From Planococcus lenghuensis (GTDB lineage: Bacteria; Bacillota; Bacilli; Bacillales_A; Planococcaceae): DNA of 64,000 bases. The position numbers were made by a program, and so were the translations under genes. Shown here piece by piece: positions 1-64,000 of the stretch (its first letter is position 1; each line of letters begins with the position of its first letter). Below the pieces are notes generated by a model, which saw only the letters and a list, made by a program, of their open reading frames with translations, was not told the origin of the DNA and did no database searches. The stretch lies in contig NZ_CP019640.1 in the NCBI RefSeq assembly GCF_001999905.1, positions 1,902,001-1,966,000 on the forward strand, read 5' to 3'.

Positions 1-1877
1 CGCAACGTGTTAATGGAAATGAGTTCTCCATTGACCATTTTAAATACAGACCACGTTGTTCCTATACGGCTTTGTGGAACTGTATATTCTGTATAGCCAG
101 AAGATGTATATACTTTCACCTTTGCATCTGAATTAGAAAGCGCATTGCTCCCACTAGTGTAACGGTTTGTATAATCATGGACATAGTATTGGTAGGTTCC
201 ATTCTCATTGTTGCTTATTTTAATACCGTTTATCGTTACTGTTTCTGGACCATATGATGATACGTCATCCAAATCCAACTCGGCATGCAATTGCCCATTC
301 TCATAATATTTCTTATTTGAGTAACTGATGTGAAATTGTCCGCCGCTTGCCGATTCACCGATTAAGTGGGAATCCAAGTCTCTCGGGCTTGCACCCCATT
401 CCAGCACAATCCTCATCTCATTTTCATTTAGTTGAGGAGAAAGCGTTACTTGCCTTACGACTTCTCGGCCACCGATAACCACTACATTAATATAGTTTAT
501 AGCAAATCCTGGCTTGGTTACTTCCATGGTATAGTACCCGGTCGGCAAATTTTCAAAAACATATTCTCCATTTGAGTTACTTATTGCCCTGGCTATAGAA
601 TTTCCGGTTTTCGCATTGAAGTTTTTCCGCAAAACGATTTCCGCATCGCTAATCGCTCTTCCTGTATCAGCTTGGATTACATTCCCTTTCAAAATACCAT
701 CACGCAGATTTTCATATTCTGAAGGAATTTGCAGAAGGGTTTCTAGAAATTTTTCTTCATTTTCCGCAAGTGATAACCCCTGATATTCCAATGGAATGTA
801 GCCAGCTTTTGTAATGACTAAATTTAATCCCTCTCCTGCAGGTAGGCTAAGGGTGTATACACCATCGCTGTTAGATCGGATTTGATTTCCCATAGGGGTT
901 CGATCCTCATTAAACCCTTGAATATCAGCATTTTCGATTGCTTCTTCAGTAATCGCATCTCTAATCACTCCATTAACTTTTGAAGTGCCAGTCTGGATAT
1001 ATCTATTTAAGTACTCGTTAATATCGTTGATACTTTCTCGAGTTTCGCTGCCTTCTAGGAATCGGTTCATATCCCAACTCGTATCTGCTCCATCCACCCA
1101 TTGAGTAACAGATTTTTCTTTATCGGTAAACGGTGGAAATTTAGCGTTCCCCAACGAAGGTACATCTACCCATGCTCCACTAAATGATAAGGCTGAAAAA
1201 TCATTGTGACTTGTCTGAGTCAAATCCAATTTCTGCAATGAATAGTGGTTAAAATTATTTGAATTTACATCACTCGAATTTGGAAGAAGAATATTACGAC
1301 CGTGCAGATTATCAATCGGTCGTTGGTTGAAATCTGTCTCCGTTAAATCTCTCAATAGACCAGTCTGATCTTCCGCGTCCCACCAAGACGGCACCCCTGC
1401 TCCATCCACTACATAACGTCCGCTTACAGGGAACAAAGCATGGGCTCCCTGTGCTACCGGGATAATTGGGTGATTCTCGTATTGAGGAACCTCCTCTGAA
1501 AACGGAATTTTTATTCTAGAACTTTTCCAATAATAATCATCACCAATGAGGTGCATTGTCTGACCTTCAAGATGACCTGAGACCACTACATTCTTTATTT
1601 CATTTGCTGCTGTAAGCTCAATAGTAATACTTTCCCTGTCAAAGTTATGTCTTGCCATCTCTTTGTTTGCTTTGATTGTTTTAGGATCATATGCATAGAT
1701 GAAATGATAATTGATAAATTTGCGGTTATCCCTTTCCATATATGAATAATAGACAGTTGAATTATCACGACTGCCAGTAATCTCATTGAGTCCGATTCTA
1801 TCTCCGCCGCCAATCGTGTCTCCTCCATTAATTAGATAGGAGGAATGGCCATAATTGTTCCTGTCCCTGGGATGCGA
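1..1877 (-). pseudogene. 5'-truncated surface/secreted protein with carboxypeptidase-regulatory-like and YfaP-like domains
   Basis: One minus-strand frame is open from the window edge to an in-frame TGA at 1878-1880, with no start codon near that stop, so the N-terminus is missing; the first in-frame ATG is near 1739. From N to C the frame shows an unassigned region rich in Asn and aromatic residues, a carboxypeptidase-regulatory-like beta-sandwich (about 1000-660, GVIRDAITEEAIENA), a second one (about 700-480, GNVIQADTGRAISDAEI) and a YfaP-like domain with MRIVLEWGASPRDLDSHL and YYVHDYTNRYTSG. Such domains occur in cell-surface or secreted adhesin and matrix proteins of Bacillales. The C-terminus runs off the window. 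The truncation lies beside the start of a 540-bp duplicated segment, which suggests the two were produced by the same rearrangement. Function of the intact protein is unknown. Confidence 0.75.
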
Positions 1878-1908
1878 TCACATTAAGACCACAGACAATA
1901 AAAGAAAA

Positions 1909-1934
1909 GGAGTCTCATTTATTCGTGTGACTCC
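1909..1934 (-). terminator. Rho-independent terminator of epimerase copy 1
   Basis: On the minus strand GGAGTC pairs with GACTCC and is followed by TTTTCTTTTATT. It lies about 80 bp past the epimerase stop codon and is repeated in weaker form behind copy 2. Confidence 0.7.
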
Positions 1935-2012
1935 TTCCAATGGTTTTATCTATGATTTACATCACTTACTATATTTCTTGTTCTTTATTAACGCTTAAGT
2001 AATCAGCCCTTG

Positions 2013-2423
2013 TTATTTTTGATACTCACAAAGCTCAATCAATGTTCCATCAGTTGATACAGGATTAATATAAATGAGCTTTCTCCCCCGGGAGTTCACA
2101 CGTAGTGTGTCCTCCAAAAAGCGTACTCCGTTTTGACGAGCCTCAAGTATTGCTTGATCCAAATCGTCTACTTGATACGCAACATGATGGACTCCTTTTC
2201 CTTTTTGTCTTATAAATCGAGCTATAGGTGAATCATTATTCGTCGGTTCCAATAATTCAATGGTTTGACCATTAGTTTCCATTACAGCCACATGTACTTC
2301 AACGCCAGCTGTGTTGCTAGTGTAACGATCTGTTAATGAACCGTTTAACACATTCAAATAAAAAGGCAGAGCTTCATCAATGCTTCTAACGGCTACTCCA
2401 ATGTGATCTAAAACAGCTTCCAA
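2013..2423 (-). CDS. Methylmalonyl-CoA epimerase-like VOC protein, copy 1
   Basis: A 136-residue vicinal-oxygen-chelate protein matching the methylmalonyl-CoA epimerase/glyoxalase type. It has two beta-alpha-beta-beta-beta modules: LDHIGVAVRSIDEALPFY with a metal-ligand His near the N-terminus, then GVHHVAYQVDDLDQAI with the second-module His, and the C-terminal metal Glu in GTLIELCEY. The family epimerises (2R)/(2S)-methylmalonyl-CoA in propionate metabolism, but no mutase or carboxylase lies nearby, so the substrate is open. I chose the TTG start at 2423 because AAAGGAGG sits seven bases upstream; longer reading-frame extensions run into the neighbouring TnpB element end. A near-identical copy lies at 15532-15951. 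Identity as a VOC enzyme is firm, the exact reaction is not. Confidence 0.8.
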   Translation of the reverse strand: MEAVLDHIGVAVRSIDEALPFYLNVLNGSLTDRYTSNTAGVEVHVAVMETNGQTIELLEPTNNDSPIARFIRQKGKGVHHVAYQVDDLDQAILEARQNGVRFLEDTLRVNSRGRKLIYINPVSTDGTLIELCEYQK

Positions 2424-2465
2424 ACTAATTCCTCCTTTTAGTATCACCAGAAAGTATACACTACG

Positions 2466-2640
2466 TGAACTACCCACCACTTAATTTCCTTCGAAAATTT
2501 GAAGTGGGGGCTTCAGGGAGACTTCGCTCCCTTCTTTTATTGCTTGGTCATCCACGGGGCTAACGCCCGATGTCACAAGCCTTGAATTCGTGGCGTCCCA
2601 GCCACTACTGATCGTGATCGGAATTAGTTCGACACAGGAT
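2466..2640 (-). ncRNA. Putative omega RNA (reRNA) overlapping the tnpB 3' end
   Basis: TnpB nucleases use a guide RNA transcribed from the 3' part of tnpB through the right end of the element, with the guide taken from flanking DNA. Here the region after the tnpB stop is non-coding, GC-rich and strongly foldable, and ends in the right-end hairpin at 2474-2510. The position is inferred from family knowledge; the RNA itself is not demonstrated. The predicted guide would begin just beyond GTTCAC, toward lower coordinates. Confidence 0.45.
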
Positions 2641-3961
2641 CTGCCAAGAACCCCGTGTCCAGCAAGGCGTGGATTCCGTAGTTTTTGAGATTGAGGGCCG
2701 CATTATGGTCCCGATCCAATTCCGCATGGCAGCTTTCACACGCATACGTCCGCTCGGAAAGCCGCAGACGTTCTTTTTTGTGTCCGCAGGCGCTGCACAG
2801 CTTACTTGATGGGAAGAACCGATCAGCGACAATATAATGCTTTCCCTTTCGTTCCGCCTTGTATTTCAGCATGCCGCGGAACATCCCGAATCCATTGTCA
2901 TGCAGTTTCTTGCCGAGCTTCAGGCACTGCGCCAAATTCGTCAAATCCAGGTCTTCCACCACAATCGCATCGTAATCATTGGTTATCTGATGACTGCGCT
3001 TGTGAAGGAAATCGTTCCGCTGGTTGGCCGCCTTCGCCATGGTCTTTTGATAGTGTACAACTGTTTGCCGGTAGTTCTTCGAATAGACAGGCTGTCCGTT
3101 TTCATCTTTCATCGCGCGTTCTTTCATCCGGGCCAGTGATTTGTTCAGCCGCCGCTGCCGTTTCCCGATCAATTCATGGAAACGCGGATAGCCCGCTTTT
3201 TTCCCGTCGCTGTCCACGTATAAACCGGATTGGCTGTAGTCCAATGCGGTCATGTTGGCTGCCAAGACCGTTTCCTTCAGCGGTGCTTTTTCGAACGGAT
3301 AGTCCACAGAAATCGATGCCAGATATCGGGTGCCTTCCCGCTTGAGGGTCACTTTTTTAACCAGCCCATCGGCGGGCAGTTCCCGATGCAATCGAACGGG
3401 TATACCTTCAGGGAATTTCGGAATCCGCAGAAACGTCGCGCCGTCCCTCGGCTCGATGCGGATATTCCCATTCGTCTGGTTGGTTGTATAGCTGAATCCG
3501 CCTTGCTTTTTACTGTGGAATTTCGGCAGCCCCTTGACATCTTGAAGGGAAGGCACATAGCCGGCTTTCATCTTTTTCTGTACAGATTTCTTGTAGTGCA
3601 GCGGGCGCGTACCGTAGGTCTCGTTATATTTTTTGATGGCTGCCTGAAAACGGATTTTGGCATCGTTGTACACAAACGAATCAGTCGACCGATCCAGGAA
3701 ATCATAGCGCTGGGTGATCGTCGTGTAATTCGGAACCCTGTAGGTCAGAAACCCGCCTGAAAACCCGACGGCTTCCAAGTGGTCGTACAATCCCGCGACG
3801 TATTCGTTGTACACTTTCCGCTCACATCCGAATGCCATCTCCAGACACTGCTTCTGTTCATCCGTCGGAAAAATGGCATAACGGAACGCGCCTGTTATCC
3901 ACCCGTCAGGCAATTGCTTTTTCGTGCCTTTGATGTGACGTCCCTTCTTGTCAGCCGCCAT
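2624..3961 (-). CDS. tnpB: TnpB RNA-guided DNA endonuclease (IS605 OrfB family)
   Basis: A 445-residue TnpB, slightly longer than the roughly 400-residue norm. The RuvC-like triad is visible in order: Asp in MTALDYSQSGLYVDSDG, Glu in DAIVVEDLDLTNLA, and Asp in CHAELDRDHNAALNL. A four-Cys zinc finger (CSACGHKK and YACESC) lies between the last two, as is usual. The start at 3961 is chosen because AAGGAGG lies seven bases before it. The frame stays open upstream but with poor starts. All catalytic residues are present, so the nuclease may be active. The family cuts DNA guided by omega RNA, which favours retention of the element. No accompanying tnpA exists in the window. Confidence 0.9.
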   Translation of the reverse strand: MAADKKGRHIKGTKKQLPDGWITGAFRYAIFPTDEQKQCLEMAFGCERKVYNEYVAGLYDHLEAVGFSGGFLTYRVPNYTTITQRYDFLDRSTDSFVYNDAKIRFQAAIKKYNETYGTRPLHYKKSVQKKMKAGYVPSLQDVKGLPKFHSKKQGGFSYTTNQTNGNIRIEPRDGATFLRIPKFPEGIPVRLHRELPADGLVKKVTLKREGTRYLASISVDYPFEKAPLKETVLAANMTALDYSQSGLYVDSDGKKAGYPRFHELIGKRQRRLNKSLARMKERAMKDENGQPVYSKNYRQTVVHYQKTMAKAANQRNDFLHKRSHQITNDYDAIVVEDLDLTNLAQCLKLGKKLHDNGFGMFRGMLKYKAERKGKHYIVADRFFPSSKLCSACGHKKERLRLSERTYACESCHAELDRDHNAALNLKNYGIHALLDTGFLADPVSN

Positions 3962-4065
3962 GACGATGCCTCCTTCCTGTTCATTCATTGCCATTTGCAC
4001 ACCGGAACTCACGTTCTGTTTATGTCGAATATACAGGCTATTTTGACAAAAAGAAAAGAAAAAAT

Positions 4066-4081
4066 GTCGGCATTCGCCGAC
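4066..4081. other. Hairpin near left end of the tnpB element
   Basis: Perfect inverted repeat GTCGGC-ATTC-GCCGAC about 100 bp upstream of the tnpB start. Imperfect subterminal hairpins in this position are the substrate of IS605-type TnpA. The exact left boundary is not seen. Confidence 0.4.
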
Positions 4082-4170
4082 CGAAGTTCATCCCCCCTGC
4101 TCGCTCCGCTGCCTGAGGATGGGGACTTCTTTCGGAGCTCGTTAAAAAAACCGAAAGCATAAAGTGCATA

Positions 4171-4510
4171 GTGCCATATTGCTCTTCTTTTCGGACCGAG
4201 TTCATTTTCATTAAGTTAAAACTACCTCTTTCAAGGCCTCGTGAAAGTCTCGTGTCTCGAGGGCAATCAATCCATATTGAGTAATCATACTTATCGATTA
4301 ACCCATCACGAAGGGAATAAAAACCTTCTATATTAGAACGTGTTCGCTATTGGACTCTTGCTTTTGAAAACGACCTTTAGTTAACAGCGAGCGAGGAACA
4401 GGACGGATCAAAATGGATAGCATAAAATTGCAATCCTATGTCAAATACTATTGGTTACCGTCTGACCGCACTTGGTACTGCTTAAAATTCACCGCAAGCT
4501 GTCTATGCTA
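4171..4510. other. Intergenic region, no gene seen
   Basis: No frame with a ribosome binding site or recognisable protein. The right-hand end holds the likely promoter of the LysR gene, with TACAAT near 4510 as a plausible -10. The rest is unassigned and moderately AT-rich. Confidence 0.5.
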
Positions 4511-4548
4511 CAATAAAACCGCATGATGAAGGCGGGGAGGAAAAGCGG

Positions 4549-5457
4549 ATGACATTCCAACAGTTAAAATATGTAATCGAAGTGGCGAGGAATCGATCGA
4601 TTAGCAGAGCAGCGCAGCGATTGTTTATTAGTCAACCGAGTTTGTCCAATGCCATCAAAGAATTGGAAAATGAATTGGGGATTACCATTTTTTCACGTAC
4701 GAATAAGGGAATTGTCATTACTTCTGAGGGTACGAAGTTTTTAGGGTACGCAAGACAGGTGATTGAACAGACAGACTTGCTGGAAAGTCAATATCTTAAT
4801 ACGGCACAACCATCACAACAGCATTTTTCTGTATCGGCACAACATTATGCCTTTGCAGTCAGTGCATTTGTAAAATTATTAAAAGATTATGACCGGGATG
4901 AATATGAATTCACCTTACGAGAAACCAAGACGTATGAAATCATTGATGATGTAAGAGACCTTCGCAGTGAAATCGGCATTTTATACTTGAATGAATTCAA
5001 TCGACAGGTGATTTCCAAGTTTCTAAGAGAGGGAAATTTAACGTTTCACAAACTATTTGAAGCAGATCCGCATGTATTTATCAGCTCGACGAATCCACTT
5101 GCGGCCCAGGAGTATGTGACCCTGGAGGATTTGGATCCTTTTCCTTACCTTTCTTTTGAACAAGGGGATTATAACTCGTTTTATTTTTCTGAAGAGGTAC
5201 TCAGCACAATTTCGAGACCGAAAAATATCCGCGTAAGTGATCGGGCAACGTTATTTAACTTATTGATCGGGTTGAACGGCTATACGATTTCAACAGGAAT
5301 CATCAGTTATGATATCAACGATGATGATATTGTGGCGCTTCCACTAAAGGTGGATGAACGCATTACGGTCGGCTATATTACACGTAAAAATGTTACAAAC
5401 AGTCTGCTGGCAACGCTTTATATTGACTACTTGAAAGAAACCATATTAGATAAATAA
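4549..5457 (+). CDS. LysR-family regulator, probably of methionine/sulfur metabolism
   Basis: A 302-residue LysR-type regulator of ordinary length. The N-terminal winged helix-turn-helix is clear (MTFQQLKYVIEVARNRSISR, then QPSLSNAIKELENELG), followed by the two-lobed effector domain from about residue 90. GGGGAGG precedes the ATG by nine bases. The next gene on the same strand, 110 bp away, is a homocysteine S-methyltransferase, and the gap contains a palindrome matching the MET-box of MtaR/MetR-type regulators. I infer that it controls that gene, perhaps with homocysteine as co-inducer; the effector is not shown by the sequence. Members of this clade also regulate cysteine uptake and sulfonate genes, so the assignment is probable rather than certain. 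Confidence 0.85.
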   Translation: MTFQQLKYVIEVARNRSISRAAQRLFISQPSLSNAIKELENELGITIFSRTNKGIVITSEGTKFLGYARQVIEQTDLLESQYLNTAQPSQQHFSVSAQHYAFAVSAFVKLLKDYDRDEYEFTLRETKTYEIIDDVRDLRSEIGILYLNEFNRQVISKFLREGNLTFHKLFEADPHVFISSTNPLAAQEYVTLEDLDPFPYLSFEQGDYNSFYFSEEVLSTISRPKNIRVSDRATLFNLLIGLNGYTISTGIISYDINDDDIVALPLKVDERITVGYITRKNVTNSLLATLYIDYLKETILDK

Positions 5458-5464
5458 ACCTGTC

Positions 5465-5480
5465 TATAGTTTAAAACTAT
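5465..5480. promoter_or_regulatory. MET-box-like LysR operator
   Basis: The palindrome ATAGTTT-A-AAACTAT at 5466-5480, preceded by T, matches the MET-box (TATAGTTnnnAACTATA) described for MtaR/MetR in Streptococcaceae. It lies about 90 bp before the methyltransferase start and just after the LysR stop codon, where an activator site is expected. Confidence 0.7.
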
Positions 5481-5566
5481 GCCGAACGATAGAATTTAGG
5501 AGTTACGCTATATGATTGCTCCGATGCTACACTAACCTCAATTCAAAGAAAAAGGGAGAGAGTTAG

Positions 5567-6625
5567 ATGGCAGCGGAGAAAAGAAGTTTGGAACAAAGGT
5601 TAAATGAAGGCACCGTCATTGTAGGAGAAGGGTATTTGTTTGAACTGGAACGGAGAGGATATCTGCAAGCGGGGTCTTTCGTGCCGGAGGTGGCTTTGGA
5701 AAATCCAGATGCTTTAAAGCAAGTATATCGGGATTATATGAAAGCTGGTTCAGATGTGGTTTTAGCATTTACCTATAATGGCCACCGTGAAAAAATGAGA
5801 ATCATCGGCAAAGAACATTTACTTGAGCCTTTGAACCGAAGCGCGATCCGTTTGGCGAAAGAAGTAGCGGCAGAACACCCGACCGAAGAAGCGTTAGTTG
5901 CAGGAAACATTTCAAATACGAATATTTTCGACCCTGAAGATGTTGAATCTAAGGAGAAAGTAAGAAGTATTTTTGCAGAGATGGTCCAGTGGGGAAAAGA
6001 AGAAGGCGTAGATTTCATCAATGCTGAAACTTTTTATTACCACGAAGAAGCTGTTATTGCGTTAGAAGAAATTCAAAAACAAGGCTTGCCGGCAGTTGTT
6101 ACATTAGGGTTGATGGGCGAGAATATATTGCGCGACGGTTACACGGTAGAAGACTCTTGTCGGATTCTTGCAGAAAAAGGCGCCTTAGTTGTTGGAATGA
6201 ACTGTTTCCGCGGCCCTGCTACAATGCAGCCCTATCTCCAGAAAATCAGAGAAGAGGTAGACGGTTTTGTTGGGGGGTTGCCAATCCCCTACCGAACATC
6301 AGAAGAACACCCGACATTCTTTAACTTACCTGATGGCGGATGCAGCTGTGCCCTGCCAACCGAAACAACTTTCCCGACATCGTTAGATCCGCTTTATCAT
6401 AATCGATATGAATTAGCGGAATGGGCGAAAGAAGCTCAAAACATCGGTATTAATTATATCGGCCTTTGCTGTGGAGCGTCACCTGCCATGATAAGGGCAG
6501 TAGCAGAAGCAACAGGAATCCAAACAATCAACTCGAAATATTCACCAGATATGGAGAAGCACTTCTTATTCGGGCAAGATAAAACATTAAAGGATCACAA
6601 TCTAGCCTACCGAACAAAAGCATAA
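5567..6625 (+). CDS. Homocysteine S-methyltransferase
   Basis: A 352-residue zinc-dependent methyltransferase of the MmuM/BHMT family. It would transfer a methyl group from S-methylmethionine, betaine or a similar donor to homocysteine, giving methionine. The N-terminal GEGYLFELERRGY and AGSDVVLAFTYNGHREKM match the barrel start. The three zinc-binding cysteines are present: Cys213 in GMNCFRG and Cys301-Cys302 in GLCCGASP. AAAGGGAGAG precedes the ATG. It follows the LysR gene and a MET-box and ends at a strong terminator, so it is probably a single-gene unit activated when methionine is short. The donor is unresolved; the length and the DGGCSCALPTETTFPTSLDP insert fit the betaine/dimethylsulfide-type subgroup as well as MmuM. 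Confidence 0.85.
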   Translation: MAAEKRSLEQRLNEGTVIVGEGYLFELERRGYLQAGSFVPEVALENPDALKQVYRDYMKAGSDVVLAFTYNGHREKMRIIGKEHLLEPLNRSAIRLAKEVAAEHPTEEALVAGNISNTNIFDPEDVESKEKVRSIFAEMVQWGKEEGVDFINAETFYYHEEAVIALEEIQKQGLPAVVTLGLMGENILRDGYTVEDSCRILAEKGALVVGMNCFRGPATMQPYLQKIREEVDGFVGGLPIPYRTSEEHPTFFNLPDGGCSCALPTETTFPTSLDPLYHNRYELAEWAKEAQNIGINYIGLCCGASPAMIRAVAEATGIQTINSKYSPDMEKHFLFGQDKTLKDHNLAYRTKA

Positions 6626-6634
6626 GTATATGAG

Positions 6635-6670
6635 GACTCACTCTTAGGGATTAAAGAGTGAGTCTTTTCT
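6635..6670 (+). terminator. Terminator of the methyltransferase gene
   Basis: GACTCACTCTT pairs with AAGAGTGAGTC and is followed by TTTTCT, ten bases past the stop codon. Confidence 0.9.
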
Positions 6671-6832
6671 AAAAAACAAGGTATTTATTTTAGACGCTTA
6701 CTTTTAAAACATCTGAATACCCAATAGATTTGTCTACAATTAGCATTAGTTGCATGAGTAGATGTTTAGCGTCTTCTCTGTATTCACATAATCCAATTAA
6801 GGTTTTTATGTCGGGAGCTTTTTCTAATTCTG

Positions 6833-7213
6833 TTAAGAAGTCGCCCGCTGAATAATAATTTTTAAGGTGGCCTCATTCCGGTTTTGCTTCACATATTCCA
6901 TTCCGAGTTTGAATTTGGTCTGGGCCAATTGAAACTGCAGGTCAGACGGCTCATTTCGTGCCGCATCATCATCAAGCTCGATTTTATCGACTTCCCCATT
7001 GATCAGCCGTTCGACCGCTTTGACATATTCCGGATTATCCACTTTGAACCCTTCTTTCAGCAAGCGGATCGTGCCTTCTTCATCGATGAAAATTCCATTC
7101 GGAATCGCTTTGAACTGGAACTGATTGACCAGCGTATTGTTTTCATCGACAACCGTCGGGAAGGTTGTTCCTTTTATATAGGGTTTCACAACTTCCGGTC
7201 CCTGGCCTTTTTA
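6833..7213 (-). pseudogene. Remnant of a thioredoxin-fold (TlpA/ResA-like) protein
   Basis: The surviving frame covers the second half of a redoxin-type domain: VKPYIKGTTFPTVVDE, then FKAIPNGIFIDEEGTIRLL, with the cis-Pro loop, and a C-terminal helical part (FKLGMEYVKQNRNEA). The N-terminal half with the CxxC active site is absent, because a stop codon lies just upstream of the homologous region near 7214. The C-terminus becomes unlike the family after NRNEA. It is therefore cut at both ends and cannot be an active oxidoreductase. The next 250 bp toward the protease gene contains no recognisable gene. Confidence 0.65.
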
Positions 7214-7474
7214 TACTTGGAATGGCAAGAAAGGAATTGGCGGCCATCTTCATAATTCATAAACCAACTCTCTTTCACGCTTTGTCCTGCCTCGCTTTAG
7301 CCTCTTTGCTTACTGCACTTAGTACTAGCTCTTCTACACCTTTTGGAGTAGAAGGAAAATACGTTCAAGGTAGTAACCATTTCTTCCTTTTGGTGAATAG
7401 AATACATTTCTGAATTTTGTTTCAATAAGAACAAGAGGAAATCAAAAATCTACGAACCTGAAGGGATGATCGGG

Positions 7475-10400
7475 ATGCCAAAGAAAAAGAGCCTGGCTGT
7501 CGTCAGTTCTGCATTGCTTGCGACTCAATTGTTTGCTGGCGCAGCAGCTGCTGCTGACTCCTCGCACCAAGTACGTGACGTGTTCGGACACACGGAAGAA
7601 GTCGTCGCCGATACACGGGATACTGCTACTGCCATCTTGCCAGACACGGTCCAGATTGAAGCTGCACAGAAATTACTGGCCTCATCGGGCAGCGGTGTGA
7701 AGATCAACTGGAATTCGCAGTTCGGAACGCCTTCCAGTATTACAAAATCCGGCGGATACCTAACCGGACCCTCAGCAGGATCAGCTGAAGAAATCGCACG
7801 GGCTTGGCTGGAAGCGAATAAGGAATTATTCGGTTTAACTGATTCGGATGTCCGAAATTTAAAAGTGGTCCGAAATTATGAAGTCCCAGGTACGAAGTTG
7901 AACCCGGTCACCTTCCAGCAGACGGTCAATGGCATCGAATCTGTCTATGGCGGCCGAATCATCGTAGCTGTAAATGAAGAAGGAAAAATCTTATCTGTTA
8001 CCGGCAATGCGGCACCGAGCGGTGAACTGGCGGGCGAATTCACATTGACAGCGACGGATGCGTTAAATACGGTAGTCAGCCGGCTCACACCTGAACTGAC
8101 TTATACACCGAAACCGCTTGCAGATGAAGCTGGCTGGAAAGTATTTGATGGACTTGATGTATTTCCCGCTGAACAACGAGTTAAAGAAGCCATCTTTTAT
8201 ACAAGCGGTGGCATCCGCCCGGCCTACCGGGTCCTATTCATTGAAGAATTGAATAAAGCCTATGAAATCGTAATTGACGCGGAGTCAGGCGAACAGCTTT
8301 ATAAACGCTCACTCGTTAACTTCCTGAATCCCGAAGGACTTATTTTTGAAAACTATCCGGGAGCGGCTGCAGGCGGTACGCAAAAGGTAAAGTCCTTTAC
8401 TGGTGACCCGGCTGCTTCCCCTCAAGGGTGGCTTCTCCCGACATCCGATACAGGTGTAACCACATTCGGCAATAATGCCAGCACTTATGCGAACTGGAGC
8501 AACTTCCTTGTGCCTGCAGATACGTTAGTGAGACCAGTTAGTCCGCTCGGTCAGTTCAATTATGTGTTCTTGAATGCTTGGCAAAAGAGCAAAGGAGAAA
8601 TCGTGCCGCCTTCTTATGCGGAGGATGTGAATAGTGCTACAGCCAATTTGTTCTATCACCACAATCTATTCCATGATTACTTCTATAAGCTGGGTTGGAC
8701 TGAACCTGCCGGCAACCTGCAGATCAATAATTTCGGAAAAGGCGGCCTTGGCGGAGATCCGATTCTTGGGCTCGTGCAGGCGGGTGCTGCAACAGGTGGC
8801 GATCCGACTTATTTGGGACGAGATAACGCCTACATGCTGACACTGCCTGACGGAATCACCGCTTGGAGCGGCATGTTCTTATGGGAACCGATTGCCGGCG
8901 CGTTTGAAGGAGCCTATGCAGACGGCGATTACGATGCGGGCATCATTTATCATGAGTATTCCCATGCGTTATCAAATCGCCTTGTTGCAGGCGGGGAATC
9001 GCTCGGCAGCCATCAAGCGAGTTCCATGGGCGAAGGCTGGGGCGATTGGTTCGGCATGCACTATTTAGTGAAAAATGGTCTGCAGGATGAGCCGGTTGTC
9101 GGCGCTTACGTAACAGATAACGCTGAACGGGGAATCCGAAACTGGTCGCTTGCTGACGCGCCAATTAATTACGGAAACATTGGATATGATATTGTCGGTC
9201 CTGAAGTTCATGCGGACGGTGATATCTGGGCTGCCATTCTATGGCATGTCCGGGAAGAACTGATTGCGGCCTTCGGAAAAGAAGAAGCTGAAAAGGCACT
9301 TGAACAGCTGGTTATGGATGCGATGCCGATTTCTGCACCGAATCCATCGATGGCCGATATGCGCACCGCTATTCTCACTGCCGATATTGAGCGTTACGGC
9401 AGCAAGTACAGTGAAGTCTTATGGTCGGCTTTCGCGCACCGGGGTCTTGGTGATGATGCGGTTTCCCTCGGTGGGGACGATACCGATCCAAAACCGGCGT
9501 TCAATCACCCGAACGAGGCTTTCAATGGACAGCTCTTAGGCCGAATCGTCAATGAGCAGACAAATAAACCAGTTGAAGATGCCAGAATCTTCATTGGACA
9601 ATACGAAGCTCGTTCCACTCCTGCCGTGACGACATCCGGTAAAGGCGGCTTTGCTCTTGATTTGGCAGAAGGGACATATGACATCACAATTCAAGCTAAA
9701 GGATACGGATCCCGTACCATTGAAGACGTGATCATTAAAGCCGGCGATAAGAAACGCTGGAACTTAAAACTGGCACCGAACATTGCCTCTTCCTTTAACG
9801 GTGCTTCGATTGCATCAGTATCAGATGCATCTGCCAGCAATCCGGTCAAATTGGCTATTGATGACACAGAGGCAAGTGTATATGCTTCCGAAGCCAAAGC
9901 AGACGGATTCACCGGCGCTGAGTTCACCGTTGACCTTGCCGGTGATGAACCGCTAGAAATTACACATTTGAATATCAGCGCGATGAAAGACGTGGCAAAA
10001 GCCCGGTTTGCAACCGTCAAAGATTTTGAAGTGCAAGCTTCTGTCGATGGCCAAAACTGGACAACTATTCTTGAGGACAGCTTCACAGCCGGCAAGCCGC
10101 GACCTGCTACTCCGGATTTGGATTATCAGGATTATGGACTTGCACAGCCTACGCAGGCTACTCAATTGAAATTCATCGCGGAAACTGCGCAAAATGATAC
10201 ACTCGGGTATATCCAAGTAGCGGAACTTCAGGCGTTCACTTCCGACAAAGCAAAAATCACGCCGCTGGATCTGCCGCCGGAAAAACCATTCACAGCTAGC
10301 GGAACGATCTCTTTAGGCAATGCAGGGACAGGCATTGGTACGCTTGCTGGAGCAGACGATGTGTCGCTGGCAGTCACACAAAATGAGTTCGTGTCAACTC

Positions 10401-10681
10401 AAAATCCTGAGCCTGCTTCCCAAGGTGTCGACGGTTATGTGCTGACATTGCCTGCACAATATGCAGATGGCATCCATAACTTCTCGGTCAAAGGCACAAG
10501 CGCAAGCGGTCACGATCTAGATATCTTCTTCTACGATGCCGATTTCCAGGTGATCGGCAGTATTGCCACCTCTGCTGCTGATGAGGCAGGTGTCGTACCT
10601 GGCGGAACAAAATATATCTACGTCGGTCTTTACAGCGGTGCAGATACAAGCTTTGAAGTGAATGTGACAAGCCCTTACTAA
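7475..10681 (+). CDS. Secreted M36 (fungalysin-type) zinc metalloprotease
   Basis: About 1068 residues. A signal peptide (basic KKK, then LAVVSSALLATQLFAGAAAAA) leads to an FTP-type propeptide and the M36 catalytic domain. The zinc site is HEYSH (about residues 493-497 from this start), with the downstream Glu in GEGWGDWFGMHY. After the catalytic domain come a carboxypeptidase-regulatory-like module (GRIVNEQTNKPVEDARIFIG), an F5/8-type C or discoidin-like module (about 770-930) and a C-terminal PPC-like beta-sandwich. It is therefore an extracellular endopeptidase with substrate- or surface-binding modules. Of two ATGs nine bases apart, the second has AAGGG at good spacing. The coding sequence is intact, unlike many of its neighbours. 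It stands alone between a pseudogene and a strong terminator. Confidence 0.92.
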   Translation: MPKKKSLAVVSSALLATQLFAGAAAAADSSHQVRDVFGHTEEVVADTRDTATAILPDTVQIEAAQKLLASSGSGVKINWNSQFGTPSSITKSGGYLTGPSAGSAEEIARAWLEANKELFGLTDSDVRNLKVVRNYEVPGTKLNPVTFQQTVNGIESVYGGRIIVAVNEEGKILSVTGNAAPSGELAGEFTLTATDALNTVVSRLTPELTYTPKPLADEAGWKVFDGLDVFPAEQRVKEAIFYTSGGIRPAYRVLFIEELNKAYEIVIDAESGEQLYKRSLVNFLNPEGLIFENYPGAAAGGTQKVKSFTGDPAASPQGWLLPTSDTGVTTFGNNASTYANWSNFLVPADTLVRPVSPLGQFNYVFLNAWQKSKGEIVPPSYAEDVNSATANLFYHHNLFHDYFYKLGWTEPAGNLQINNFGKGGLGGDPILGLVQAGAATGGDPTYLGRDNAYMLTLPDGITAWSGMFLWEPIAGAFEGAYADGDYDAGIIYHEYSHALSNRLVAGGESLGSHQASSMGEGWGDWFGMHYLVKNGLQDEPVVGAYVTDNAERGIRNWSLADAPINYGNIGYDIVGPEVHADGDIWAAILWHVREELIAAFGKEEAEKALEQLVMDAMPISAPNPSMADMRTAILTADIERYGSKYSEVLWSAFAHRGLGDDAVSLGGDDTDPKPAFNHPNEAFNGQLLGRIVNEQTNKPVEDARIFIGQYEARSTPAVTTSGKGGFALDLAEGTYDITIQAKGYGSRTIEDVIIKAGDKKRWNLKLAPNIASSFNGASIASVSDASASNPVKLAIDDTEASVYASEAKADGFTGAEFTVDLAGDEPLEITHLNISAMKDVAKARFATVKDFEVQASVDGQNWTTILEDSFTAGKPRPATPDLDYQDYGLAQPTQATQLKFIAETAQNDTLGYIQVAELQAFTSDKAKITPLDLPPEKPFTASGTISLGNAGTGIGTLAGADDVSLAVTQNEFVSTQNPEPASQGVDGYVLTLPAQYADGIHNFSVKGTSASGHDLDIFFYDADFQVIGSIATSAADEAGVVPGGTKYIYVGLYSGADTSFEVNVTSPY

Positions 10682-10721
10682 ACAATCACTGATTTGTGGT
10701 CTTGGAAGACCAGGAATACCG

Positions 10722-10748
10722 GAAGCCACAGCAATCTGCTGTGGCTTC
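10722..10748 (+). terminator. Terminator of the M36 protease gene
   Basis: GAAGCCACAGCA pairs with TGCTGTGGCTTC around ATC, followed by TTGT. A 12-bp perfect stem 40 bp past the stop codon. Confidence 0.85.
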
Positions 10749-10901
10749 TTGTACTGTCTGCAGCAAATCCGCTTATGAAATTTAGGTTAAAAGAAACTCG
10801 TCCGTAGAAAGGGGTTAGAAAGAAATAATCCTTTCCATTGTTTATCGGTCTTCTATTATGGAAAGACAGATAGTAAGACAAAAATTCAGGGAGGTACCAC
10901 A

Positions 10902-11234
10902 ATGGCTCACGAACATCATCAGGAAATTCTGGACGCGCTGCATCAGTGTCTCGTTGACTGCAACATCTGTTTCAACGAATGCCTGAATGACAAAGAACAT
11001 GCCGATCATCTGACCGATGCGATCCGACTCGCTCGTGATTGCGCCGATACCTGTTCATTTGCAGAGCAATTGGTGACCCGAAATTCACAGTTCCACGAAA
11101 AATTCTTACAATTCTGCGCTGAAGTCTGTGACGCGTGTGCAAAAGCTTGTGATCATCACGGAGCAATGGACCACTGCAAGGCATGTGTGGAATCTTGCCG
11201 GAAATGTGCGGAAGTTTGCAGAAAGTACGTTTAA
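10902..11234 (+). CDS. Four-helix-bundle copper-binding protein (Csp/YhjQ family)
   Basis: A 110-residue cytosolic protein with 13 cysteines arranged on helix faces (CLVDCNICFNECL, CADTC, CAEVCDACAKACDHH, CKACVESCRKCAEVC). This is the pattern of the DUF326 copper storage proteins, which line a four-helix bundle with Cys thiolates to hold many Cu(I) ions. The His-rich start (MAHEHH) fits metal binding. There is no signal peptide, so it is of the cytosolic Csp3/YhjQ kind. GGAGG precedes the ATG by seven bases, and a terminator follows at once. A secreted Met-rich peptide is encoded nearby on the other strand; a joint role in copper handling is plausible, but no CopA or CsoR is present. Confidence 0.85.
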   Translation: MAHEHHQEILDALHQCLVDCNICFNECLNDKEHADHLTDAIRLARDCADTCSFAEQLVTRNSQFHEKFLQFCAEVCDACAKACDHHGAMDHCKACVESCRKCAEVCRKYV

Positions 11235-11244
11235 TGTTGCCAAC

Positions 11245-11276
11245 GGACAGGAGTGTTTCTAATCCTGTCCTTTTTT
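11245..11276 (+). terminator. Terminator of the copper-binding protein gene
   Basis: GGACAGGA pairs with TCCTGTCC, followed by TTTTTT. Confidence 0.88.
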
Positions 11277-11476
11277 AGTTTGGCCGTCCATCAAATCGAT
11301 GATTCAACCTCATTCCATGCGCTTGATTAGTTCATCAGTGTTAATTTTGGCTTATCTACGAATGTTCACTTGATTAGAGCAGGCGTTATCTATCATCCTG
11401 TTGCTGCCTAACAGAGGCTGTCAGCAACAGGCCGAATTTCATCTTTGGAAGAAATCTTCTATCTGGAGCTCACTTA

Positions 11477-11526
11477 TAAAAAAAGACCGCAGACAGCCGG
11501 GTGTAGCCAGGCGTTATCTGCAGTCT
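11477..11526 (-). terminator. Terminator of the Met-rich peptide gene
   Basis: On the minus strand AGACTGCAGA pairs with TCTGCGGTCT, with an inner GCC/GGC stem, followed by seven T. It lies 46 bp past the stop codon. Confidence 0.85.
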
Positions 11527-11571
11527 CTACTTTCCCCGGAAAAGGTCACTTGCGAAAGCAACGCTCTTTCA

Positions 11572-11820
11572 TTACTTTACTTCTTGTTCTTCATCAACCG
11601 ATGCCATGAAATCTCCGCAGGCTTTCATCATTTCCTGTCCTTCCGGAGAATGCATAGCCTTCATCATGCCTGCCATTCCTTCGCTTTCCATCATGTTCAT
11701 CATGCCTGTGTCGCTGGCATTCATCATACTCGATCCGCCACTGGCAAACCCGGTCGTTCCCGTTACCAATAGCGTCGACAAAGCGAACGAAAAGACTAAG
11801 GGTGCTTTTTTTAGCTTCAT
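11572..11820 (-). CDS. Small exported methionine-rich protein
   Basis: An 82-residue protein with a clear signal peptide (MKLKKAPLVFSFALSTLLV, cleavage probably near GFASG) and a mature part with about a dozen Met (SSMM, TGMMNMMESEGMAGMMKAM). It ends in an acidic tail. Met-rich exported peptides often bind Cu(I) or Ag(I), so metal handling is an inference supported by the neighbouring Cys-rich protein. I do not recognise the family. The start at 11820 follows AGGAGGGAG by four bases; an in-frame ATG eighteen bases earlier lies inside that ribosome binding site and is unlikely. Confidence 0.7.
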   Translation of the reverse strand: MKLKKAPLVFSFALSTLLVTGTTGFASGGSSMMNASDTGMMNMMESEGMAGMMKAMHSPEGQEMMKACGDFMASVDEEQEVK

Positions 11821-11949
11821 TTTTCTCCCTCCTCTCATCTTTGCAAGTTCAGTGTATCTAATAAAATTGGAGAATTTGTGAAGATTGAGTTGATTTCATT
11901 TTTCAGTTGGTACCAGAGCCTTTTATTTACACAGATTAAACGGATCATT

Positions 11950-12498
11950 TCAATCACCGGTTTCGTCTAATGTGTATATAATTTCATTGACTACATCAGC
12001 GACTGGCAGACTGCCATCGATTATAAGGTCGGAATTGGATCTAATCGTTTCCAGCATTTCAAGATAACCTCTTCTGCCATAGGAGATATACTGTTCCATA
12101 TCAATCAGTAGTTCCTTACTGGAACTATTCTTATGATCTCTTGTCATCCGGCGTACCAGCGCTATATCCAATGGCGTATCCACAAACACTGCCAAATCAA
12201 TGAATTTACGGGCTTGAGAATGCTTGTAGGCAAAAGGAAAATCCATGACTATAAAATCATGGCATTCAGCAAGTGCCTTTCTTAAATCTTCGATCAGTGG
12301 GGTTAAATCCCACTCCTCATAGTCGGAACCATTGCTTACCCATGTCGGAATGTCACTAGGACCATCAAGATCATACTCGTCAAAAAAGAGAGCCTTGGAA
12401 TTCATTAGTTTTTTATTCAACTGCTCGGTTATAGTTGTTTTGCCACCGCCGGATACAGCCGCAATTGAAACGACGAACGGTTTCTTTGCCTCTGTCAT
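11950..12498 (-). CDS. Uridine kinase-like P-loop NTPase
   Basis: A 182-residue P-loop kinase-like protein. Walker A is SIAAVSGGGKTTI near the N-terminus; FFDEYDLDGP supplies an acidic pair where the base/substrate Asp of uridine kinase-like enzymes lies; FIVMDFPFAY is the Walker B strand; RRMTRDHKNSS gives the LID-type Arg pair. The size fits the uridine kinase/nucleoside kinase-like superfamily, often annotated only as AAA family ATPase. GAGGAGAGAGGA precedes the ATG. It stands alone, so the phosphate acceptor cannot be judged from context. Confidence 0.75.
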   Translation of the reverse strand: MTEAKKPFVVSIAAVSGGGKTTITEQLNKKLMNSKALFFDEYDLDGPSDIPTWVSNGSDYEEWDLTPLIEDLRKALAECHDFIVMDFPFAYKHSQARKFIDLAVFVDTPLDIALVRRMTRDHKNSSSKELLIDMEQYISYGRRGYLEMLETIRSNSDLIIDGSLPVADVVNEIIYTLDETGD

Positions 12499-12539
12499 AT
12501 TCCTCTCTCCTCTATATAAGTTTCACCCTAAGAATTGAC

Positions 12540-12906
12540 GTTACTGAATTAGGAATTCTCTGTATTAGTTATACTCTTTACTATATGTTCGCAATATGTA
12601 AATTTAACGAATAATTGAATATGATATAATTAAATCAAGACAAAACCTGCAAGCTACGGGTTGTGAGCGGCCAATGAAACACTACAAAGAGTATTTTAAA
12701 ACAAAATGTGATGACTTACTAGCAGATTGGACAATGGCCAATACGTGTTTGCATGTATGCAATCGTGACAAATCAAAAATGTCGCATGGATAATCAAAGC
12801 TCCATGAGACATTTAGGAAAAGACGTAACGTATCGCTAGGCATTGGCGCAATGAGCTGTATCAAATATATAATACTTTCAGTTCGCAGGAAAAGTGGTAT
12901 CCGCTT
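12540..12906. other. Intergenic region upstream of the fic remnant
   Basis: AT-rich at first (about 12540-12640), then coding-like composition without any frame having a good ribosome binding site. A 39-codon frame at about 12674 has no recognisable relatives. Nothing else supported. Confidence 0.4.
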
Positions 12907-13648
12907 ATGGAGAAGTTTAAAGAGATTCACACGTTAAAAAGTAAACTTGAACAGCACCGGCCACTTCAGCAAGCAACTGTGAAAAACCTCCGGGAAGTCT
13001 ATCGCATGGAATGGACTTACCATTCCAATGCAATCGAAGGCAATACATTATCTTCCCTTAAAATGAAAGTGATTCTCGAAGACGGATTAACAGTCGGCGG
13101 TAAAAGGTTGCAGGAGCACTTAGAAGTGATTAACCATGCAGAAGCCATTGGTTTTGTTGAAAAGCTGGTTCAAAAACAAGTTCCGCTAAATGAACAGGTC
13201 CTTAAAGAAATTCATTATTTGCTCCTGAAAAGTATTGATAATGAAAACGCGGGTACTTATCGTTCCGTCAACGTCAGAATTAAAGAGAGCAACCATAGCC
13301 CCCTCACTTTCAACAGGTTCAACGAGAAACTCGTTGCCTGATCGCTTGGTATCAAGCTGTAAAGGCCCAACTCCATCCGGTTGAACTAGCCGCGGACTTT
13401 CACGCTAAATTCGCTTGCACTCTCCCATTTACACGCGGGAATGGCCATGTAAGCAGACTCTTAATGAATTTGAGTCTAATGGAATCCGGATTCCCACCCG
13501 CTATCATTAGCAGCGACGAAAAGAACCGGCTCCAGTATTTTACGGCTTTGGAATCTGCAATTGTATGGCGAAATTCTGATCTTCTTATAAGATTGGTTGC
13601 TGGTTGTGTGGAAGATAGCCTGAATCTGCAACTAAATATGGTTACATA
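12907..13648 (+). pseudogene. Broken Fic-domain AMPylase gene
   Basis: The first part (12907-13341) encodes the N-terminus of a Fic protein, including the inhibitory-helix-like motif YHSNAIEGNTLS and the Fic core start ENAGTYRSVNVRI. A frameshift near 13330 moves the rest to another frame (about 13340-13648), which continues with LAADFHAKFACTLPFTRGNG and MNLSLMESGFPPAIIS. The catalytic loop HPFxDGNGR has become LPFTRGNGH, so the catalytic His and the final Arg are lost. The gene is therefore dead twice over. Fic enzymes transfer AMP to proteins and often act as toxins; this relic ends one base before the upstream extension of a HepT/MntA toxin-antitoxin pair. Confidence 0.85.
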
Positions 13649-13687
13649 ATGTCATCTGATTTCTTAAATAAACGGGAGGTTCTTTTA

Positions 13688-14089
13688 ATGAATGCAAAGT
13701 TGGAGCAAGCAAAACATCTTCTGATCGAGCGCCTATCACCGTCCCTGCTGATTGTCTTCGGCTCTAGCGCAAAAGGAACCGAACGACCGGACAGTGACTT
13801 GGATATCGCTTTTCTAAGTAGTGAACAGATCGACGAGTACCAAATTTTTATGATTGCCGAGGAGTTGGCAGCCATCTTGAACAAGGACGTAGATTTAGTG
13901 GATCTGGCCCGAGTTTCGACCGTGTTTCAGATGCAGGTTCTAAGTAGTGGGCAGGTTCTCTATGAAACAGATGAACGGCAGCGGATGGATTTTGAAATGA
14001 AGACGTACAAGATGTATGCGAAACTGAACGAAGAACGGCAACCGGTTTTAGACCAGATTGACAAGAGCGGGTCCATCTATGAGAAATGA
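13688..14089 (+). CDS. mntA: MntA-type nucleotidyltransferase antitoxin
   Basis: A 133-residue minimal nucleotidyltransferase. The diagnostic GSx10DxD motif is present (GSSAKGTERPDSDLDIAFL), with a third acidic residue in DVDLVDL. In the HepT/MntA (type VII) systems MntA adds AMP groups to a Tyr of HepT and so silences the toxin. The ATG at 13688 follows GGGAGG by eight bases; upstream in-frame ATGs lack a ribosome binding site. The gene overlaps the next one by eleven bases, which implies translational coupling. All catalytic residues are intact, in contrast to the pseudogenes on either side. Confidence 0.88.
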   Translation: MNAKLEQAKHLLIERLSPSLLIVFGSSAKGTERPDSDLDIAFLSSEQIDEYQIFMIAEELAAILNKDVDLVDLARVSTVFQMQVLSSGQVLYETDERQRMDFEMKTYKMYAKLNEERQPVLDQIDKSGSIYEK

Positions 14090-14489
14090 CGTCATTTTGA
14101 GTAAAATCAATATCATCGAACGGTGTCTTAAACGGATCCATGAGGTATATGAAGGGAATCCAGGGAATCTGATGGACTTCACAAAACAAGATTCCATCGT
14201 GCTGAATATCCAACGAGCGTGTGAGGCTTCTATCGATTTGAGTATGCATATCGTTGCTGAAAAGAGGTTGGGTATTCCACAGACCAGCCGGGATGCGTTT
14301 GAACTTCTTCAGCAGAATCAGATCATTTCAACGGGAACAACGAAACAGATGAAAGCTATGGTCGGTTTCCGGAATGTGGCTGTGCACAACTACGAGGAGA
14401 TTAGTATGGTCATCCTGCAGAAAGTTATTGAGCTACATTTAGCTGACCTTCGGAAATTTACAGAGGAGATCCTCTCTTATCAAGAGTAA
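14079..14489 (+). CDS. hepT: HepT-family HEPN ribonuclease toxin
   Basis: A 136-residue all-helical HEPN protein. The active-site RX4HXY motif is visible as RNVAVHNY in the C-terminal third, with the Tyr that MntA AMPylates. HEPN toxins of this family cleave RNA when free. The ATG lies inside the mntA stop region, giving an eleven-base overlap. Order antitoxin-then-toxin is common for this pair. With a broken fic before it and a broken recombinase after it, the pair appears to be the preserved core of an otherwise decayed accessory segment. Confidence 0.88.
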   Translation: MRNDVILSKINIIERCLKRIHEVYEGNPGNLMDFTKQDSIVLNIQRACEASIDLSMHIVAEKRLGIPQTSRDAFELLQQNQIISTGTTKQMKAMVGFRNVAVHNYEEISMVILQKVIELHLADLRKFTEEILSYQE

Positions 14490-14675
14490 CGCCCTTCCTC
14501 TGCTTTGTAAGACCATTATTAAGGGCTATGGAATGACGTCCTTATATCACTGATGCTTACCTGATTTTGTATCAACAGCATTAAATTTATTCAGATAGGA
14601 ACAAATGCTCGTTAAAATTGTATTTTGCGAACAATTATATCGATATAGTAATAACCGAAAGGAAGTGTTCGATTC

Positions 14676-15427
14676 ATGGCCATGACACCCGAAGAGCTGC
14701 AGATCCTACAGCGAATTGAGCTCCAGTTAACCACCATGCCCTTCTATGTGGTCGAGTATGTCCGTTCCAAAAAGCGTGCAGGCCTTTCTGCTAATACGCT
14801 ATTGCAATACCTTTACCACTACCAGCATTTTTTCAAGTGGCTGCTTCGCGAAGGACTGACCGATGCGGCGAATGCTGCTTCCATCTCCTATTCCACCCTT
14901 GAGAAACTGCGGAAACAGGACATCGAGCTCTATATCGAGTACCTCCAGGAAGAATCCATTCATTACGAACAGGAGACGACCAAAAAACGCGGGAAGGATG
15001 TCGTTAATCTCTCCGTCCACGCGTTGAAGTCCCTATTCAATTATCTGACGAAAGAAACCGAGAATGAGGACGGCGAGTCCTACTTTTACCGGAACGTCAT
15101 GAGCAAAATCGTTATGCATACAAAAAAAGAAACGGCGAGCAGACGCGCAGAAAATCGGTTCGGTCATCCTGAATGACCAGGAGATCCATGAGTTCCTGCA
15201 TTTCGTGGAATTTGAGTACGAAGAATTGCTCGAAAGCGCCATAGCTTGCAGCTGATTTTATTCGGAATGGTGGTAATCTCGTGTTCTTGTGTGACCAGCT
15301 GGGTCACAGTAATATTGAAACCACCTCCCTATACACAAATCTATCTAACAAAGACAACGAACAAGTGCTAACCCGTATGGAAGCCAACCGTCTTCGACGA
15401 AATAATGTAGATGAAGATCACGGATAG
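14676..15427 (+). pseudogene. Broken XerS-like tyrosine recombinase
   Basis: The first 150 codons give the SAM-like N-terminal domain of a XerS-type recombinase (MPFYVVEYVRSKKRAGLS, LLQYLYHYQHFFKWLLREG). A frameshift at the A7 run near 15120 moves the frame, which continues as VILNDQEIHEFLHFVEFEYE. After about 15243 an internal deletion removes most of the catalytic domain and joins directly to the C-terminal piece CDQLGHSNIETTSLYTNLSN, containing the HxxH-region His and the Tyr nucleophile, ending at TAG 15427. XerS is normally about 360 residues and resolves chromosome dimers in some Firmicutes or acts for mobile elements. This copy lacks the catalytic Arg and Lys and cannot recombine. Confidence 0.85.
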
Positions 15428-15437
15428 TAAAAGAAAA

Positions 15438-15463
15438 GGAGTTTTATTTATTTGTGTGACTCC
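15438..15463 (-). terminator. Terminator of epimerase copy 2
   Basis: The counterpart of the hairpin at 1909-1934, with the stem reduced to about five pairs by a substitution, followed by TTTTCTTTTA on the minus strand. Confidence 0.5.
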
Positions 15464-15531
15464 TTCCAATGGTTTTATCTATAATTTACATCACTTACTA
15501 TATTTCTTGTTCTTTATTAACACTTAAGTAA

Positions 15532-15951
15532 TCAACTCTTGTACCTTTGATACTCACAAAGCTCAATCAATGTTCCATCAGTTGATACAGGATTAATATA
15601 AATGAGCTTTCTCCCCCGGGAGTTCACACGTAGTGTGTCCTCCAAAAAGCGTACTCCGTTTTGACGAGCCTCAAGTATTGCTTGATCCAAATCGTCTACT
15701 TGATACGCAACATGATGGACTCCTTTTCCTTTTTGCCTTATAAATCGAGCTATAGGTGAATCATTATTCGTCGGTTCCAATAATTCAGTGGTTTGACCAT
15801 TAGTTTCCACTACAGCCACATGTACTTCAGCGCCAGCTGTGTTGCTAGTGTAACGATCTGTTAATGAACCGTTTAATACATTCAAATAAAAGGGCAGAGC
15901 TTCATCAATGCTTCTAACGGCTACTCCAATGTGATCTAAAACAACCTCCAA
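15532..15951 (-). CDS. Methylmalonyl-CoA epimerase-like VOC protein, copy 2
   Basis: A 139-residue paralogue of 2013-2423, with the same metal-site His in LDHIGVAVRS and VHHVAYQV and the Glu in LIELCEY. Differences are few: GVEVHV is GAEVHV, METNGQTIELL is VETNGQTTELL, and the C-terminus is extended to YQRYKS by a changed stop region. The TTG start with AAAGGAGG is conserved. Upstream DNA differs from copy 1 right after the ribosome binding site, so the two genes have different promoters or one has none. Which copy is ancestral is unclear; this one is not next to an element end. Confidence 0.8.
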   Translation of the reverse strand: MEVVLDHIGVAVRSIDEALPFYLNVLNGSLTDRYTSNTAGAEVHVAVVETNGQTTELLEPTNNDSPIARFIRQKGKGVHHVAYQVDDLDQAILEARQNGVRFLEDTLRVNSRGRKLIYINPVSTDGTLIELCEYQRYKS

Positions 15952-16078
15952 ACTAATTCCTCCTTTAGGGGTTCGCCTGCTTCTGTCAAAACGGCAGAAA
16001 GTGAAAGTTTTCTGAAGTCCAAGGCCTAAAAACAGAAAAACCCCAAATGGGGTCACTTTTTTAGTGTGTCCGTCATTC

Positions 16079-16216
16079 GGGGTTCAGTTCAAGCTACAGG
16101 ATCCTTTTTTCTTAGTCTATCCGAAAACTGGGGCTCAGTTCAAGCTGCAGGGTCCTTTTTCTTAAGCTGCCCGAAAACCGGGGCTCAGTTCAAACTAGAG
16201 AATCCTGTTTTTTATT
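16079..16216. repeat. Tandem repeat, period 50-51 bp
   Basis: Two complete and one partial unit start at 16079, 16130 and 16180. Each begins GGGGCTCAGTTCAAGCTRCAG (or close) and continues into a T-rich stretch and CCGAAAAC. A CCCC/GGGG mini-hairpin with a T run lies just before at 16040-16062. The region is non-coding as far as I can judge. Confidence 0.75.
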
Positions 16217-16271
16217 GTTCCAGCACATTTTATCGGCTCATTCATAGATCAACGGAATTTCCTGACAATTT

Positions 16272-16305
16272 TAAGAGCCATCCCTGAAAAAGGGATGGCT
16301 CTTAA
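16272..16305. terminator. Terminator of the P450 gene
   Basis: AAGAGCCATCCC pairs with GGGATGGCTCTT. It lies directly behind the P450 stop codon on the minus strand; the U tail is short (TTAAAATTG). Confidence 0.75.
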
Positions 16306-16306
16306 A

Positions 16307-17620
16307 TCAGGCTTTTACCACTGTATGGGGTTCCTGATGCAGCAGAATATTATCCGGGAATGCGCGGAGTTTCCGAATATCGCTGATGACAAAGCCGCTC
16401 TGTGGCATAGTCGGCATCCGTCGCATATCATATGCCAAATTTTGCTCCGGCACATGGTAAGTGAGATTATGCGTCATATACCGGAAGAACGCCTGCATGA
16501 CCATGACGGTCATCCATTCACCGGCACAGCGGTGTCCGATGTAATGATCGCCGCCGCCCTGCGGTACGAATGCAAAAGGGCTACCGCTCCAGTTCGCAAA
16601 GCGTTCCGGGATGAATTGGTCCGCATCGATCCAATTATCTGAATGGCGGTTAGTACCGAACAGATCAAGCACAACCATTTGGTCTTTTTTAAATTTATAC
16701 CCGTTCCAAGTGAAGTTCTTCTTCGCTTTTGCTGCCATTGCAGGGGCGAATGGATAATAGCGACGGATTTCCTGGGAGAACATATGACTGTAATTGTCCT
16801 TGTCTTCCCGCAGCTTTGCAATGGTTTCCAGGTGTTCATACATCGCGAGTGCGCCAAATACGATAAAGTAAGCTGTGGCGACAAGCGGCCGGTATGAATT
16901 GTTCAATTCAACAGCAGCTGTATGCAAATCCAATAGTTTACCATTGGGTTCCCGATGGTTTGCAACAATGTAAGCCGCCGTGTAGGCTGGCGGATTATAC
17001 TTGCCTGCACGGATATCCTTTATGATTTTCTCCAGCCATTTCTCGTGGCTCTGCCTTGCGTGTTTTCCGTCCTGGTATCGCTCGAACGATCCACCGAAGG
17101 AATCGACCATTTGCGAGAGCTCTTCCGCCCGCTCTTTCGCTTCACTTTCTTTTACAGGCAGTCCGGCCCAGCGCATACCTGCCCGGCCCATGATCTCTTC
17201 CATCTCACGGAGCAGAATGACCGCTTCTTTCCCTTCCCACTCAGTCACTTTCTTATCGAACTCTTCAACGGCAATGCGCTTCATGTCTTCCAGGCGTTCC
17301 GGTGTCATCATCGACAGAAACATCCGTTTCAACTGACGATGGTCTTCTCCATCTCTTCCATGGATACTCCCCTCACCCAGCAGGCTTTTTTTCAGCGGTT
17401 TCGGTGCAGCACCTTCCCGCTTGAAATATTCATTATCGTAGAACAAGGCAGCCGCTTCTTCTCCGGCCATGCAGACTGCCTTCTGACCGAGCAGTCGGGT
17501 TTCGAAAATATCGGATTCCAGTTTACGCCGACGGCTGGGGATGAAATGAAAACCTTCCTTGATCAGTGCCAATGTATTATCCAGTCCTTTGGCTTGCGGA
17601 ATCGGTGTTTTTACACGCAT
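16307..17620 (-). CDS. CYP152 peroxygenase P450, OleT-like fatty acid decarboxylase or hydroxylase
   Basis: A 437-residue CYP152 enzyme, which uses hydrogen peroxide rather than a redox partner. Family marks are the ExxR helix (QEIRRYYPF, Glu284-Arg287), the carboxylate-binding Arg-Pro pair at 244-245 (NNSYRPLVA) and the heme thiolate Cys365 in QGGGDHYIGHRCAGEW. The distal residue is His87 in GEGSIHGRDG. In my recollection of the family this position is His85 in the terminal-alkene-forming OleT of Jeotgalicoccus and Gln85 in the hydroxylating P450-BS-beta/CypC; OleT Phe79 corresponds to Leu81 here. The enzyme may therefore decarboxylate fatty acids to 1-alkenes besides alpha/beta-hydroxylating them; product is an inference. 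It is monocistronic with its own terminator. Confidence 0.88.
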   Translation of the reverse strand: MRVKTPIPQAKGLDNTLALIKEGFHFIPSRRRKLESDIFETRLLGQKAVCMAGEEAAALFYDNEYFKREGAAPKPLKKSLLGEGSIHGRDGEDHRQLKRMFLSMMTPERLEDMKRIAVEEFDKKVTEWEGKEAVILLREMEEIMGRAGMRWAGLPVKESEAKERAEELSQMVDSFGGSFERYQDGKHARQSHEKWLEKIIKDIRAGKYNPPAYTAAYIVANHREPNGKLLDLHTAAVELNNSYRPLVATAYFIVFGALAMYEHLETIAKLREDKDNYSHMFSQEIRRYYPFAPAMAAKAKKNFTWNGYKFKKDQMVVLDLFGTNRHSDNWIDADQFIPERFANWSGSPFAFVPQGGGDHYIGHRCAGEWMTVMVMQAFFRYMTHNLTYHVPEQNLAYDMRRMPTMPQSGFVISDIRKLRAFPDNILLHQEPHTVVKA

Positions 17621-18264
17621 GTATCATATCTCCTTCGCTTCCGGGATTGGTTGTCTGTAGCTGTCTAGACAAATTGAATTGTTGATTTCTTGCTCAGCAT
17701 ATCAATACCTACCTTCCCTAAAGTGATTGCCGACAAACTAAAAACTCGCCTATCTATCATTATCATTGTGAAAGCGTGAATGCATATTGAAAACCAGAGA
17801 GTGCGAAATCATCTCAGACTACCTACAGGATGCGCTGAAGCAAAAGAAAATCTTTTTCTTTCCGAACGGCTGAAGATTTACCGAAAAAAGAAGCGGATAC
17901 TTCTTTTTTTACGTTCCGATGGGGCGTGAAACGGACACATGACAAAAATATGCATATGCAAAGCGGACATTTCGCGTTTTTCTCAGATATCTAGAAAAAC
18001 AGCTGGTTTTGCCAGCTCTATCACGTCAGTGACAGCAGTTTTTGCTTGTGCTCTTTCTCTCTAAAAGCCGATGCCATCGCGATTTCAATTCAAGCGACAA
18101 AAAACAAAAAACCCACGCCCGCTACCAAGCGAGGATGGATGAATAAATTAGATGCTGCGTTCATAAAAAAGTACACATATCTTCATAGATTCGTAAAGAA
18201 CATAAGTTCTTTTCCCTGTATACTACTCGAAAGCAGAGAAACGGTTTCACTACGAAAGGAGATG
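17621..18264. other. Long intergenic region upstream of the P450 gene
   Basis: No supported gene. It contains a small hairpin with T runs (AAAAAAGAAG and CTTCTTTTTT, about 17883-17909) and a short ACAGCTGG/CCAGCT inverted repeat at about 18000-18016. The frame from 18046 has no ribosome binding site and no recognisable product. The P450 promoter must lie in the first 100 bp but I cannot place it. Confidence 0.4.
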
Positions 18265-18535
18265 TCCTGCGATACCGAAAGAAGTTATTCAAAAAGAACT
18301 TAGCGGCTATATTCTCTAACTTACTCCGAACCTATTTCAGAAAAGGCCCAAACGCTATATACTTTACAATGGAACGCCCATTCATCACCATCCACCTCCG
18401 TGGTTTTTTGGCAGCCATGGAAAAAACCTTGTGAACCAGGATGAAATAAAGCGCGTGCTGGCCACAAGAGACCTAATCACCGATGACCTGAAACCAAAGA
18501 TCATTCAGCATATCGAGGCTATGAGATTTTTATCT
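18265..18535 (+). pseudogene. Remnant of a DUF2294 gene
   Basis: Three short frames together spell the first DUF2294 domain: IQKELSGYI, then SNLLRTYFRKGPNAIYFTME and PFITIHLRGFLAAMEKTL, then NQDEIKRVLATRDLITDDLK. Two single-base shifts separate them. The same positions in the intact gene at 19037-19717 read HFGKGPAVVYVAIE, FITLHFRDWLTAIEKSL and NEMKHALVTRDIIMSSLE. The second domain is missing. It lies on the opposite strand to the intact paralogue. Confidence 0.8.
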
Positions 18536-18555
18536 CACCTGTTGAGATTCTTGAA

Positions 18556-18695
18556 AAAGCCGCAAAGAATCATCGGATTCCTTGCGGCTTTAGAAGCAAT
18601 TCCATCGTTTGAAGCATGTTACAAAGTTAGACAAGAGATGTTTGACCATGCCTCTAAATTAACTGACAATTTGAAAACCACTGTACAGTCCCCGT
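18556..18695 (-). ncRNA. Degenerate orphan copy of the cluster A/B leader
   Basis: The hairpin at 18556-18591 (GCCGCAAAGAATC...GGATTCCTTGCGGC with a flanking T/A run) matches the terminator of the two cluster leaders. Weaker matches follow at the expected spacing (GCATGTTAC near 18616 and TGTACAGT near 18684). The closing stem seen in the leaders at 21556 and 61074 is not preserved. No cluster gene follows it. Confidence 0.45.
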
Positions 18696-18757
18696 GTTTA
18701 TTTGACTTCTCGACGTACAGAAAAATTCAGCTACCCCTTAACGTAATATCCTAGCAT

Positions 18758-18786
18758 GAAAAAGCCGTCAGCTTGACGGCTTTTTC
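18758..18786. terminator. Bidirectional terminator
   Basis: GAAAAAGCCGTCA pairs with TGACGGCTTTTTC around GCT. It follows the small gene 18810-19043 on the minus strand and has U tails both ways. Confidence 0.88.
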
Positions 18787-18809
18787 ACATTCGACAGAGC
18801 ATCCTCCGC

Positions 18810-19043
18810 TTAGTTCTTGATAACCGATGTGCTGCCGTCCGTTCCAAGGACCATAATCTCCACTTCATCCAAGGATCTAATTCCCTGATTCAAGATAGCC
18901 TGCAGATCTCCATTTCCTTTATCCACCCGATTTTCATGACATCCCGGTACATTTATGATTTTCAATGAAATCGTTTCATAATTTTTTAGTTCAATTCGCT
19001 TAAAAAAGTTTTGTTGAAAAGGAAGTGGCAGTCTGCTTAGCAC
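18810..19043 (-). CDS. Small protein coupled to DUF2294 gene, unknown function
   Basis: A 77-residue soluble protein I do not recognise. It starts at a GTG that overlaps the DUF2294 stop codon by seven bases, so it is probably translated by coupling. Its second half (GDLQAILNQGIRSLDEVEIM, VLGTDGSTSVIKN) looks like an alpha/beta fold with a closing strand; there is no signal peptide, membrane segment or metal motif. A strong terminator follows. Reality is supported by the overlap and terminator rather than by homology. Confidence 0.55.
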   Translation of the reverse strand: MLSRLPLPFQQNFFKRIELKNYETISLKIINVPGCHENRVDKGNGDLQAILNQGIRSLDEVEIMVLGTDGSTSVIKN

Positions 19044-19717
19044 TTTTCCTGTCCCAAGCGGAAGACGGCATAGCTTAGGTCTTTATCAAAATTCCAATAC
19101 AGAAAAGTCTCGTTGATGCTACGGTTCAAGGGGGTTTCCAAGTCAGCTTCTTTAAATGCCCGGCGTTCCAATAGCTGCCTTGACAATTTTAATTCCTCAA
19201 TGAAGCCATTCCTGATGAACTCTTTTTCAATCTCCAGCAGAATTCCTGAACGCCGGACGAGGATCGTGCGGTCGTTCAGCCAGTGGATATCCGTACGGTC
19301 AGGAATTTTCTGTAATTTCCCCCCCGCTCTGTTTATGTGTGCCCGCAACGCCTGTTCATCGCCCATGCTTGGCCGCTTTACGTGCTGTTCTTCCACTTCT
19401 TCATGGATGATGCCGAGTATGAGTCCTGTCTCGCTTTCGAAATTCCAGTCCGTATAGAACTCTTTCACATGACGGGCAGTGCTCCTCTCAATCGTTTGGA
19501 TAATCTCCGATTCCAGACTGCTCATAATTATATCTCTTGTGACCAGTGCATGCTTCATCTCATTCTGCTTCACCAGGCTTTTTTCTATCGCCGTCAACCA
19601 ATCACGGAAGTGGAGGGTGATGAACGCGCTTTCAATGGCGACATATACAACTGCCGGGCCTTTTCCGAAATGCGCGCGGAATAAGGTGGAGATATAACTG
19701 CTGATTTCACGTTCCAT
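19037..19717 (-). CDS. Tandem DUF2294 protein
   Basis: About 226 residues made of two DUF2294 units: residues about 1-110 (GKGPAVVYVAIESAFITLHF, then LVTRDIIMSS) and about 118-225 (DRTDIHWLNDRTILVRRSG, then LLERRAFKEADLETPLNRSI). DUF2294 proteins are widespread in Bacillales, are often next to transporter or regulator genes, and have no agreed function. The start at 19717 has AAAGGGG six bases upstream; a better-looking AAAGGAGG precedes a TTG eight codons earlier, so either may be used. It is followed by an overlapping small gene. A broken one-domain copy lies 500 bp away on the other strand. Confidence 0.8.
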   Translation of the reverse strand: MEREISSYISTLFRAHFGKGPAVVYVAIESAFITLHFRDWLTAIEKSLVKQNEMKHALVTRDIIMSSLESEIIQTIERSTARHVKEFYTDWNFESETGLILGIIHEEVEEQHVKRPSMGDEQALRAHINRAGGKLQKIPDRTDIHWLNDRTILVRRSGILLEIEKEFIRNGFIEELKLSRQLLERRAFKEADLETPLNRSINETFLYWNFDKDLSYAVFRLGQEKC

Positions 19718-19989
19718 CGGGTTCCCCTTTGACAAATCCATGCCTCCTTTATGCAGTGAACACTTGTGCTGTTTTGACTAGTATACAGGAAAATAAGCCT
19801 GTGTTTTCTGCTATTGTGGTAATTATTCCATGCTTTCAGCTGATTTACTGTTTAGGGAAGACCTCTTCCACTGTTGTTTCGTCCCCTTTTAAATTCCCCG
19901 TTAGCCACAGGTGCGACGAGTACATCTTCGACCAGATAAAACGGAATGTACCTGAACAGCTGTCACGCTACCTCCACAAAAAGAAAAAC

Positions 19990-20006
19990 TCCTGCAAGCT
20001 CAGGAA
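19990..20006 (-). terminator. Terminator of cluster A
   Basis: On the minus strand TCCTG-AGCTTG-CAGGA-type hairpin followed by GTTTTTCTTTTT, directly behind the last cluster A gene. Confidence 0.65.
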
Positions 20007-20007
20007 T

Positions 20008-20241
20008 TTAGACAGAAGAAGTTGAATTGAGCTGGTTAGCGATAATGCTTGCCGCATCTTCTATCGAAGCATAGTATTCAACGTCTTACGTCTGAAGATA
20101 CGTCAGTTCCAGCACTTTGGTGTCCGGCAGGCACTTGACTTCCATCCAGTCTATTCCCTTCTTCGTAAAAGTTTGCGTGATATTAACCGTATGGTATTGG
20201 GAAATAGTCACCAAGAGATCTTTAATATGCGTTACATCCAT
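20008..20241 (-). pseudogene. Cluster A gene iv: small YkuJ-like protein with nonsense codon
   Basis: A 77-codon frame with an in-frame TAA at codon 52 (20086-20088). It starts at an ATG behind AAAGGAGGAACCG and reads DVTHIKDLLVTISQYHTVNI, ending DVEYYASIEDAASIIANQLN after the stop. The homologue in cluster B (59509-59727) reads ELNNIKELLMTISQYHTVNI and has Gln at the stop position, so CAA to TAA is the likely change. The reading frame is otherwise undamaged on both sides, which points to a recent mutation. The 51-residue product would lack the last helix. Confidence 0.85.
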
Positions 20242-20347
20242 AATCGGTTCCTCCTTTGTATTGCCGTGACTTAATCTGAAACCGTCAGGAAGTCTTGCTT
20301 GTCCAGTTAGATGCCATTATTGCCTGATTGTCCATCACTTGTCGCTG

Positions 20348-20689
20348 CTAGCATGCCGTCAACATCCGTTCCTCCGCTTCCGGCGTCATCAGCATCTCGC
20401 GCGGCTGCATACACTGCTGAACCTGTTCTGTCATCACATGCCCAAGCCCTTCCCCCTGGTGAGAGGGATTCACCGCAATATGACGAATGACAAAATATGC
20501 TTCCTCCACTTCCACACCGATGAGACCGACGTAATCATCTTCCTCTTTCCACAAGTACAGCTGCCGTTCGGGCTTCTCCTCATAGAGCCGGATCAACGCC
20601 TGGAGCTTTTTCACCTTCTGCTCGTTCGGCATCAGCCCGAGCAGCCCCATTGCGATTTTCTCGCATGATTTTTTGTATTTCACCAGCAT
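20348..20689 (-). CDS. Cluster A gene iii: RibT-like GNAT acetyltransferase
   Basis: A 113-residue GNAT protein closely resembling RibT, the acetyltransferase encoded at the end of the Bacillus riboflavin operon: MLVKYKKSCEKIAMGLLGLM at the start, LYLWKEEDDYVGLIGVEVEE, and the acetyl-CoA loop VNPSHQGEGLGHVM (Q/RxxGxG/A type). RibT itself lacks a firm substrate. It is shorter than RibT (about 124). GAGAGGAC precedes the ATG. It is flanked by two nonsense-mutated genes of the same operon, yet this frame is intact. No riboflavin biosynthesis gene is in the window, so this is a paralogue outside the rib operon. Confidence 0.85.
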   Translation of the reverse strand: MLVKYKKSCEKIAMGLLGLMPNEQKVKKLQALIRLYEEKPERQLYLWKEEDDYVGLIGVEVEEAYFVIRHIAVNPSHQGEGLGHVMTEQVQQCMQPREMLMTPEAEERMLTAC

Positions 20690-20722
20690 AAAGCACGTCC
20701 TCTCTTCATTCGTCCGTACGGT

Positions 20723-21073
20723 TTACACCATGGTACTTCTAGAGACCAGTCGTCTAAATTTGACGGCTTGATACACAGGGGTCAAGGAATACAACTCATT
20801 CTGCTGGTACCGGGAAAGCCGTTCCATTTCTTGGAACGCCTCTTCGGATACCTGGTAGGTATAGATGCCATCCGGCGCAATTTACAGCTCCCGAGCAGCC
20901 TGGTTCCAGACCACTTCCTCCAGACCGACCCAGACACAATCACTGCGCTCCGGCGTTTCGATCGTCAAACGGGCAAACAGGGTGATGGACATTTGGCCAT
21001 TCTCCGCATGAGTATCTTTTACGTGTGAAAAGTAGTAATGGGTATCTATTGGAGACAGGGATGGTTTTGGCAT
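20723..21073 (-). pseudogene. Cluster A gene ii with nonsense codon
   Basis: A 116-codon frame interrupted by TAA at codon 64 (20882-20884). Both halves match the intact cluster B gene at 60226-60579: THYYFSHVKDTHAENGQMSI and LFARLTIETPERSDCVWVGL before the stop; GIYTYQVSEEAFQEMERLSR and QQNELYSLTPVYQAVKFRRL after it. AGAGGTGAAG precedes the ATG. The family is unknown to me: a mixed alpha/beta protein, no membrane segment. With gene iv it makes two of four cluster A genes nonsense-mutated, each by a TAA in an otherwise clean frame. Confidence 0.85.
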
Positions 21074-21108
21074 GGTCTTCACCTCTCTTCAGTTGGTTCG
21101 ATTCATGA

Positions 21109-21510
21109 TCAATCCGCAATTCTTTTGAATGCTTCCGTGAGCCGGTCCGCAAAGATTTCTGGCGGCTCGATGGCTTCGATGTGCAGGCAGACGACGTCCG
21201 CTTTCTCTTCCTGCCACTGGTGGTAATCCGTCGGCAGCGGGTGTTCATGCTGGAGCAATTCCGACAGGAACCCCTCGCACTCTTCGATCCGCAGGTACAA
21301 TTCCGCCTCGTTCCGGGCCACCCCGCTATCCTGGTAATCCTTAAATGAAATAATCAGGTTAAACAGGGCCGTACGGACCAAATTCCCTTCCCCGATCTCA
21401 ATGGTTCTCTTCCGGCTGAACCGGTAGTTCTCCCCGGTGGATTCCGACTCCATATTCAGCAGGGTTCCGATGTGCCGGGCCGTTGTTTCGGATGACTTCA
21501 CGCCGTTCAC
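21109..21510 (-). CDS. Cluster A gene i, unknown family
   Basis: A 133-residue protein, paralogous to 60587-61009 in cluster B. Shared blocks are RTIEIG with LVRT, FNLIISFKDYQDSGVARNEA, ELYLRIEECEGFLSELLQHE, HPLPTDYHQWQEEKADVVCL and EPPEIFADRLTEAF. The pattern is of a short beta hairpin followed by amphipathic helices; many conserved acidic and aromatic residues, no signal peptide or known catalytic motif. It is the first gene behind the conserved leader, so its expression is what the leader would control. I do not recognise the family. Confidence 0.75.
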   Translation of the reverse strand: MNGVKSSETTARHIGTLLNMESESTGENYRFSRKRTIEIGEGNLVRTALFNLIISFKDYQDSGVARNEAELYLRIEECEGFLSELLQHEHPLPTDYHQWQEEKADVVCLHIEAIEPPEIFADRLTEAFKRIAD

Positions 21511-21555
21511 TCCTCTATTTTCTGTGGGGTCTTATTTTATTTTGTTGAAAACCTT

Positions 21556-21711
21556 AAAAAGCCGCAAAGAATCGTTGGATTCTTTGCGGCTCTGAAGGGA
21601 GCCTTGTTGTCTGCAGGATGTTACCGATTTAACAAGAAAATTTCCTGCTTACTGATGCCACAATTAATTACCATTTTACAGGTTTTGAAGACCTGAGTAC
21701 AGTAAGCTCCC
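21556..21711 (-). ncRNA. Structured leader of cluster A, riboswitch- or attenuator-like
   Basis: In the transcript sense, GGGAGC (21711-21706) can pair with GCUCCC (21602-21597), closing about 103 nt. Next to the closing stem lie the blocks UUACUGUAC (5' side) and CUGCAGACAA (3' side), with CAUCAG in between. A terminator follows: GCCGCAAAGAAUC pairs with GAUUCUUUGCGGC, then UUUUU (21590-21556), 46 bp before gene i. The same layout is found before cluster B with a different but still complementary closing stem. GGCUC of the closing stem could also pair with GAGCC of the terminator arm, allowing a switch. I match it to no class I know. Confidence 0.65.
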
Positions 21712-22086
21712 TTTTCTCTGGTCTGACAGCTATGAAGAATCGACTGTAACCTGATCCCACTAAGTGACAGTCATCTAAGGGATATTCCAACACATTTTAT
21801 CTTTTGAAAATTTGATGAACTATGTGAAAATATACTTAGCAATACGAACATCTTTTAGCCATCTATCTGTTATATTCAACTCAATTTCCGCCTTGAGAGG
21901 AGCCGACAAAGTGTCAGAAAAATTCATTCTGCATAAGTTAATGATTTTTCATTATTGACTTTTCGTCGGTGCGTCCATGGGCTAGGCGCAGCAATGAGCA
22001 GCCGGCGCAGTTTGCGTGTATATCCTTTAGTTCAATTTATATAATACAATGTTCTTTTTCTTTGCTCACTTATCATAAGCAAAAAG
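21712..22086. other. Intergenic region between cluster A leader and lipid kinase gene
   Basis: Contains the presumed cluster A promoter, not placed, and AT-rich sequence. The plus-strand frame from 21969 is the complement of the kinase 3' end and not supported as a gene. Confidence 0.4.
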
Positions 22087-22115
22087 CTCCTGTATTCATT
22101 CGTTTGAATACAGAA
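22087..22115 (-). terminator. Terminator of the lipid kinase gene
   Basis: On the minus strand CTTCTGTATTCA pairs with TGAATACAGGAG, followed by CTTTTTGC, 12 bp past the stop codon. Confidence 0.88.
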
Positions 22116-22127
22116 GCCGTGAGAGCT

Positions 22128-23024
22128 TTAATCAGCATCTTGCGGAGGCACCAGTACCTCAATATGTTTTGGCAGTACCTCAATCGTAAAGGGTGTCTTG
22201 AATCCGGCTTCGCCGTCGATGTTGCAGTCCAGCGGTTCCTTTGTTTTGACCGATACGGATTTGGCATGAATGACGTCCACCGCGGGATCATGTTCCAGTC
22301 TTCCTATCATAAGTTCGCCCGCCATCCGGACAAATGCCGGGAGTGCAGCGTTTTTGACGATATAGAGATGCAGCAGGCCGTCATCTGTTTGCGCGTCAGG
22401 GGCAAGTTTTTCGAAACCGCCGACTGAATTGGTTAGTGCAGCCAGTACGAGTTTCGCTTCGCCTTCCCATCTGCCCTGGTCGTGCTCGATTTCGAAATAC
22501 GTTTCTTCATCATGCGTCAGCGCTTTCAGACCTTCCAGCAGATAAGCGAACGCGCCAAGTTTCGTTTTTTGCTCGGGAGTTACATGATACGTGGCTTCAG
22601 CCAATGCGCCAAGCGCCAGTATATTCATGAAATATCGATCTCCTACTTTTGCAATGTCCACTTTTTTAACGACACCGGTCTCCAGAGCAGCGATCGCTTC
22701 TTCCGGATCCAGCGAAATGCCGAGTGCCCGTGCAAAATCATTCACCGTCCCGAGCGGAATGAATGAAAACAGCGGTTTGTATGGCTGTTCAGCAAGCCCC
22801 GCCACCGATTCATTAATGGTGCCATCCCCGCCCATTGCCATAACAAAGTCAAATTCATTTTTGCAGGCATCGGCCGCGAACCGGGTGGCGTCCCCTTCTT
22901 TTGCCGTTTCCCTGAGTTCCGTTTCGAACCCCATTCTGGACAGCGCTTCAATTACCAATTCCTTGTAAACAGGGGCTTCCTCTTTTCCGGAAGAGGGGTT
23001 TATAATAAACATAGCTCTTTTCAA
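22128..23024 (-). CDS. Diacylglycerol/lipid kinase (DagK/YegS family)
   Basis: A 298-residue member of the DAGK catalytic-domain family, usual length about 300. The nucleotide motif GGDGT is in FVMAMGGDGTINES, preceded by INPSSGKEEAPV near the N-terminus; PLGTVNDFARAL is the conserved GT(x)ND(F/L)AR segment; LDCNIDGEAG near the C-terminus is the DGE motif. It would phosphorylate diacylglycerol or a related lipid at the membrane surface, recycling lipid released during lipoteichoic acid synthesis. The TTG at 23024 is chosen because GGAGG lies eight bases upstream; the next in-frame TTG upstream is too close to it. It is monocistronic with its own terminator. Confidence 0.9.
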   Translation of the reverse strand: MKRAMFIINPSSGKEEAPVYKELVIEALSRMGFETELRETAKEGDATRFAADACKNEFDFVMAMGGDGTINESVAGLAEQPYKPLFSFIPLGTVNDFARALGISLDPEEAIAALETGVVKKVDIAKVGDRYFMNILALGALAEATYHVTPEQKTKLGAFAYLLEGLKALTHDEETYFEIEHDQGRWEGEAKLVLAALTNSVGGFEKLAPDAQTDDGLLHLYIVKNAALPAFVRMAGELMIGRLEHDPAVDVIHAKSVSVKTKEPLDCNIDGEAGFKTPFTIEVLPKHIEVLVPPQDAD

Positions 23025-23150
23025 CAGCAAAACCTCCGCAGGTAATAATGGATGTATTCCTATTTCCCTAAAATCACCGAACGTAATCTCATAGTCCGCT
23101 GCACAGCCAGCAAGCAGAAAGAGTGAATTGGAATGCGTTTTTTTATTCGA

Positions 23151-23345
23151 TGGTTTGTCAAATTAAGTGCAACACTTCGCCCATGAACGCTTCTTTCGCC
23201 GTTTTCCATCTCCGTGACGGCTGTGAAATCCATCTTCTTCGGAAAGAACTCGCGCAGGAGCCCATTGCCGTTTTCGTTGCTTCCCCGCTGCCAAGACGAA
23301 TAGAGATCGGCGAAGTAAACGGACAGTTTCAAGTCCGCCTCAAGA
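23151..23345 (-). mobile_element. Remnant of an IS30-family transposase
   Basis: The minus-strand frame reads YFADLYSSWQRGSNENGNGL then LREFFPKKMDFTAVTE, which is the C-terminal DDE region of IS30 transposases including the catalytic Glu region (GSNEN). A frameshift follows and AFMGEVLHLI, the family C-terminus, is found in another frame. The N-terminal two thirds and both ends are missing. Confidence 0.8.
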
Positions 23346-23526
23346 TTTGGGTAACAGCTGAATTCCTTGCCTCACCCATCGTGGTGCTGAACATACTGTC
23401 TCCAGAAAGCCGGCTGTGCAGCTCAACCTCAGAAGAAAGAGCGGAAGACGACCATGCGCGTCAACTCAAGAATGTCGGAGGGGTTCCCCTTCTTCAAATG
23501 ATGGCAAAGGAAGAATACCATCATTA
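23346..23526 (+). other. Unassigned fragment between two IS remnants
   Basis: A plus-strand frame ending at TAA 23527 reads ERAEDDHARQLKNVGG with PLLQMMAKEEYHH. I do not recognise it. It sits between an IS30 and an IS256 fragment and is likely part of the same decayed region. Confidence 0.3.
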
Positions 23527-23799
23527 ATTTGAGAAAGCGATTAAGAAACTGGAGGAGTCGTTTGACGATGCGACCCAATTTCTCAACGAGCCGTCTCCCT
23601 TTCTTCGGTTCCTGTCCAGTACAAATCACCTTGAGCGTATGAACCAAGAGGTTCGACGGCGCGAACATGTCATTCGCATCTTTCCCAACCAGCAGTCGGC
23701 GTTCCGCCTGATCGGCGCTGTGCTTATGGAAGAAGACCAGAAATACTGGACAAAACGCTCAATCATGATTCCGGATGCCGGCAATACGTTTTTCTGATC
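23527..23799 (+). mobile_element. Remnant of an IS256-family transposase
   Basis: The plus-strand frame reads FEKAIKKLEESFDDATQFLN, then RFLSSTNHLERMNQEVRRRE and VIRIFPNQQSAFRLIGAVLM, which is the C-terminal part of IS256/Mutator transposases (NxLERLNxEIRRR and the FPNxxSALRL block). It ends with its natural stop near 23797. The rest of the element is gone, so it joins the IS30 scrap as an IS graveyard. Confidence 0.85.
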
Positions 23800-23909
23800 G
23801 AAAGGGTGCCCCTTCCCATCAGAAAGACGAAACCCAACACCAAAAGATTTCAAGTAAACAAGGCACAAGAGAATTACATATAATTAAAGACTTGACTCCC
23901 AAACAAGCT

Positions 23910-24221
23910 TTATAAGTCATTTAGTAACAGGAATAGAGGTGCAAGAGAGTTCTTCCCTTTAGAAATAACAATTACCTCAGCGTGTTTACCGATTGCTGGA
24001 ATCTCGATCAAAGCGGGTGTGAGGCCGGCCAGTTCCGGTTCGAGCTCAACTGCCGGCGGCTCTTCGGCGGCCGCTTCCGAAATGTCAGTCTTTATCTCTT
24101 CCGGTTCTTGCACTTCCGTAAGAGCCGGCTGCTGCACCGCGGTTTCCGTTAGGGCCGGCTGAACAGGTTCTATTTCTGCAATTCCATTTGACGGATTCAT
24201 TATTCTGTACAGCGTCTTCAT
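23910..24221 (-). pseudogene. Truncated sortase-like protein
   Basis: A 103-codon frame with a Pro/Glu/Ala-rich linker (EPVQPALTETAVQQPALTEV) followed by GLTPALIEIPAIGKHAEVI. The last segment matches the start of class D/F sortase domains, which begin P-x-x-I-x-IPxIGVxAxV. The sequence then breaks off without the catalytic His, Cys or Arg. A better N-terminal continuation seems to lie in another frame (QNPVYPTNEDAVQNNE). I regard it as the 5' end of a sortase gene whose catalytic part was deleted. A secreted low-complexity protein is an alternative. Confidence 0.55.
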
Positions 24222-24272
24222 TTGTCGGATATACTGGGTTTTGGTTTTCAGAATGGTAGAGGGGTAGTTGGA

Positions 24273-24956
24273 ATGGTGAATTTAGCACAGCAGCTTTCAT
24301 ATGTCTATTGGATTGGGGGTTCTCCTTGCGCCGGAAAAACCTCTATCGCTCGCATGCTGGTAAATGAATATGGTTTTACCTACTATAAAAGCGATGATTT
24401 ATATGATGAGCATTTGCTCAAAAACAATTGGGAACAACATCCAAATATGAGCCGATTAAAGGTATTATCTTGGACCCAGTATTGGTCGCGCCGCTTTTGT
24501 TCAGTTCCGGTGGAACAGCAGGTCCAGGAATCAATCGCCCTTTATTAAGAAGAATTTTCGTTGGTGGTGGAGGATTTGCTGGCGCTTCCGGATTCTTCGC
24601 CCATTCTCGTTGAAGGATCCGTTGTTATGCCAAAACAAGTCGCCCCTTTATTGTTGGGAGCTAATCAGGCCATCTGGCTGTTTCCGACTCCGGAATTTCA
24701 AGTCAGTCATTATTCCAAGCGGGAATGGATCCATCAAATTCTGGAGCAAACAGAGGAGCCATCAGAAGCTTTTCGTAGCTGGATACAAAAAGAGATGGGA
24801 TTCGCTGAAAAGATTCACAAGGACCCGAGCTGTACGGTTTCAAATCGATTAAAGTGGATGGCAACCATACAATTGACCAAAACTTCTCTGCCGTTAACGA
24901 TTATTCTCAGTTGGAAGCCAGTTATAGACTGCCAAGCGTTAATAGTGATTCATAAG
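24273..24956 (+). pseudogene. Broken P-loop kinase-like gene, copy 1
   Basis: An ATG behind GAGGGG starts a protein with Walker A in YWIGGSPCAGKTSIARMLV and YKSDDLYDEHL, typical of small shikimate-kinase-like or 2-phosphoglycerate-kinase-like enzymes. An in-frame TAA at 24546-24548 interrupts it; the same frame continues with VVEDLLALPDSSPILVEGS and REWIHQILEQTEEPSEAFRS. A frameshift near 24830 then moves the end (YGFKSIKVDGNHTIDQNF) to another frame, ending at 24956. A second partial copy is at 32036-32250. Function of the ancestor is unassigned. Confidence 0.8.
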
Positions 24957-25187
24957 CATATGGCAGTAAACTCTGATACTGTTTACTGTAAATATAAATC
25001 GTCTGCTTATGATCTATCTTGTTCTGCTCTCAATTCGTTGCTTAACTCCCCTACTGTGTCTCGTTAAAAAGTTCATTTAGTTAACTAAGCTGCTTCGAAT
25101 GCCTTGTGCTACAATAAGGGTCAACATACAAGATGGAGAAGTTTTATTTCTCTTAGTCTTATTCTACTCTGGAAAGGAGTGGGTGAA

Positions 25188-25409
25188 ATGTCAGAGGAAC
25201 ATTTACGAAAAATGCTAGAGACCCTTTCTCTTTATAATACGACAAACATCACCCAAACTTTTGATCAGAATGGAGAATCAGTAATTAAGGTTTCTATTTT
25301 ACCTAACACGGAAACGTTTAAAGTGACCCATCTTCCGACTCAAACAATCGCGTATTTTGATAGCCAAAATGATGTAATCAACGCCATTAAAGGACTGTTG
25401 AACGAATAG
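25188..25409 (+). CDS. Lone copy of cluster gene iv: small YkuJ-like protein
   Basis: A 73-residue soluble protein paralogous to the last genes of clusters A and B: HLRKMLETLSLYNTTNITQT, FDQNGESVIKVSILPNTETF and FDSQNDVINAIKGLLNE. The order helix, two or three strands, helix and the spacing F-x-x-NGE ... F ... Y-F-D ... D-V-x-x-x-I-x-x-L-L recall YkuJ (DUF1797) of Bacillus; this is pattern memory, not a search. GGAAAGGAGTGGGTGAA precedes the ATG, TACAAT near 25109 is a plausible -10, and a strong terminator follows, so it forms a unit of its own. Confidence 0.7.
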   Translation: MSEEHLRKMLETLSLYNTTNITQTFDQNGESVIKVSILPNTETFKVTHLPTQTIAYFDSQNDVINAIKGLLNE

Positions 25410-25420
25410 CCTCTTACTCG

Positions 25421-25449
25421 AAAAGCCTCCAATCGCATTGGAGGCTTTT
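25421..25449 (+). terminator. Terminator of the YkuJ-like gene
   Basis: AAAAGCCTCCAAT pairs with ATTGGAGGCTTTT around CGC, eleven bases past the stop codon. Confidence 0.9.
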
Positions 25450-25499
25450 GCTCAACGCGTGACACTTATCAAAAGACAATTGGAAAGGGGTGAAACAGC

Positions 25500-26963
25500 A
25501 TGTCAATAGAATTATGGCAGACATGGAGCAATATCGGCAATTTATTTTTTCTGCTGAATATCATACTGGCTGTCATTATTATTTTTTATGAACGGAAAAA
25601 TTCCTCTTCATTATGGGCTTGGCTCATGGTTCTCTTTTTTCTGCCCGTCGTCGGTTTTTTTCTGTATTTCTTTTTTGGCCGGACCTTTAAAAAGGACAAA
25701 CTAAAACACCAGTCTGCTTACTACCACCCTGAATTGGAAAACATCTCTGAACACCAACTGCATGAGGTGACGACTGGTTCATTCCACCATTATTCTTCTG
25801 TCACACGAGAGCTGGAAGGCCTTATTTTGATGAATTTAAAAAGTGAAACGGCTCCGCTCACGCAAAATAACAGATTAAGCATTTACACAGATGGCAGAGA
25901 TAAATTTGATGCACTATTTGAGGATATTCGGCAAGCAAAAGACCATATCCACTTGGAGTACTACATTGTGAGAAAAGATACGCTGGCAAAGCAGTTATTG
26001 ACTTTGTTGGCTGAAAAAGCACGCCAAGGCGTGAAAACGCTATTGTTGTACGATGCCGTCGGCTCCAATTCAGTGAACAAGGAGTTTTTGACCGATTTCC
26101 TGGAAGCCGGTGGCAAAGCGGAACCGTTCATGCCCTCTAAGCTTCCGATTGTCAATTCGCATATGAATTACCGAAACCATCGGAAAATCGCTGTCATCGA
26201 TGGAACGATTGGCTACACTGGTGGTTTCAACATCGGCGATGAATACCTCGGTAAAAAAGCAAAATTCGGTTACTGGCGCGATACACATCTCCGAATTACG
26301 GGAGGGGCTGTCCACTCACTCCAACACCGCTTTCTGCTTGATTGGAATGAAGCTTCTCATCAACATCCCATAAAATACGCTTCCGCTTATTTTCCAACGC
26401 CCGATAACCATGCCGGGGCTGCCATCCAACTGGTTTCAAGTGGCCCGGACAGTGAGCTTTCACAAATCAAGAATGGTTTCCTTAAACTGATTTTACGAGC
26501 CCAGGAATCCATCTATATTCAAACACCTTATTTCATACCGGATATCACCATCATGGATGCATTGCGTGTAGCTGCACTCAGCGGAATCGATGTACAGATT
26601 ATGATTCCCGACAAATCGGATCATCCATTCGTACATACCGCGACATTGTCAGTCATCGGCGATTTATTGGATACCGGAGCAAAAGTTTATACGTACCATA
26701 ATGGATTTTTACATGCCAAGACCTTAATCATTGACCGGAAAGTAGTTACGACAGGATCGGCTAATATGGATCTCCGGAGTTTCCACTTGAACTTCGAAGG
26801 AAATGTTTTTATTTACGACCGGGAAGTTGCCAGCGCCATGGCAGATATTTTCTTCCGGGATGTGGAACTATCGGGAGAACTAACAATAGAAGATTATAAA
26901 AATCGCTCCTTGTCTGAGAAAGCTAGACAGCGGTTTGCCCGACTAATGGCTCCACTTCTTTAA
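25500..26963 (+). CDS. cls: Cardiolipin synthase
   Basis: A 487-residue phospholipase D-type cardiolipin synthase of typical length. Two N-terminal membrane segments (about residues 11-30 and 38-58) precede two HKD motifs: HRKIAVIDGTIGYTGGFNIG and HAKTLIIDRKVVTTGSANMD. It condenses two phosphatidylglycerols to cardiolipin and glycerol in the membrane. GGAAAGGGGTGAAACAGC precedes the ATG. The C-terminus (EKARQRFARLMAPLL) is the usual amphipathic end. Nothing is missing. It is not in an operon, as a terminator lies before it and the next gene is convergent. Confidence 0.95.
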   Translation: MSIELWQTWSNIGNLFFLLNIILAVIIIFYERKNSSSLWAWLMVLFFLPVVGFFLYFFFGRTFKKDKLKHQSAYYHPELENISEHQLHEVTTGSFHHYSSVTRELEGLILMNLKSETAPLTQNNRLSIYTDGRDKFDALFEDIRQAKDHIHLEYYIVRKDTLAKQLLTLLAEKARQGVKTLLLYDAVGSNSVNKEFLTDFLEAGGKAEPFMPSKLPIVNSHMNYRNHRKIAVIDGTIGYTGGFNIGDEYLGKKAKFGYWRDTHLRITGGAVHSLQHRFLLDWNEASHQHPIKYASAYFPTPDNHAGAAIQLVSSGPDSELSQIKNGFLKLILRAQESIYIQTPYFIPDITIMDALRVAALSGIDVQIMIPDKSDHPFVHTATLSVIGDLLDTGAKVYTYHNGFLHAKTLIIDRKVVTTGSANMDLRSFHLNFEGNVFIYDREVASAMADIFFRDVELSGELTIEDYKNRSLSEKARQRFARLMAPLL

Positions 26964-26994
26964 GATCTGTTACTCAATCTCTTCCTTGGGGGCG

Positions 26995-27927
26995 CTAGCT
27001 GTTTTTTCTATTCAGCAGATCACCCAGCCACCCTTTTCCCTTCAAGTAGAAGTATAAGATCAGTGTATTGATAAATATGAACAATCCTGCAAATAAATAA
27101 GCGTATGTCCAATTCAATTCTGGCATATGGACGAAATTCATACCCCACCAGGCTCCCCAAGCGGAAATTGGTGCGAATAGCAGTGTGATGACCGTCAGCG
27201 TCTTCATGATTTCGTTCCCCATGACCGAGGCGGTGATGCTTTCCAGATCGACCATGGTCGTCACTTCCTGGGTATACTCGCTGATTAAATAGTGACAGCG
27301 GTCGAGCTGCTTGCCCGCTCTCTTGTAAAAGACCTGATTCTGATCCTTTTCTTCGAATGTTTCTTTTATCGCCATATGTATTTCTTGGACAGGGATGACC
27401 AGGTTTTTCAACACGAGCAATTGATGGCGAAGGTCCATCAGTTGGTCCAGCACTCTCTGTCCATTCGATTTTTGCAGCTTCCATAATAGATCTCGAATAC
27501 TCATTTCCATGGCATCAATTTGGGTCAGAATACTGTCAATCACTTCGTCGATAATCGTCATCATTCCTTCAATCGCAGTGTCCACTGTCTCCATATTCTG
27601 CAGTACTAGTTCCTTGTCCATGCTTTTAGCATTGATAAAATCTACATTGCCAGTAATCAGTGTGTCTCGTGACAAGAAAAAATGGAAGATTTTCTGGGAA
27701 TTCTCATCATTGGGTTTCACTTCATAGATTAAGGAACCCCATATCGCTTCCTTTTGGCTGATGTTCCGGTTCATCTGTAAGGTATTACGCTCTTCGTACC
27801 CCGCTTGCTTAATCCACTTATTTGGAACTTTATATTTGGTAGTCAGTTTACGCAACTCGTCTTCTTCCGTCAGGAAATCGATTTCAGCCCATTTCCACTG
27901 ACCGTCAGAAAATGCATGTTCCTTCAT
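26995..27927 (-). CDS. corA: CorA-family magnesium/divalent cation transporter 1
   Basis: A 310-residue CorA protein. A large cytosolic N-terminal domain with the coiled stalk (DEVIDSILTQIDAMEMSIRD) leads to two C-terminal membrane helices; the selectivity signature GMN is in WWGMNFVHMPELNW at the start of the loop. The C-terminus is basic (KGKGWLGDLLNRKNS). AAAGGAGGAAAC precedes the ATG. A divergent paralogue of the same size is at 32569-33507 (shared start EHAFSDGQWKWAEIDF versus KYSFSNDKWQWYGIDP), so the strain keeps two CorA types within 6 kb. Confidence 0.92.
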   Translation of the reverse strand: MKEHAFSDGQWKWAEIDFLTEEDELRKLTTKYKVPNKWIKQAGYEERNTLQMNRNISQKEAIWGSLIYEVKPNDENSQKIFHFFLSRDTLITGNVDFINAKSMDKELVLQNMETVDTAIEGMMTIIDEVIDSILTQIDAMEMSIRDLLWKLQKSNGQRVLDQLMDLRHQLLVLKNLVIPVQEIHMAIKETFEEKDQNQVFYKRAGKQLDRCHYLISEYTQEVTTMVDLESITASVMGNEIMKTLTVITLLFAPISAWGAWWGMNFVHMPELNWTYAYLFAGLFIFINTLILYFYLKGKGWLGDLLNRKNS

Positions 27928-28190
27928 GATAGTTTCCTCCTTTCTTTTTAGTAAACCTAAAATGGGAGATAACTCCCTTCATAACTTTCTACAGGAGTCT
28001 GATCTCCTCTTGCTCCACCTTACTCCTTTTCTTTGGCAAAAGGCAATGGCTAGGGATGACGCCACCGGATTTGGATACTCAATTCGTGAAATAGGAAAAA
28101 GTTGCGCCAGGAATCAAATGATTTAATAGTTCTTCTCAATACCTCTATGAATCGATAAAATCAATCTCTGGATTAATTGGATTTCTCATC

Positions 28191-28298
28191 TTAAACTTGT
28201 TTCTGCTTGATTGCTTTTTGCAATTTATCGTATTTTGACACATTATCGGTCGCTTTTGCGAGCTGGTAAAGCTTCTCCAGTAACAAACTGCTTGTGAA
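28191..28298 (-). pseudogene. 3' tail of a second DUF2254 gene
   Basis: A minus-strand frame reads LLLEKLYQLAKATDNVSKYD, then KLQKAIKQKQV and stop, matching the C-terminus of the intact DUF2254 protein next door (LLLEKLDLLANATGNGTEYE, KLKKAIEQKKA). Only this tail survives. It shows that a tandem paralogue once lay here and was deleted except for its end. Confidence 0.8.
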
Positions 28299-28334
28299 TG
28301 AGACGGAGATTAGAACAAGCGACTGTAAAAAATG

Positions 28335-28356
28335 AAGTTCCGGGTCTGGAACTTCA
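28335..28356 (-). terminator. Terminator of the DUF2254 gene
   Basis: On the minus strand GAAGTTCC-AGACCC-GGAACTTC followed by ATTTTTT, 13 bp past the stop codon. Confidence 0.88.
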
Positions 28357-28368
28357 CAAGTTTTCCTA

Positions 28369-29742
28369 TCACGCCTTTTTCTGCTCGATCGCTTTTTTTA
28401 GCTTCTCGTACTCTGTTCCATTCCCTGTCGCATTTGCAAGCAAATCTAGTTTTTCCAATAACAAATCGCGGTCAATATCATAAATGATTTCCTGTGATAC
28501 ATTTTCGATTGTATTCTCAGCGAAACGCCAAATGTGGGTATGGCGAATCGGGTTTGATGACTGAGCCAACATTCGAAGGGCAGACACAATTTCAATGATA
28601 ATCGGAAGATCGCCTTTCGCATAATGCCGGATCATTCCGAAACCTCTATATAGTGCGCCTTCAAAATGCTGCTCTCGGGTAATCACCCGGACCTGCTTGT
28701 CTGAATCAGCAAGATATGGTGTAAATGTAATGTGCTCATCAATGGCCCGCATCAAGTTAGCCAGCTGATAGATGGCATTGATAGCCGAACGGGGATCCCC
28801 GTTGCTAATTGATTTGATGGCCACTTCTGCCAGCTTGCTCATCGCCGCATAATTGTCCTGGATTTCCGTTTCTTTATTGCCGAATGCAAAGCATTTCGTA
28901 TACACTTCTTCATCCACTTTGTCTGCCCCTAGTCCCCAGTAGGAAAATAATGGGTTGCCGGCCAGCATGAAATCGCCTATTCGTTCGTGGAGTGCAATGA
29001 TTATATCCTCTTTCTGGGCCGCGCTGACCATGCCTTGAAAATCAACAAGCTGAATGTAGCCAGCGGCAGGTGCTTTCACTATCTTTGCGTGTTTCCGGAG
29101 CTCTTCTTTAAGATCTCCTGCTTTCACTACTTTCAGTTTTTCCATATCTTCTGTCAGGTTTTTTTGGATAATCTCTTCGGAGATAAGCCGCATATTCCAT
29201 GTAATATTATGCACTTGCATCCAATAGATGGCGTGATTAATGAAAAAAAGGAAGATGATGGCCGTGCTAAATGTCATAAACACTGTCAGTAGCGGAACAA
29301 GGACAAATTCATCCTGCTGAAAATTATTCATGAATAAAAACAGGAGCAGCACGTAGATAAAACTGCCATTGAATAGACCGACGAAATGCTGGGTCTCTCT
29401 TGTGGCAATAAAATCCTGCAGCATGCGCGGTGAAAACTGACTGCTTAATGTAGTCAGAAATACCAGCAGGATGTTTAACGTAAACGCGCCCAGCAGCAAA
29501 ATCGAAGCGATCAATGTACTTACCAGTGTCCGGGTCGCTTCATGATTGAAGGCAAAGAAGCTGGCGCGTACGGAGAGATCAACTTGCATGTCGATCAAGA
29601 GCGTGACAATTGCAAGGACGGCAGCTGCCATGACATACGCCAGTGGTTTAAACCAAAGTGACTGGTGTATTTCATGCTTCCGCTGCCGCCGGGACATCCG
29701 AAAATATTTCCTTATTTCTCTTGGCAGAAATTTTATCAACAT
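28369..29742 (-). CDS. DUF2254 membrane protein
   Basis: A 457-residue membrane protein. Four hydrophobic segments fill the first 190 residues (WFKPLAYVMAAAVLAIVTLL; LIASILLLGAFTLNILLVFL; FIYVLLLFLFM; LTVFMTFSTAIIFLFFI), followed by a large soluble domain to the C-terminus. FTLNILLVFLTTLSSQFSPR and TRETQHFVGLFNGSFIYVLL are the family hallmark. Function is unknown; the layout suggests a membrane channel or sensor with a cytosolic domain. The ATG at 29742 is preceded by AAAGGAGA. The family's C-terminal helix is present and is duplicated as a relic 70 bp downstream. Confidence 0.85.
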   Translation of the reverse strand: MLIKFLPREIRKYFRMSRRQRKHEIHQSLWFKPLAYVMAAAVLAIVTLLIDMQVDLSVRASFFAFNHEATRTLVSTLIASILLLGAFTLNILLVFLTTLSSQFSPRMLQDFIATRETQHFVGLFNGSFIYVLLLFLFMNNFQQDEFVLVPLLTVFMTFSTAIIFLFFINHAIYWMQVHNITWNMRLISEEIIQKNLTEDMEKLKVVKAGDLKEELRKHAKIVKAPAAGYIQLVDFQGMVSAAQKEDIIIALHERIGDFMLAGNPLFSYWGLGADKVDEEVYTKCFAFGNKETEIQDNYAAMSKLAEVAIKSISNGDPRSAINAIYQLANLMRAIDEHITFTPYLADSDKQVRVITREQHFEGALYRGFGMIRHYAKGDLPIIIEIVSALRMLAQSSNPIRHTHIWRFAENTIENVSQEIIYDIDRDLLLEKLDLLANATGNGTEYEKLKKAIEQKKA

Positions 29743-29825
29743 ACACCAGGTTCTCCTTTCGATTCCGGTCAAGAAGAGGCAGAGAAAACTAATTCAAGAT
29801 ACTAATCAAACCTACCGATATTTGG

Positions 29826-30368
29826 TTAATCAGCAGCTGCACGCGATTTATATATGTTGCCGATGAAGAAGCAAGCGGCAACCAGAACGAAGAGTAAGAG
29901 CGGCATGGTAAGTCACGACAGAGTGGAAATCGCATTGCCGAACGCCGTGTATAAAACGGCCAGCCCAAGAAGTGAATACAGCGCATACTCCTTATATGAA
30001 CTCGTCACTTCCATTAAATACACGCTCAGCAGATTGAAACTGATGAACGGCATAATACGCAATATCAGGACCTGACCGAGGGAAATCGTTTTATCGTGCA
30101 TAAGTTTCTCCCTGAGGTGATCGATCTTCCCTTTGAATTTCGGAAACTTGTCAACCATCCCATACGTAACGAGGGCGACGATTGACAGCCCGATATAAAA
30201 CAGCAGCGCTCCTTTGACAAAGCCGAACACCACGCCCCGTGATGCATAATACCACAACGACGGGCAAAAACAGCAGCGGTCGGATGAATGCAGCAGAATA
30301 AAAAGAACGGGAGCGAACCAGCCGGCACTGTCAATAAACGCTTTCATCGTTCCATAAAACTGTTCCAT
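29826..30368 (-). pseudogene. Broken TVP38/DedA-type membrane protein gene
   Basis: A frame starting behind AGGAGG reads as a VTT-domain membrane protein (WFAPVLFILLHS, VFGFVKGALLFYIGLSIVAL, ILRIMPFISFNLLSVYLMEV). Between about 30230 and 30300 the protein makes no family sense, while RPLLFLPVVV appears in the neighbouring frame, so two compensating frameshifts are likely. An in-frame TGA near 29913 then cuts off the last helix (MPLLLFVLVAACFFIGNIY). Three lesions in all. The family transports or scrambles lipids or sugars across the membrane. Confidence 0.75.
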
Positions 30369-30720
30369 TAGAATCCTCCTGCAGAAACGCGATTTCTCCT
30401 CTCTATAGATAGAGGATTTGAAAACGAATCTTTCAATAGATATACGAGATATACGGAATCCGTTGATTCGTTAATCATTCCAAAGAATTGCAGAAAGAAG
30501 ATAATCTCTCTGTGCGGGAGAACACGATGGCCCCCAATCAGTTATTCTTGATAATCAGCAAGGAAACAACCGATGTTTCATCTGAAGTAGTTATAAACCT
30601 TCCTTCTAATCGCGAGTATAGATGAAGGGAACGAAACAGAAAGACCTCACTTAAAGAATAGCCGTTCCGTCTTTAATATACAGCAGAAGAAAGCAAAACA
30701 GGAGGGAAAGGATAACAAAA
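30369..30720. other. Intergenic region, no gene seen
   Basis: No supported frame and no clear hairpin. AT-rich near the left end. Confidence 0.4.
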
Positions 30721-30735
30721 CAGGCCTAGTTATAT

Positions 30736-31746
30736 TCACGTACCGACTGTTTGTCCAGAAGGCCATTGGCGCGCATCGGATTCGAGGGCACTGAGAAGTT
30801 TTCTTCTGCCTCCCTGAAGTTGTTCAACTTCTGCTTTAAATTCTTTATCGGTCATCGTCGGCAAACCGAAAATCCGAATATCGTCTAAATTAGCGATGGA
30901 CGGAACTTGTCCAGCTGTTTTAATGAGCCGGGGTGAAAGTGCATCCAAGTAGCCTTCAATACTTGATCTTGCTTCTTGAATCAATACCCTATTCGGCTGA
31001 CACGGCTCAGGAACGCCGGATCGAAGAATTGTCAGTGCTTCATCAAGACAGTGACTGCAACTGATGTAGCTTGTTCGTCCTGCGGACAGTGATAGTAGTA
31101 CAGAACCGGATAGGCTTTGGGCTGTGCGGCCAAGGTGCTGAGTCGTGAAGAAGTGGAACTTAACAGCAAATTAATATCGGAAAAATCATTGCCATTCCAC
31201 GTGTTTCTCACAAATTGACTTTCCGATTTGCCAATTGCGGTAATACTGGAAGCAAACGAACGTTGCTGTATGACTGAATTGAGAATGGATAGTGTGTATG
31301 TGGCACCAAGCGTCAGAAACAAAAAGCCGTTTCCTGATTGATGCAGCTGCGGTAGCCACTTGCCAGAAACCCTCTCTTGGAATATAATCGCCAACGCCAA
31401 GCGTGAATATGATATATCCCATAAAATAAACCCGCTCACTCCAGTTGATCGGCTTGTCATCGCGTGTATCAACCACCGAATGGATATCCCCGGAAAAAAC
31501 CAGCAGCCATCCGAGCCATAGTAACCCAATCCACGTTAAGAGTGTTGTGGCCAAAACGGCCGGTCCTGCCAGACTGAGCAGCAAAGGGTGACCCCTGCTG
31601 ATTCCCCTCGTCATCTTCCATAAGAATCTCGATAATCGGCTGGAGATGGGCCCGGCTCCTCCGTCCACCCAAAGCGTTGTCCAGAAAACATCTATCGTCA
31701 CGAACAGCAATAGACCAATGCCGGCCACTAAATAAATCCATTCCAT
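30736..31746 (-). pseudogene. Broken potassium-channel-family gene
   Basis: The gene starts behind AGAAAGGAG at 31746 with membrane helices (MEWIYLVAGIGLLLFVTIDV; LLTWIGLLWLGWLLVF) and a pore with the filter TLGVGDYIP. Near 31350 a frameshift moves the second inner helix to another frame (GNGFLFLTLGATYTLSILNS, ending near 31032). A second shift near 31030 leads to a third frame with the soluble tail (EGYLDALSPRLIKTAGQVPS to GQTVGT). The sum, about 335 residues, fits a two-helix ion channel with a cytosolic domain. It is not functional as read. Confidence 0.82.
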
Positions 31747-31769
31747 GTACTTATTCTCCTTTCTATGAT

Positions 31770-32040
31770 GCTCCTGCTACAGTTTCGCTTTGGTTTCATC
31801 CGGCACTGCAGGTTGTACTTCTGCAAAATCTGTTGCATGGCGTTCCGCTTCAGTTTTATGCCCTATCGCTTCTTCAGGAGATGCCGGGTTTTCCGGTGGC
31901 CATTGCGGTAGCCGGTTTGGCGGCATAGTTGATTAACTGCTTCTTCCTTGGCTGTCACTGTTTCCGCTACACCTTCGGTTAACCACCGGTAATAAGTAGA
32001 CCGTGGCACGCCAAGGGCCAACAGGACCAAACTAAACACT
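31770..32040 (-). mobile_element. Remnant of an IS3-family orfB
   Basis: A minus-strand frame reads LLALGVPRSTYYRWLTEGVA, CRQTGYRNGHRKTRHLLKKR, TAG, then GIKLKRNAMQQILQKYNLQC, the N-terminal region of IS3 OrfB. The DDE core is absent. It is unrelated in sequence to the complete IS3 element at 57577. Confidence 0.75.
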
Positions 32041-32250
32041 ATGCAAGACGGCAATGGATTCACGGAATTCTGGAACAGACAGAACATCCGGAAGAAGCGT
32101 TTGATCGATGGATGAAACAAGAGACCGGGTTTGCTAAGAAAGTGTACGAAGATACACAACTGCATGGCTTTAAGTCGATTGAAGTGGACGGAGAGAATAC
32201 AATCAAACAAAATTTTCATATCATCAAAAATCACTTTGAGCTGAAATAAC
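32036..32250 (+). pseudogene. Tail of P-loop kinase-like gene, copy 2
   Basis: The plus-strand frame reads RRQWIHGILEQTEHPEEAFD, RWMKQETGFAKKVYEDTQLH and GFKSIEVDGENTIKQNFHII, then stop at 32250. It matches the end of the broken gene at 24273-24956 (REWIHQILEQTEEPSEAFRS, YGFKSIKVDGNHTIDQNF). It has no start and abuts the IS3 relic, which suggests the IS truncated it. Confidence 0.8.
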
Positions 32251-32568
32251 TAATCTTTCTTAGCTTTATAGAGGTAATCAAGTATTATACTTTTTATAAT
32301 CATTGTTTTAAAATTGAATTTTTCCTATATCCCCTAGTAACCAATAAATTATTCATTTCTTTTTTATGATGAGGTTACGAGTGAAGTTGCCAAAAAGAGA
32401 GATATTAAATGCTCTATTCCAATACCCACGCTATAAATCATTTATGATTTTTAATGAAATCGTTTCATAATTTAATTATAATCTCTCTTGTATCCCTTCC
32501 CGTTTCCCCTGCTATTCTTCTTTAAAAGGTGTAAGATAGAAATAGTGACTGTACTGGGAGGTGGAGCT
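32251..32568. other. Intergenic region upstream of corA2
   Basis: Very AT-rich. It must hold the corA2 promoter; I cannot place it with confidence. No gene seen. Confidence 0.4.
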
Positions 32569-33507
32569 ATGGAAAAATATTCATTCTCCAATGACAAGTG
32601 GCAGTGGTATGGCATTGATCCTGCATCTGATGAAGATGTACAATCGCTTCCCCCATTAGCTGATCCTTGCAGAACGTGGCTTCAATCGCTTAAAGAGGAC
32701 CAGAACAATAACTTGGAGATGGAAACGACCGAAGAAGGCAAGGAAGCCTTATGGGGATCCATCATTTATCATCAGAACCTTGATAAACAGGAGGGTCAGA
32801 CGATCCTCCATTATTGTTTATTGCAAAATACGTTAGTCACCAACAAATTAGCGTTCTCCCGTCTATATCATTCGACCGAACAGAAACTGTTCGAGAAACT
32901 TCAGCAGGCGGAAAATGCCATTGAAGGATTCATGATCCTGCTGGGGGAAATTGTTGCTTCGTTTCTCCAGGATATCGATGCTTTTGAGGACCGGATGCAC
33001 AAGCTGCTTTGGCGGCTGAAAGAGAACAACAACGAAGACGTGCTCGAACAAATCATCGCAAACCGACATGAAATTCTCGTCTGGGAAAACCTGATCATAC
33101 CCGTTATCGAAATACAGGATGCGATGAAAGAAGCGTTTGGCGATGAGATCGCAGACGGATGGAATTATAAAAGAACATCAAGAAGAATCAGCAGATGCAA
33201 CAACATCATCCAGCTGTATGATGACGAAATCCAGCAAATGACGGCTCTTGAAAATGTCCTTTCCAATTACCGGGGAAATAACATCTTCAAAACCTTGACG
33301 GTCATCACGCTGCTGTTCACCCCTCTTACCGCTTGGGGTGCATTATGGGGTATGAACTTCGAAGTGATGCCCGAGCTCAGCTGGCAATACGGCTACCTCT
33401 TCGCCATTGCGCTTATCCTTTTCACGACAGGCGGTCTCTTCTACTACCTTCAAAGGAAAAAATGGATGGGTGATATCTTGAAAAGCGGAAACAGGAAAGA
33501 ATTCTAA
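32569..33507 (+). CDS. CorA-family magnesium/divalent cation transporter 2
   Basis: A 312-residue CorA protein, paralogous to 26995-27927. The GMN signature is in LWGMNFEVMPELSWQYGYLF, followed by the second membrane helix and a basic tail (RKKWMGDILKSGNRKEF). TVITLLFTPLTAWGALWGMN forms the first helix. GGGAGGTGGAGCT precedes the chosen ATG at 32569; a longer frame upstream has no such site. A long stem terminator follows. Confidence 0.92.
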   Translation: MEKYSFSNDKWQWYGIDPASDEDVQSLPPLADPCRTWLQSLKEDQNNNLEMETTEEGKEALWGSIIYHQNLDKQEGQTILHYCLLQNTLVTNKLAFSRLYHSTEQKLFEKLQQAENAIEGFMILLGEIVASFLQDIDAFEDRMHKLLWRLKENNNEDVLEQIIANRHEILVWENLIIPVIEIQDAMKEAFGDEIADGWNYKRTSRRISRCNNIIQLYDDEIQQMTALENVLSNYRGNNIFKTLTVITLLFTPLTAWGALWGMNFEVMPELSWQYGYLFAIALILFTTGGLFYYLQRKKWMGDILKSGNRKEF

Positions 33508-33521
33508 AAAACCTAAAAAGC

Positions 33522-33564
33522 GAAGGATTCCCTGAATGATAAACGGTCATTCGGGGAATCCTTC
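33522..33564 (+). terminator. Terminator of corA2
   Basis: GAAGGATTCCC and GGGAATCCTTC form the outer stem and GAATGA/TCATTC the inner, followed by ATTTATTTTTTT. Confidence 0.88.
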
Positions 33565-33837
33565 ATTTATTTTTTTCGCTTTTTTCGGTGGAACACAACA
33601 TTAGAATGAAGAAGGAGAAGCTGTCAATTTCCTGTTTTCTCTTCCCGATGATGAGCGTAATAAGCAGGGAACTTTCCGTCACCAAGGGGAATGTCAAGTT
33701 GCCCTGCCAGATAAAGGCAGTGGAGGTGACCAAAAGGCTGTAAATAACATCGATAATCATACCGACCTTAAAGCTCCCGGAAAATCAATCTGACGGTCTG
33801 ATGCGCATTAGCTATTTTTGGAAATAAAACCGTTCGT

Positions 33838-35386
33838 GTAACTACTTAGGTGCTCCAAAAGAGAAACGTCCCTGATTCACCAAAATGAGTGATTCAAGCA
33901 GGTTCTTCTCTTGTTTTCGGACAGTGGAAATGAACCCGCGTATCCGGGCGAATTGAACAGCCCCTTTTTCCGTGCGGAAAGGGCCGGAGATCTTTGATTT
34001 GACCTTCATCATCCGCACATCCCGTTCCGCCTGGTTGTTGTCGAAAGGCACTTGCCCATCCCGAAGAAACCGCAGGATATCGGCCTTGTACAGGACGAAC
34101 CGCTCGGCAAGATTCGCTGACTTGGTCTTCTTGTGCTTTCCGCGCTCACCGGTTTTTTTCGGAGGCGGCGGCACTCGCCATTCACCGGCTCTGTTTTCCA
34201 GGATCTCATCGTACCTGGATTCAATCGCGCTGGCTGATTTTTCCGGAACCGGCCTTCCGGCCTCTGCGGCTTGTTTCTTCACTGCCAGTGCTTCCCGCAG
34301 GAGCGCCTGCATCTCAGCTGCCCACCGGTGACCATCGTATTCAGCGATTCCCTCACATTCCCGAATCAGATGGGAACCGCACAGGGCATGCGCCACCTTG
34401 TAGGCTGGATTGAAATAGGAGGCCCAGAAATCATGGACCACCGTTCCCTTATAAGCGGTGAGGAAACTGAAATCATCGAATGCTTCTTTCCCTCTTTTGG
34501 GATGGATGTAGTAAAGCGTCCAGTATGCATTCGAAATGAGATGGAGCCAGTTTCTGCGGCCATCAGCCGGCATTCCAGTCTCGTCTGCGTGGACGACGGG
34601 ACTGGCCAGCAGGCGGGCTCGGATTGTCTGCTCATGTGGCTCCAGCCGATCCGAGAGCTTTTCAAGGCTGGCAAGGAGCGTGCCTTCGCTCGGGCGGTGG
34701 CCGGTGAGGTCGCGGAACAGCTGGCAGATCCGTTCCAGCGGGAGGTGCTGGTACATATTCAGGTAGGCGGTCCAGGCTTGCACGCTATCCCCGTACTGGA
34801 CAGGCGCTTTCACTTCCTGCGGGAACAATCCGTATTCCTCATGCCGGCAGTTCGGGCAGCGCTTGGCAGCCGCCTGGTGCTCGGTATAGATCAAGCGGGG
34901 GATTGGCAGATCTAGCACCTGTCTCTTTTTACAGCTATGGACAGGCACTTCTCCAAGCAGACGGCTGCAGTGTGAACAGATTTCCGGCTCGTGGACGATC
35001 ACTTCATCCGGTGTTGCACTCATCTTCAGCGTATGTCCCTTATGTCCGTTCGGTGCTCCATGTTTTCCACCTGGCTTCCGAAGGCTTTTCGGTTTCCGGA
35101 AACCATCGGAAGATGGTGGTTTACTGCTGTTGCGGCTGTCAGTGCCAAGCTGCCGCTCGAGATCCTGTACCCGGGTTTCCAGTTGTTCGATTTTCGTCTC
35201 CAGTTTTTCTATGTATGTACAAAGACCAGTCAGAACTTTCTCGATTTCCTCGGGCGTACTGTGGCTGATTGCTTTGATCTCTTCCGGGCTGAGCTTCATG
35301 ATTGGCACCCCGCTTTCAATAAGTGAAATTGGGTATCGATACCCGCTGCACAGAAAGTTAAACTCGAGGCATACCTAAGTAGTTAC
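33838..35386 (-). mobile_element. Complete IS66-family element with 8-bp target duplication
   Basis: The ends carry the inverted repeat GTAACTACTTAGGT (33838-33851) and ACCTAAGTAGTTAC (35373-35386). Both flanks show CCGTTCGT (33830-33837 and 35387-35394), an 8-bp target duplication as IS66 makes. The element is 1549 bp and has only the tnpC-type transposase, without tnpA and tnpB, as in the ISBst12 subgroup. Perfect ends, a perfect duplication and an intact gene indicate recent insertion. The target is a cluster of GTTCGTAAA dyads. Confidence 0.95.
33842..35299 (-). CDS. tnpC: IS66-family (ISBst12-like) transposase
   Basis: About 485 residues. An N-terminal leucine-zipper-like coil (TYIEKLETKIEQLETRVQDL) is followed by the DRSRNSSKPPSSD-type motif (RNSSKPPSSDGFRKPK), a zinc finger (CSHCSRLL with CPNCRHEE), and the DDE domain with HADETGMPADGR and, near the C-terminus, FDNNQAERDVRMMKVKSKIS. 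All parts of the family are present. The ATG at 35299 has GCGGGG nine bases upstream; a GTG three codons earlier is also possible. The stop codon lies within the terminal inverted repeat, as often in compact elements. Confidence 0.93.
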   Translation of the reverse strand: MKLSPEEIKAISHSTPEEIEKVLTGLCTYIEKLETKIEQLETRVQDLERQLGTDSRNSSKPPSSDGFRKPKSLRKPGGKHGAPNGHKGHTLKMSATPDEVIVHEPEICSHCSRLLGEVPVHSCKKRQVLDLPIPRLIYTEHQAAAKRCPNCRHEEYGLFPQEVKAPVQYGDSVQAWTAYLNMYQHLPLERICQLFRDLTGHRPSEGTLLASLEKLSDRLEPHEQTIRARLLASPVVHADETGMPADGRRNWLHLISNAYWTLYYIHPKRGKEAFDDFSFLTAYKGTVVHDFWASYFNPAYKVAHALCGSHLIRECEGIAEYDGHRWAAEMQALLREALAVKKQAAEAGRPVPEKSASAIESRYDEILENRAGEWRVPPPPKKTGERGKHKKTKSANLAERFVLYKADILRFLRDGQVPFDNNQAERDVRMMKVKSKISGPFRTEKGAVQFARIRGFISTVRKQEKNLLESLILVNQGRFSFGAPK

Positions 35387-35484
35387 CCGTTCGTAAAAGT
35401 ACACTTTTACGAGAAGTTTGAAAAGAGCTAAAAATGACTATATAGAACGTTCGTAAATGTGCCAAAATACTTTACGAACGTTCT
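35387..35484. other. Dyad cluster at IS66 target, possible res-type recombination site
   Basis: First dyad CGTAAAAGT-AC-ACTTTTACG at 35392-35411, with a two-base centre. Second dyad AGAACGTTCGTAAA at 35444-35457 and TTTACGAACGTTCT at 35471-35484, 13 bp apart. The word GTTCGTAAA occurs three times (35389, 35449, and inverted at 35471). This resembles the subsites of a serine-resolvase res site or a multi-site operator. No resolvase gene is in the window. Confidence 0.5.
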
Positions 35485-35794
35485 CTTGCTTCCTTATACA
35501 TTTACGCACGGTAAATTAAAGCAAAATTAAACCAGTAAATTAAGACTTAAAATGCGTGCAATCAAATTGTTCTGAAAATAATCCCTGTCTTCCGAATACG
35601 AGTAGCAAATTTATACCAACCTATCAGAACGGCATTTTTTGCTGCTTAATCAAACAAGGCTTAGTCACGAACATTATTTAAATTTTGCCAGTAGAAGGGT
35701 GGATTTGGTTAAGGAGCATCAAAAATTTCTTCATTCACAAAATTGTTAGCGCTAATCTATATTCAGGGAGTAATAGGAGTTGTTGCTTTTTATC
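35485..35794. other. Intergenic/decayed region before the kinase remnant
   Basis: AT-rich, no supported gene. It may contain the unrecognisable front part of the histidine kinase gene. Confidence 0.35.
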
Positions 35795-36136
35795 TTACAG
35801 CGGGCGCGCTTTGATGATCTTCAGTTGTTTTGCCAGTGTCTGAAGTACACCAAAGCCGGGGCCATTTCGATTTACATGGACCCCATCCGTCATCAGACGC
35901 TCGTCATTGAAGATACCGTTGTCGGCATCCGACTGGAAGATTTGCCGAAAGTGTTCAATAAGGGCTATTCCGAGCTGAATGGCCGGCTGAACGACAAATC
36001 ATCGGGGCTCGGCCTGTTCCTCAGCAAAACGATCTGCCATCGCCTTGACTATGACCTCACCATTGAATCGAAGCCAAACCAAGGGACGAAAGTACGGATC
36101 ACATTCGCCCGCGACAAGCTGATTCCGTTCAGTTAA
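35795..36136 (+). pseudogene. C-terminal remnant of a BceS-like histidine kinase
   Basis: The frame reads KYTKAGAISIYMD, VIEDTVVGIRLEDLPKVFNK, SSGLGLFLSKTICHRLDYDL and GTKVRITFARDKL, which are the end of the N box, the G1 box (normally EDxGxGI), F box and G2 box (GLGL) of a HATPase domain. Upstream, where the N box should start, the sequence is corrupted (FDDLQLFCQCLKYTK), and the sensor, HisKA domain and response regulator are gone. Its position directly before bceAB marks it as the former kinase of that module. Confidence 0.8.
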
Positions 36137-36239
36137 CCGTGTCTTACGATTTCGTAAGATTGGAAGCCGCATTGTAAGGACACGTACAGGCAAGGTCTTC
36201 CCCGCTGTCGTAAGATGGTCATAAGGAAGGGGTGCTAGT

Positions 36240-36966
36240 ATGGCTTTATTGGAAATCAAACAATTGGAGAAAGTGTACACTGCGCGGTTTTCCAGTCAGA
36301 AAACGACAGCGCTCGCGAACGTGGATTTTTCAGTGGAAAGCGGCGAATTCGTCGCCATCATGGACGAATCGGGATCCGGTAAAACCACATTGCTCAACAT
36401 TATTTCAACGCTTGACGATGCGACGTCCGGTGATGTGTACCTGGGAGGTTCGCCGCTGTCCGCCATCAAGGACAAGGAAATGTCGGCATTCCGGCGCAAC
36501 ACGCTCGGATTCATGTTCCAGGACTTTAACTTGCTCGATAATTTCTCGGTGCGGGATAATATCCTGCTGCCACTTGTTTTGTCGAAGAGGCCGGTTGCGG
36601 AGATGGAGCAGCGGCTCCTGCCGATTGCCGAAAATCTCGGGTGGGCAGAAACAGCGGGTCGCGGTGGCCCGGGCGCTCATCACCCGGCCGAAACTGATTT
36701 TGGCGGACGAGCCGACCGGTGCACTTGATTCAAAGTCATCCCAAAATCTGATGGAAACGCTGAAAGCGATCAATGAACAAGGCCAGACGATTCTCATGGT
36801 GACCCATAGCGTACGGGCGGCAAGTTTCATAAACCGGGTGCTGTTCATCCGGGACGGGGCGGTTTATCATGAGATCTACCGCGGCGATACGCCGGCGGAG
36901 GCTTTCATGGACCGCATTTCGCAGTCGCTGACTGTGTTATCCGGCGGAGGTGGCCGGCGTGAATAG
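36240..36966 (+). pseudogene. Broken BceA-type ABC transporter ATPase
   Basis: The first frame gives Walker A (DESGSGKTTLL), where the first Gly of the motif is Asp, and the Q loop (LGFMFQDFNLLDNFSVRDN). At about 36640 the protein AENLG jumps to ISGGQKQRVAVARALITRPK in another frame, so the segment between is deleted. The signature, Walker B (LILADEPTGALDS) and H loop (MVTHS) follow in that second frame to TAG 36966. The deletion junction has AAATCTCGG, which could have been a short direct repeat. The ATPase is inactive although the permease after it is intact. Confidence 0.85.
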
Positions 36967-38941
36967 CCGGTTTTTCTCCAGTCTTGCCGTCCGTAATATC
37001 CAGTCGAATAAACAATTATACGTCCCGTACATTCTGGCATCGATTGCGATTGTCGCGATGTTTCATCTCATGGCCTCTCTCTTGACGAATGAATTCGTCC
37101 AGGAGCGGAACGCCTCGCTGACGATGATGTTCGAGTTCGGCGCGATTGTCATTGCGACTTTTGCCGTCATCTTCATCTTGTATACCAATAGTTTTCTGAT
37201 TAAGCGGCGGAAGAAAGAAATCGGCTTGTACGGCATACTTGGACTCGAAAAACGGCATGTCGCAAAAATCCTGTTTTTTGAGTCCTTATATACCGGACTG
37301 GCAAGTCTCGCGGCGGGTGTGCTAACGGGACTCGTATTCGGCCGGCTGTTCTTTTTGCTGCTGAATTACATGATGAATCTGCCGGTCTCGTTCGATTATT
37401 CGACGTCCTGGCTGACCGTGCTGCTGACAGCCGGCTTGTTTGTTTTCATTTTCCTGCTGGCGCTTCTATACAACATTAGCCAGTTCACCTTCGCGAAACC
37501 GGTCAAACTGCTGAAAGGGTCAACTGAAGGTGAGCGGGAACCGAAAGGATCAATCATGCTGTTCGGATTGGCACTCATCTTTCTTGGAGCCGGTTATGGC
37601 ATATCAATCGGCATTGATAATCCGCTCAATGCGCTGACGTACTTTTTTGTCGCTGTATTGGCAGTCATTGCCGGCACTTACTTTCTGTTCATTGCTGGCT
37701 CCATTTTCATTTTGAAAACGTTGAAGAAGAACAAACGGTTTTATTACCGTCCGGGGCCGTTCATCTCGGTCTCCGGCATGCTGTACTGGATGAAGCAGAA
37801 CGCGGCCGGACTGGCAAATATCTGTATTCTTTCGGCGATGGTGATCATCACCGTCTCCACCACCATCACGATTTTTGCCGGCACGGAAGAAATCCTTGAA
37901 AATCAGTTGCCCTATGAGAATAATTGGACCATCTACGGCGGTGACCTGACGCAGGAAGAGCTGACTGAATCCTTTGCCGGTCTGCAGGACCGCTTCCGGG
38001 AGACGGCTAATGAAATGAGCCTAGAAGTGACCGAATCCGAGGCATACCGGTTTCAAACGTTTGCGGGGAAAATCACCGACGGGCAATTTGAGGCCCGGGC
38101 AGATGTCAGCGCCGATGACTTGCCGCTGTTCCTTCAGGTCATTCCGGTCGAGGATTACAACCGGCTGATCGGCGCATCGGCTGAGCTCGCTGCCGATGAA
38201 GCGCTGTTTTATCATTCGGATGAGGCTGATGTGCGGGAAGAGCTGACAATCGGCGGCATGTCGTATCAGCTGTCACCAGCAGACCCGGCGTCCGTTTCGG
38301 AAGACGGGCAGGATATTACTGAAACAGCGATGCTTGTGGTTCCGGACTTAACGCATATCGAGGCGATTGCTGATGCCTACTATGCCGATTTTACAAATGA
38401 AGTCAAAGCGGGCATCGATGCACAGATCAGCTGGAATACGACAGGGACAGAGGAAGAGAAAAAAGCATATGCTGCGGCCGTGCAATCGTTTGTGGCCGAT
38501 GCGCCGACGTCCAGTTACAGATCACGGATCGCCGTGACGAAAGAATGGTACAGCATGAACGGCGGTTTCCTGTTCCTCGGCGTGTTCCTTGGCCTGCTGT
38601 TTACGATCGGCACCGTGCCCATCACGTATTTCAAACAAGTGTCAGAAGGCTACGACGACCGCGGGAAATACCAGATCATGAAGAAAGTCGGACTCGACCG
38701 CGACATGATCCGGGATTCGACTCGTTCCCAACTTCTATGGATGTTCTTGCTGCCGATCGCAGTCGCCGTCATCCATGTGCTGTTCGCGTACCCGATCGTG
38801 CAAAAAATGCTCATGCTGTTCGGCATTACAAGCAACACAACGTGGCTTTTGTCATTCAGCGGTGTTGTCATGGCGTTCGCGCTGGTATATTACATCATTT
38901 ACCGATTTACATCCCGCGTGTATGTAAGCATCGTTCGTTAA
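36959..38941 (+). CDS. BceB-type ABC transporter permease
   Basis: About 660 residues with the BceB layout: an N-terminal membrane helix, FtsX-like helix groups (LYTNSFLIKRRKKEIGLYGI with the family ExGxxxxxG coupling pattern), and a large extracellular domain of about 200 residues between helices 7 and 8 (about residues 310-525), which is the peptide-antibiotic sensing region. Three helices close the protein. These permeases with BceA remove bacitracin-like peptides from lipid II intermediates and signal to a BceS kinase. GTG at 36959 follows GGCGGAGG; a GTG three codons earlier is also in frame. The partner ATPase and kinase genes are broken, so its function depends on a homologue elsewhere or is lost. 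Confidence 0.88.
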   Translation: MNSRFFSSLAVRNIQSNKQLYVPYILASIAIVAMFHLMASLLTNEFVQERNASLTMMFEFGAIVIATFAVIFILYTNSFLIKRRKKEIGLYGILGLEKRHVAKILFFESLYTGLASLAAGVLTGLVFGRLFFLLLNYMMNLPVSFDYSTSWLTVLLTAGLFVFIFLLALLYNISQFTFAKPVKLLKGSTEGEREPKGSIMLFGLALIFLGAGYGISIGIDNPLNALTYFFVAVLAVIAGTYFLFIAGSIFILKTLKKNKRFYYRPGPFISVSGMLYWMKQNAAGLANICILSAMVIITVSTTITIFAGTEEILENQLPYENNWTIYGGDLTQEELTESFAGLQDRFRETANEMSLEVTESEAYRFQTFAGKITDGQFEARADVSADDLPLFLQVIPVEDYNRLIGASAELAADEALFYHSDEADVREELTIGGMSYQLSPADPASVSEDGQDITETAMLVVPDLTHIEAIADAYYADFTNEVKAGIDAQISWNTTGTEEEKKAYAAAVQSFVADAPTSSYRSRIAVTKEWYSMNGGFLFLGVFLGLLFTIGTVPITYFKQVSEGYDDRGKYQIMKKVGLDRDMIRDSTRSQLLWMFLLPIAVAVIHVLFAYPIVQKMLMLFGITSNTTWLLSFSGVVMAFALVYYIIYRFTSRVYVSIVR

Positions 38942-38957
38942 TAAGGTTAAAAGCTCT

Positions 38958-38987
38958 GCGCCGGATTCATTTCCGGTGCGGTTTTTT
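38958..38987 (+). terminator. Terminator of the bce locus
   Basis: GCGCCGGA pairs with TCCGGTGC around TTCATT, followed by GGTTTTTT. Confidence 0.85.
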
Positions 38988-39008
38988 GTATTAGTAAGCA
39001 CGGATAAC

Positions 39009-39937
39009 GATACGATAGAGTATCCCCATCCAAGGCCTGAACGACTATCCGCTGACAAGCATGGAACGGGACGGGTCTGAGCTTTTCTTTGATATGGACA
39101 TTCAAATTCAAAATCAGGATCTTACCTTTGAAGGGAAGATTGTACAGGAAACGATCACCGGAACGTTTACCCAGCAAGGCCAGTCGGTGCCGTTTGAATT
39201 GGCGAAAGGTGAAACAGAAGAAGTAGAGGAACCACAGGAAGAAGGGGAATCGATCCAGACGGAAGTGGAAAACGGTACGATGCAAGCGTTGCTCGAAATA
39301 CCGGGAGGAGAAGGACCATTTCCGGTCATGATTTTGATCGCCGGCTCGGGACCGACTGACAAGAACGGAAATTCCCCTGCACTGCCTGGCAAGAACAACA
39401 GCTTGAAACTGCTGGCTAAGGAGCTAGCTGCGGAAGGAATCGCCACCATCCGCTATGATAAGCGGGGAGTCGGCGATAATATGGCATTAGTCAGTTCGGA
39501 ACAAGAACTGCGGTTCAACGATTATATTCAGGATGTTGCCGCATGGGTCCGCTATGCAAAAAACAGCGAGCTGTTTTCAACTGAAACAAGGCGACCAAGT
39601 GGAGACAGTTAGTCCCGAACTACAGACCCTCTTCCGCCCTTCTGTCCAGCCGTATATGATTTCCTGGCTTCAATACGACCCGAGGCAGGAACTGGCGGAG
39701 CTAGATATACCGGTGTTGATCCTCAACGGGACGCGTGATATACAAGTTCCTGCTTCCAATGCGGAAGCGCTGCATGAAGTGAAACCGGAAGCGGAGCTGC
39801 TGATCATAGAGAACATGAATCACGTGCTGAAAGAAGCACCTGCAGGCAGCGACGCAAACATCGCTACCTATTCGAACCCTGACTTGCCGCTGGCTGATGG
39901 TCTGGTCGATGGGATCGTGGAATTTTTGAACGAATAA
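39009..39937 (+). pseudogene. Broken alpha/beta hydrolase gene
   Basis: The first frame has a beta-rich domain (GLNDYPLTSMERDGSELFFD, ITGTFTQQGQSVPFELAKG) and the start of the hydrolase fold (PVMILIAGSGPTDKNGNSP, ATIRYDKRGVGDN). Near 39560 the sequence jumps to another frame with LKQGDQVETVSPELQTLFRP and the end of the fold (PVLILNGTRDIQVPASNAEA with the Asp, and NMNHVLKEA with the His). The middle with the nucleophile GxSxG is deleted, so there is no catalytic Ser. An in-frame TAG precedes the first part, so the N-terminus is also lost. Confidence 0.85.
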
Positions 39938-40014
39938 TCTTTAAATAAATGAAGCAAATTGGTTGGACGTTGCCGCGGATATTTGTAGCAACATCCATAT
40001 CAAATTAAACTTAT

Positions 40015-40679
40015 TTAAAAGCTGCACCGGTCCAGTTCCCGGTGCAGCTTTTGAAATTTACACTTTCTGCTATCCGTTTGATCACTTTTGCGAGTGTTTT
40101 GCCAAAAAATAAAGGCAATTAATATGGAAAGCAGGCTGATCACAACGATTGTCAACGTAATATAGAGAGGATTCTCATTAATGTCTGCAGGTATTAGCCA
40201 TCCTGCCACAGGTCCTATGCTTATTAACAGAACAACGATCATCATAAGGCATGATCTTGTGTAAAGCGAATACACCACGAACATGACGAGGCAGCTCACA
40301 GTAATTAACAGATTCTGCTCAGATGTTGCGGAAAACGCGATACCCTTGAATAGTACGATCGAAAAAATGGCGAACGAAGCAATAATCAAGAGCATGCCCA
40401 GGAATATAACAAAGGTATGCTAAAAATGATGAGGACCGTTGCCGGAATCAGGACAACTAGCTTCTTTTTAGCTGTCGGCAACCCGCTTTTAATGCTTTTC
40501 ATATATGCTTTTGGGTCATCCCCGACAATGTCCTATGTGCGCTTCCCGTTCTCTTCCCCTTCAACCAGCTTCTTCTCCAGTTCTTCGAGAGCTGCTTCGA
40601 TGTCCCTGTCACGTTTTCCATAACGAATCAGATACATCCGCGTCTCAACCAGGAACTGTCTTGATTCCTCTGACTGCAA
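40015..40679 (-). pseudogene. Broken HAAS/DUF1129-type membrane protein gene
   Basis: A TTG behind AAAGGAGG at 40679 starts ESRQFLVETRMYLIRYGKRD and IEAALEELEKKLVEGEENGK, the helical domain common in proteins paired with PadR regulators. TAG follows in frame near 40530, after which DIVGDDPKAYMKSI continues. A frameshift near 40400 leads to the membrane part (MLLIIASFAIFSIVLFKGIA; PLYITLTIVVISLLSILIAF), ending at 40015. Two lesions. The membrane part alone is 126 codons and could be mistaken for a separate gene. Confidence 0.75.
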
Positions 40680-40741
40680 GTCCTTCGCCTCCTTTGAGTC
40701 TACGTCTTCTCTGGAGTGCCCTATAAGTCAGCTCTTCCCGG

Positions 40742-41041
40742 TTATTCTTCTAATTCAATCAACTTCTTCTTCCTGAGGCGATAAAGATAAAGAATCGGAA
40801 TGAGTCCGCAAATGAAGATGATTCCCCCGATTAAGAGGCCGTTCAGCCAATCGAATCCTAGTGTGAAAGCTGTAAACACCGTCACGCCTGTCGCAACAAC
40901 ACTAACGACAATCAGACCCACGATGAATGACCGTCTCGGATTTGAAGTTTCCGACTCATGCTCTACGCTCGTATTCATAGATAAATACCCGTAAACAATG
41001 GTCGTCACCATGAACACAGCCCAGAGCGGATTTTCCGTCAT
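40742..41041 (-). CDS. Small three-helix membrane protein, unknown
   Basis: About 99 residues from the ATG at 41041, with AAGGTGG ten bases upstream; an earlier ATG at 41086 has no ribosome binding site. Three hydrophobic segments: ENPLWAVFMVTTIVYGYLSM, SFIVGLIVVSVVATGVTVF and LLIGGIIFICGLIPILYLY, then a basic-acidic tail (RLRKKKLIELEE). I do not recognise the family. It ends 60 bp before the broken HAAS gene on the same strand and may have formed a unit with it. Confidence 0.5.
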   Translation of the reverse strand: MTENPLWAVFMVTTIVYGYLSMNTSVEHESETSNPRRSFIVGLIVVSVVATGVTVFTAFTLGFDWLNGLLIGGIIFICGLIPILYLYRLRKKKLIELEE

Positions 41042-41256
41042 TGCATCGAGTCCACCTTGAACCAGTTCAAATTCTGGCCTCCACATCTTGAATGTAATAT
41101 ATATTACTAAATGGAAATTATATGTTACATAAGACGAAAGAAATTCATTATGACTTAAATTATCCGAAGCGCCGGTTGACTATTTTTTACACGTCTCTCG
41201 ATATGATTTATAGTGGGTACATTCTAAATTCATGTCAGGTATCGGAGGCTAAGTCT

Positions 41257-42396
41257 ATGAATAACAGGAATTTGTCCATTCCAAAACAGAATAACGTGGA
41301 GAATATCTTATACTTAGGATGGCTCGGGAATGGCAATGTCGGGGATGATTTGTTGTTTGAATTGTTCAAGGAAATGTTTCTTTCCCGTCATCAGCCGGAA
41401 CAGGAAAACACGGTGCCGAATATTGATACGTTCCCGCCTGTCCCCGGTTATCGAGCGGATGTCTCCCGCTACGGCCTTGTGGTGCTGGGCGGCGGTTCAC
41501 TGATCGATTCTTCGTTCTGGCTTTTAAACGTATGCGCGGAAGCCATTGAGCACGGAATACCGGTTGTCTCGTGGGGTACAGGAGCGGACGGCATTCCGCG
41601 GGATGCCAGTATGGATAATGTGCGATTGCCGGCTGAACAGGCGAATGCCTTTAAAGAAATATATGAACAGCTGGATTATTTGAGTGTTCGTGGGCCGTAC
41701 ACTAAGAACATGGTACTGAATACAGGACTAGTGAACGCGATACACGAAATCGGAGATCCGGCACTGATTTATGCGCCTGAACTGTTCGGAGACAAGCTGG
41801 AGAAAAAAGCTGACCGCAACATCATTCTCGTGAATTGGGGAACATCGAATAACAACATCTTCGGTAAAAATGAGGCGGCGGTCGAAGCGGAAATGGTAGC
41901 GGCAATCCGTTCACTGACCGCTAAAGGGTATGATGTGCTTTGCTACCCGATCTGGACGGAGGATATAAAGCATGTGAAGCAATTGGCGGAAAAAATTGAT
42001 GACCCGCGCTGTCATGCCATTTCGGAAGTATACGAACCGCAATTGCTGCAAAAACTGATCAGTGAGGCGTATTTGACAATTAACTTCAAGCTCCATGCCA
42101 ATATCATGTCCGCTTCCGGAGACCGCCCATTCGTGTCTCTGGCTTACCGCGGAAAATGCCTGGATTTTGCCGCTACAGTTGATTGCTCGGAGTTTGCACT
42201 TCCGACCGATCAAGTGACGGCTGATCAGATTCTCCAGGCGGTTGAGGACATCGAACACAATTACGATAGCGTGGTTGCGCGGTTCCAGTCGGCAAAAGAA
42301 ACGTATTATCCGCGAGTCGTGGAATCGATTCTACAAATATCTGAAACCCTTAATCGACATACAGTTAAAAACAAGACCAATCCACAACAATCATAG
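41257..42396 (+). CDS. Polysaccharide pyruvyl transferase family protein
   Basis: A 379-residue protein of the pyruvyl transferase family (CsaB-like fold). Marks are LGWLGNGNVGDDLLFELFKE near the N-terminus, VVLGGGSLIDSSFWLLN, YLSVRGPYTKNMVLNTG and TINFKLHANIMSASGDRPFV with the conserved His that acts in catalysis. Such enzymes add pyruvate ketals from phosphoenolpyruvate to cell-wall or exopolysaccharide sugars, which can anchor S-layer proteins. The acceptor is unknown as no polysaccharide genes adjoin. CGGAGG precedes the ATG by eight bases; a longer frame upstream lacks a site. A terminator follows. Confidence 0.85.
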   Translation: MNNRNLSIPKQNNVENILYLGWLGNGNVGDDLLFELFKEMFLSRHQPEQENTVPNIDTFPPVPGYRADVSRYGLVVLGGGSLIDSSFWLLNVCAEAIEHGIPVVSWGTGADGIPRDASMDNVRLPAEQANAFKEIYEQLDYLSVRGPYTKNMVLNTGLVNAIHEIGDPALIYAPELFGDKLEKKADRNIILVNWGTSNNNIFGKNEAAVEAEMVAAIRSLTAKGYDVLCYPIWTEDIKHVKQLAEKIDDPRCHAISEVYEPQLLQKLISEAYLTINFKLHANIMSASGDRPFVSLAYRGKCLDFAATVDCSEFALPTDQVTADQILQAVEDIEHNYDSVVARFQSAKETYYPRVVESILQISETLNRHTVKNKTNPQQS

Positions 42397-42411
42397 AAGT
42401 GTTTTCTGGTT

Positions 42412-42445
42412 AAAATGGCCATCAGCTTAATTTGATGGTCATTTT
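42412..42445 (+). terminator. Terminator of the pyruvyl transferase gene
   Basis: AAAATGGCCATCA pairs with TGATGGTCATTTT, with one G-T pair. Confidence 0.85.
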
Positions 42446-42542
42446 GTAATGCAGCGGCGAAAATTCACGACTATTGTGTTACCTCGGCTATACGGCATTC
42501 GTTATCAAGGCAGCAAAGTGTCAGACATATTCAGGCAGCGTT

Positions 42543-42638
42543 CTACTTTCTGTCCCACCATTCGCTGACTACGATGAAGAGAACGACCACTCCTAAGGTG
42601 ATCCAGATATACCATCCCGGAACATCAAAAAAACTCAA
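42543..42638 (-). CDS. 31-residue membrane peptide
   Basis: TTG start behind GGAGG (seven bases) gives SFFDVPGWYIWITLGVVVLF followed by IVVSEWWDRK. It is one membrane helix with an aromatic N-terminus and a charged end, similar in form to small membrane regulators. The start codon overlaps the stop of a 12-codon frame upstream (42635-42673), which suggests translational coupling. No family recognised; support is the ribosome binding site and the clean helix. Confidence 0.5.
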   Translation of the reverse strand: MSFFDVPGWYIWITLGVVVLFIVVSEWWDRK

Positions 42639-42673
42639 TTGAATACCTCCATTACCATTGCAATTTTCTTCAT
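42635..42673 (-). CDS. 12-codon leader-like frame
   Basis: ATG with GGAGGGAG upstream reads KKIAMVMEVFN and stops at a TGA that overlaps the TTG of the next frame. Its ribosome binding site lies within the end of the 42670-42834 frame. It may be a coupling leader rather than a functional peptide. Confidence 0.35.
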   Translation of the reverse strand: MKKIAMVMEVFN

Positions 42674-42834
42674 GGCCTTCTCCCTCCTTCTCCATCTTTT
42701 TTGAACCGGTCATTCGTATTTAAGTAAATCAGTGCGAAAATCACGATGCCGATAAAAAGAATGAAGTCGATGATAAATAGCCAGACGATGGTCAAGAGAT
42801 CGCTTATTAAGCCACAGAACCATACTGAAGACAA
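42670..42834 (-). CDS. 54-residue membrane peptide
   Basis: The frame ending at 42670 reads LLTIVWLFIIDFILFIGIVI, FALIYLNTNDRFKKDGEGGR, one long hydrophobic helix and a charged tail. The TTG start at 42834 is a guess, since no ribosome binding site is seen. Its stop overlaps the ATG of the 12-codon frame, so three tiny frames are chained by overlaps. Confidence 0.4.
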   Translation of the reverse strand: MSSVWFCGLISDLLTIVWLFIIDFILFIGIVIFALIYLNTNDRFKKDGEGGRRP

Positions 42835-42951
42835 GAAGAAACATGATTCATCATCATAATAAGCTAGCTATCGCTCATTGATAGAATAACCATTGGACTT
42901 CTTTTTAATCTCTGCTTTAACTTTATCTTTTTTGCCCGATCAAGCGAAAAA

Positions 42952-42984
42952 AGCCGGAAGAAACCCTGATGGCTTTTTCCGGCT
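42952..42984 (-). terminator. Terminator of the DUF4064 gene
   Basis: On the minus strand AGCCGGAA pairs with TTCCGGCT, followed by TTTTTTCGC, just past the stop codon. Confidence 0.85.
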
Positions 42985-42990
42985 CTACAC

Positions 42991-43416
42991 TCAAGTTTCA
43001 ATCATCCGGGACGGCTTCCGAACAAGACACATGATTCCGGCGATTAAGTAGAAAATCCCCGCGATAATACCAGCTCCCGCCGTTATTACGGCTGCTACGA
43101 TTGCTGTTACAATAAAGATGATACCGGCAACTTTGGGATTTTTATTCCCTTTGAGTAAGACCATCGCAACGATTCCTGAAATAATCGCGGCAAGCGCTGT
43201 AAGTGCCAGCAGCCATCCACCAGCGCCGATTGTATCAATCATCGCCCCAAAATCCCCGACTGCCACTTCCGGATTTTCTTGAGCTGCCTGGTTTAGCGAC
43301 TGTTCCAGCACATCTTCATTCGATTGAAGCCAGATCATCATACCGCCAAACGCCGCGACAAGTCCATAAACCACAGCACCAATACTCCCTATTACGACTT
43401 CTCCTGTTCGTTTCAT
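42991..43416 (-). CDS. DUF4064 membrane protein
   Basis: A 141-residue membrane protein with four hydrophobic segments (VVIGSIGAVVYGLVAAFGGM; GGWLLALTALAAIISGIVAM; VAGIIFIVTAIVAAVITAGA; GIIAGIFYLIAGIMCLVRK) and an acidic loop after the first. The arrangement and the MKRTGEVVIGSIGAV start fit the DUF4064 family of Firmicutes, of unknown function. GAGGAGG precedes the ATG by seven bases. It has its own terminator. Confidence 0.8.
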   Translation of the reverse strand: MKRTGEVVIGSIGAVVYGLVAAFGGMMIWLQSNEDVLEQSLNQAAQENPEVAVGDFGAMIDTIGAGGWLLALTALAAIISGIVAMVLLKGNKNPKVAGIIFIVTAIVAAVITAGAGIIAGIFYLIAGIMCLVRKPSRMIET

Positions 43417-43434
43417 AGAAATACCTCCTCATTA

Positions 43435-43742
43435 TTAATGTTCTGCAATATCCCGCTTTGTGAAAGCTATCCATGATGCACCTAAAAATAACAGCAAGTA
43501 GACAAGCAAGACGATAATGGTAAATAAACTGATAAGCATGGCTAGGCCTGCATTATCCAAGACATAACGCCACCCGTCATATGGCTGGGGTTTGATATCG
43601 TCGTTGTCGTTTTTCCTGCACCATTTGGTCCAAGAAAGCCAAATACTTCACCAGTCCGAATTTCAAAATCCAACCCTTTTATGATTTCTTTTTTGCCGAT
43701 TGACTTTTTCAAGCCAATTAATTGCATTGCCGTCTCTGTCAA
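43435..43742 (-). pseudogene. Collapsed ABC transporter: ATPase start fused to permease end
   Basis: The first 50 codons are an ABC ATPase N-terminus with Walker A (FGFLGPNGAGKTTTT). About 43590 the sequence breaks down, and the last part (AMLISLFTIIVLLVYLLLFL, GASWIAFTKRDIAEH, stop 43435) is the final helix of an ABC-2 permease. A single large deletion has joined the start of the ATPase gene to the end of its partner, removing roughly 1.5-2 kb. Not functional. Confidence 0.8.
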
Positions 43743-44201
43743 AAAATCCCCTCCATATTGTTCTATCTTTAGTTTATACGACTTGAATTCCAGTTAGTTC
43801 CCAGATTGGGTTTATTGATTCTGGTTTTTGTGTTTTATTGTTTTTTTTATGTAATTTTATACTATTTAAAATGATAAAACTTAAAATGTAATATCTTCAT
43901 CTATGGCAGTGTCCGTTAAAAGATCGTACTTCGTAAGTCAGTTGCCACCTTTTGTCTTGCTCTTTCTATTCGTGCTTATTCCCGTTCCAATCGATTTCCA
44001 GCTAATCCATCAATCCTTGGCTTTTCCGGTTATTTCTTTCCGCCCTCTTCCTCAAACAATTACTATTACACCCTCTCTGCCTTCGAGTAAGCATTATTCA
44101 GTCAGATATAATATCCTCCACCTGAGGCATGAAGGAAGAAATTCAGCGCTAAATTTGTTAAATTATCCATTAAGAATAAGCATGTAAGGAGGGAAACGAC
44201 A
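43743..44201. other. Intergenic region, no gene seen
   Basis: AT-rich left part. The frame from about 43903 has no ribosome binding site and reads as low-complexity hydrophobic sequence; I do not accept it. The right end holds the yrhK ribosome binding site (AAGGAGGGAAACG). Confidence 0.4.
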
Positions 44202-44462
44202 ATGAACATCAAGAAAAAACAGGAATCTGTTTATATAGATGCCGGACAACATGAACTCGTAATCAAGCAAAGATATCAGGTGCTGTCCTACCTGAATGAT
44301 ATCCTCCTCGGTGTTTTATATTTAATCGGCAGTATCTTGTTCCTATCGGATGTCAGCCAGACAATCGCCATTTCCTTTTTTATTGGCGGCAGCATTTTAA
44401 TGATTGCCCGGGCTGTCATCAATATCGCGAAGGGTATTCATCTTAAACGGATAAGTAATTGA
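44202..44462 (+). CDS. YrhK-domain membrane protein
   Basis: An 86-residue protein with a soluble start (VIKQRYQVLSYLNDILLGVL) and two helices (LGVLYLIGSILFL; IAISFFIGGSILMIARAVI). The RYxxLSxxND...GxxFLxGSxxF pattern is that of the YrhK domain of Bacillus. Function unknown. GGAGGG precedes the ATG by eight bases. Confidence 0.8.
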   Translation: MNIKKKQESVYIDAGQHELVIKQRYQVLSYLNDILLGVLYLIGSILFLSDVSQTIAISFFIGGSILMIARAVINIAKGIHLKRISN

Positions 44463-44569
44463 CATAACCGAGCACCCGGTCTTATAGCAGAACAAATTAC
44501 AAATGGCCGGCAACGGCATAAGTCACTTCTGCTTCCTCCCTTTCTTGCACGCAAACCATTGAAAAAAAT

Positions 44570-44600
44570 AAGGCACACTCACGACATGTGAGTGTGCCTT
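44570..44600 (-). terminator. Terminator of yqeY
   Basis: On the minus strand AAGGCACACTCAC pairs with GTGAGTGTGCCTT, followed by ATTTTTTTC. Confidence 0.9.
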
Positions 44601-44617
44601 TATTCCATTTCCTGATA

Positions 44618-45073
44618 TTACTGTCCGAGGAGACGGGCAACGGTCTGGTTAATGAACTTGCCGTCTGCTTTGCCTTTTAGTCTCGGCATGATCACTTTCA
44701 ATACAGCGCCTTTATCGGAGGGACCCGCTGCACCGGTTTCAGTAATGACTTCCCGGATAGCCGCTTCAACTTCCGCTTCACTCAGCTGTGCAGGCAAATA
44801 ACGGGAGAGCTCTTCCAACCGCTTTTCAAGTTTCGAGATGACGGCAGCATAATCCCCTTCCGCTTTCTGATAACCTTCCAGTTCCTCTTTCGTCTGCTTC
44901 ACTTCCCGGTTCACGACCGTCAGTTCTTCGTCAGCTGTCAGCGGGTCTTTTGCGTTGATCTGCTCGTTCTGCAAGGCGGATTTCAATTGGCGGAGTGTCG
45001 CCAGCCGTTCTTTGTCTTTCGCTTTCATAGCTTCTTTGATGTGCTGGTCGATGTCTGTCTTGATCGTCATCAT
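44618..45073 (-). CDS. yqeY: GatB/YqeY domain protein
   Basis: A 151-residue YqeY. It has the N-terminal helices (IKEAMKAKDKERLATLRQLK) and the C-terminal tRNA-amidotransferase-like domain (LSEAEVEAAIREVITETGAA; DKGAVLKVIMPRLKGKADGK). The domain is shared with the tail of GatB and is thought to contact tRNA; the free protein's function is unsettled. Of several in-frame ATGs I chose 45073, which has GAAGGGA upstream. In Bacillus yqeY follows rpsU, but here it stands between unrelated genes. Confidence 0.88.
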   Translation of the reverse strand: MMTIKTDIDQHIKEAMKAKDKERLATLRQLKSALQNEQINAKDPLTADEELTVVNREVKQTKEELEGYQKAEGDYAAVISKLEKRLEELSRYLPAQLSEAEVEAAIREVITETGAAGPSDKGAVLKVIMPRLKGKADGKFINQTVARLLGQ

Positions 45074-45206
45074 GATCTGTCCCTTCATAGTTAGTTCCTT
45101 CGTTCTGTCTACCTGATCGTACTATTCCTTTTGGAAGGGCGCAAATGCTAACCATCCCGCCCCGTTTTTCTGGTGGGATGGCAGGCACAGCCATGATCAA
45201 TAATGA

Positions 45207-46331
45207 TTATGCATCTGCCCAGACATCATGTGCAATGTTCACGACATGGCGGACTTTTTCCCATTGCTGCTCAGCGGTCAGCAAATTTCCTTCTTCTGTC
45301 GAAGCAAAGCCGCATTGCGGACTCAGACAGAGCTGATTCAGCGGCACATAGGCAGCAGCTTCTGCAATCCGTTCTTTTACACGTTCCGGATCTTCCAGTT
45401 CGCCAAACTTGGATGTGATGAGTCCCAGCACGACCGTCAAATCCGGCCGGTTGATATGGCGAAGCGGTTCAAACCCGCCTGATCGCTCGTCATCGAATTC
45501 AAGAAACAGTCCATCGACGGCCAGACCGCCGAAGATGATTTCAGACATTGCGTCGTATCCGCCGCTCGAGAAATACGTGGATTGGAAATTGCCGCGGCAG
45601 ATGTGCATCGTCACGAGTAGATCCGCAGGCCTCTCTGCAATGGCCTCATTGATCGCCCGGGCACAAAGTGCAGCTGCTTTGCTCGGTTCTTTTCCTTTTG
45701 CCCGGATGGTTGCGCGTCCTTCCTCAGAGAAAAAGGAAGCCCACGAAGTATCATCCAGCTGGAGATAGCGGCAGCCTTCGTCGTATAAGGCCGCAATCAC
45801 TTCCTGATACGCAGTGATCAGATCCGTGAATAATTCCTCCTCAGTTTCATATACGCCTTCTTCAAACGTCGCCCGGAACAGCAGCATGTTCGGGCTTGGA
45901 ATTGTGAATTTCGCCACAGCGTCACCAGCGTTATCCCGAAGGAATTTGAAGTGATCAATCATATAATGCCCATTGAATCGGATTTTTCCTGTCACTTTGA
46001 TGCCCAGCGCTTTTGTTTGCTTTCCGTGGAATTGGAGTCCTTGTTCGGCATCGTACAGCTCCACACCATCAAACCCGGCCAGAAAATCGAAATGCCACCA
46101 TTTCCGGCGGAACTCGCCGTCCGAGACTGCCTTCGGACCGGCTGCTTTTTGCTCGGCAATCAGTTTGATAATCTCTTCATCTTCAATTTTTCGCAGATCC
46201 TCGTTCGTGATTTCTCCGTTTTCCCGCTGGGCCCGGGCTTTTTTCAGCCGCTCCGGCCGGAGGAAACTGCCGACATGGTCGCCTCGGAATGGACGATTCG
46301 TTTTCGCTTTTTCGGTTGCTGGTTGGGTCAA
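45207..46331 (-). CDS. Cobalamin-independent methionine synthase homologue (YxjG/YxjH type)
   Basis: A 374-residue MetE C-terminal-domain protein. It has the zinc-site and substrate segments: FRGDHVGSFLRPERLKKARA at the start, ADDTSW-type QLDDTSWASFF, TMHICRGNFQSTYFSSGGYD and GLISTKxxELE-type VVLGLITSKFGELEDPERVK, ending with NQLCLSPQCGFAST including the zinc Cys. It transfers a methyl group to homocysteine (or acts on S-methyl cysteine-derived substrates). A TTG start behind AGAAGGAG at 46331 is used. The leader carries a SAM-I riboswitch, so it is shut off when SAM is plentiful. Confidence 0.9.
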   Translation of the reverse strand: MTQPATEKAKTNRPFRGDHVGSFLRPERLKKARAQRENGEITNEDLRKIEDEEIIKLIAEQKAAGPKAVSDGEFRRKWWHFDFLAGFDGVELYDAEQGLQFHGKQTKALGIKVTGKIRFNGHYMIDHFKFLRDNAGDAVAKFTIPSPNMLLFRATFEEGVYETEEELFTDLITAYQEVIAALYDEGCRYLQLDDTSWASFFSEEGRATIRAKGKEPSKAAALCARAINEAIAERPADLLVTMHICRGNFQSTYFSSGGYDAMSEIIFGGLAVDGLFLEFDDERSGGFEPLRHINRPDLTVVLGLITSKFGELEDPERVKERIAEAAAYVPLNQLCLSPQCGFASTEEGNLLTAEQQWEKVRHVVNIAHDVWADA

Positions 46332-46396
46332 TATAAACTCCTTCTTTCTACTCTAATTTGATGGATGCAGTAATCCATTTACAGGTAAAAAAATAA

Positions 46397-46555
46397 AAAC
46401 CCTCTTCCGGAATTTCAGAAGAGGGTTTGGCATACACTGACAACGGACTCTTCTCATCTCCAAGCTTACGCTTCTGGAATTAGCACAGTACTGTTTGTCG
46501 CAGTCTGTTGCTGAGGTTTCTTCGGGCCAGTCCCTCCGCCTCTCTGGATAAGAAA
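46397..46555 (-). ncRNA. SAM-I (S-box) riboswitch with terminator
   Basis: On the minus strand the leader begins CTTATCCAGAGAGG and contains GGAGGGACTGGCCC, GAAGAAACCTCAGCAAC, GTGCTAATTCC and the closing GGAGATGAGAAGAG, which are the core elements of the S-box aptamer. The expression platform is AACCCTCTTC...GAAGAGGGTT (46398-46427) followed by TTTTATTTTTTT. The GAAGAG of the aptamer's 3' strand overlaps the terminator arm words, as needed for switching. SAM binding would stop transcription of the methionine synthase gene. Confidence 0.96.
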
Positions 46556-46579
46556 GTTATGCAATTGGTTATTAACAGT

Positions 46580-46608
46580 AGCCTACAAGTAATATAGACC
46601 TGCGTCAA
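46580..46608 (-). promoter_or_regulatory. SigA-type promoter of the SAM riboswitch transcript
   Basis: Minus strand TTGACG (46608-46603), 17 bases, TAGGCT (46585-46580). It lies about 25 bp before the riboswitch core. Confidence 0.65.
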
Positions 46609-46679
46609 GAATTGATTGTTTTTATTTTTGTTGATTTTGTATTTTCCTTAAGTAATTTTTTACTACTTAAATTCCATTA

Positions 46680-46975
46680 CAAAAATTCCAGCTCTTTTTT
46701 GAGTATCTAGTTAGTCTATGATAAGTGACAATTTATAATTTACAAGCCGGCTCAAGCTCACCAGAAATCCATTCAATTCTTCATTCAATGGGAATTTGCA
46801 TTCCAGCAAATAACAACTGTCTCCGCTGATCTAATGATGATGAATCACATACTCCGGTTGGTTCTGGATAAACATCAAATACGGTTGATGATCCGGATTT
46901 TGGGTCAGTATGCTGATCATCGCATGAACAGGATAGCCCCGTTTTCTTTTATCCATTTTTGTCTACGAGAATTCT
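46680..46975 (-). pseudogene. Remnant of an Lrp/AsnC regulator
   Basis: The frame reads KRGYPVHAMISILTQNPDHQ, PYLMFIQNQPEYVIHHH, TAG, ISGDSCYLLECKFPLNEELN, GFLVSLSRLVNYKL. This is the ligand-binding RAM domain of an Lrp/AsnC protein, with the typical GD(x)CY strand. A nonsense codon interrupts it and a frameshift damages the end (KKELEFL is in another frame). The DNA-binding domain is absent. It lies divergently to nothing recognisable. Confidence 0.8.
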
Positions 46976-46991
46976 CTTTTAATTTATTTCG

Positions 46992-47032
46992 AAAAAAAGC
47001 TGGACACTGAAAAAGCGTCCCAGTTATCCAGC
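46992..47032 (-). terminator. Terminator of the FixH-like lipoprotein gene
   Basis: On the minus strand GGCTGGA at 47032-47027 pairs with TCCAGC at 47004-46999, followed by seven T. Confidence 0.75.
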
Positions 47033-47042
47033 CATGCCTTAA

Positions 47043-47789
47043 TTATTCCAAAACTTCGATCACCGTCTCGGTGTGTTCATGTATACTGTCACTATCTTTC
47101 ATGACATGGGTTTGCACTTGGTACGTACCCGCTTCCGCAAATGTCACTTCACCCGTGTAGGCTCCCTCTTGTTCTGTCAACTTCACCCATTCATGCTTTT
47201 CAGCGCCTTCTCGCCATAACTCCAACGAGACGTCCGCTCCTGTCAGCTGCACTTCCCCGCTTTTCGCATGAACGTTGAATATCGCCGGTTCATTCAACTG
47301 GATCGCTCCGGGCTCAGCCAGGTGAATAGTGACTGTGCCATGGGCGTCATGACTGTACGGATGCGCAGTTTCTTCTCCCAGTGCAGGTTCCGGGCCGCTG
47401 ACTGTAATCGTGGTCTCCGGCATTGTATGCATATCTCTTGCTGTGACGTGAGATTGGATATGATAGACGCCGGCTTCGGCAAACAAGGTTTCAGCAACGT
47501 ACACTCCTTCTCCCTCGTGACCGGCCGTCAGGAGATTGCTGCTCTCTTTCTCTTCCTCCTGCCACACTTCGAATTCCACCTCATCCGCACCTGTGACAGC
47601 TTCTGTTCCTTGTGTCACAATTGCCGTTAACTCAACGGGTTCATTTGCAACAACGGTTTCTTGAACTTGCAGGCTCACTTCAAGCGGTTCCGGCAGTGAA
47701 GGCTCAGCCTCCCCCGCACCAGTGGACTCTCCTGAGTCGCATGCAGTCAATACTGCTGCTGTGAATAAAAGCGGTACAAGTTTTTTCAT
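47043..47789 (-). CDS. Lipoprotein with two FixH/YtkA-like domains
   Basis: A 248-residue lipoprotein. The signal peptide MKKLVPLLFTAAVLTAC ends in the lipobox LTAC, so it is anchored outside the membrane. Two immunoglobulin-like YtkA/FixH domains follow: about 35-125 (LEVSLQVQETVVANEPVELT, GVYHIQSHVTARDMHTMPET) and about 145-245 (GAIQLNEPAIFNVHAKSGEV, GTYQVQTHVMKDSDSIHEH). The His- and Met-rich ends of each domain could bind metal; related proteins are linked to copper and cytochrome oxidase biogenesis. The oxidase genes lie 1.5 kb away, on the other strand. GAAGGG precedes the ATG; a longer start at 47834 is less likely. Confidence 0.85.
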   Translation of the reverse strand: MKKLVPLLFTAAVLTACDSGESTGAGEAEPSLPEPLEVSLQVQETVVANEPVELTAIVTQGTEAVTGADEVEFEVWQEEEKESSNLLTAGHEGEGVYVAETLFAEAGVYHIQSHVTARDMHTMPETTITVSGPEPALGEETAHPYSHDAHGTVTIHLAEPGAIQLNEPAIFNVHAKSGEVQLTGADVSLELWREGAEKHEWVKLTEQEGAYTGEVTFAEAGTYQVQTHVMKDSDSIHEHTETVIEVLE

Positions 47790-47978
47790 GATTTTATTCC
47801 CTTCTGACATATGCTGGTAACTATTGGATGACATTAAGTTCCTGTCGTCCGCATTCTAAATTACCTGTCCTGCATTAATCCAACCATAATCGTACGCTTT
47901 GCAAGAACCGGTTACAATCGCTTCAAGAGCGGATTTGTGGCTATGAATCGAACTTTTCGTCTTACACAGCAGTCTTCA

Positions 47979-48303
47979 TTACTTTTTTTGGCAAACGACC
48001 ATGTTGAATCTGAATGGCGGCTTGTTTTCCATATTCTTATGCGGTTCCAGGATTTCCGATACTTCGATTAATCCGTAATGGCCAAACGCTTCCTTGATGG
48101 AATTGGCATCATAGAAATACATTTTTACTCCTTCATAGACCTCGAAATAATCCTTGCCGAGCTGTGTGCCTTTTCCGTACATCGGGGCTTCTTTCGAAAT
48201 AGCCGTGATCACCAAATAGCCGCCCGGCTTCAGCTGATCGTAACAGTCCTTGATGAATTTACTCCGCTCCTGCTCATCCAGTAAATGAATGAGCCCATGG
48301 CAA
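47979..48303 (-). pseudogene. C-terminal remnant of a class I methyltransferase
   Basis: The frame reads CHGLIHLLDEQERSKFIKDC, YDQLKPGGYLVITAISKEAP, DYFEVYEGVKMYFYDANSIK and PPFRFNMVVCQKK. This is the second half of a SAM-dependent methyltransferase fold (motif after the acidic strand, LKPGGxLVI, final strands). The SAM-binding glycine loop is absent. The front end is joined, near 48303, to the coding sequence of the next gene. Confidence 0.8.
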
Positions 48304-48819
48304 AAGATACACGAAGACATGGCCGTAGCGCCGGTCGCAAAATAACGCTCCGCCCCGTTCCCGAATGTCCGCAGGGGTCTGTACCCAGCTCGAAGTTCTC
48401 ACATCGAATTCCTCCAGCTGTTGCAGCGTTCTGTACTGTTCTTCGGTCAGCAGCTCAATCCCCATGACCATTGCCATATCCACCGCCGAGTTTTCAGGCT
48501 TATGTTTTTTTCTCGATTCCAGTGCTTCCCGGTCATAGCAGACACTTCTGCGTCCTTCCGGGCTCTCTTTCGAGCAGTCGCAAAAAAAGATTCCGTTTTT
48601 ATGTCCGTCCAATTCGATTACGTCCGGTTCCCCGCCGGTTTTCTCCATTTCGTGAAGAGACCATATTTTTTCGGCATTTGCTTTCAGCTCCTCTACCACT
48701 CGGTCCCAAACAATACCGCTGTGGCGGTGCCTGTTTTTCCCAAACCGGATTTTAAGTGTGCGGAGTAATTCTTCACGCTGCTCCACAGTCAACACCTGGT
48801 CATTACTGATGTCAGTCAT
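48274..48819 (-). CDS. DUF4256 protein with replaced C-terminus
   Basis: A 181-codon frame. Residues 1-165 are a DUF4256 protein: LLRTLKIRFGKNRHRHSGIV, PDVIELDGHKNGIFFCDCSK, ESPEGRRSVCYDREALESRK, GIELLTEEQYRTLQQLEEFD. At RRYGHVFVY the family would continue with about 20 more residues, but the reading passes into methyltransferase DNA and ends LLPWAHSFTG. GGGAGAGGG precedes the ATG. It is a natural chimera made by deletion; whether the shortened protein folds is unknown. DUF4256 has no assigned function. Confidence 0.75.
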   Translation of the reverse strand: MTDISNDQVLTVEQREELLRTLKIRFGKNRHRHSGIVWDRVVEELKANAEKIWSLHEMEKTGGEPDVIELDGHKNGIFFCDCSKESPEGRRSVCYDREALESRKKHKPENSAVDMAMVMGIELLTEEQYRTLQQLEEFDVRTSSWVQTPADIRERGGALFCDRRYGHVFVYLLPWAHSFTG

Positions 48820-49086
48820 TCGTCTTCCCTCTCCCGTCCACTTGAATTGGCATGTTCCCGTTATCCGCCTTCTACCTGATATGGCATACGGTCAGCGATC
48901 ATTTTGAAATTAACAGCGTTTTTAATATGACTCCCCCTAATAAAACATCTATCTAAGCAGACGGGTAAGTCGCCCCTATAGTTCCACACCGGATTCTGGG
49001 GAACCGGCGACAAAGAGAGATGTTCGATGTGCTTTGAATGGGATAACATTGTTTTTTCATTGGTTTAATAATTTTTTACGCATTAG

Positions 49087-49102
49087 TGTGATTTATTTCA
49101 CA
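49087..49102. promoter_or_regulatory. FNR/CRP-family operator upstream of the oxidase genes
   Basis: TGTGA-TTTATT-TCACA is a perfect match to the CRP/FNR-type palindrome. It lies 145 bp before the first small oxidase gene, with AT-rich sequence between, a suitable place for an activator or repressor acting on oxygen or redox signals. Confidence 0.7.
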
Positions 49103-49246
49103 TCTCCCGCTTTTTATTGTGTGTATTCTAAATTTAACGAAAGAAAATTAGCAATTGCTATTTTTATTCCGGGATTGATGGAAGCATCTGCATGAAGAAC
49201 GGTTCCGAATCAGTCCTTCCATTCACCGAGAAAGGGGGCCAAAACA

Positions 49247-49402
49247 ATGAGCAAGTCTATCCGCAAGCAGCTCGGTATAGACAGACACAGCACCGCAGAA
49301 GAGTATTCATTGAAAGGAACGTTTGTATCTGTCCTGATCTTAGCGGCAGTCATGATTGTTTCCTGGTTCGGCATCATGGTTCTTTTTTTAGACCGGCTTT
49401 AA
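49247..49402 (+). CDS. Small subunit (IIa-like) of ba3-type oxidase
   Basis: A 51-residue protein with a polar start (SKSIRKQLGIDRHSTAEEYS) and one membrane helix (FVSVLILAAVMIVSWFGIMV). Its position directly before subunits II and I, and its single helix, fit subunit IIa of B-type (ba3) oxidases such as that of Thermus. AAAGGGGG precedes the ATG. It is too short for ordinary gene calling, but the spacing of 43 bp to the next gene and the context support it. Confidence 0.75.
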   Translation: MSKSIRKQLGIDRHSTAEEYSLKGTFVSVLILAAVMIVSWFGIMVLFLDRL

Positions 49403-49445
49403 ATCTGTATGGAATAAAGCGTTAACAGAAAGGAGTTTCTGAGCT

Positions 49446-49913
49446 ATGCGCATTCACCATTATGAGAAACTTTGGCTTATGATCGGGTCTTTTATCCTAA
49501 TCATTTTCTTATCCATTTTAGCCATTCAAACATTTTTTCTGGATATGGGCCCGCCGAGTCATGCACAGACCATTAATCCCGAAACGGTCCGGGAATCGGA
49601 ACTTTTTGCTAACGCCGCTTTGACTGAAATCGGCGAAAATGAGTATAAACTTGCCATAATCGCTGAAATGTTTGCTTTCCGGCCAGGCGACCTGGAAATC
49701 CCGGCCGGCTCGACTGTCCACTTCACGCTCGCATCGCCGGATGTCACCCATGGTTTTAAAATCTCTGACACCAATGTCAATGTGATGGTCGTCCCCGGCC
49801 ACATTTCTAAAGTAAGCCACACATTTTCAGAGCCGGGTGAATACTTAATTTTATGTAACGAGTACTGCGGTCTTGGCCACGAATATATGGCAAACACCAT
49901 CACTGTAAAATAA
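49446..49913 (+). CDS. ba3-type cytochrome c oxidase subunit II
   Basis: A 155-residue subunit II: one N-terminal membrane helix (LMIGSFILIIFLSILAIQTF) and an external cupredoxin domain. The CuA site is complete: His in DVTHGFKI, then CNEYCGLGHEYM with two Cys, Glu, His and Met. It accepts electrons from cytochrome c and passes them to subunit I. AGAAAGGAG precedes the ATG. The short form with a single helix is typical of B-type oxidases. It lies between subunits IIa and I in one operon. Confidence 0.93.
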   Translation: MRIHHYEKLWLMIGSFILIIFLSILAIQTFFLDMGPPSHAQTINPETVRESELFANAALTEIGENEYKLAIIAEMFAFRPGDLEIPAGSTVHFTLASPDVTHGFKISDTNVNVMVVPGHISKVSHTFSEPGEYLILCNEYCGLGHEYMANTITVK

Positions 49914-49934
49914 CCAAAAGAAAGTTGGGATCTT

Positions 49935-51632
49935 ATGGCGCACGTATCTGAACTACCCACTCGTCCGACAGGAAAAGTAGTCGACCGGGACACCACTACC
50001 CGAATTCCAATAGAAGATGTCCGTTTATCCGCCGCCAATTTATCCATCGCATTTCTTGCGCTGTTATTCGGCGGGCTGGCGGGATTGCTGCAGGGATTTG
50101 TCCGAAGCGGCTATTTGGAGCTTCCTTCCTGGATCAGTTATTATGCCTTGCTGACGGCGCACGGTGTTTTGCTTGTGTTAGTGCTGAGTTCATTTTTCAG
50201 CATCGGTTACTTGTACGCAGGCACTTCAAAAGTGCTCGGGGGGCTCCATCCTAAAACCATCGGGTTCGGCTGGGCCGGTTTTGCCCTCATGTCGGTCGGA
50301 ACTGTTACCGCTGCCTTCTTCATCCTGGCTGGCAAAGCGAATGTTCTTTATACGTTTTATACACCGATGCAGGCGCACCCTTGGTTTTATGTCGGATTGT
50401 CGCTTATCGTCGTCGGCATCCTGCTGAATTGTGTGGGGATGTTCATCACGTATCAGAGCTGGCGTAAAAACAATCCCGGAAAACTCACACCACTTTTCGC
50501 GTTTTTCTCCAATGCCGTGTTTGTGCTGTGGGTCTTCGCCTCGCTGTTCATCGCCGTATTCGTCGTGGGACTGGTCATTCCTTGGGCATTCGGATGGGTT
50601 CCGACCATCGACCCGATGATCGGCCGTACGCTGTTTTGGGCATTCGGCCATACACTCGTCAATATTTGGATGCTGACGTCGATTTCTGCCTGGTACGTCT
50701 CAATGCCGAAAATCATCGGTGGAAAAGTATTCAGCGATTCGCTGGCGCGGGTTGCCGTGGTGATTCTCGTTGTCGCCAACGTCCCGGGCGGCTTTCACCA
50801 CCAAATCCTTGATCCGGGCTTATCGGTCGGATTGAAATTCCTTCACGTTATCCAGACGTTTATGATCATTTTCCCTTCCCTCATGACCGCATTTGCGATG
50901 CTGGCAACGATGGAATGGGCCGGACGGGCAAAAGGCGTGACCAGTTTATTGGGCTGGTGGAAAATCCTTCCGTGGAAGGACGCCCGTTTCTTTGCGCTGA
51001 TAGTCGCCATGTTCGCTTTTATTCCGGCGGGCCTCGGTGGCATCATCAACGCCAGCAATCAGATCAACCAAGTCGTGCATAACTCCATTTGGGTGACCGG
51101 CCATTTGCACTTGACCGTCGGAACGACCGTCATGCTGACGTTCTTCGGGGTTTCCTATTGGCTGGTTCCGTTCCTTAGCGGCCGGAAAATGACGAAAGTG
51201 CTTAATCGGCTGGCGATTGCCCAGACCATTATCTGGGCCAGCGGCATGCTGATCATGTCCGGTGCGATGCATATAAACGGATTGCTGGGCAGCCCCCGCC
51301 GTACCGCTGATACCACATACGGGGGTCACAACGCAGCGGCGGACTGGGCATTTTACGAAATGTTCATGGCCCTGGGCGGAATCATCTTATTCGGCGCAAT
51401 TGTCCTGATCGTCTATATTTGGACACAGCTGGCATTTTTCGCTCCGAAAGGCGAAACCGACTTTCCGATCGGAGAAGATTTCAGTGAAAAAGATGCATCT
51501 CCATTGTTCATGGATCGCTGGTCCATCTGGGTGACACTCGGTGTCATTTCCATCGCGATCGCTTACGTGATCCCGCTATTCGATTTCATTTCCGGGCATA
51601 ACCCGGGCTCACTGCCGTTCCTGATGTTTTAA
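49935..51632 (+). CDS. ba3-type cytochrome c oxidase subunit I
   Basis: A 565-residue heme-copper oxidase subunit I with about 13 helices. Ligands visible: low-spin heme His in LLTAHGVLLVLVLS; CuB His239 in WAFGHTLVNIWML and the pair in GGFHHQILDP; heme a3 and low-spin His in VTGHLHLTVGTTV. It reduces oxygen to water and pumps protons. The residue four after His239, where the cross-linked Tyr of most oxidases lies, is Asn243. The gene starts 22 bp after subunit II and ends at a strong hairpin. No heme-copper assembly genes follow. Confidence 0.92.
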   Translation: MAHVSELPTRPTGKVVDRDTTTRIPIEDVRLSAANLSIAFLALLFGGLAGLLQGFVRSGYLELPSWISYYALLTAHGVLLVLVLSSFFSIGYLYAGTSKVLGGLHPKTIGFGWAGFALMSVGTVTAAFFILAGKANVLYTFYTPMQAHPWFYVGLSLIVVGILLNCVGMFITYQSWRKNNPGKLTPLFAFFSNAVFVLWVFASLFIAVFVVGLVIPWAFGWVPTIDPMIGRTLFWAFGHTLVNIWMLTSISAWYVSMPKIIGGKVFSDSLARVAVVILVVANVPGGFHHQILDPGLSVGLKFLHVIQTFMIIFPSLMTAFAMLATMEWAGRAKGVTSLLGWWKILPWKDARFFALIVAMFAFIPAGLGGIINASNQINQVVHNSIWVTGHLHLTVGTTVMLTFFGVSYWLVPFLSGRKMTKVLNRLAIAQTIIWASGMLIMSGAMHINGLLGSPRRTADTTYGGHNAAADWAFYEMFMALGGIILFGAIVLIVYIWTQLAFFAPKGETDFPIGEDFSEKDASPLFMDRWSIWVTLGVISIAIAYVIPLFDFISGHNPGSLPFLMF

Positions 51633-51655
51633 ACCGGAAATCGTGTCAAATAGAA

Positions 51656-51682
51656 AGAGGAGCCAAATCCATTGGCTCCTCT
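51656..51682 (+). terminator. Terminator of the oxidase operon
   Basis: AGAGGAGCCAA pairs with TTGGCTCCTCT. An almost identical hairpin lies at 52280-52306 behind the convergent permease gene, so the two bracket the repeat region. Confidence 0.85.
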
Positions 51683-51769
51683 CGGACTGTAAATAAAAGA
51701 TTTTTAATACAAAAAACTGCAAGTGGATAGTCTTTTCCAGTTTTAAAAAACTTGATGAGTCAGAAAAGA

Positions 51770-51975
51770 ACGCCCACCCTTTCCGCGAGGCCCGCAGGAG
51801 CGGGTCAGGAGACCGAAGCGACAGGACGTCGCGCCCTTCGCCCCCCTTCCTCTCAAGCCTCCTCGTCCTGAAGGAACTCGGGGATCTCGGCAGCCAGTTT
51901 TTTCGCAGGAAAGGCAGGACCGAAAGTATTGAGGGCACCCTTTGCGACGAGCTTGCGCGGGAGCACACAGGTTTG
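51770..51975. repeat. Interspersed GC-rich repeat
   Basis: Non-coding sequence containing CCCTTTCCGCGAGGCCCGCA, a duplicated AGGA/TCCT-rich core and GCGACGAGCTTGCGCGGGAG. Related words recur at 52090, 57480, 59260 and 61375. Such long imperfect dyads are common in Bacillales intergenic spaces. Confidence 0.55.
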
Positions 51976-52089
51976 ATGGGGCGTTTTTCCTTTTCTTCTC
52001 CTAATCATTCTTAAAGTGAGAAGCAACTCGAAAGCTGGTCAGCTTTCCCTAAAGGATGAAAGGGACGGATATCGCTGCATAGGTCAATA

Positions 52090-52235
52090 CCCTTTTGGAC
52101 CTGGACCAGTCGAAGCAAAACCTGTGAGACTCCAACGGGAGAGCGGACAAGGCGAGACCCGGCAGGTCGCATTGCGACCGAAGCGGCTTGCCGTTCGCCC
52201 GCGGAAAGCGAGCAGGTTTTGCCGACTGTTACTGG
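52090..52235. repeat. Interspersed GC-rich repeat
   Basis: Contains GTGAGACTCCAACGGGAGAG, GACCCGGCAGGTCGCATTGC (with inner complementarity GGTCGCATTGCGACC) and CCGCGGAAAGCGAGCAGG. The order G-AGAC-CC, dyad core, CCGCGGAAAGCG matches the copies at 57480 and 59260 in one or the other orientation. No gene. Confidence 0.6.
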
Positions 52236-52279
52236 ACACGATGTCTTTATGCAGTTTGCACGGATTTTTCTACAAGCTG

Positions 52280-52306
52280 AGAGGAGCCAAGTCCATTGGC
52301 TCCTCT
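52280..52306 (-). terminator. Terminator of the nucleobase permease gene
   Basis: AGAGGAGCCAA pairs with TTGGCTCCTCT, directly behind the stop codon of the minus-strand gene. Confidence 0.8.
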
Positions 52307-53614
52307 TCATTTCGTATAAGACGTTTCTTCTTTATCTTTCCATAACTGCTCGATTATGATGACAAGCCCGGTACCAAGCAGCAGTCCATTGCTCACCAGA
52401 TTCTGCACGATTCCCGGCAGATCGGCGAAGACTTCCGGCGGCAGGAACATCGTGCCCATGCCGATCAGATAAGCGACGCCGATGATGGTCACTTTTCTGG
52501 AATCCAGCGTTGTCATCGATACATTATTGATCGCGAGACCAACCAATTGGACGAACGAAGCCATCAATGCGGCATTGGCTATCGGTGACGGGATACTGGA
52601 TACCAATGCGACAAGCGGCGGGAAAAATGTCAGTACGATCAGCAAAGCAGACGCATAAATAAATGGCGCTTTCCGCTTCTGTCCCGTTAATGCGATGAAC
52701 CCCGCAGACGTCGCGAGCGGCACATTCGCGATGCCTGAAAACATGCCCGATAAGCCGGTGCCGATTCCTGAAAACGTAGTTCCCCGGTCGACTTGCGCCC
52801 GTCTGTCTTTTGGTTTAATATCTAAAGTCTGATTGACCGCCACGATGGACGCGACAACATTTGAAATGATGATGACCGCGGTGATGAAGGCAATGGGAAT
52901 CATGCCGAAATTAAATGTCGGCATGCCAAACGCCAAGACTTCCGGCACTGCGAACACACTCACTTCCCCTTCCGTGTCTTGTCCCCCGACGATAAGGAGA
53001 TACGCCACCCAGCCAATGACGATGCCGATGAACACAGCATAACTGCTCAGCCAGCCCCGGGCGAAAATTGACAGCCCAAGCACCAGGAAGAATGTCAGGA
53101 ACGCAAGCGCGGCATCCATCACCTGGATGGTTCCTGCCCCTTGCTGCAGGCCCAGCATCCCTTGCAGGAAGGTACCGCTAAGCTGGACGGTCAGCAGGAA
53201 AAAGAATGTGCCTGTGACGAGCGGCGTAAAGATCGGAAGAATCTTCTGCGATATTTTAAATACGCCAAACAGCAACAGGAACAGCCCCGTCAGCATCATC
53301 GTCGTCTGCAGCGAACGAAGCGTTTCTTCCAGCGAAGTGCCGTCCTGGAGTCCGGTAATCGCCATAACGGAAAAAATAGAGATCCAGATGCCGGCCGGCC
53401 CTTCCATAATCGGCAGCTTATGTCCGAATAACCCCTGCAGCAAAGAAGCCACACCAACGACGAAGAATGTCCGCTGCATGAGACCGGATAACTCGATAAA
53501 ATTCATTTCATAGATTGCGCCGATAACAATCGGCAGCGCTACGGTACTGGCGAGCAAAAAAATGAACCATTGAATGGTTTCCATTGTAGTGTTTGTAAAA
53601 GCTTGCTTGTTCAC
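52307..53614 (-). CDS. NCS2-family purine/pyrimidine permease
   Basis: A 435-residue transporter with about 14 helices of the NCS2 (NAT) family. Conserved parts are LLQGLFGHKLPIMEGPAG in helix 3, RGTTFSGIGTGLSGMFSGIA with the family's helix 9-10 region, and NVPLATSAGFIALTGQKRK. It imports a nucleobase with a proton; which one (uracil, xanthine or other) is not decided by what I can see. A GTG start follows AAGGAG by seven bases. No purine or pyrimidine gene adjoins. It is closest in form to the YwdJ-type permeases of Bacillus. Confidence 0.88.
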   Translation of the reverse strand: MNKQAFTNTTMETIQWFIFLLASTVALPIVIGAIYEMNFIELSGLMQRTFFVVGVASLLQGLFGHKLPIMEGPAGIWISIFSVMAITGLQDGTSLEETLRSLQTTMMLTGLFLLLFGVFKISQKILPIFTPLVTGTFFFLLTVQLSGTFLQGMLGLQQGAGTIQVMDAALAFLTFFLVLGLSIFARGWLSSYAVFIGIVIGWVAYLLIVGGQDTEGEVSVFAVPEVLAFGMPTFNFGMIPIAFITAVIIISNVVASIVAVNQTLDIKPKDRRAQVDRGTTFSGIGTGLSGMFSGIANVPLATSAGFIALTGQKRKAPFIYASALLIVLTFFPPLVALVSSIPSPIANAALMASFVQLVGLAINNVSMTTLDSRKVTIIGVAYLIGMGTMFLPPEVFADLPGIVQNLVSNGLLLGTGLVIIIEQLWKDKEETSYTK

Positions 53615-53821
53615 TGAAAAGCTCCTTAATCAGGTAGTTCGTCCAAACAAATGAGCGACTTGTGCATTATACCACCAATTTCCGGACTGCCGAAGAGTTT
53701 TTCATTGCTGATCCGGTCATACCGCAGAAATCGCACGTTTCTTCTGATACTCCCTGTTTTACAGGAGCCGGTTCAGCTATCCGCCGATTTTTCAGGCATT
53801 CCGCCGTTGGAAAGACAGCAG

Positions 53822-54394
53822 TCACTGGTCATCTTCATTGCGCTTCGACTTCTTCCAGCCCTGTGTGCCTGGCGCGGCCCCGGTTTCCGTCGGCTTTTGG
53901 GCAGCTGTCCGGAATACGAGGTATTTATTAAAAAAGAAACTTGCTTGAAAAGAAGCATACATCGACAGTCCCTTTGCAATGTTTGTATCAATCCAGCCCG
54001 GAAACCAAGAAAGTCTCCCCAAAGCCCAGAGACCGGCAAGAAACACCAGATTGGAGATCAGTAAACTGACAGCTGCCTGTCCGATATAGGGGATCAATTG
54101 TTTTCTGCTTTTCTTTACTTTGAAGGTATACTTTGCATTCCAATAATAACTGTTCGATACAGCTGCCGTATAGGCGATCGTATTGAACAGGGCCAGCAGG
54201 AACGGATCCGTGGTCGGGAAAAAAATGAGCAGGGCATTCAGTACGAGCAAATCCAGCCCCGCACATAAAATCCCGATCAGCCCGTAATTCGCAAACTGAA
54301 GCAGCCCTTGTTTATTCCGTCTGAAAAAAGACATCCTCCCACCACTCGCTGAATTTGACGTTTTTATCCGGTATTGTTTAATATGGCCGCTCAT
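53822..54394 (-). CDS. GtrA-family membrane protein
   Basis: A GtrA-like protein of 170-190 residues with four helices: FANYGLIGILCAGLDLLVLN, LLALFNTIAYTAAVSNSYYW, YIGQAAVSLLISNLVFLAGL and IAKGLSMYASFQASFFFNKY, the last followed by the usual FNKYxVFR end. GtrA proteins are thought to flip or handle lipid-linked sugars for glycosylation of the cell surface. The start is uncertain: the ATG at 54334 has GGAGG directly adjacent, too close, and the ATG at 54394 has none. The C-terminal tail is basic and extended (QGWKKSKRNEDDQ). Confidence 0.82.
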   Translation of the reverse strand: MSGHIKQYRIKTSNSASGGRMSFFRRNKQGLLQFANYGLIGILCAGLDLLVLNALLIFFPTTDPFLLALFNTIAYTAAVSNSYYWNAKYTFKVKKSRKQLIPYIGQAAVSLLISNLVFLAGLWALGRLSWFPGWIDTNIAKGLSMYASFQASFFFNKYLVFRTAAQKPTETGAAPGTQGWKKSKRNEDDQ

Positions 54395-54480
54395 CCAGTA
54401 AGACGGAACACAGCGACAACAGGATTTATTTTCAGTTTAGTGGAAAGATCTTTCAATTGCGAAGAATCGGCGTGATAATG

Positions 54481-54492
54481 GGACATATGTCC
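54481..54492. promoter_or_regulatory. Palindrome GGACATATGTCC upstream of the ydcZ operon
   Basis: A perfect 12-bp palindrome 58 bp before the first ydcZ-like gene. Its position in a promoter region with a Crp/Fnr-type regulator in the operon suggests an operator, but no consensus is known to me. Confidence 0.4.
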
Positions 54493-54549
54493 TTTTGGGG
54501 TTGTGCCACACATTGTACAGTGATCTTAACGAAAGGTGCGTGAAGCGAA

Positions 54550-54975
54550 ATGAAAGGTATTTTATTTGCGCTGGCCGGCGGGTTTTTTCTGACGTTCCAA
54601 AGTGCGGCAAACGCCACGATCAGCATCGGAATCGGCACGTGGCAGGCAGCGGCAATGACGCAATTCACCGGTTTTGTGCTGGCCGTTCTGATCGTGCTCC
54701 TCTTGCGGGATCAGTCATTCCGGGAGCTCCGTCACGTCTCCCCGCTATACGCATCGGGGGGCATGCTGGCGGCCATTGTGCTATTCAGCAATATGACGGC
54801 AGTTCACCGGATGGGCGTTACGCTGACGATCGGTGTTTTCCTCATTGCCCAATTGATCTCAGCTGTCGCCATCGACAGCAAAGGCTGGTTTGATATGACT
54901 AAAAAGAAAATCGGCCGCACACAAATCATCGGCGTCGTACTGATGATTGGCGGGGTCATTGTACTGAAATGGTAA
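54550..54975 (+). CDS. YdcZ-family (DUF606) DMT transporter 1
   Basis: A 141-residue, four- to five-helix half-size DMT transporter of the DUF606/YdcZ family (GILFALAGGFFLTFQSAANA, LLLRDQSF, PLYASGGMLAAIVLFSNMTA, GRTQIIGVVLMIGGVIVLKW). Such proteins pair with a homologue to form a transporter; the substrate is unknown. GAAGCGAA precedes the ATG. It is separated from the Crp/Fnr gene by 12 bp, which in turn is 11 bp before a second DUF606 gene, so the three form one operon. Confidence 0.85.
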   Translation: MKGILFALAGGFFLTFQSAANATISIGIGTWQAAAMTQFTGFVLAVLIVLLLRDQSFRELRHVSPLYASGGMLAAIVLFSNMTAVHRMGVTLTIGVFLIAQLISAVAIDSKGWFDMTKKKIGRTQIIGVVLMIGGVIVLKW

Positions 54976-54987
54976 GGAGGCAACGAA

Positions 54988-55653
54988 ATGGATGAACGCA
55001 TAGCCCGCTACCTTAAGCAATTCGGTTTGACGGATTTGTTCCCTGTGCATGTCAGGCAATTGATGCACATAAAGGCATATGCAGGCGGAGAGCGCTTATT
55101 CACCCAAGGCGAAGAAGCGCATGCGCTTTATCTGCTCGTCGACGGGAAACTTAAAATTTCCATGCTTTCTCCTGAAGGGAAACGCCTGATTGCAGCATTC
55201 AAAACACCGTTTGATTTGGTCGGCGATATTGAATATGTACAGGCATGTCCGCTGATCAATACAGTGGAAGCCGTCACGGAGACTCAGGTGATCCGGATTC
55301 CCTTCCCCGTTCTGCGGAATGAAATGGCAGATAATGCAGCGTGGCTGCAATTCCTGCTGGAAACCATCACCCGTAAATTCGAAGTGCGATCACGGGTGAT
55401 GAATTTCAATCTTCTCTACGCAGTCGATGTCCGCATCGCCAGTTACCTGCTGTCCATGACACCGGACCGGGCTGTGATCGATTCCACCTCGCTTGTTGAT
55501 ATGGCGGACTTGATCGGCACAAGCTACCGGCATTTAAACCGCGTCTTGGAACAATTCGAGCAAGCGGGATGGATCACGAAAAAACGCGGGAAGATCACCA
55601 TTTATAACCGGGAAGCTCTCTTGGAGCAGGCCGGTCATAACATTTACGAGTAG
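54988..55653 (+). CDS. Crp/Fnr-family regulator (YeiL-like)
   Basis: A 221-residue regulator. A cyclic-nucleotide-binding-like beta barrel fills residues about 20-120 (GERLFTQGEEAHALYLLVDG; FDLVGDIEYVQACPL), then the long helix and a winged HTH (SLVDMADLIGTSYRHLNRVL). It has one cysteine only, so it is not an Fe-S Fnr. The recognition helix reads SYRHLNR, without the Glu and Arg pair of CRP, so it may prefer another site than TGTGA-N6-TCACA. AAGGAGG precedes the ATG. It is encoded between two DUF606 transporters, which it probably controls, as in the YeiL-type arrangement. Confidence 0.88.
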   Translation: MDERIARYLKQFGLTDLFPVHVRQLMHIKAYAGGERLFTQGEEAHALYLLVDGKLKISMLSPEGKRLIAAFKTPFDLVGDIEYVQACPLINTVEAVTETQVIRIPFPVLRNEMADNAAWLQFLLETITRKFEVRSRVMNFNLLYAVDVRIASYLLSMTPDRAVIDSTSLVDMADLIGTSYRHLNRVLEQFEQAGWITKKRGKITIYNREALLEQAGHNIYE

Positions 55654-55664
55654 GAGGAAATCAA

Positions 55665-56150
55665 ATGGCCATCGGAATTTTACTTGCATTGGTTGGAGGC
55701 ATACTTGTCTGCCTCCAAAACACCTTCAATGCCAACGTTAAAAAACAAGTCAGCGTCTGGTCTACGACCGCACTGGTGCTGGGACTGGGATTTGCAGCCT
55801 CGTTTGCAGCCGGACTTATGTTTGAAGGTACCGGATTATTCGTGTTTGATGCCGAGCCGTGGTTCTGGTTCAGCGGAATCGTCGGAATCGGTGTCGTCGT
55901 TTGTGTAACGCAGGGCGTACAAATCCTCGGCCCGAGCCGCGCCATTTCCCTCGTCATGGTGTCTCAAATCTTCTTTGGCCTGATGTGGGATACGCTTGGC
56001 TGGCTCGGGGTGGAACAAGTGCCATTCACCTGGCAGTCCTTCCTCGGTGTCCTGCTCATCAGCAGCGGCGTGGTTCTGTTTCAATTAGGGCCGAAACTGG
56101 AGCGTTCCGCTGTCCCGCAAGGACAACCGGCATGGAAAGAAGTGCAATAA
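55665..56150 (+). CDS. YdcZ-family (DUF606) DMT transporter 2
   Basis: A 161-residue DUF606 protein, the partner of 54550-54975. Helices: GILLALVGGILVCLQNTFNA, TTALVLGLGFAASFAAGLMF, FWFSGIVGIGVVVCVTQGVQ, GPSRAISLVMVSQIFFGLMW and FLGVLLISSGVVLFQLGPK. TAGGAGG precedes the ATG. The C-terminus is soluble. Together the two half-size proteins probably assemble into one antiparallel transporter. A strong terminator ends the operon. Confidence 0.87.
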   Translation: MAIGILLALVGGILVCLQNTFNANVKKQVSVWSTTALVLGLGFAASFAAGLMFEGTGLFVFDAEPWFWFSGIVGIGVVVCVTQGVQILGPSRAISLVMVSQIFFGLMWDTLGWLGVEQVPFTWQSFLGVLLISSGVVLFQLGPKLERSAVPQGQPAWKEVQ

Positions 56151-56171
56151 AATTATAATCGATAACGATAT

Positions 56172-56205
56172 GAAACCCCGGGTCCATTGAATGGTCCGGG
56201 GTTTC
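56172..56205 (+). terminator. Terminator of the ydcZ operon
   Basis: GAAACCCCGG-GTCCAT pairs with ATGGTC-CCGGGGTTTC, followed by GCTTTTG. Confidence 0.9.
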
Positions 56206-56216
56206 GCTTTTGCTCC

Positions 56217-56750
56217 CTAGCCAACCCGTTCAAGTATAAAGAAATAAGGCTGCTGCCCTTTCATGTCCATCATGCCAAGCACTGTCCGTTCATCGACTTT
56301 CCGGAACACATCAATGATTGGCAGCTGGTCATAAATCATTGCAGCGCTATCTACTCCCCGGTATTCCATCCGCCGGATCCGCGCCCTGCTTTTCTTTGTT
56401 TTCAGAAACGGAGCCACTTTCGGCGCCAGCTGCCGGACGAGAATACGTGGAATGAATGAAAACGGAACAGACAGGGGAAGCAAACCCGGATTTATCCTGT
56501 AAAGCCGCCGCTCATCTTTCGGGAACACAAGTGGATCGACGGTATCGGCATTGACGATTCGTTTGCCGAACCAGCCGGAAGCCTCAAGGAGTCCGTCCAG
56601 CGGATGATCCGTCTTCAATTCCCTTCCTTTCCATAACCCGGTCATAAAATCCACTTCTACTTCGTCCAGCCAGTCAAATAATTGAAGCGCTTCCTTTCGG
56701 GATACATTCTGCTGTTCCAGCAGGGTGTCCAGCACCATCCGGTGATTCAT
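56217..56750 (-). CDS. GXWXG/DUF4334 protein
   Basis: A 177-residue protein with the GxWxG motif in DFMTGLWKGRELKTDHPLDG and the following GWFGKRIVNADTVDPLVFPK, then the DUF4334 domain with RRMEYRGVDSAAMIYDQLPI and RTVLGMMDMKGQQPYFFILE. The family is widespread in Actinobacteria and some Bacillales and has no known function; the fold is lipocalin-like. AGGAGT lies eight bases before the chosen ATG at 56750. The gene is convergent with the ydcZ operon and shares its terminator region. Confidence 0.85.
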   Translation of the reverse strand: MNHRMVLDTLLEQQNVSRKEALQLFDWLDEVEVDFMTGLWKGRELKTDHPLDGLLEASGWFGKRIVNADTVDPLVFPKDERRLYRINPGLLPLSVPFSFIPRILVRQLAPKVAPFLKTKKSRARIRRMEYRGVDSAAMIYDQLPIIDVFRKVDERTVLGMMDMKGQQPYFFILERVG

Positions 56751-57168
56751 CGAATCCACTCCTATTCGCTTTTTTCTTCCATTCCCTTCCGTCCATATGA
56801 AAAAACGAATGCCATCGATATAAAAAAAGGCACTGACCTAGCCCCTTGATTTTTACGTCTCCCCTACTATTAATAATGCATAACCAGCGATTCGCTTCTT
56901 AGATTTCTTCCTGAAAACGCGTTATAATAATATAAGGAAACCAATCGATTCCTTCACCGGCCGATTGATGGAAAGACGGGCTGCAGTATGGCTTTTCTCC
57001 TCTGCCGTTGGTGCATTTGTGCAGGAATCCCGGTTTTCGGAGACGCAAAGAAGAAAAAACAGTTACCGTTTCATCCTTTCTTAACTTTCTCCCTCTTTTC
57101 CTATAGCTTAGCAGCTGCAAGTCAGCCGCCATCCAATTTTTACACTTAAACCGAAGAGGTGAAGAAAA
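56751..57168. other. Intergenic region upstream of a small gene
   Basis: No supported gene. It includes TATAATAATATA near 56922, a possible promoter element, and T-rich segments. The minus-strand frame crossing it has no ribosome binding site. Confidence 0.4.
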
Positions 57169-57399
57169 ATGACACCGGAACAGATCAGCAAAGCTAAAGC
57201 GATTATCGAGGAAATCGACGATCCGTTTGAATATTACGAGACACTTGTGGCTTTGTCGGAAGGCTATTTGTTTGAAGTCACAAAAGGCAATGAAGAAAAA
57301 GCAGAGTCGCTGCTGAAACTGCAATCGTTCCTTTATGAACAGGCTGCACGCAAAGGCTACTCGGAACATGAAATTGACCGCCGGGCAGCCCTTAGTTGA
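57169..57399 (+). CDS. Small soluble protein, unknown
   Basis: A 76-residue helical protein (ISKAKAIIEEIDDPFEYYET, LVALSEGYLFEVTKGNEEKA, LLKLQSFLYEQAARKGYSEH). No known domain is recognised. GAGGTGAAG precedes the ATG and a perfect terminator follows, so it is very likely expressed. No membrane segment or signal peptide. Confidence 0.65.
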   Translation: MTPEQISKAKAIIEEIDDPFEYYETLVALSEGYLFEVTKGNEEKAESLLKLQSFLYEQAARKGYSEHEIDRRAALS

Positions 57400-57409
57400 C
57401 CGCATAGGA

Positions 57410-57437
57410 AAACCGCCTGCAATTGCAGGCGGTTTTT
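57410..57437 (+). terminator. Terminator of the small gene
   Basis: AAACCGCCTGC pairs with GCAGGCGGTTT around AATT, followed by TTTC. Confidence 0.9.
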
Positions 57438-57612
57438 TCACGTTCCGCACTTGTGCAAAATTAAATAAAAAAAGGGGCTGTCCGAAAAGGTCAAAAGACT
57501 CGTTGACGGCACCTCCCGGCCCGGGATAGGGAAACCGGACGCTTTCCGCGGACGGACGTCCGAGCCACCGCCGCTCTGCAGTGACCCCCAATTCTTGGAC
57601 ATGAATTTGCTT

Positions 57613-58497
57613 TCAGGCAGCGGCCTGTAGCTGGAGTCGGTAGTGAACCGGACTCCGGCCATTCAGTTTGCTCTTAATGCGCTTGCAGTTGTAGTACTCC
57701 ATGTAGTCGGCCAATTCCCGTTCGAACTGCTCAACTGTCGCAAATGTCCGCTTATACAGAAATTCGGATTTCATGATGCCGAAGAAGTTCTCCATCACCG
57801 AATTATCCAAGCAGGTACCCTTTCGGGACATACTCTGGGTAATGTGGTTCGCCACAAGCGTTTCACGGTACGGCTCAATCCGGTAATGCCAGCCTTGGTC
57901 GGAATGCAGAAGAAGGTCATCGCCCGGTGTTAAGCGCTCGAGCGCTTGGTCCAGCATGGTGGACACCAGTTTGTAGGTTGGACGCGCGCCTAAGGTATAC
58001 GTAATGATTTCACCGTTAAACAGATCCAGCACCGGTGACAGATACAGCTTCTGGCTGCACACTTTGAATTCCGTGATGTCGGTGGCCCATTTTTCGTTCG
58101 GCTGATCCGCTGTGAACTGGCGATCCAGAAGGTTCGGCGCCACATGGCTGCCTTTGCCGGGATACGAATTATACTTCCGGGTCCGTACCGGTCGAAAGGT
58201 GCTTTTCAATCCCAGTTCGCCCATGAGGCGCTGTACTTTTTTATGGTTCACCCGTATCCCCTGGTTCACCAGTTGATCACAGATGCGGCGATACCCGTAA
58301 TTGCCGTCGTGTTCATCATAGATGGCCTGGATCTGTTCTTTGAGTGCCGCGTCCGGGTCTGGCCGGTTCATGCGCGCTACACATGCATAATAGGTGCTGC
58401 GGGCCATGCCCGCCACCTTGATCAGTTGATTCACCGGAAATTCATGCCTTAACTCGAAGACGGCTTGCGCCCGTTCTTGGTTGGTGATGACTCCTTT
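57613..58497 (-). CDS. IS3-family transposase OrfB (made as OrfAB by frameshift)
   Basis: The DDE part of the transposase. Conserved blocks are GNYGYRRICDQLVNQGIRVN, WATDITEFKVCSQKLYLSPV with the first Asp, DLLLHSDQGWHYRIEPYRET with the second, and GTCLDNSVMENFFGIMKSEF with the Glu (DDE complete). The frame is open from the A-run CAGAAAAAGGAG at about 58500, reading GVITNQERAQAVFELRHEFP before the first ATG. OrfAB would arise by -1 frameshift there, as in IS150. The ATG-started part alone spans 57613-58434. Confidence 0.92.
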   Translation of the reverse strand, partial: KGVITNQERAQAVFELRHEFPVNQLIKVAGMARSTYYACVARMNRPDPDAALKEQIQAIYDEHDGNYGYRRICDQLVNQGIRVNHKKVQRLMGELGLKSTFRPVRTRKYNSYPGKGSHVAPNLLDRQFTADQPNEKWATDITEFKVCSQKLYLSPVLDLFNGEIITYTLGARPTYKLVSTMLDQALERLTPGDDLLLHSDQGWHYRIEPYRETLVANHITQSMSRKGTCLDNSVMENFFGIMKSEFLYKRTFATVEQFERELADYMEYYNCKRIKSKLNGRSPVHYRLQLQAAA

Positions 58498-58985
58498 TTC
58501 TGAGCTAAGGCTCTCAGCTTTTTTGAATAGGCAAGCTCCATGCGCAGGCGCTCGTTCTCCGCCTCGGCAGCTGCCAACGCCTTTTCCAGTGCATCCTGCT
58601 GATCTGACGTCTTCCGTTGGTCCCGTTTCACCGCCGACTCCTCCTTCTCGAGGGAGAGGAGCGTCTCTGGCCGGTCCATTAGCTGCCGTTTCCAGCGAAG
58701 CACGGTCTGCGGGGAAGAGATATTGTACTTGACAGCCGTAGCCAGGAGGGAGGCGCCCGTCTCCATCATGTCCTTGAGTACGTCCAGTTTAAACGTAACC
58801 GAGTAGTTTGTACATGAAGAACGGAGCCGGAGACCATCCATCCCGTGCGCCCGATACAGACCAACCCACTTCCGGACTGATTTGTGATCAATCCCAATCT
58901 GTTCAGCGATGCCCCGATAGGAGGCATTCCCATTCAGATATTGCTGGACCGCTTCGAATTTTTCGGTTTCTGTGAATTTCCTCAT
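58449..58985 (-). CDS. IS3-family OrfA
   Basis: A 178-residue OrfA with the helix-turn-helix (SYRGIAEQIGIDHKSVRKWV) and a second one (LLATAVKYNISSPQTVLRWK), then a leucine-rich coiled coil (LEKALAAAEAENERLRMELA) for dimerisation. GGAGG lies ten bases before the ATG and inside the right terminal repeat. Its length is above that of short-form OrfA and fits IS150-type elements. The C-terminus (PTKNGRKPSSS) is specific to the non-shifted frame. Confidence 0.9.
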   Translation of the reverse strand: MRKFTETEKFEAVQQYLNGNASYRGIAEQIGIDHKSVRKWVGLYRAHGMDGLRLRSSCTNYSVTFKLDVLKDMMETGASLLATAVKYNISSPQTVLRWKRQLMDRPETLLSLEKEESAVKRDQRKTSDQQDALEKALAAAEAENERLRMELAYSKKLRALAQKKESSPTKNGRKPSSS

Positions 58986-59259
58986 TAGCACTGCACCTCC
59001 AATGTGGGTGTCCAACATTTGGGGTGCAGTGCACTCATGCTTCACGGCGAGGGTCTCGGCCACCCGATCTTCCGCCGGAGTCGCCGGTTTCCTGTCCACC
59101 CCGACTTAAGAGACAGCGGCAGATCAGAAAAAGTGTGTATCTCACTGTTTCAGCGAATGGGCTCAGCAAATAATAGATTAAAAAGGCGGGAAGAGGGCTG
59201 GAACCCTTTTCCCGCCTTTATGCATTTTTTATTATGTGTGTCTCTTTCATTGACCTGGC

Positions 59260-59425
59260 AGAGAACGGCGGAAGCTAGCGGAAATGCGAGACGCCTGCGG
59301 AAAAACGGACAGGTCCAGACCCCGCATGCCGGCGGGGTCGGCAGAGGAGGCTTGACCGTCCGTCCGCGGCAAACGGTTTTATCTGCGACGAGCTTGCGCA
59401 GGAGCAAGTGAGTGTTTGCGCAGCA
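59260..59425. repeat. Interspersed GC-rich repeat
   Basis: Contains GCGAGACGCCTGCGG, a GACCCCGC...GCGGGGTC dyad, GTCCGTCCGCGG and TCTGCGACGAGCTTGCGCAG. Same order of words as the copies at 52090 and 57480. The last word GCGACGAGCTTGCGC is shared with 51944 and 61436. The frames across it are not genes. Confidence 0.6.
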
Positions 59426-59508
59426 GAAGCCGTTCCGTTATGGAAGAACATCTGGGCAAGATAAGCCTAAGGGCTTTTTGGACAGCCTCTTTTATACTGC
59501 AGTTTATA

Positions 59509-59727
59509 TCAATTGATTTGGCGAGCTATAATAGTGGCCGCTTCATCGATGGATGTATGATGTTCGACTGTTTGGGTCTGTATATAGGTCAGTTCCAACA
59601 CTCTTGTTTCCGGCATACATTTGACAACAATCCAATCTTCCCCTGTTTTTGAGAAGGTCTGCGTAATGTTGACCGTATGATATTGCGATATGGTCATCAG
59701 CAGTTCTTTGATATTATTCAATTCCAT
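59509..59727 (-). CDS. Cluster B gene iv: small YkuJ-like protein
   Basis: A 72-residue soluble protein, intact counterpart of the nonsense-mutated cluster A gene and of the lone gene at 25188-25409. It reads ELNNIKELLMTISQYHTVNI, TQTFSKTGEDWIVVKCMPET, VLELTYIQTQTVEHHTSIDE and AATIIARQIN. Helix, three strands, helix; resembles YkuJ (DUF1797) by eye. GGGGGGAACC precedes the ATG at 59727. It is 120 bp from the RibT-like gene, a larger gap than in the rest of the cluster. Confidence 0.75.
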   Translation of the reverse strand: MELNNIKELLMTISQYHTVNITQTFSKTGEDWIVVKCMPETRVLELTYIQTQTVEHHTSIDEAATIIARQIN

Positions 59728-59849
59728 TCTGGTTCCCCCCAGTTTATTAGGAATTTCCAAGGCTTAACGATGTGTAAAGTATTGGAATTCCTGTGGCAGC
59801 CTTTATTTTTTTACCCAATTGTGCATTCTCTTTATGGCTGGATTCTCTT

Positions 59850-60191
59850 TTAGCATACAGTTAAACAAAGTTTTTCTGTTTCCTGTGTTAGTTTGACTTT
59901 ACGCGGTTGGACACGTTGTTCAATTTGTTCAACCATCACCTGCCCCAGTCCTTCTCCCCGATGAGATGGATTGACAGCGATGTGGCAGACGACCACGTGG
60001 TCACCTTCCATTTCCAAACCCAGCAACCCAATATAGTCTTCACCTTCCCGCCAGAAATACAACTGCATTTCCGGTTTTTCTTCATATATTCGGATTAATT
60101 TCTGGAGTTCCTTCACGTTTCGCTCATTCGGCATCAATCCGAGCAACCCCATTGCGATTTTCTCACATGTCTTTTTGTATTTCACTAACAT
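59850..60191 (-). CDS. Cluster B gene iii: RibT-like GNAT acetyltransferase
   Basis: A 113-residue acetyltransferase, paralogue of 20348-20689 (MLVKYKKTCEKIAMGLLGLM, LYFWREGEDYIGLLGLEMEG, HIAVNPSHRGEGLGQVMVEQ with the acetyl-CoA loop RGEGLG). The RibT of the Bacillus rib operon starts in the same way. The C-terminal segment after QVMVEQ is the least conserved between the copies. AAGGGGATCAGG precedes the ATG. Substrate unknown; no rib genes nearby. Confidence 0.86.
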   Translation of the reverse strand: MLVKYKKTCEKIAMGLLGLMPNERNVKELQKLIRIYEEKPEMQLYFWREGEDYIGLLGLEMEGDHVVVCHIAVNPSHRGEGLGQVMVEQIEQRVQPRKVKLTQETEKLCLTVC

Positions 60192-60225
60192 CCCTGATCC
60201 CCTTTCTGCCTTCATCAACTTTGAT

Positions 60226-60579
60226 TTATCCGGTTATACTGCTGATTGGCGCCAGCTGTCTGAATGTCATTGTTTGATGAAGAGGATCCAGAGAATACAG
60301 TTCGTTTTGCTGAGCCTGTGTGAATTGTTTCAGCTCCCGGAAAACCTCTTCCTGTACTTGGTACGTATAAATGCCATTTTTCATTGCAGTCAGTTGCTGG
60401 TTGGCCTGATTGCAGTTGATTTCCTTTATATCCGCCCAGATGCACGTGCTGGATGCCGCCGTTTCGATTGTCAGCCGGGCAAATAATGTAATGAATTCTT
60501 CCCCGTCTTCCATCCGGGTGTCCTTCACCCGTGAAAAATAATAGCGTGTATTTACCGGGAATGGCGCTTGCTGGTGCAT
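60226..60579 (-). CDS. Cluster B gene ii, unknown family
   Basis: A 117-residue soluble protein, the intact form of the cluster A gene 20723-21073. Conserved between copies are TRYYFSRVKDTRMEDGEEFI, TLFARLTIETAASSTCIWAD, NGIYTYQVQEEVFRELKQFT and QQNELYSLDPLHQTMTFRQL. It appears to be an N-terminal beta domain followed by a helix rich in Glu and Gln. AGGAGAGGTG precedes the ATG. It starts only seven bases after gene i ends, so the two are closely coupled. No family recognised. Confidence 0.78.
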   Translation of the reverse strand: MHQQAPFPVNTRYYFSRVKDTRMEDGEEFITLFARLTIETAASSTCIWADIKEINCNQANQQLTAMKNGIYTYQVQEEVFRELKQFTQAQQNELYSLDPLHQTMTFRQLAPISSITG

Positions 60580-60586
60580 TATGCTT

Positions 60587-61009
60587 TCACCTCTCCTGGT
60601 AATGATTCAAATCGCCGTCCGCATCAAACAACAGAAAAGCATCAGCGAGCCGGGCTGCAAAAATTTCAGGCGGCTCGGTCGCTCTCAAGTGCATGCAGAC
60701 GATATCCGCTTTTTCTTCCTGCCATTGCTGATAATCCGTCGGAAGCGGATACTCGTGCCGGATCAGCATGGACAGAAACTCCTCACACTCTTCTGCCCGG
60801 AGATAAAGCTCCGCTTCATTCTGGGCGAGACCGCTGTGCTGGTATTGCTCAAATGAAACGATCAAGTCAAACATGCAGGTTCGCATCAAATCGGCTGTAC
60901 CGATTTCGATGGTCCGCGACTTGCTGAATACGTATTTCTCTCCGCCCAATTCAATTTCCATGTCCAGAAGGTGGCGCACTTGCTGAGCAGCTGCTTCTGA
61001 AGGTTTCAT
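60587..61009 (-). CDS. Cluster B gene i, unknown family
   Basis: A 140-residue soluble protein, paralogue of 21109-21510, with the shared blocks SRTIEIG, LMRTCMFDLIVSFEQYQHSG, AELYLRAEECEEFLSMLIRH, YPLPTDYQQWQEEKADIVCM and EPPEIFAARLADAF. The conservation of LPTDYxQWQEEKAD between copies suggests a functional site. CAGGGGGATTT precedes the ATG. It is first in the operon, about 65 bp from the leader terminator. Function unknown. Confidence 0.78.
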   Translation of the reverse strand: MKPSEAAAQQVRHLLDMEIELGGEKYVFSKSRTIEIGTADLMRTCMFDLIVSFEQYQHSGLAQNEAELYLRAEECEEFLSMLIRHEYPLPTDYQQWQEEKADIVCMHLRATEPPEIFAARLADAFLLFDADGDLNHYQER

Positions 61010-61073
61010 ATAAATCCCCCTGTTAATCGAATTATAATTATTGTCTAATGTGTTTAAGCCATGAAAAAAGCCA

Positions 61074-61220
61074 CAAAGAATCCAAGGACTCTTTGCGGCT
61101 TTGCGCGCAGCTCTATTGTCTGCAGCATTTTACCGGAACATGATTAAATATATTGGTTATCTGATGGGTTTAATTAACTTACATCCTACATGGTTCGTTG
61201 GTGAATGTACAGTAATGCGC
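61074..61220 (-). ncRNA. Structured leader of cluster B, riboswitch- or attenuator-like
   Basis: In the transcript sense GCGCA (61220-61216) can pair with UGCGC (61109-61105), closing about 106 nt, against GGGAGC/GCUCCC in cluster A: the sequence differs but pairing is kept. Inside, UUACUGUAC follows the 5' strand and CUGCAGACAA precedes the 3' strand, with CAUCAG between. The terminator AGCCGCAAAGAGUCC...GGAUUCUUUGUGGCU then UUUUUU lies at 61102-61074. Distances between blocks agree with the cluster A leader within a few bases. Confidence 0.65.
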
Positions 61221-61737
61221 CTTATAACCCCTGAATTATTACCTAAAAACTTACTGAATTTACGTTATAATTAAACTGTTAGCGCTCTTCGCCAAGAAAT
61301 GTTCTTGATTTCTTTTCGACAACAAGGGAAATAGCAACGTAGTGTAAAAAGGTGGAGAGTGGCTGCAGCTGTACCTGAAAGAAAGAGCGGTAAGTGGCGA
61401 AAGAGCAGGACAAACGTAGTTTGAACAGGTCTTTTGCGACGAGCTTGCGCAGGAGCACAAAGCGGCTCGCATCCGCTTGAAGTGATTTCTTCTTGTCAAG
61501 TACATGCTTTGGTGAAGAGCCACTGTTAGAGCAAAAAGTCTATAAGACACAGGTCCATTTTCCACTAGTACTTCCGTTTTGCCGGCTTCTTTTTGATGTG
61601 AAGAATCAATACAATCTTTAGGCCATGCCTGCAAAAAAGAAATGAATTCTGCTGCCTGCATGAGACCAATGGAGAGCGCTGTAGCTGCCCCCCTTATTTT
61701 TTCTGTTTATTTTAATCTTGCCCCCCGCCAACTCCAG
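61221..61737. other. Intergenic region with a GC-rich repeat fragment
   Basis: The left part is AT-rich and would hold the cluster B promoter. From about 61375 to 61470 lies a fragment of the interspersed repeat, including TTTGCGACGAGCTTGCGCAG. No supported gene. Confidence 0.5.
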
Positions 61738-62244
61738 TTAAATGAGCCGGTTAAGATCTTTATAGATCGCCACTACGTCTTCAAGCTTCATCCGGACGAG
61801 GCCGCTCGATGAAGGAGCCACAAATTCAGCGACTCCCGGCATTAAAGGTGCCTGCTGTTCTCCCCATTGAACATCATGTTTCTTGGTGTATTCCTTGTAA
61901 ACCCCTTTGCCGACAAAACAGACGACTTTCGGCTTGTACTCCAATATCTTTTTTTGCAATTCCATCGTACCCTCTTCATACTCGGCTTTCGTTATTTCGG
62001 CAGCCTCTTTTGTGGGACGGGAGACAATGTTGGTGGAGCCGTAACCGAATGACAACAGTTCTGCATCTTCTTCCGGTTTCAGTTTTCTCGGCGTTAAGCC
62101 CGCTTCATACAAAATGGTCCAGAAGCGATTGTTCGGCCCTGCATAATGATGGCCTGTTTCTGAAGACCGGATACTGGGGTTAAAGCCCACAAATAAAATC
62201 TTCAAGCCCTTCTTAATATGATCCTGTACTGGTGTTAATTCCAT
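61738..62244 (-). CDS. mug: G:T/U mismatch-specific DNA glycosylase (Mug family)
   Basis: A 168-residue Mug-type uracil-DNA glycosylase. The catalytic-water Asn lies in ILFVGFNPSIRSSETGHHYA, followed by GPNNRFWTILYEAGL, and the DNA-intercalating segment is near VAPSSSGLVRMKLEDV. It removes uracil or ethenocytosine opposite guanine. Length equals that of E. coli Mug. AAGGAGG lies seven bases before the ATG at 62244; the frame is open further upstream without such a site. Confidence 0.9.
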   Translation of the reverse strand: MELTPVQDHIKKGLKILFVGFNPSIRSSETGHHYAGPNNRFWTILYEAGLTPRKLKPEEDAELLSFGYGSTNIVSRPTKEAAEITKAEYEEGTMELQKKILEYKPKVVCFVGKGVYKEYTKKHDVQWGEQQAPLMPGVAEFVAPSSSGLVRMKLEDVVAIYKDLNRLI

Positions 62245-62480
62245 TACGTCAGCCTCCTTGGTTTTCACATGTAAAATTTGCACTTCTTTTCGGATATACA
62301 TTCTTTCATCGATGACGTCTCTTTCCAAAAATGACCATTGGGAGTATACTTACCATTAATAGTTAGAATATTATAACATTACATTTCCTCTGCAAGAATA
62401 TATGAACGGATTCATCGAATGTTTCCAGTCCTTCCTATTCCCTCCCACTCGGGCAAACAAACGAAAGTTGAGGTGTTCGC

Positions 62481-63065
62481 ATGAAGAGGCTTCTGTTTTC
62501 CTCAGTAGTCCTGGCATTGGGACTGATTGGCTGTACGCCTGAACCCCTTATTGACGATGAGACCAGTCAAATACCACCGGTATATTCGGAACCGTTCAGT
62601 CCTGATATGGAGGTCGTCGAAGTATACACGGATGCAATGCAGCGAAATGGTCAGTTCCCCGCTGAAGTAATCGTAGAGATGGGAAATTACGATAAAAATG
62701 AACTTTCGAGAGGGGAGCTGGTTTATCTTGTCATCCCTGAAGGACAAGAAGATCGCTACAGCAACGGAAATGATGGCGGTATGATTGTGCGGATCATTGC
62801 TATGCCGGGGGAAGAAATAGCCGTAGATGATGGCCGGGTAATCATTAATGGAGCTGAGCTTGACGCTTTCTACGGCCATGAATACTACTGGGCGGGCGGC
62901 AGTGAAGCTGAAAAAGTGACCGAATCTGCACTGCCTGAATTTCAAGTACCAGACGGGCATTACGCCTTATCAGGCGATAACTGGTGGAGAAGCCCGGTTA
63001 ATCTTTCGACTTCTGCAATTCCTGCAGAATTCATCGAAGGAAAGGTGATTGGCCAACCGGAATGA
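62481..63065 (+). CDS. Signal peptidase I-like lipoprotein lacking the catalytic Lys
   Basis: A 194-residue protein. The N-terminus MKRLLFSSVVLALGLIGC is a lipoprotein signal with lipobox LIGC. The rest follows the S26 fold: LVYLVIPEG, GGMIVRIIAMPGEEIAVDDG (corresponding to VKRVIGLPGD of LepB), GRVIINGAELDAFYGHEYYW, and HYALSGDNWWRSPVNLSTSA with IPAEFIEGKVIGQ (corresponding to GDNRxxSxDSR and the end). The Lys of LepB is Val or Ile here and no Ser is seen in the place of SMxPT, so it is probably not a peptidase. Role unknown. GTTGAGGTG precedes the ATG. Confidence 0.8.
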   Translation: MKRLLFSSVVLALGLIGCTPEPLIDDETSQIPPVYSEPFSPDMEVVEVYTDAMQRNGQFPAEVIVEMGNYDKNELSRGELVYLVIPEGQEDRYSNGNDGGMIVRIIAMPGEEIAVDDGRVIINGAELDAFYGHEYYWAGGSEAEKVTESALPEFQVPDGHYALSGDNWWRSPVNLSTSAIPAEFIEGKVIGQPE

Positions 63066-63158
63066 CCATCTTTATTGCTTAAACGCCGGACTGAGGATAT
63101 AGAATCTCGGGTAAACAATCACTGAGGAACGACGCAAATCAGAAAGAGGTGTTTTCCC

Positions 63159-63329
63159 TTGTACTTGTACGATGTCATTATTACATTTATTTTATCCATC
63201 GTCATTTTCCTGCTGATCGGGTTCGGCGCGAGTCTCTTACTCAAACTGACAAGCCGAAAACATATGATGGGCATGACATTTGTCGCTGTTATTTTCGCGC
63301 TTTTAGTAGCGTTTATTTTTACGATTTGA
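63159..63329 (+). CDS. 56-residue membrane protein
   Basis: A TTG start with AAAGAGG about eight bases upstream gives two helices: YDVIITFILSIVIFLLIGFG and MGMTFVAVIFALLVAFIFTI, with a basic link (KLTSRKHM). It is followed by a perfect terminator. No family recognised. The position 94 bp after the lipoprotein gene on the same strand allows co-transcription. Confidence 0.6.
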   Translation: MYLYDVIITFILSIVIFLLIGFGASLLLKLTSRKHMMGMTFVAVIFALLVAFIFTI

Positions 63330-63337
63330 CTAGCGAC

Positions 63338-63374
63338 TAGAAGCGCTGTTCCAGCAATCGGAACAGCGCTTCTA
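63338..63374. terminator. Terminator between convergent genes
   Basis: AGAAGCGCTGTTCC pairs with GGAACAGCGCTTCT around AGCAATC, followed by ATTTTTTATT. It also abuts the end of the minus-strand CPCC gene. Confidence 0.88.
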
Positions 63375-63683
63375 TTTTTTATTTGTATAATGGATTACCA
63401 TTACCCGGCAATTCTGTGTCCCGGCAGGCTGCCATTCCGGATCTTTCACATCAAACGCATTGGGCAGTCTTACATATCCGACCCATTCTGCATGAGATGC
63501 ACCGAACATGAAGAAATTCTTTTGTGCCTGGCGCAACGAAACGCTGTTTGCGCCTTCTTCACTAGCCGGATCCCGGAATTGAGTCCCATCATCTTCCCAA
63601 AAACAGATCTTACAGATATCAAATGTATCGGTCGGTTCTTCGTGCAGCGTTTTATAACCGCAGCATGGACAAGTATATTTCAT
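63372..63683 (-). CDS. CPCC-family cysteine-rich protein
   Basis: A 103-residue protein beginning MKYTCPCCGYKTLHEEPTDT and FDICKICFWEDDGTQFRDPA, the CPCC zinc-ribbon motif of this family (CPCCGY...C.IC.WEDD). The rest (ANSVSLRQAQKNFFMFGASH) is the conserved N-x-x-S-L-x-x-A-x-x-N-F block. Function unknown; zinc binding is likely. The ATG at 63683 is twelve bases after AAAGGA; a GTG three codons earlier is closer to it and may be used instead. Confidence 0.85.
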   Translation of the reverse strand: MKYTCPCCGYKTLHEEPTDTFDICKICFWEDDGTQFRDPASEEGANSVSLRQAQKNFFMFGASHAEWVGYVRLPNAFDVKDPEWQPAGTQNCRVMVIHYTNKK

Positions 63684-63976
63684 ATAAATCACCAGTCCTT
63701 TCTGGAATTCACTGTTCCATCTGGTACAGTTATTTTACGAGCGTCTTCATCTTCACAGCTAAGATATGAATTGTTTGTTTGCAGTATACATCAGTACAAG
63801 AAAAACTCTTGGCTTTCCGACCTGCAGTTATAAACGGCCAATAGCAGACAGCTGAAAAATTCAGCATAACAAGCTTGCCTTGTGCTGTCCAACGCTTTAG
63901 CAGTGCCGGCAAGAATGGGGGTTTTTAAATTTTGCTTTAAGGGAATCAAGTTAGAAGTAGCAGAAGGAGGAAGTAA

Positions 63977-64000
63977 ATGGAATGCTGGATCAATCGATTG
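63977..64000 (+). CDS. Start of a gene running off the window
   Basis: AAGGAGG six bases before an ATG, then the codons for ECWINRL to the window end. Too little to identify; the strong ribosome binding site is the only evidence. Confidence 0.5.

Follow-up and report, generated by a model that had tools for sequence, protein, structure and literature searches.

A many-copy family of leader RNAs, uncatalogued in Rfam, with an attenuator layout and a covarying hairpin

Two leaders in the window (the whole stretch of 64,000 nucleotides analyzed here), subsequently named A and B, belong to a many-copy RNA family that is uncatalogued in Rfam and has the layout of an attenuator. The helix that truly covaries in these leaders is a small hairpin, H1, and not the closing stem that had been put forward for them. 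Read from 5′ to 3′, the overall order is a sigma-A-like promoter, a GGY box, H1 and an intrinsic terminator close to the start of the first gene; some relatives carry a further hairpin, H0, upstream. The original prediction had correctly seen that A and B share ordered elements: both leaders lie on the minus strand ahead of first genes that are paralogues, and they have in common, 5′ to 3′, UUACUGUAC, CAUCAG, CUGCAGACAA and a U-tailed terminator. Its description of a cis-acting, attenuator-type leader of paralogous clusters holds as well, whereas the proposed order of RNA elements does not, as UUACUGUAC is the −35 region of a predicted sigma-A-like promoter. The features of the two leaders are:

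21711-21556, minus strand: leader A, ahead of the first gene of cluster A
21696..21701, minus strand: predicted −35 box TGTACT of leader A, inside UUACUGUAC, 17 nt from TAAAAT
21673..21678, minus strand: predicted −10 box TAAAAT of leader A, transcription start expected near 21666
21652..21657, minus strand: CAUCAG of leader A, probable decayed H0 loop
21623..21625, minus strand: GGY box of leader A, proposed base strand of an antiterminator, which would pair with GCC of the terminator 5′ arm
21594..21617, minus strand: H1 of leader A, degenerate, loop ACAACAAGG, 3′ strand unpaired (alignment A4)
21556..21590, minus strand: intrinsic terminator of leader A, 13-bp stem and U5
61220-61074, minus strand: leader B, ahead of the first gene of cluster B
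61206..61211, minus strand: predicted −35 box TGTACA of leader B, 17 nt from TAGGAT
61183..61188, minus strand: predicted −10 box TAGGAT of leader B, transcription start expected near 61176
61161..61166, minus strand: CAUCAG of leader B, probable decayed H0 loop
61132..61134, minus strand: GGU box of leader B, at the GGY position of the alignment
61103..61126, minus strand: H1 of leader B, loop ACAAUAGAG at 61119-61111
61064..61102, minus strand: intrinsic terminator of leader B, from model match and RNA folding

The family was searched with the DNA of leader A first and then with two covariance models, R1 and R2. In the window the family model finds B with an E-value of 2.5e-17 and A with 3.7e-13 (the match in A covers 21554-21654 on the minus strand), and many further copies were found. 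The genome that contains the window has nine R2 matches at E < 1e-6, including A, B and the copies C, D and E; A, B and D lie inside the window, C on a 329-kb contig and E elsewhere in the genome. The third copy in the window, D (18552..18651, minus strand; 58.0 bits with R1, 63.6 bits with R2), is degenerate and located downstream of an MpsC gene (19037-19741, minus strand); no target gene was found behind it. Copy E (locus L011, 4104-4206) has a good H1 and is likewise an orphan with no recognized downstream target gene. Matches of the model to the plus strand of the window are terminator palindromes only, so that an RNA on this strand was rejected, as was a window match at 42946, which consists of a terminator only. 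With A, B and stronger relatives as queries, none of the 4227 models of Rfam 15 reached its gathering score, and nothing meaningful was obtained at E ≤ 10. This agrees with the original prediction, which had assigned the leaders to no known RNA class and had named an Rfam match as the result that would speak against it.

The stem of H1 consists of 4 bp followed by 3 bp, interrupted by a single unpaired base in the 3′ strand, and is capped by a loop of 9 nt with the consensus ACNNYAGNG. In alignment A4 (54 copies) H1 is embedded in the core consensus GGY-NNNN-U-[H1]-A-A-[A/C]-terminator. Each of the seven H1 pairs has two-sided changes among the 54 aligned copies, and 94.7% of the cells of H1 and terminator pair. 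For the whole structure we counted 139 double-change cells compared to 40 in shuffles, with none of 500 shuffles reaching 139, and the covariation signal was gone when the pairing partners were slid by 1–3 nt. An internal mismatch is common at the fourth H1 pair, which fails to form in 25 of 54 copies. In the set of H1 hairpins picked by motif the invariant loop letters are mostly preset by the motif; the model-based alignment serves as an independent check and contains C2 in 53, G7 in 52 and G9 in 53 of the 54 copies. Compensatory base changes had been claimed for the leaders, and they do occur, in H1 and not in the proposed closing stem. Covariation, whose loss in further homologues had been named as counter-evidence, is present in these homologues, but in another helix than the one proposed. 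A leader peptide beginning with AUG-CUG-CAG was considered and dropped; the third codon is UAG in several relatives and the frame shifts in others.

The promoter-like boxes recur across the family: the pattern T[TGA]TAC[ATG]-16/17-TAnnnT lines up at one position of the alignment in 11 distinct copies, A, B and C included, and copy C displays TTTACA-16-TATAAT. Promoter scores of single leaders are not significant against shuffles and a stricter promoter scan listed neither of the minus-strand promoters of A and B, the evidence being the aligned recurrence only. Since UUACUGUAC holds the −35 box, the 5′ strand of the proposed closing stem lies outside a transcript starting at the predicted promoter. 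This stem (GGGAGC/GCUCCC in A, GCGCA/UGCGC in B) had been regarded as one covarying helix framing a riboswitch-like core. We searched 13 distinct copies with an alignable promoter region for the best stem between the region in front of the −35 box and the strand in front of the terminator: A reaches 8 bp (shuffle p 0.01), B 5 bp (shuffle p 0.21), and the 11 others only 3–5 bp, at other places. The 8-bp inverted repeat AAGGGAGC/GCTCCCTT of A, with its low p-value, speaks for the closing stem; against it, the stem is not kept in the 11 other copies, its 5′ strand is located upstream of the predicted −35 box, and its 3′ strand in A is the mutated H1 strand of a decaying cluster. A start downstream of the structure had been named beforehand as evidence against the proposal, and for the 5′ strand such a start is what the sequence predicts. 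The closing stem is probably no part of the leader RNA element, and we consider a core framed by it extremely improbable.

Many leaders carry a second hairpin. H0, an upstream hairpin of at least 5 bp with the same loop, was found in 14 of 49 non-redundant leaders, compared to 0.015 expected (the mean of dinucleotide shuffles, with a maximum of 1). Its stem varies between G–C and A–U pairs. In several leaders H0 begins a few bases after the −10 box, which would place it at the 5′ terminus of the transcript. Three leaders have the unusual letter G4 in the H0 loop, and all three have G4 in H1 too, which suggests one common reader for both loops. As two separate small hairpins end in identical apical loops, a protein is a more probable controller than a metabolite bound by an aptamer. 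The original prediction had left this choice open as a ligand- or protein-controlled attenuator; its attenuator layout is retained and the twin loops favor the protein. Two hairpins are no requirement, since A, B and many further copies have no recognizable H0. CAUCAG is limited to A and B; copy C has ACAAUAG, the first-hairpin loop of relatives, at the homologous position, and for this reason CAUCAG is probably a decayed form of the H0 loop, whose consensus in relatives is ACNNYAGNG.

The terminator completes the attenuator layout, with a G+C-rich stem and a U-run between the promoter-like boxes and the start codon. Its helix covaries as well, being 97.9% paired with double changes at 9 pairs, and in many copies the terminator lies 7–38 nt from the start codon. 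In the GGY box G33 and G34 are each conserved in 53 and Y35 in all 54 copies, and GGY/RCC together with U40–A68 could pair in 53–54 of 54 copies. With its 3 nearly invariant base pairs, GGY/RCC is neither supported nor contradicted by covariation. When the nascent RNA was folded up to the terminator 5′ arm, GGY/RCC and H1 formed in B and in the relative L062, and the fold of L083 was without GGY/RCC. The full RNA folds into the terminator, and full-length B RNA forms H1 plus terminator.

We rate the chances as even that the leaders work by antitermination, with a trans-acting factor binding the loop or loops and GGY/RCC, enclosing H1, in competition with the terminator. In the model that we infer, including its direction of control, its factor and its signal, RNA polymerase would start just upstream, H1 and then the strong terminator would form by default, and transcription would stop before the ribosome-binding site. 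Upon induction the ACNNYAGNG loop of H1 would be recognized in trans by a factor that is most likely an RNA-binding protein; in many leaders this factor, perhaps as a dimer, would also bind the same loop of a 5′-terminal H0. Once bound, it would stabilize an extended form of H1, closed by base pairs between GGY and the RCC at the base of the terminator 5′ arm; the terminator would be blocked and the operon would be read.

The copies have a small set of targets in common. About 52 of 55 precede one of seven gene families (48 by a simple signature scan, four more by eye): a CxxC small protein of 63–70 aa with the signatures GDRCGF, REFT and CPxC, a two-domain MpsC, a RibT-like GNAT, the YkuJ-fold protein P4, the DUF1259-like P1, the ∼115-aa P2 with the signature YYFSRVKD, and a DUF7662-GNAT. 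As a reverse check we used a profile of the CxxC protein, and most loci found carry the element directly upstream. The genes behind A and B relevant here are:

21109..21510, minus strand: P1, first gene of cluster A, weak DUF1259 similarity (PF07485, E 4e-4, below cut-off)
20348..20689, minus strand: GNAT of cluster A, between P2 and P4, paralogue of the RibT-like gene of cluster B
60587..61009, minus strand: P1 of cluster B, DUF1259-like (PF07485, E 1.1e-5, just over cut-off)
60226..60579, minus strand: P2 of cluster B, ∼115 aa, YYFSRVKDTH family, no Pfam or NCBIfam family
59850..60218, minus strand: RibT-like GNAT of cluster B (RibT, PDB 5xxr, E 2.4e-27, residues 10-104)
59509..59760, minus strand: P4 of cluster B, YkuJ fold (AF2 pLDDT 86; Foldseek E 3.3e-4)

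P4 has no Pfam or NCBIfam annotation and a sequence profile found no YkuJ; the structural comparison with YkuJ (VIA Z 12.3, rmsd 1.7, 72 aligned) rests on a confident model, and we assign to P4 the predicted fold of YkuJ without claiming that it belongs to the same family. A structure model of MpsC was left out owing to its low confidence (pLDDT 49). Cluster A (20000-21510, minus strand) displays signs of decay: P2 and P4 each contain one in-frame TAA unseen in relatives, and the 3′ strand of H1 in leader A is mutated and no longer pairs. Judged by these changes, copy A is a decaying paralogue. IS3-type transposase genes (57613-59099, minus strand) are located directly behind cluster B.

Other readings of the leaders have to be weighed against antitermination by a loop-binding factor. 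H1, with or without H0, could be a small aptamer for a metabolite or an ion, the ligand deciding between extended H1 and terminator. The cis position, the terminator, the covariation, the conserved unpaired letters and metabolic-type targets such as the RibT-like GNAT and MpsC would all suit a riboswitch. However, with 7 bp and 9 loop nucleotides a single hairpin would make a very small aptamer, the apical loop is where the conserved letters lie, the same loop on two separate hairpins is what one would expect for a protein with repeated sites, and the target genes have no evident common pathway; we regard a riboswitch as unlikely. H1 and terminator can also coexist in one RNA, which leaves room for constitutive termination. 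The conserved hairpin and terminator could then be a stand-alone small RNA of ∼110 nt that was copied along with the gene families, the downstream genes being read from other promoters or by low read-through. Its own promoter-like boxes, the strong terminator and the orphan copies E and D fit this picture, but not the position of ∼52 of 55 copies in front of the seven shared gene families, where the terminator is in many cases 7–38 nt from the start codon, nor the gene association kept in another bacterial family, and we give it little credence.

A special case of antitermination would be autoregulation, in which P4 binds both the loops and NusA/RNA polymerase and modulates termination. We know of no RNA binding by P4. 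Its similarity to YkuJ is one of fold, at ∼20% identity and with no sequence-profile match, and the proposal appears very unlikely to us. In its favor, P4 models as YkuJ, a YkuJ–NusA model has been deposited (9a74), and co-elution of YkuJ with NusA and GreA, both RNAP binders, was seen in crosslinked B. subtilis material (PMC10090944). By analogy this may be taken as a lead toward a role of P4 and is no demonstration of it.

Compared with described systems, the element would by analogy work like those of ANTAR proteins or BglG, but it fails the features of both that we tested. The targets of ANTAR proteins (EutV, NasR, AmiR) similarly have two small conserved-loop hairpins before an intrinsic terminator, one of them close to it, and form a scattered regulon (PMC3369931). 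Their loops are hexanucleotides in which the first letter is A and the fourth is G (PMC3369931), in contrast to the 9-nt ACNNYAGNG in H1 and H0 of the present family, whose stems have 6–9 bp instead of 3 and whose first hairpin is often missing; membership was rejected as the hexaloop A1/G4 feature is absent. The ANTAR domain PF03861 had no match in nine carrier genomes, in a search that lacked a positive control, with no match in any control genome either. The RAT hairpins of BglG, SacY and LicT (RF03530, bglG-cis-reg) resemble the family in that the foot of the hairpin would use the terminator 5′ arm, and differ in that the H1 stem is free in sequence and its loop is fixed. A and B gave no match to RF03530, and L062, the best relative, reached 22.6 bits where the gathering score is 80. 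The CAT_RBD domain (PF03123) is missing in the own genome and in G001, G107 and G225 and present in five other carriers, and the control genomes gave matches; RAT membership was rejected on the covariance score below gathering and the absence of CAT_RBD from 4 of 9 carriers. Attenuating riboswitches and T-boxes of Firmicutes are alike in their 5′-UTR position, a covarying stem and an intrinsic terminator near the start codon, and unlike in that our family has neither an Rfam match nor a large multi-helix aptamer. The window itself contains a SAM riboswitch (RF00162, 46451-46554, minus strand, 86.1 bits). A Bacillaceae-1 RNA (RF01690, 51791-51856, minus strand, 40.6 bits) was rejected as a relative of the leaders due to its different structure.

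We tentatively suggest, at somewhat less than even chances, that the family represents a new antitermination system in which an RNA-binding factor reads single or paired ACNNYAGNG hairpins and coordinates a small-protein regulon across Planococcaceae and some other Bacilli, possibly via a YkuJ-like, NusA-associated member of the regulon itself. Loop, helix, terminator and promoter provide a clear RNA signature with a short target list, most members of which previously had no family annotation. Two questions can thereby be tested directly: the identity of the factor that reads the loops, and the link between the CxxC small protein, the YkuJ-fold protein, the two-domain MpsC and the RibT-like acetyltransferase. 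Should the twin-loop model be right, it would be a tandem-hairpin antitermination with a loop code different from that of ANTAR.

The genus g12 comprises 42 genomes with family matches, typically several per genome. Beyond this bacterial family, copies of the element next to MpsC genes were found in G370 and G605, genomes of two other families of bacteria. The order in G370 is H0, GGU, terminator, CxxC gene and MpsC. Matches in G268, G105 and G086 were rejected because they are terminators without H1; in G086 (locus L152) the CxxC gene is present and the element absent. The plasmid collection contained no match to MpsC2, and a literature search on DUF2294 or Planococcus riboswitches yielded nothing relevant. 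Planomicrobium sp. Y74 (L040), a genus g12 neighbor, was found with the P1 protein; it carries a cluster of P4, P1 and RibT-like genes and pieces of MpsC with no detectable element, near a gene for a LuxR-type response regulator. In genome G462 (L160, ∼1373-1477) the spacer from MpsC to the CxxC gene has kept GGU, AAAUG and the terminator and its hairpin loop is changed to AAAGAAAG, possibly a variant with another specificity.
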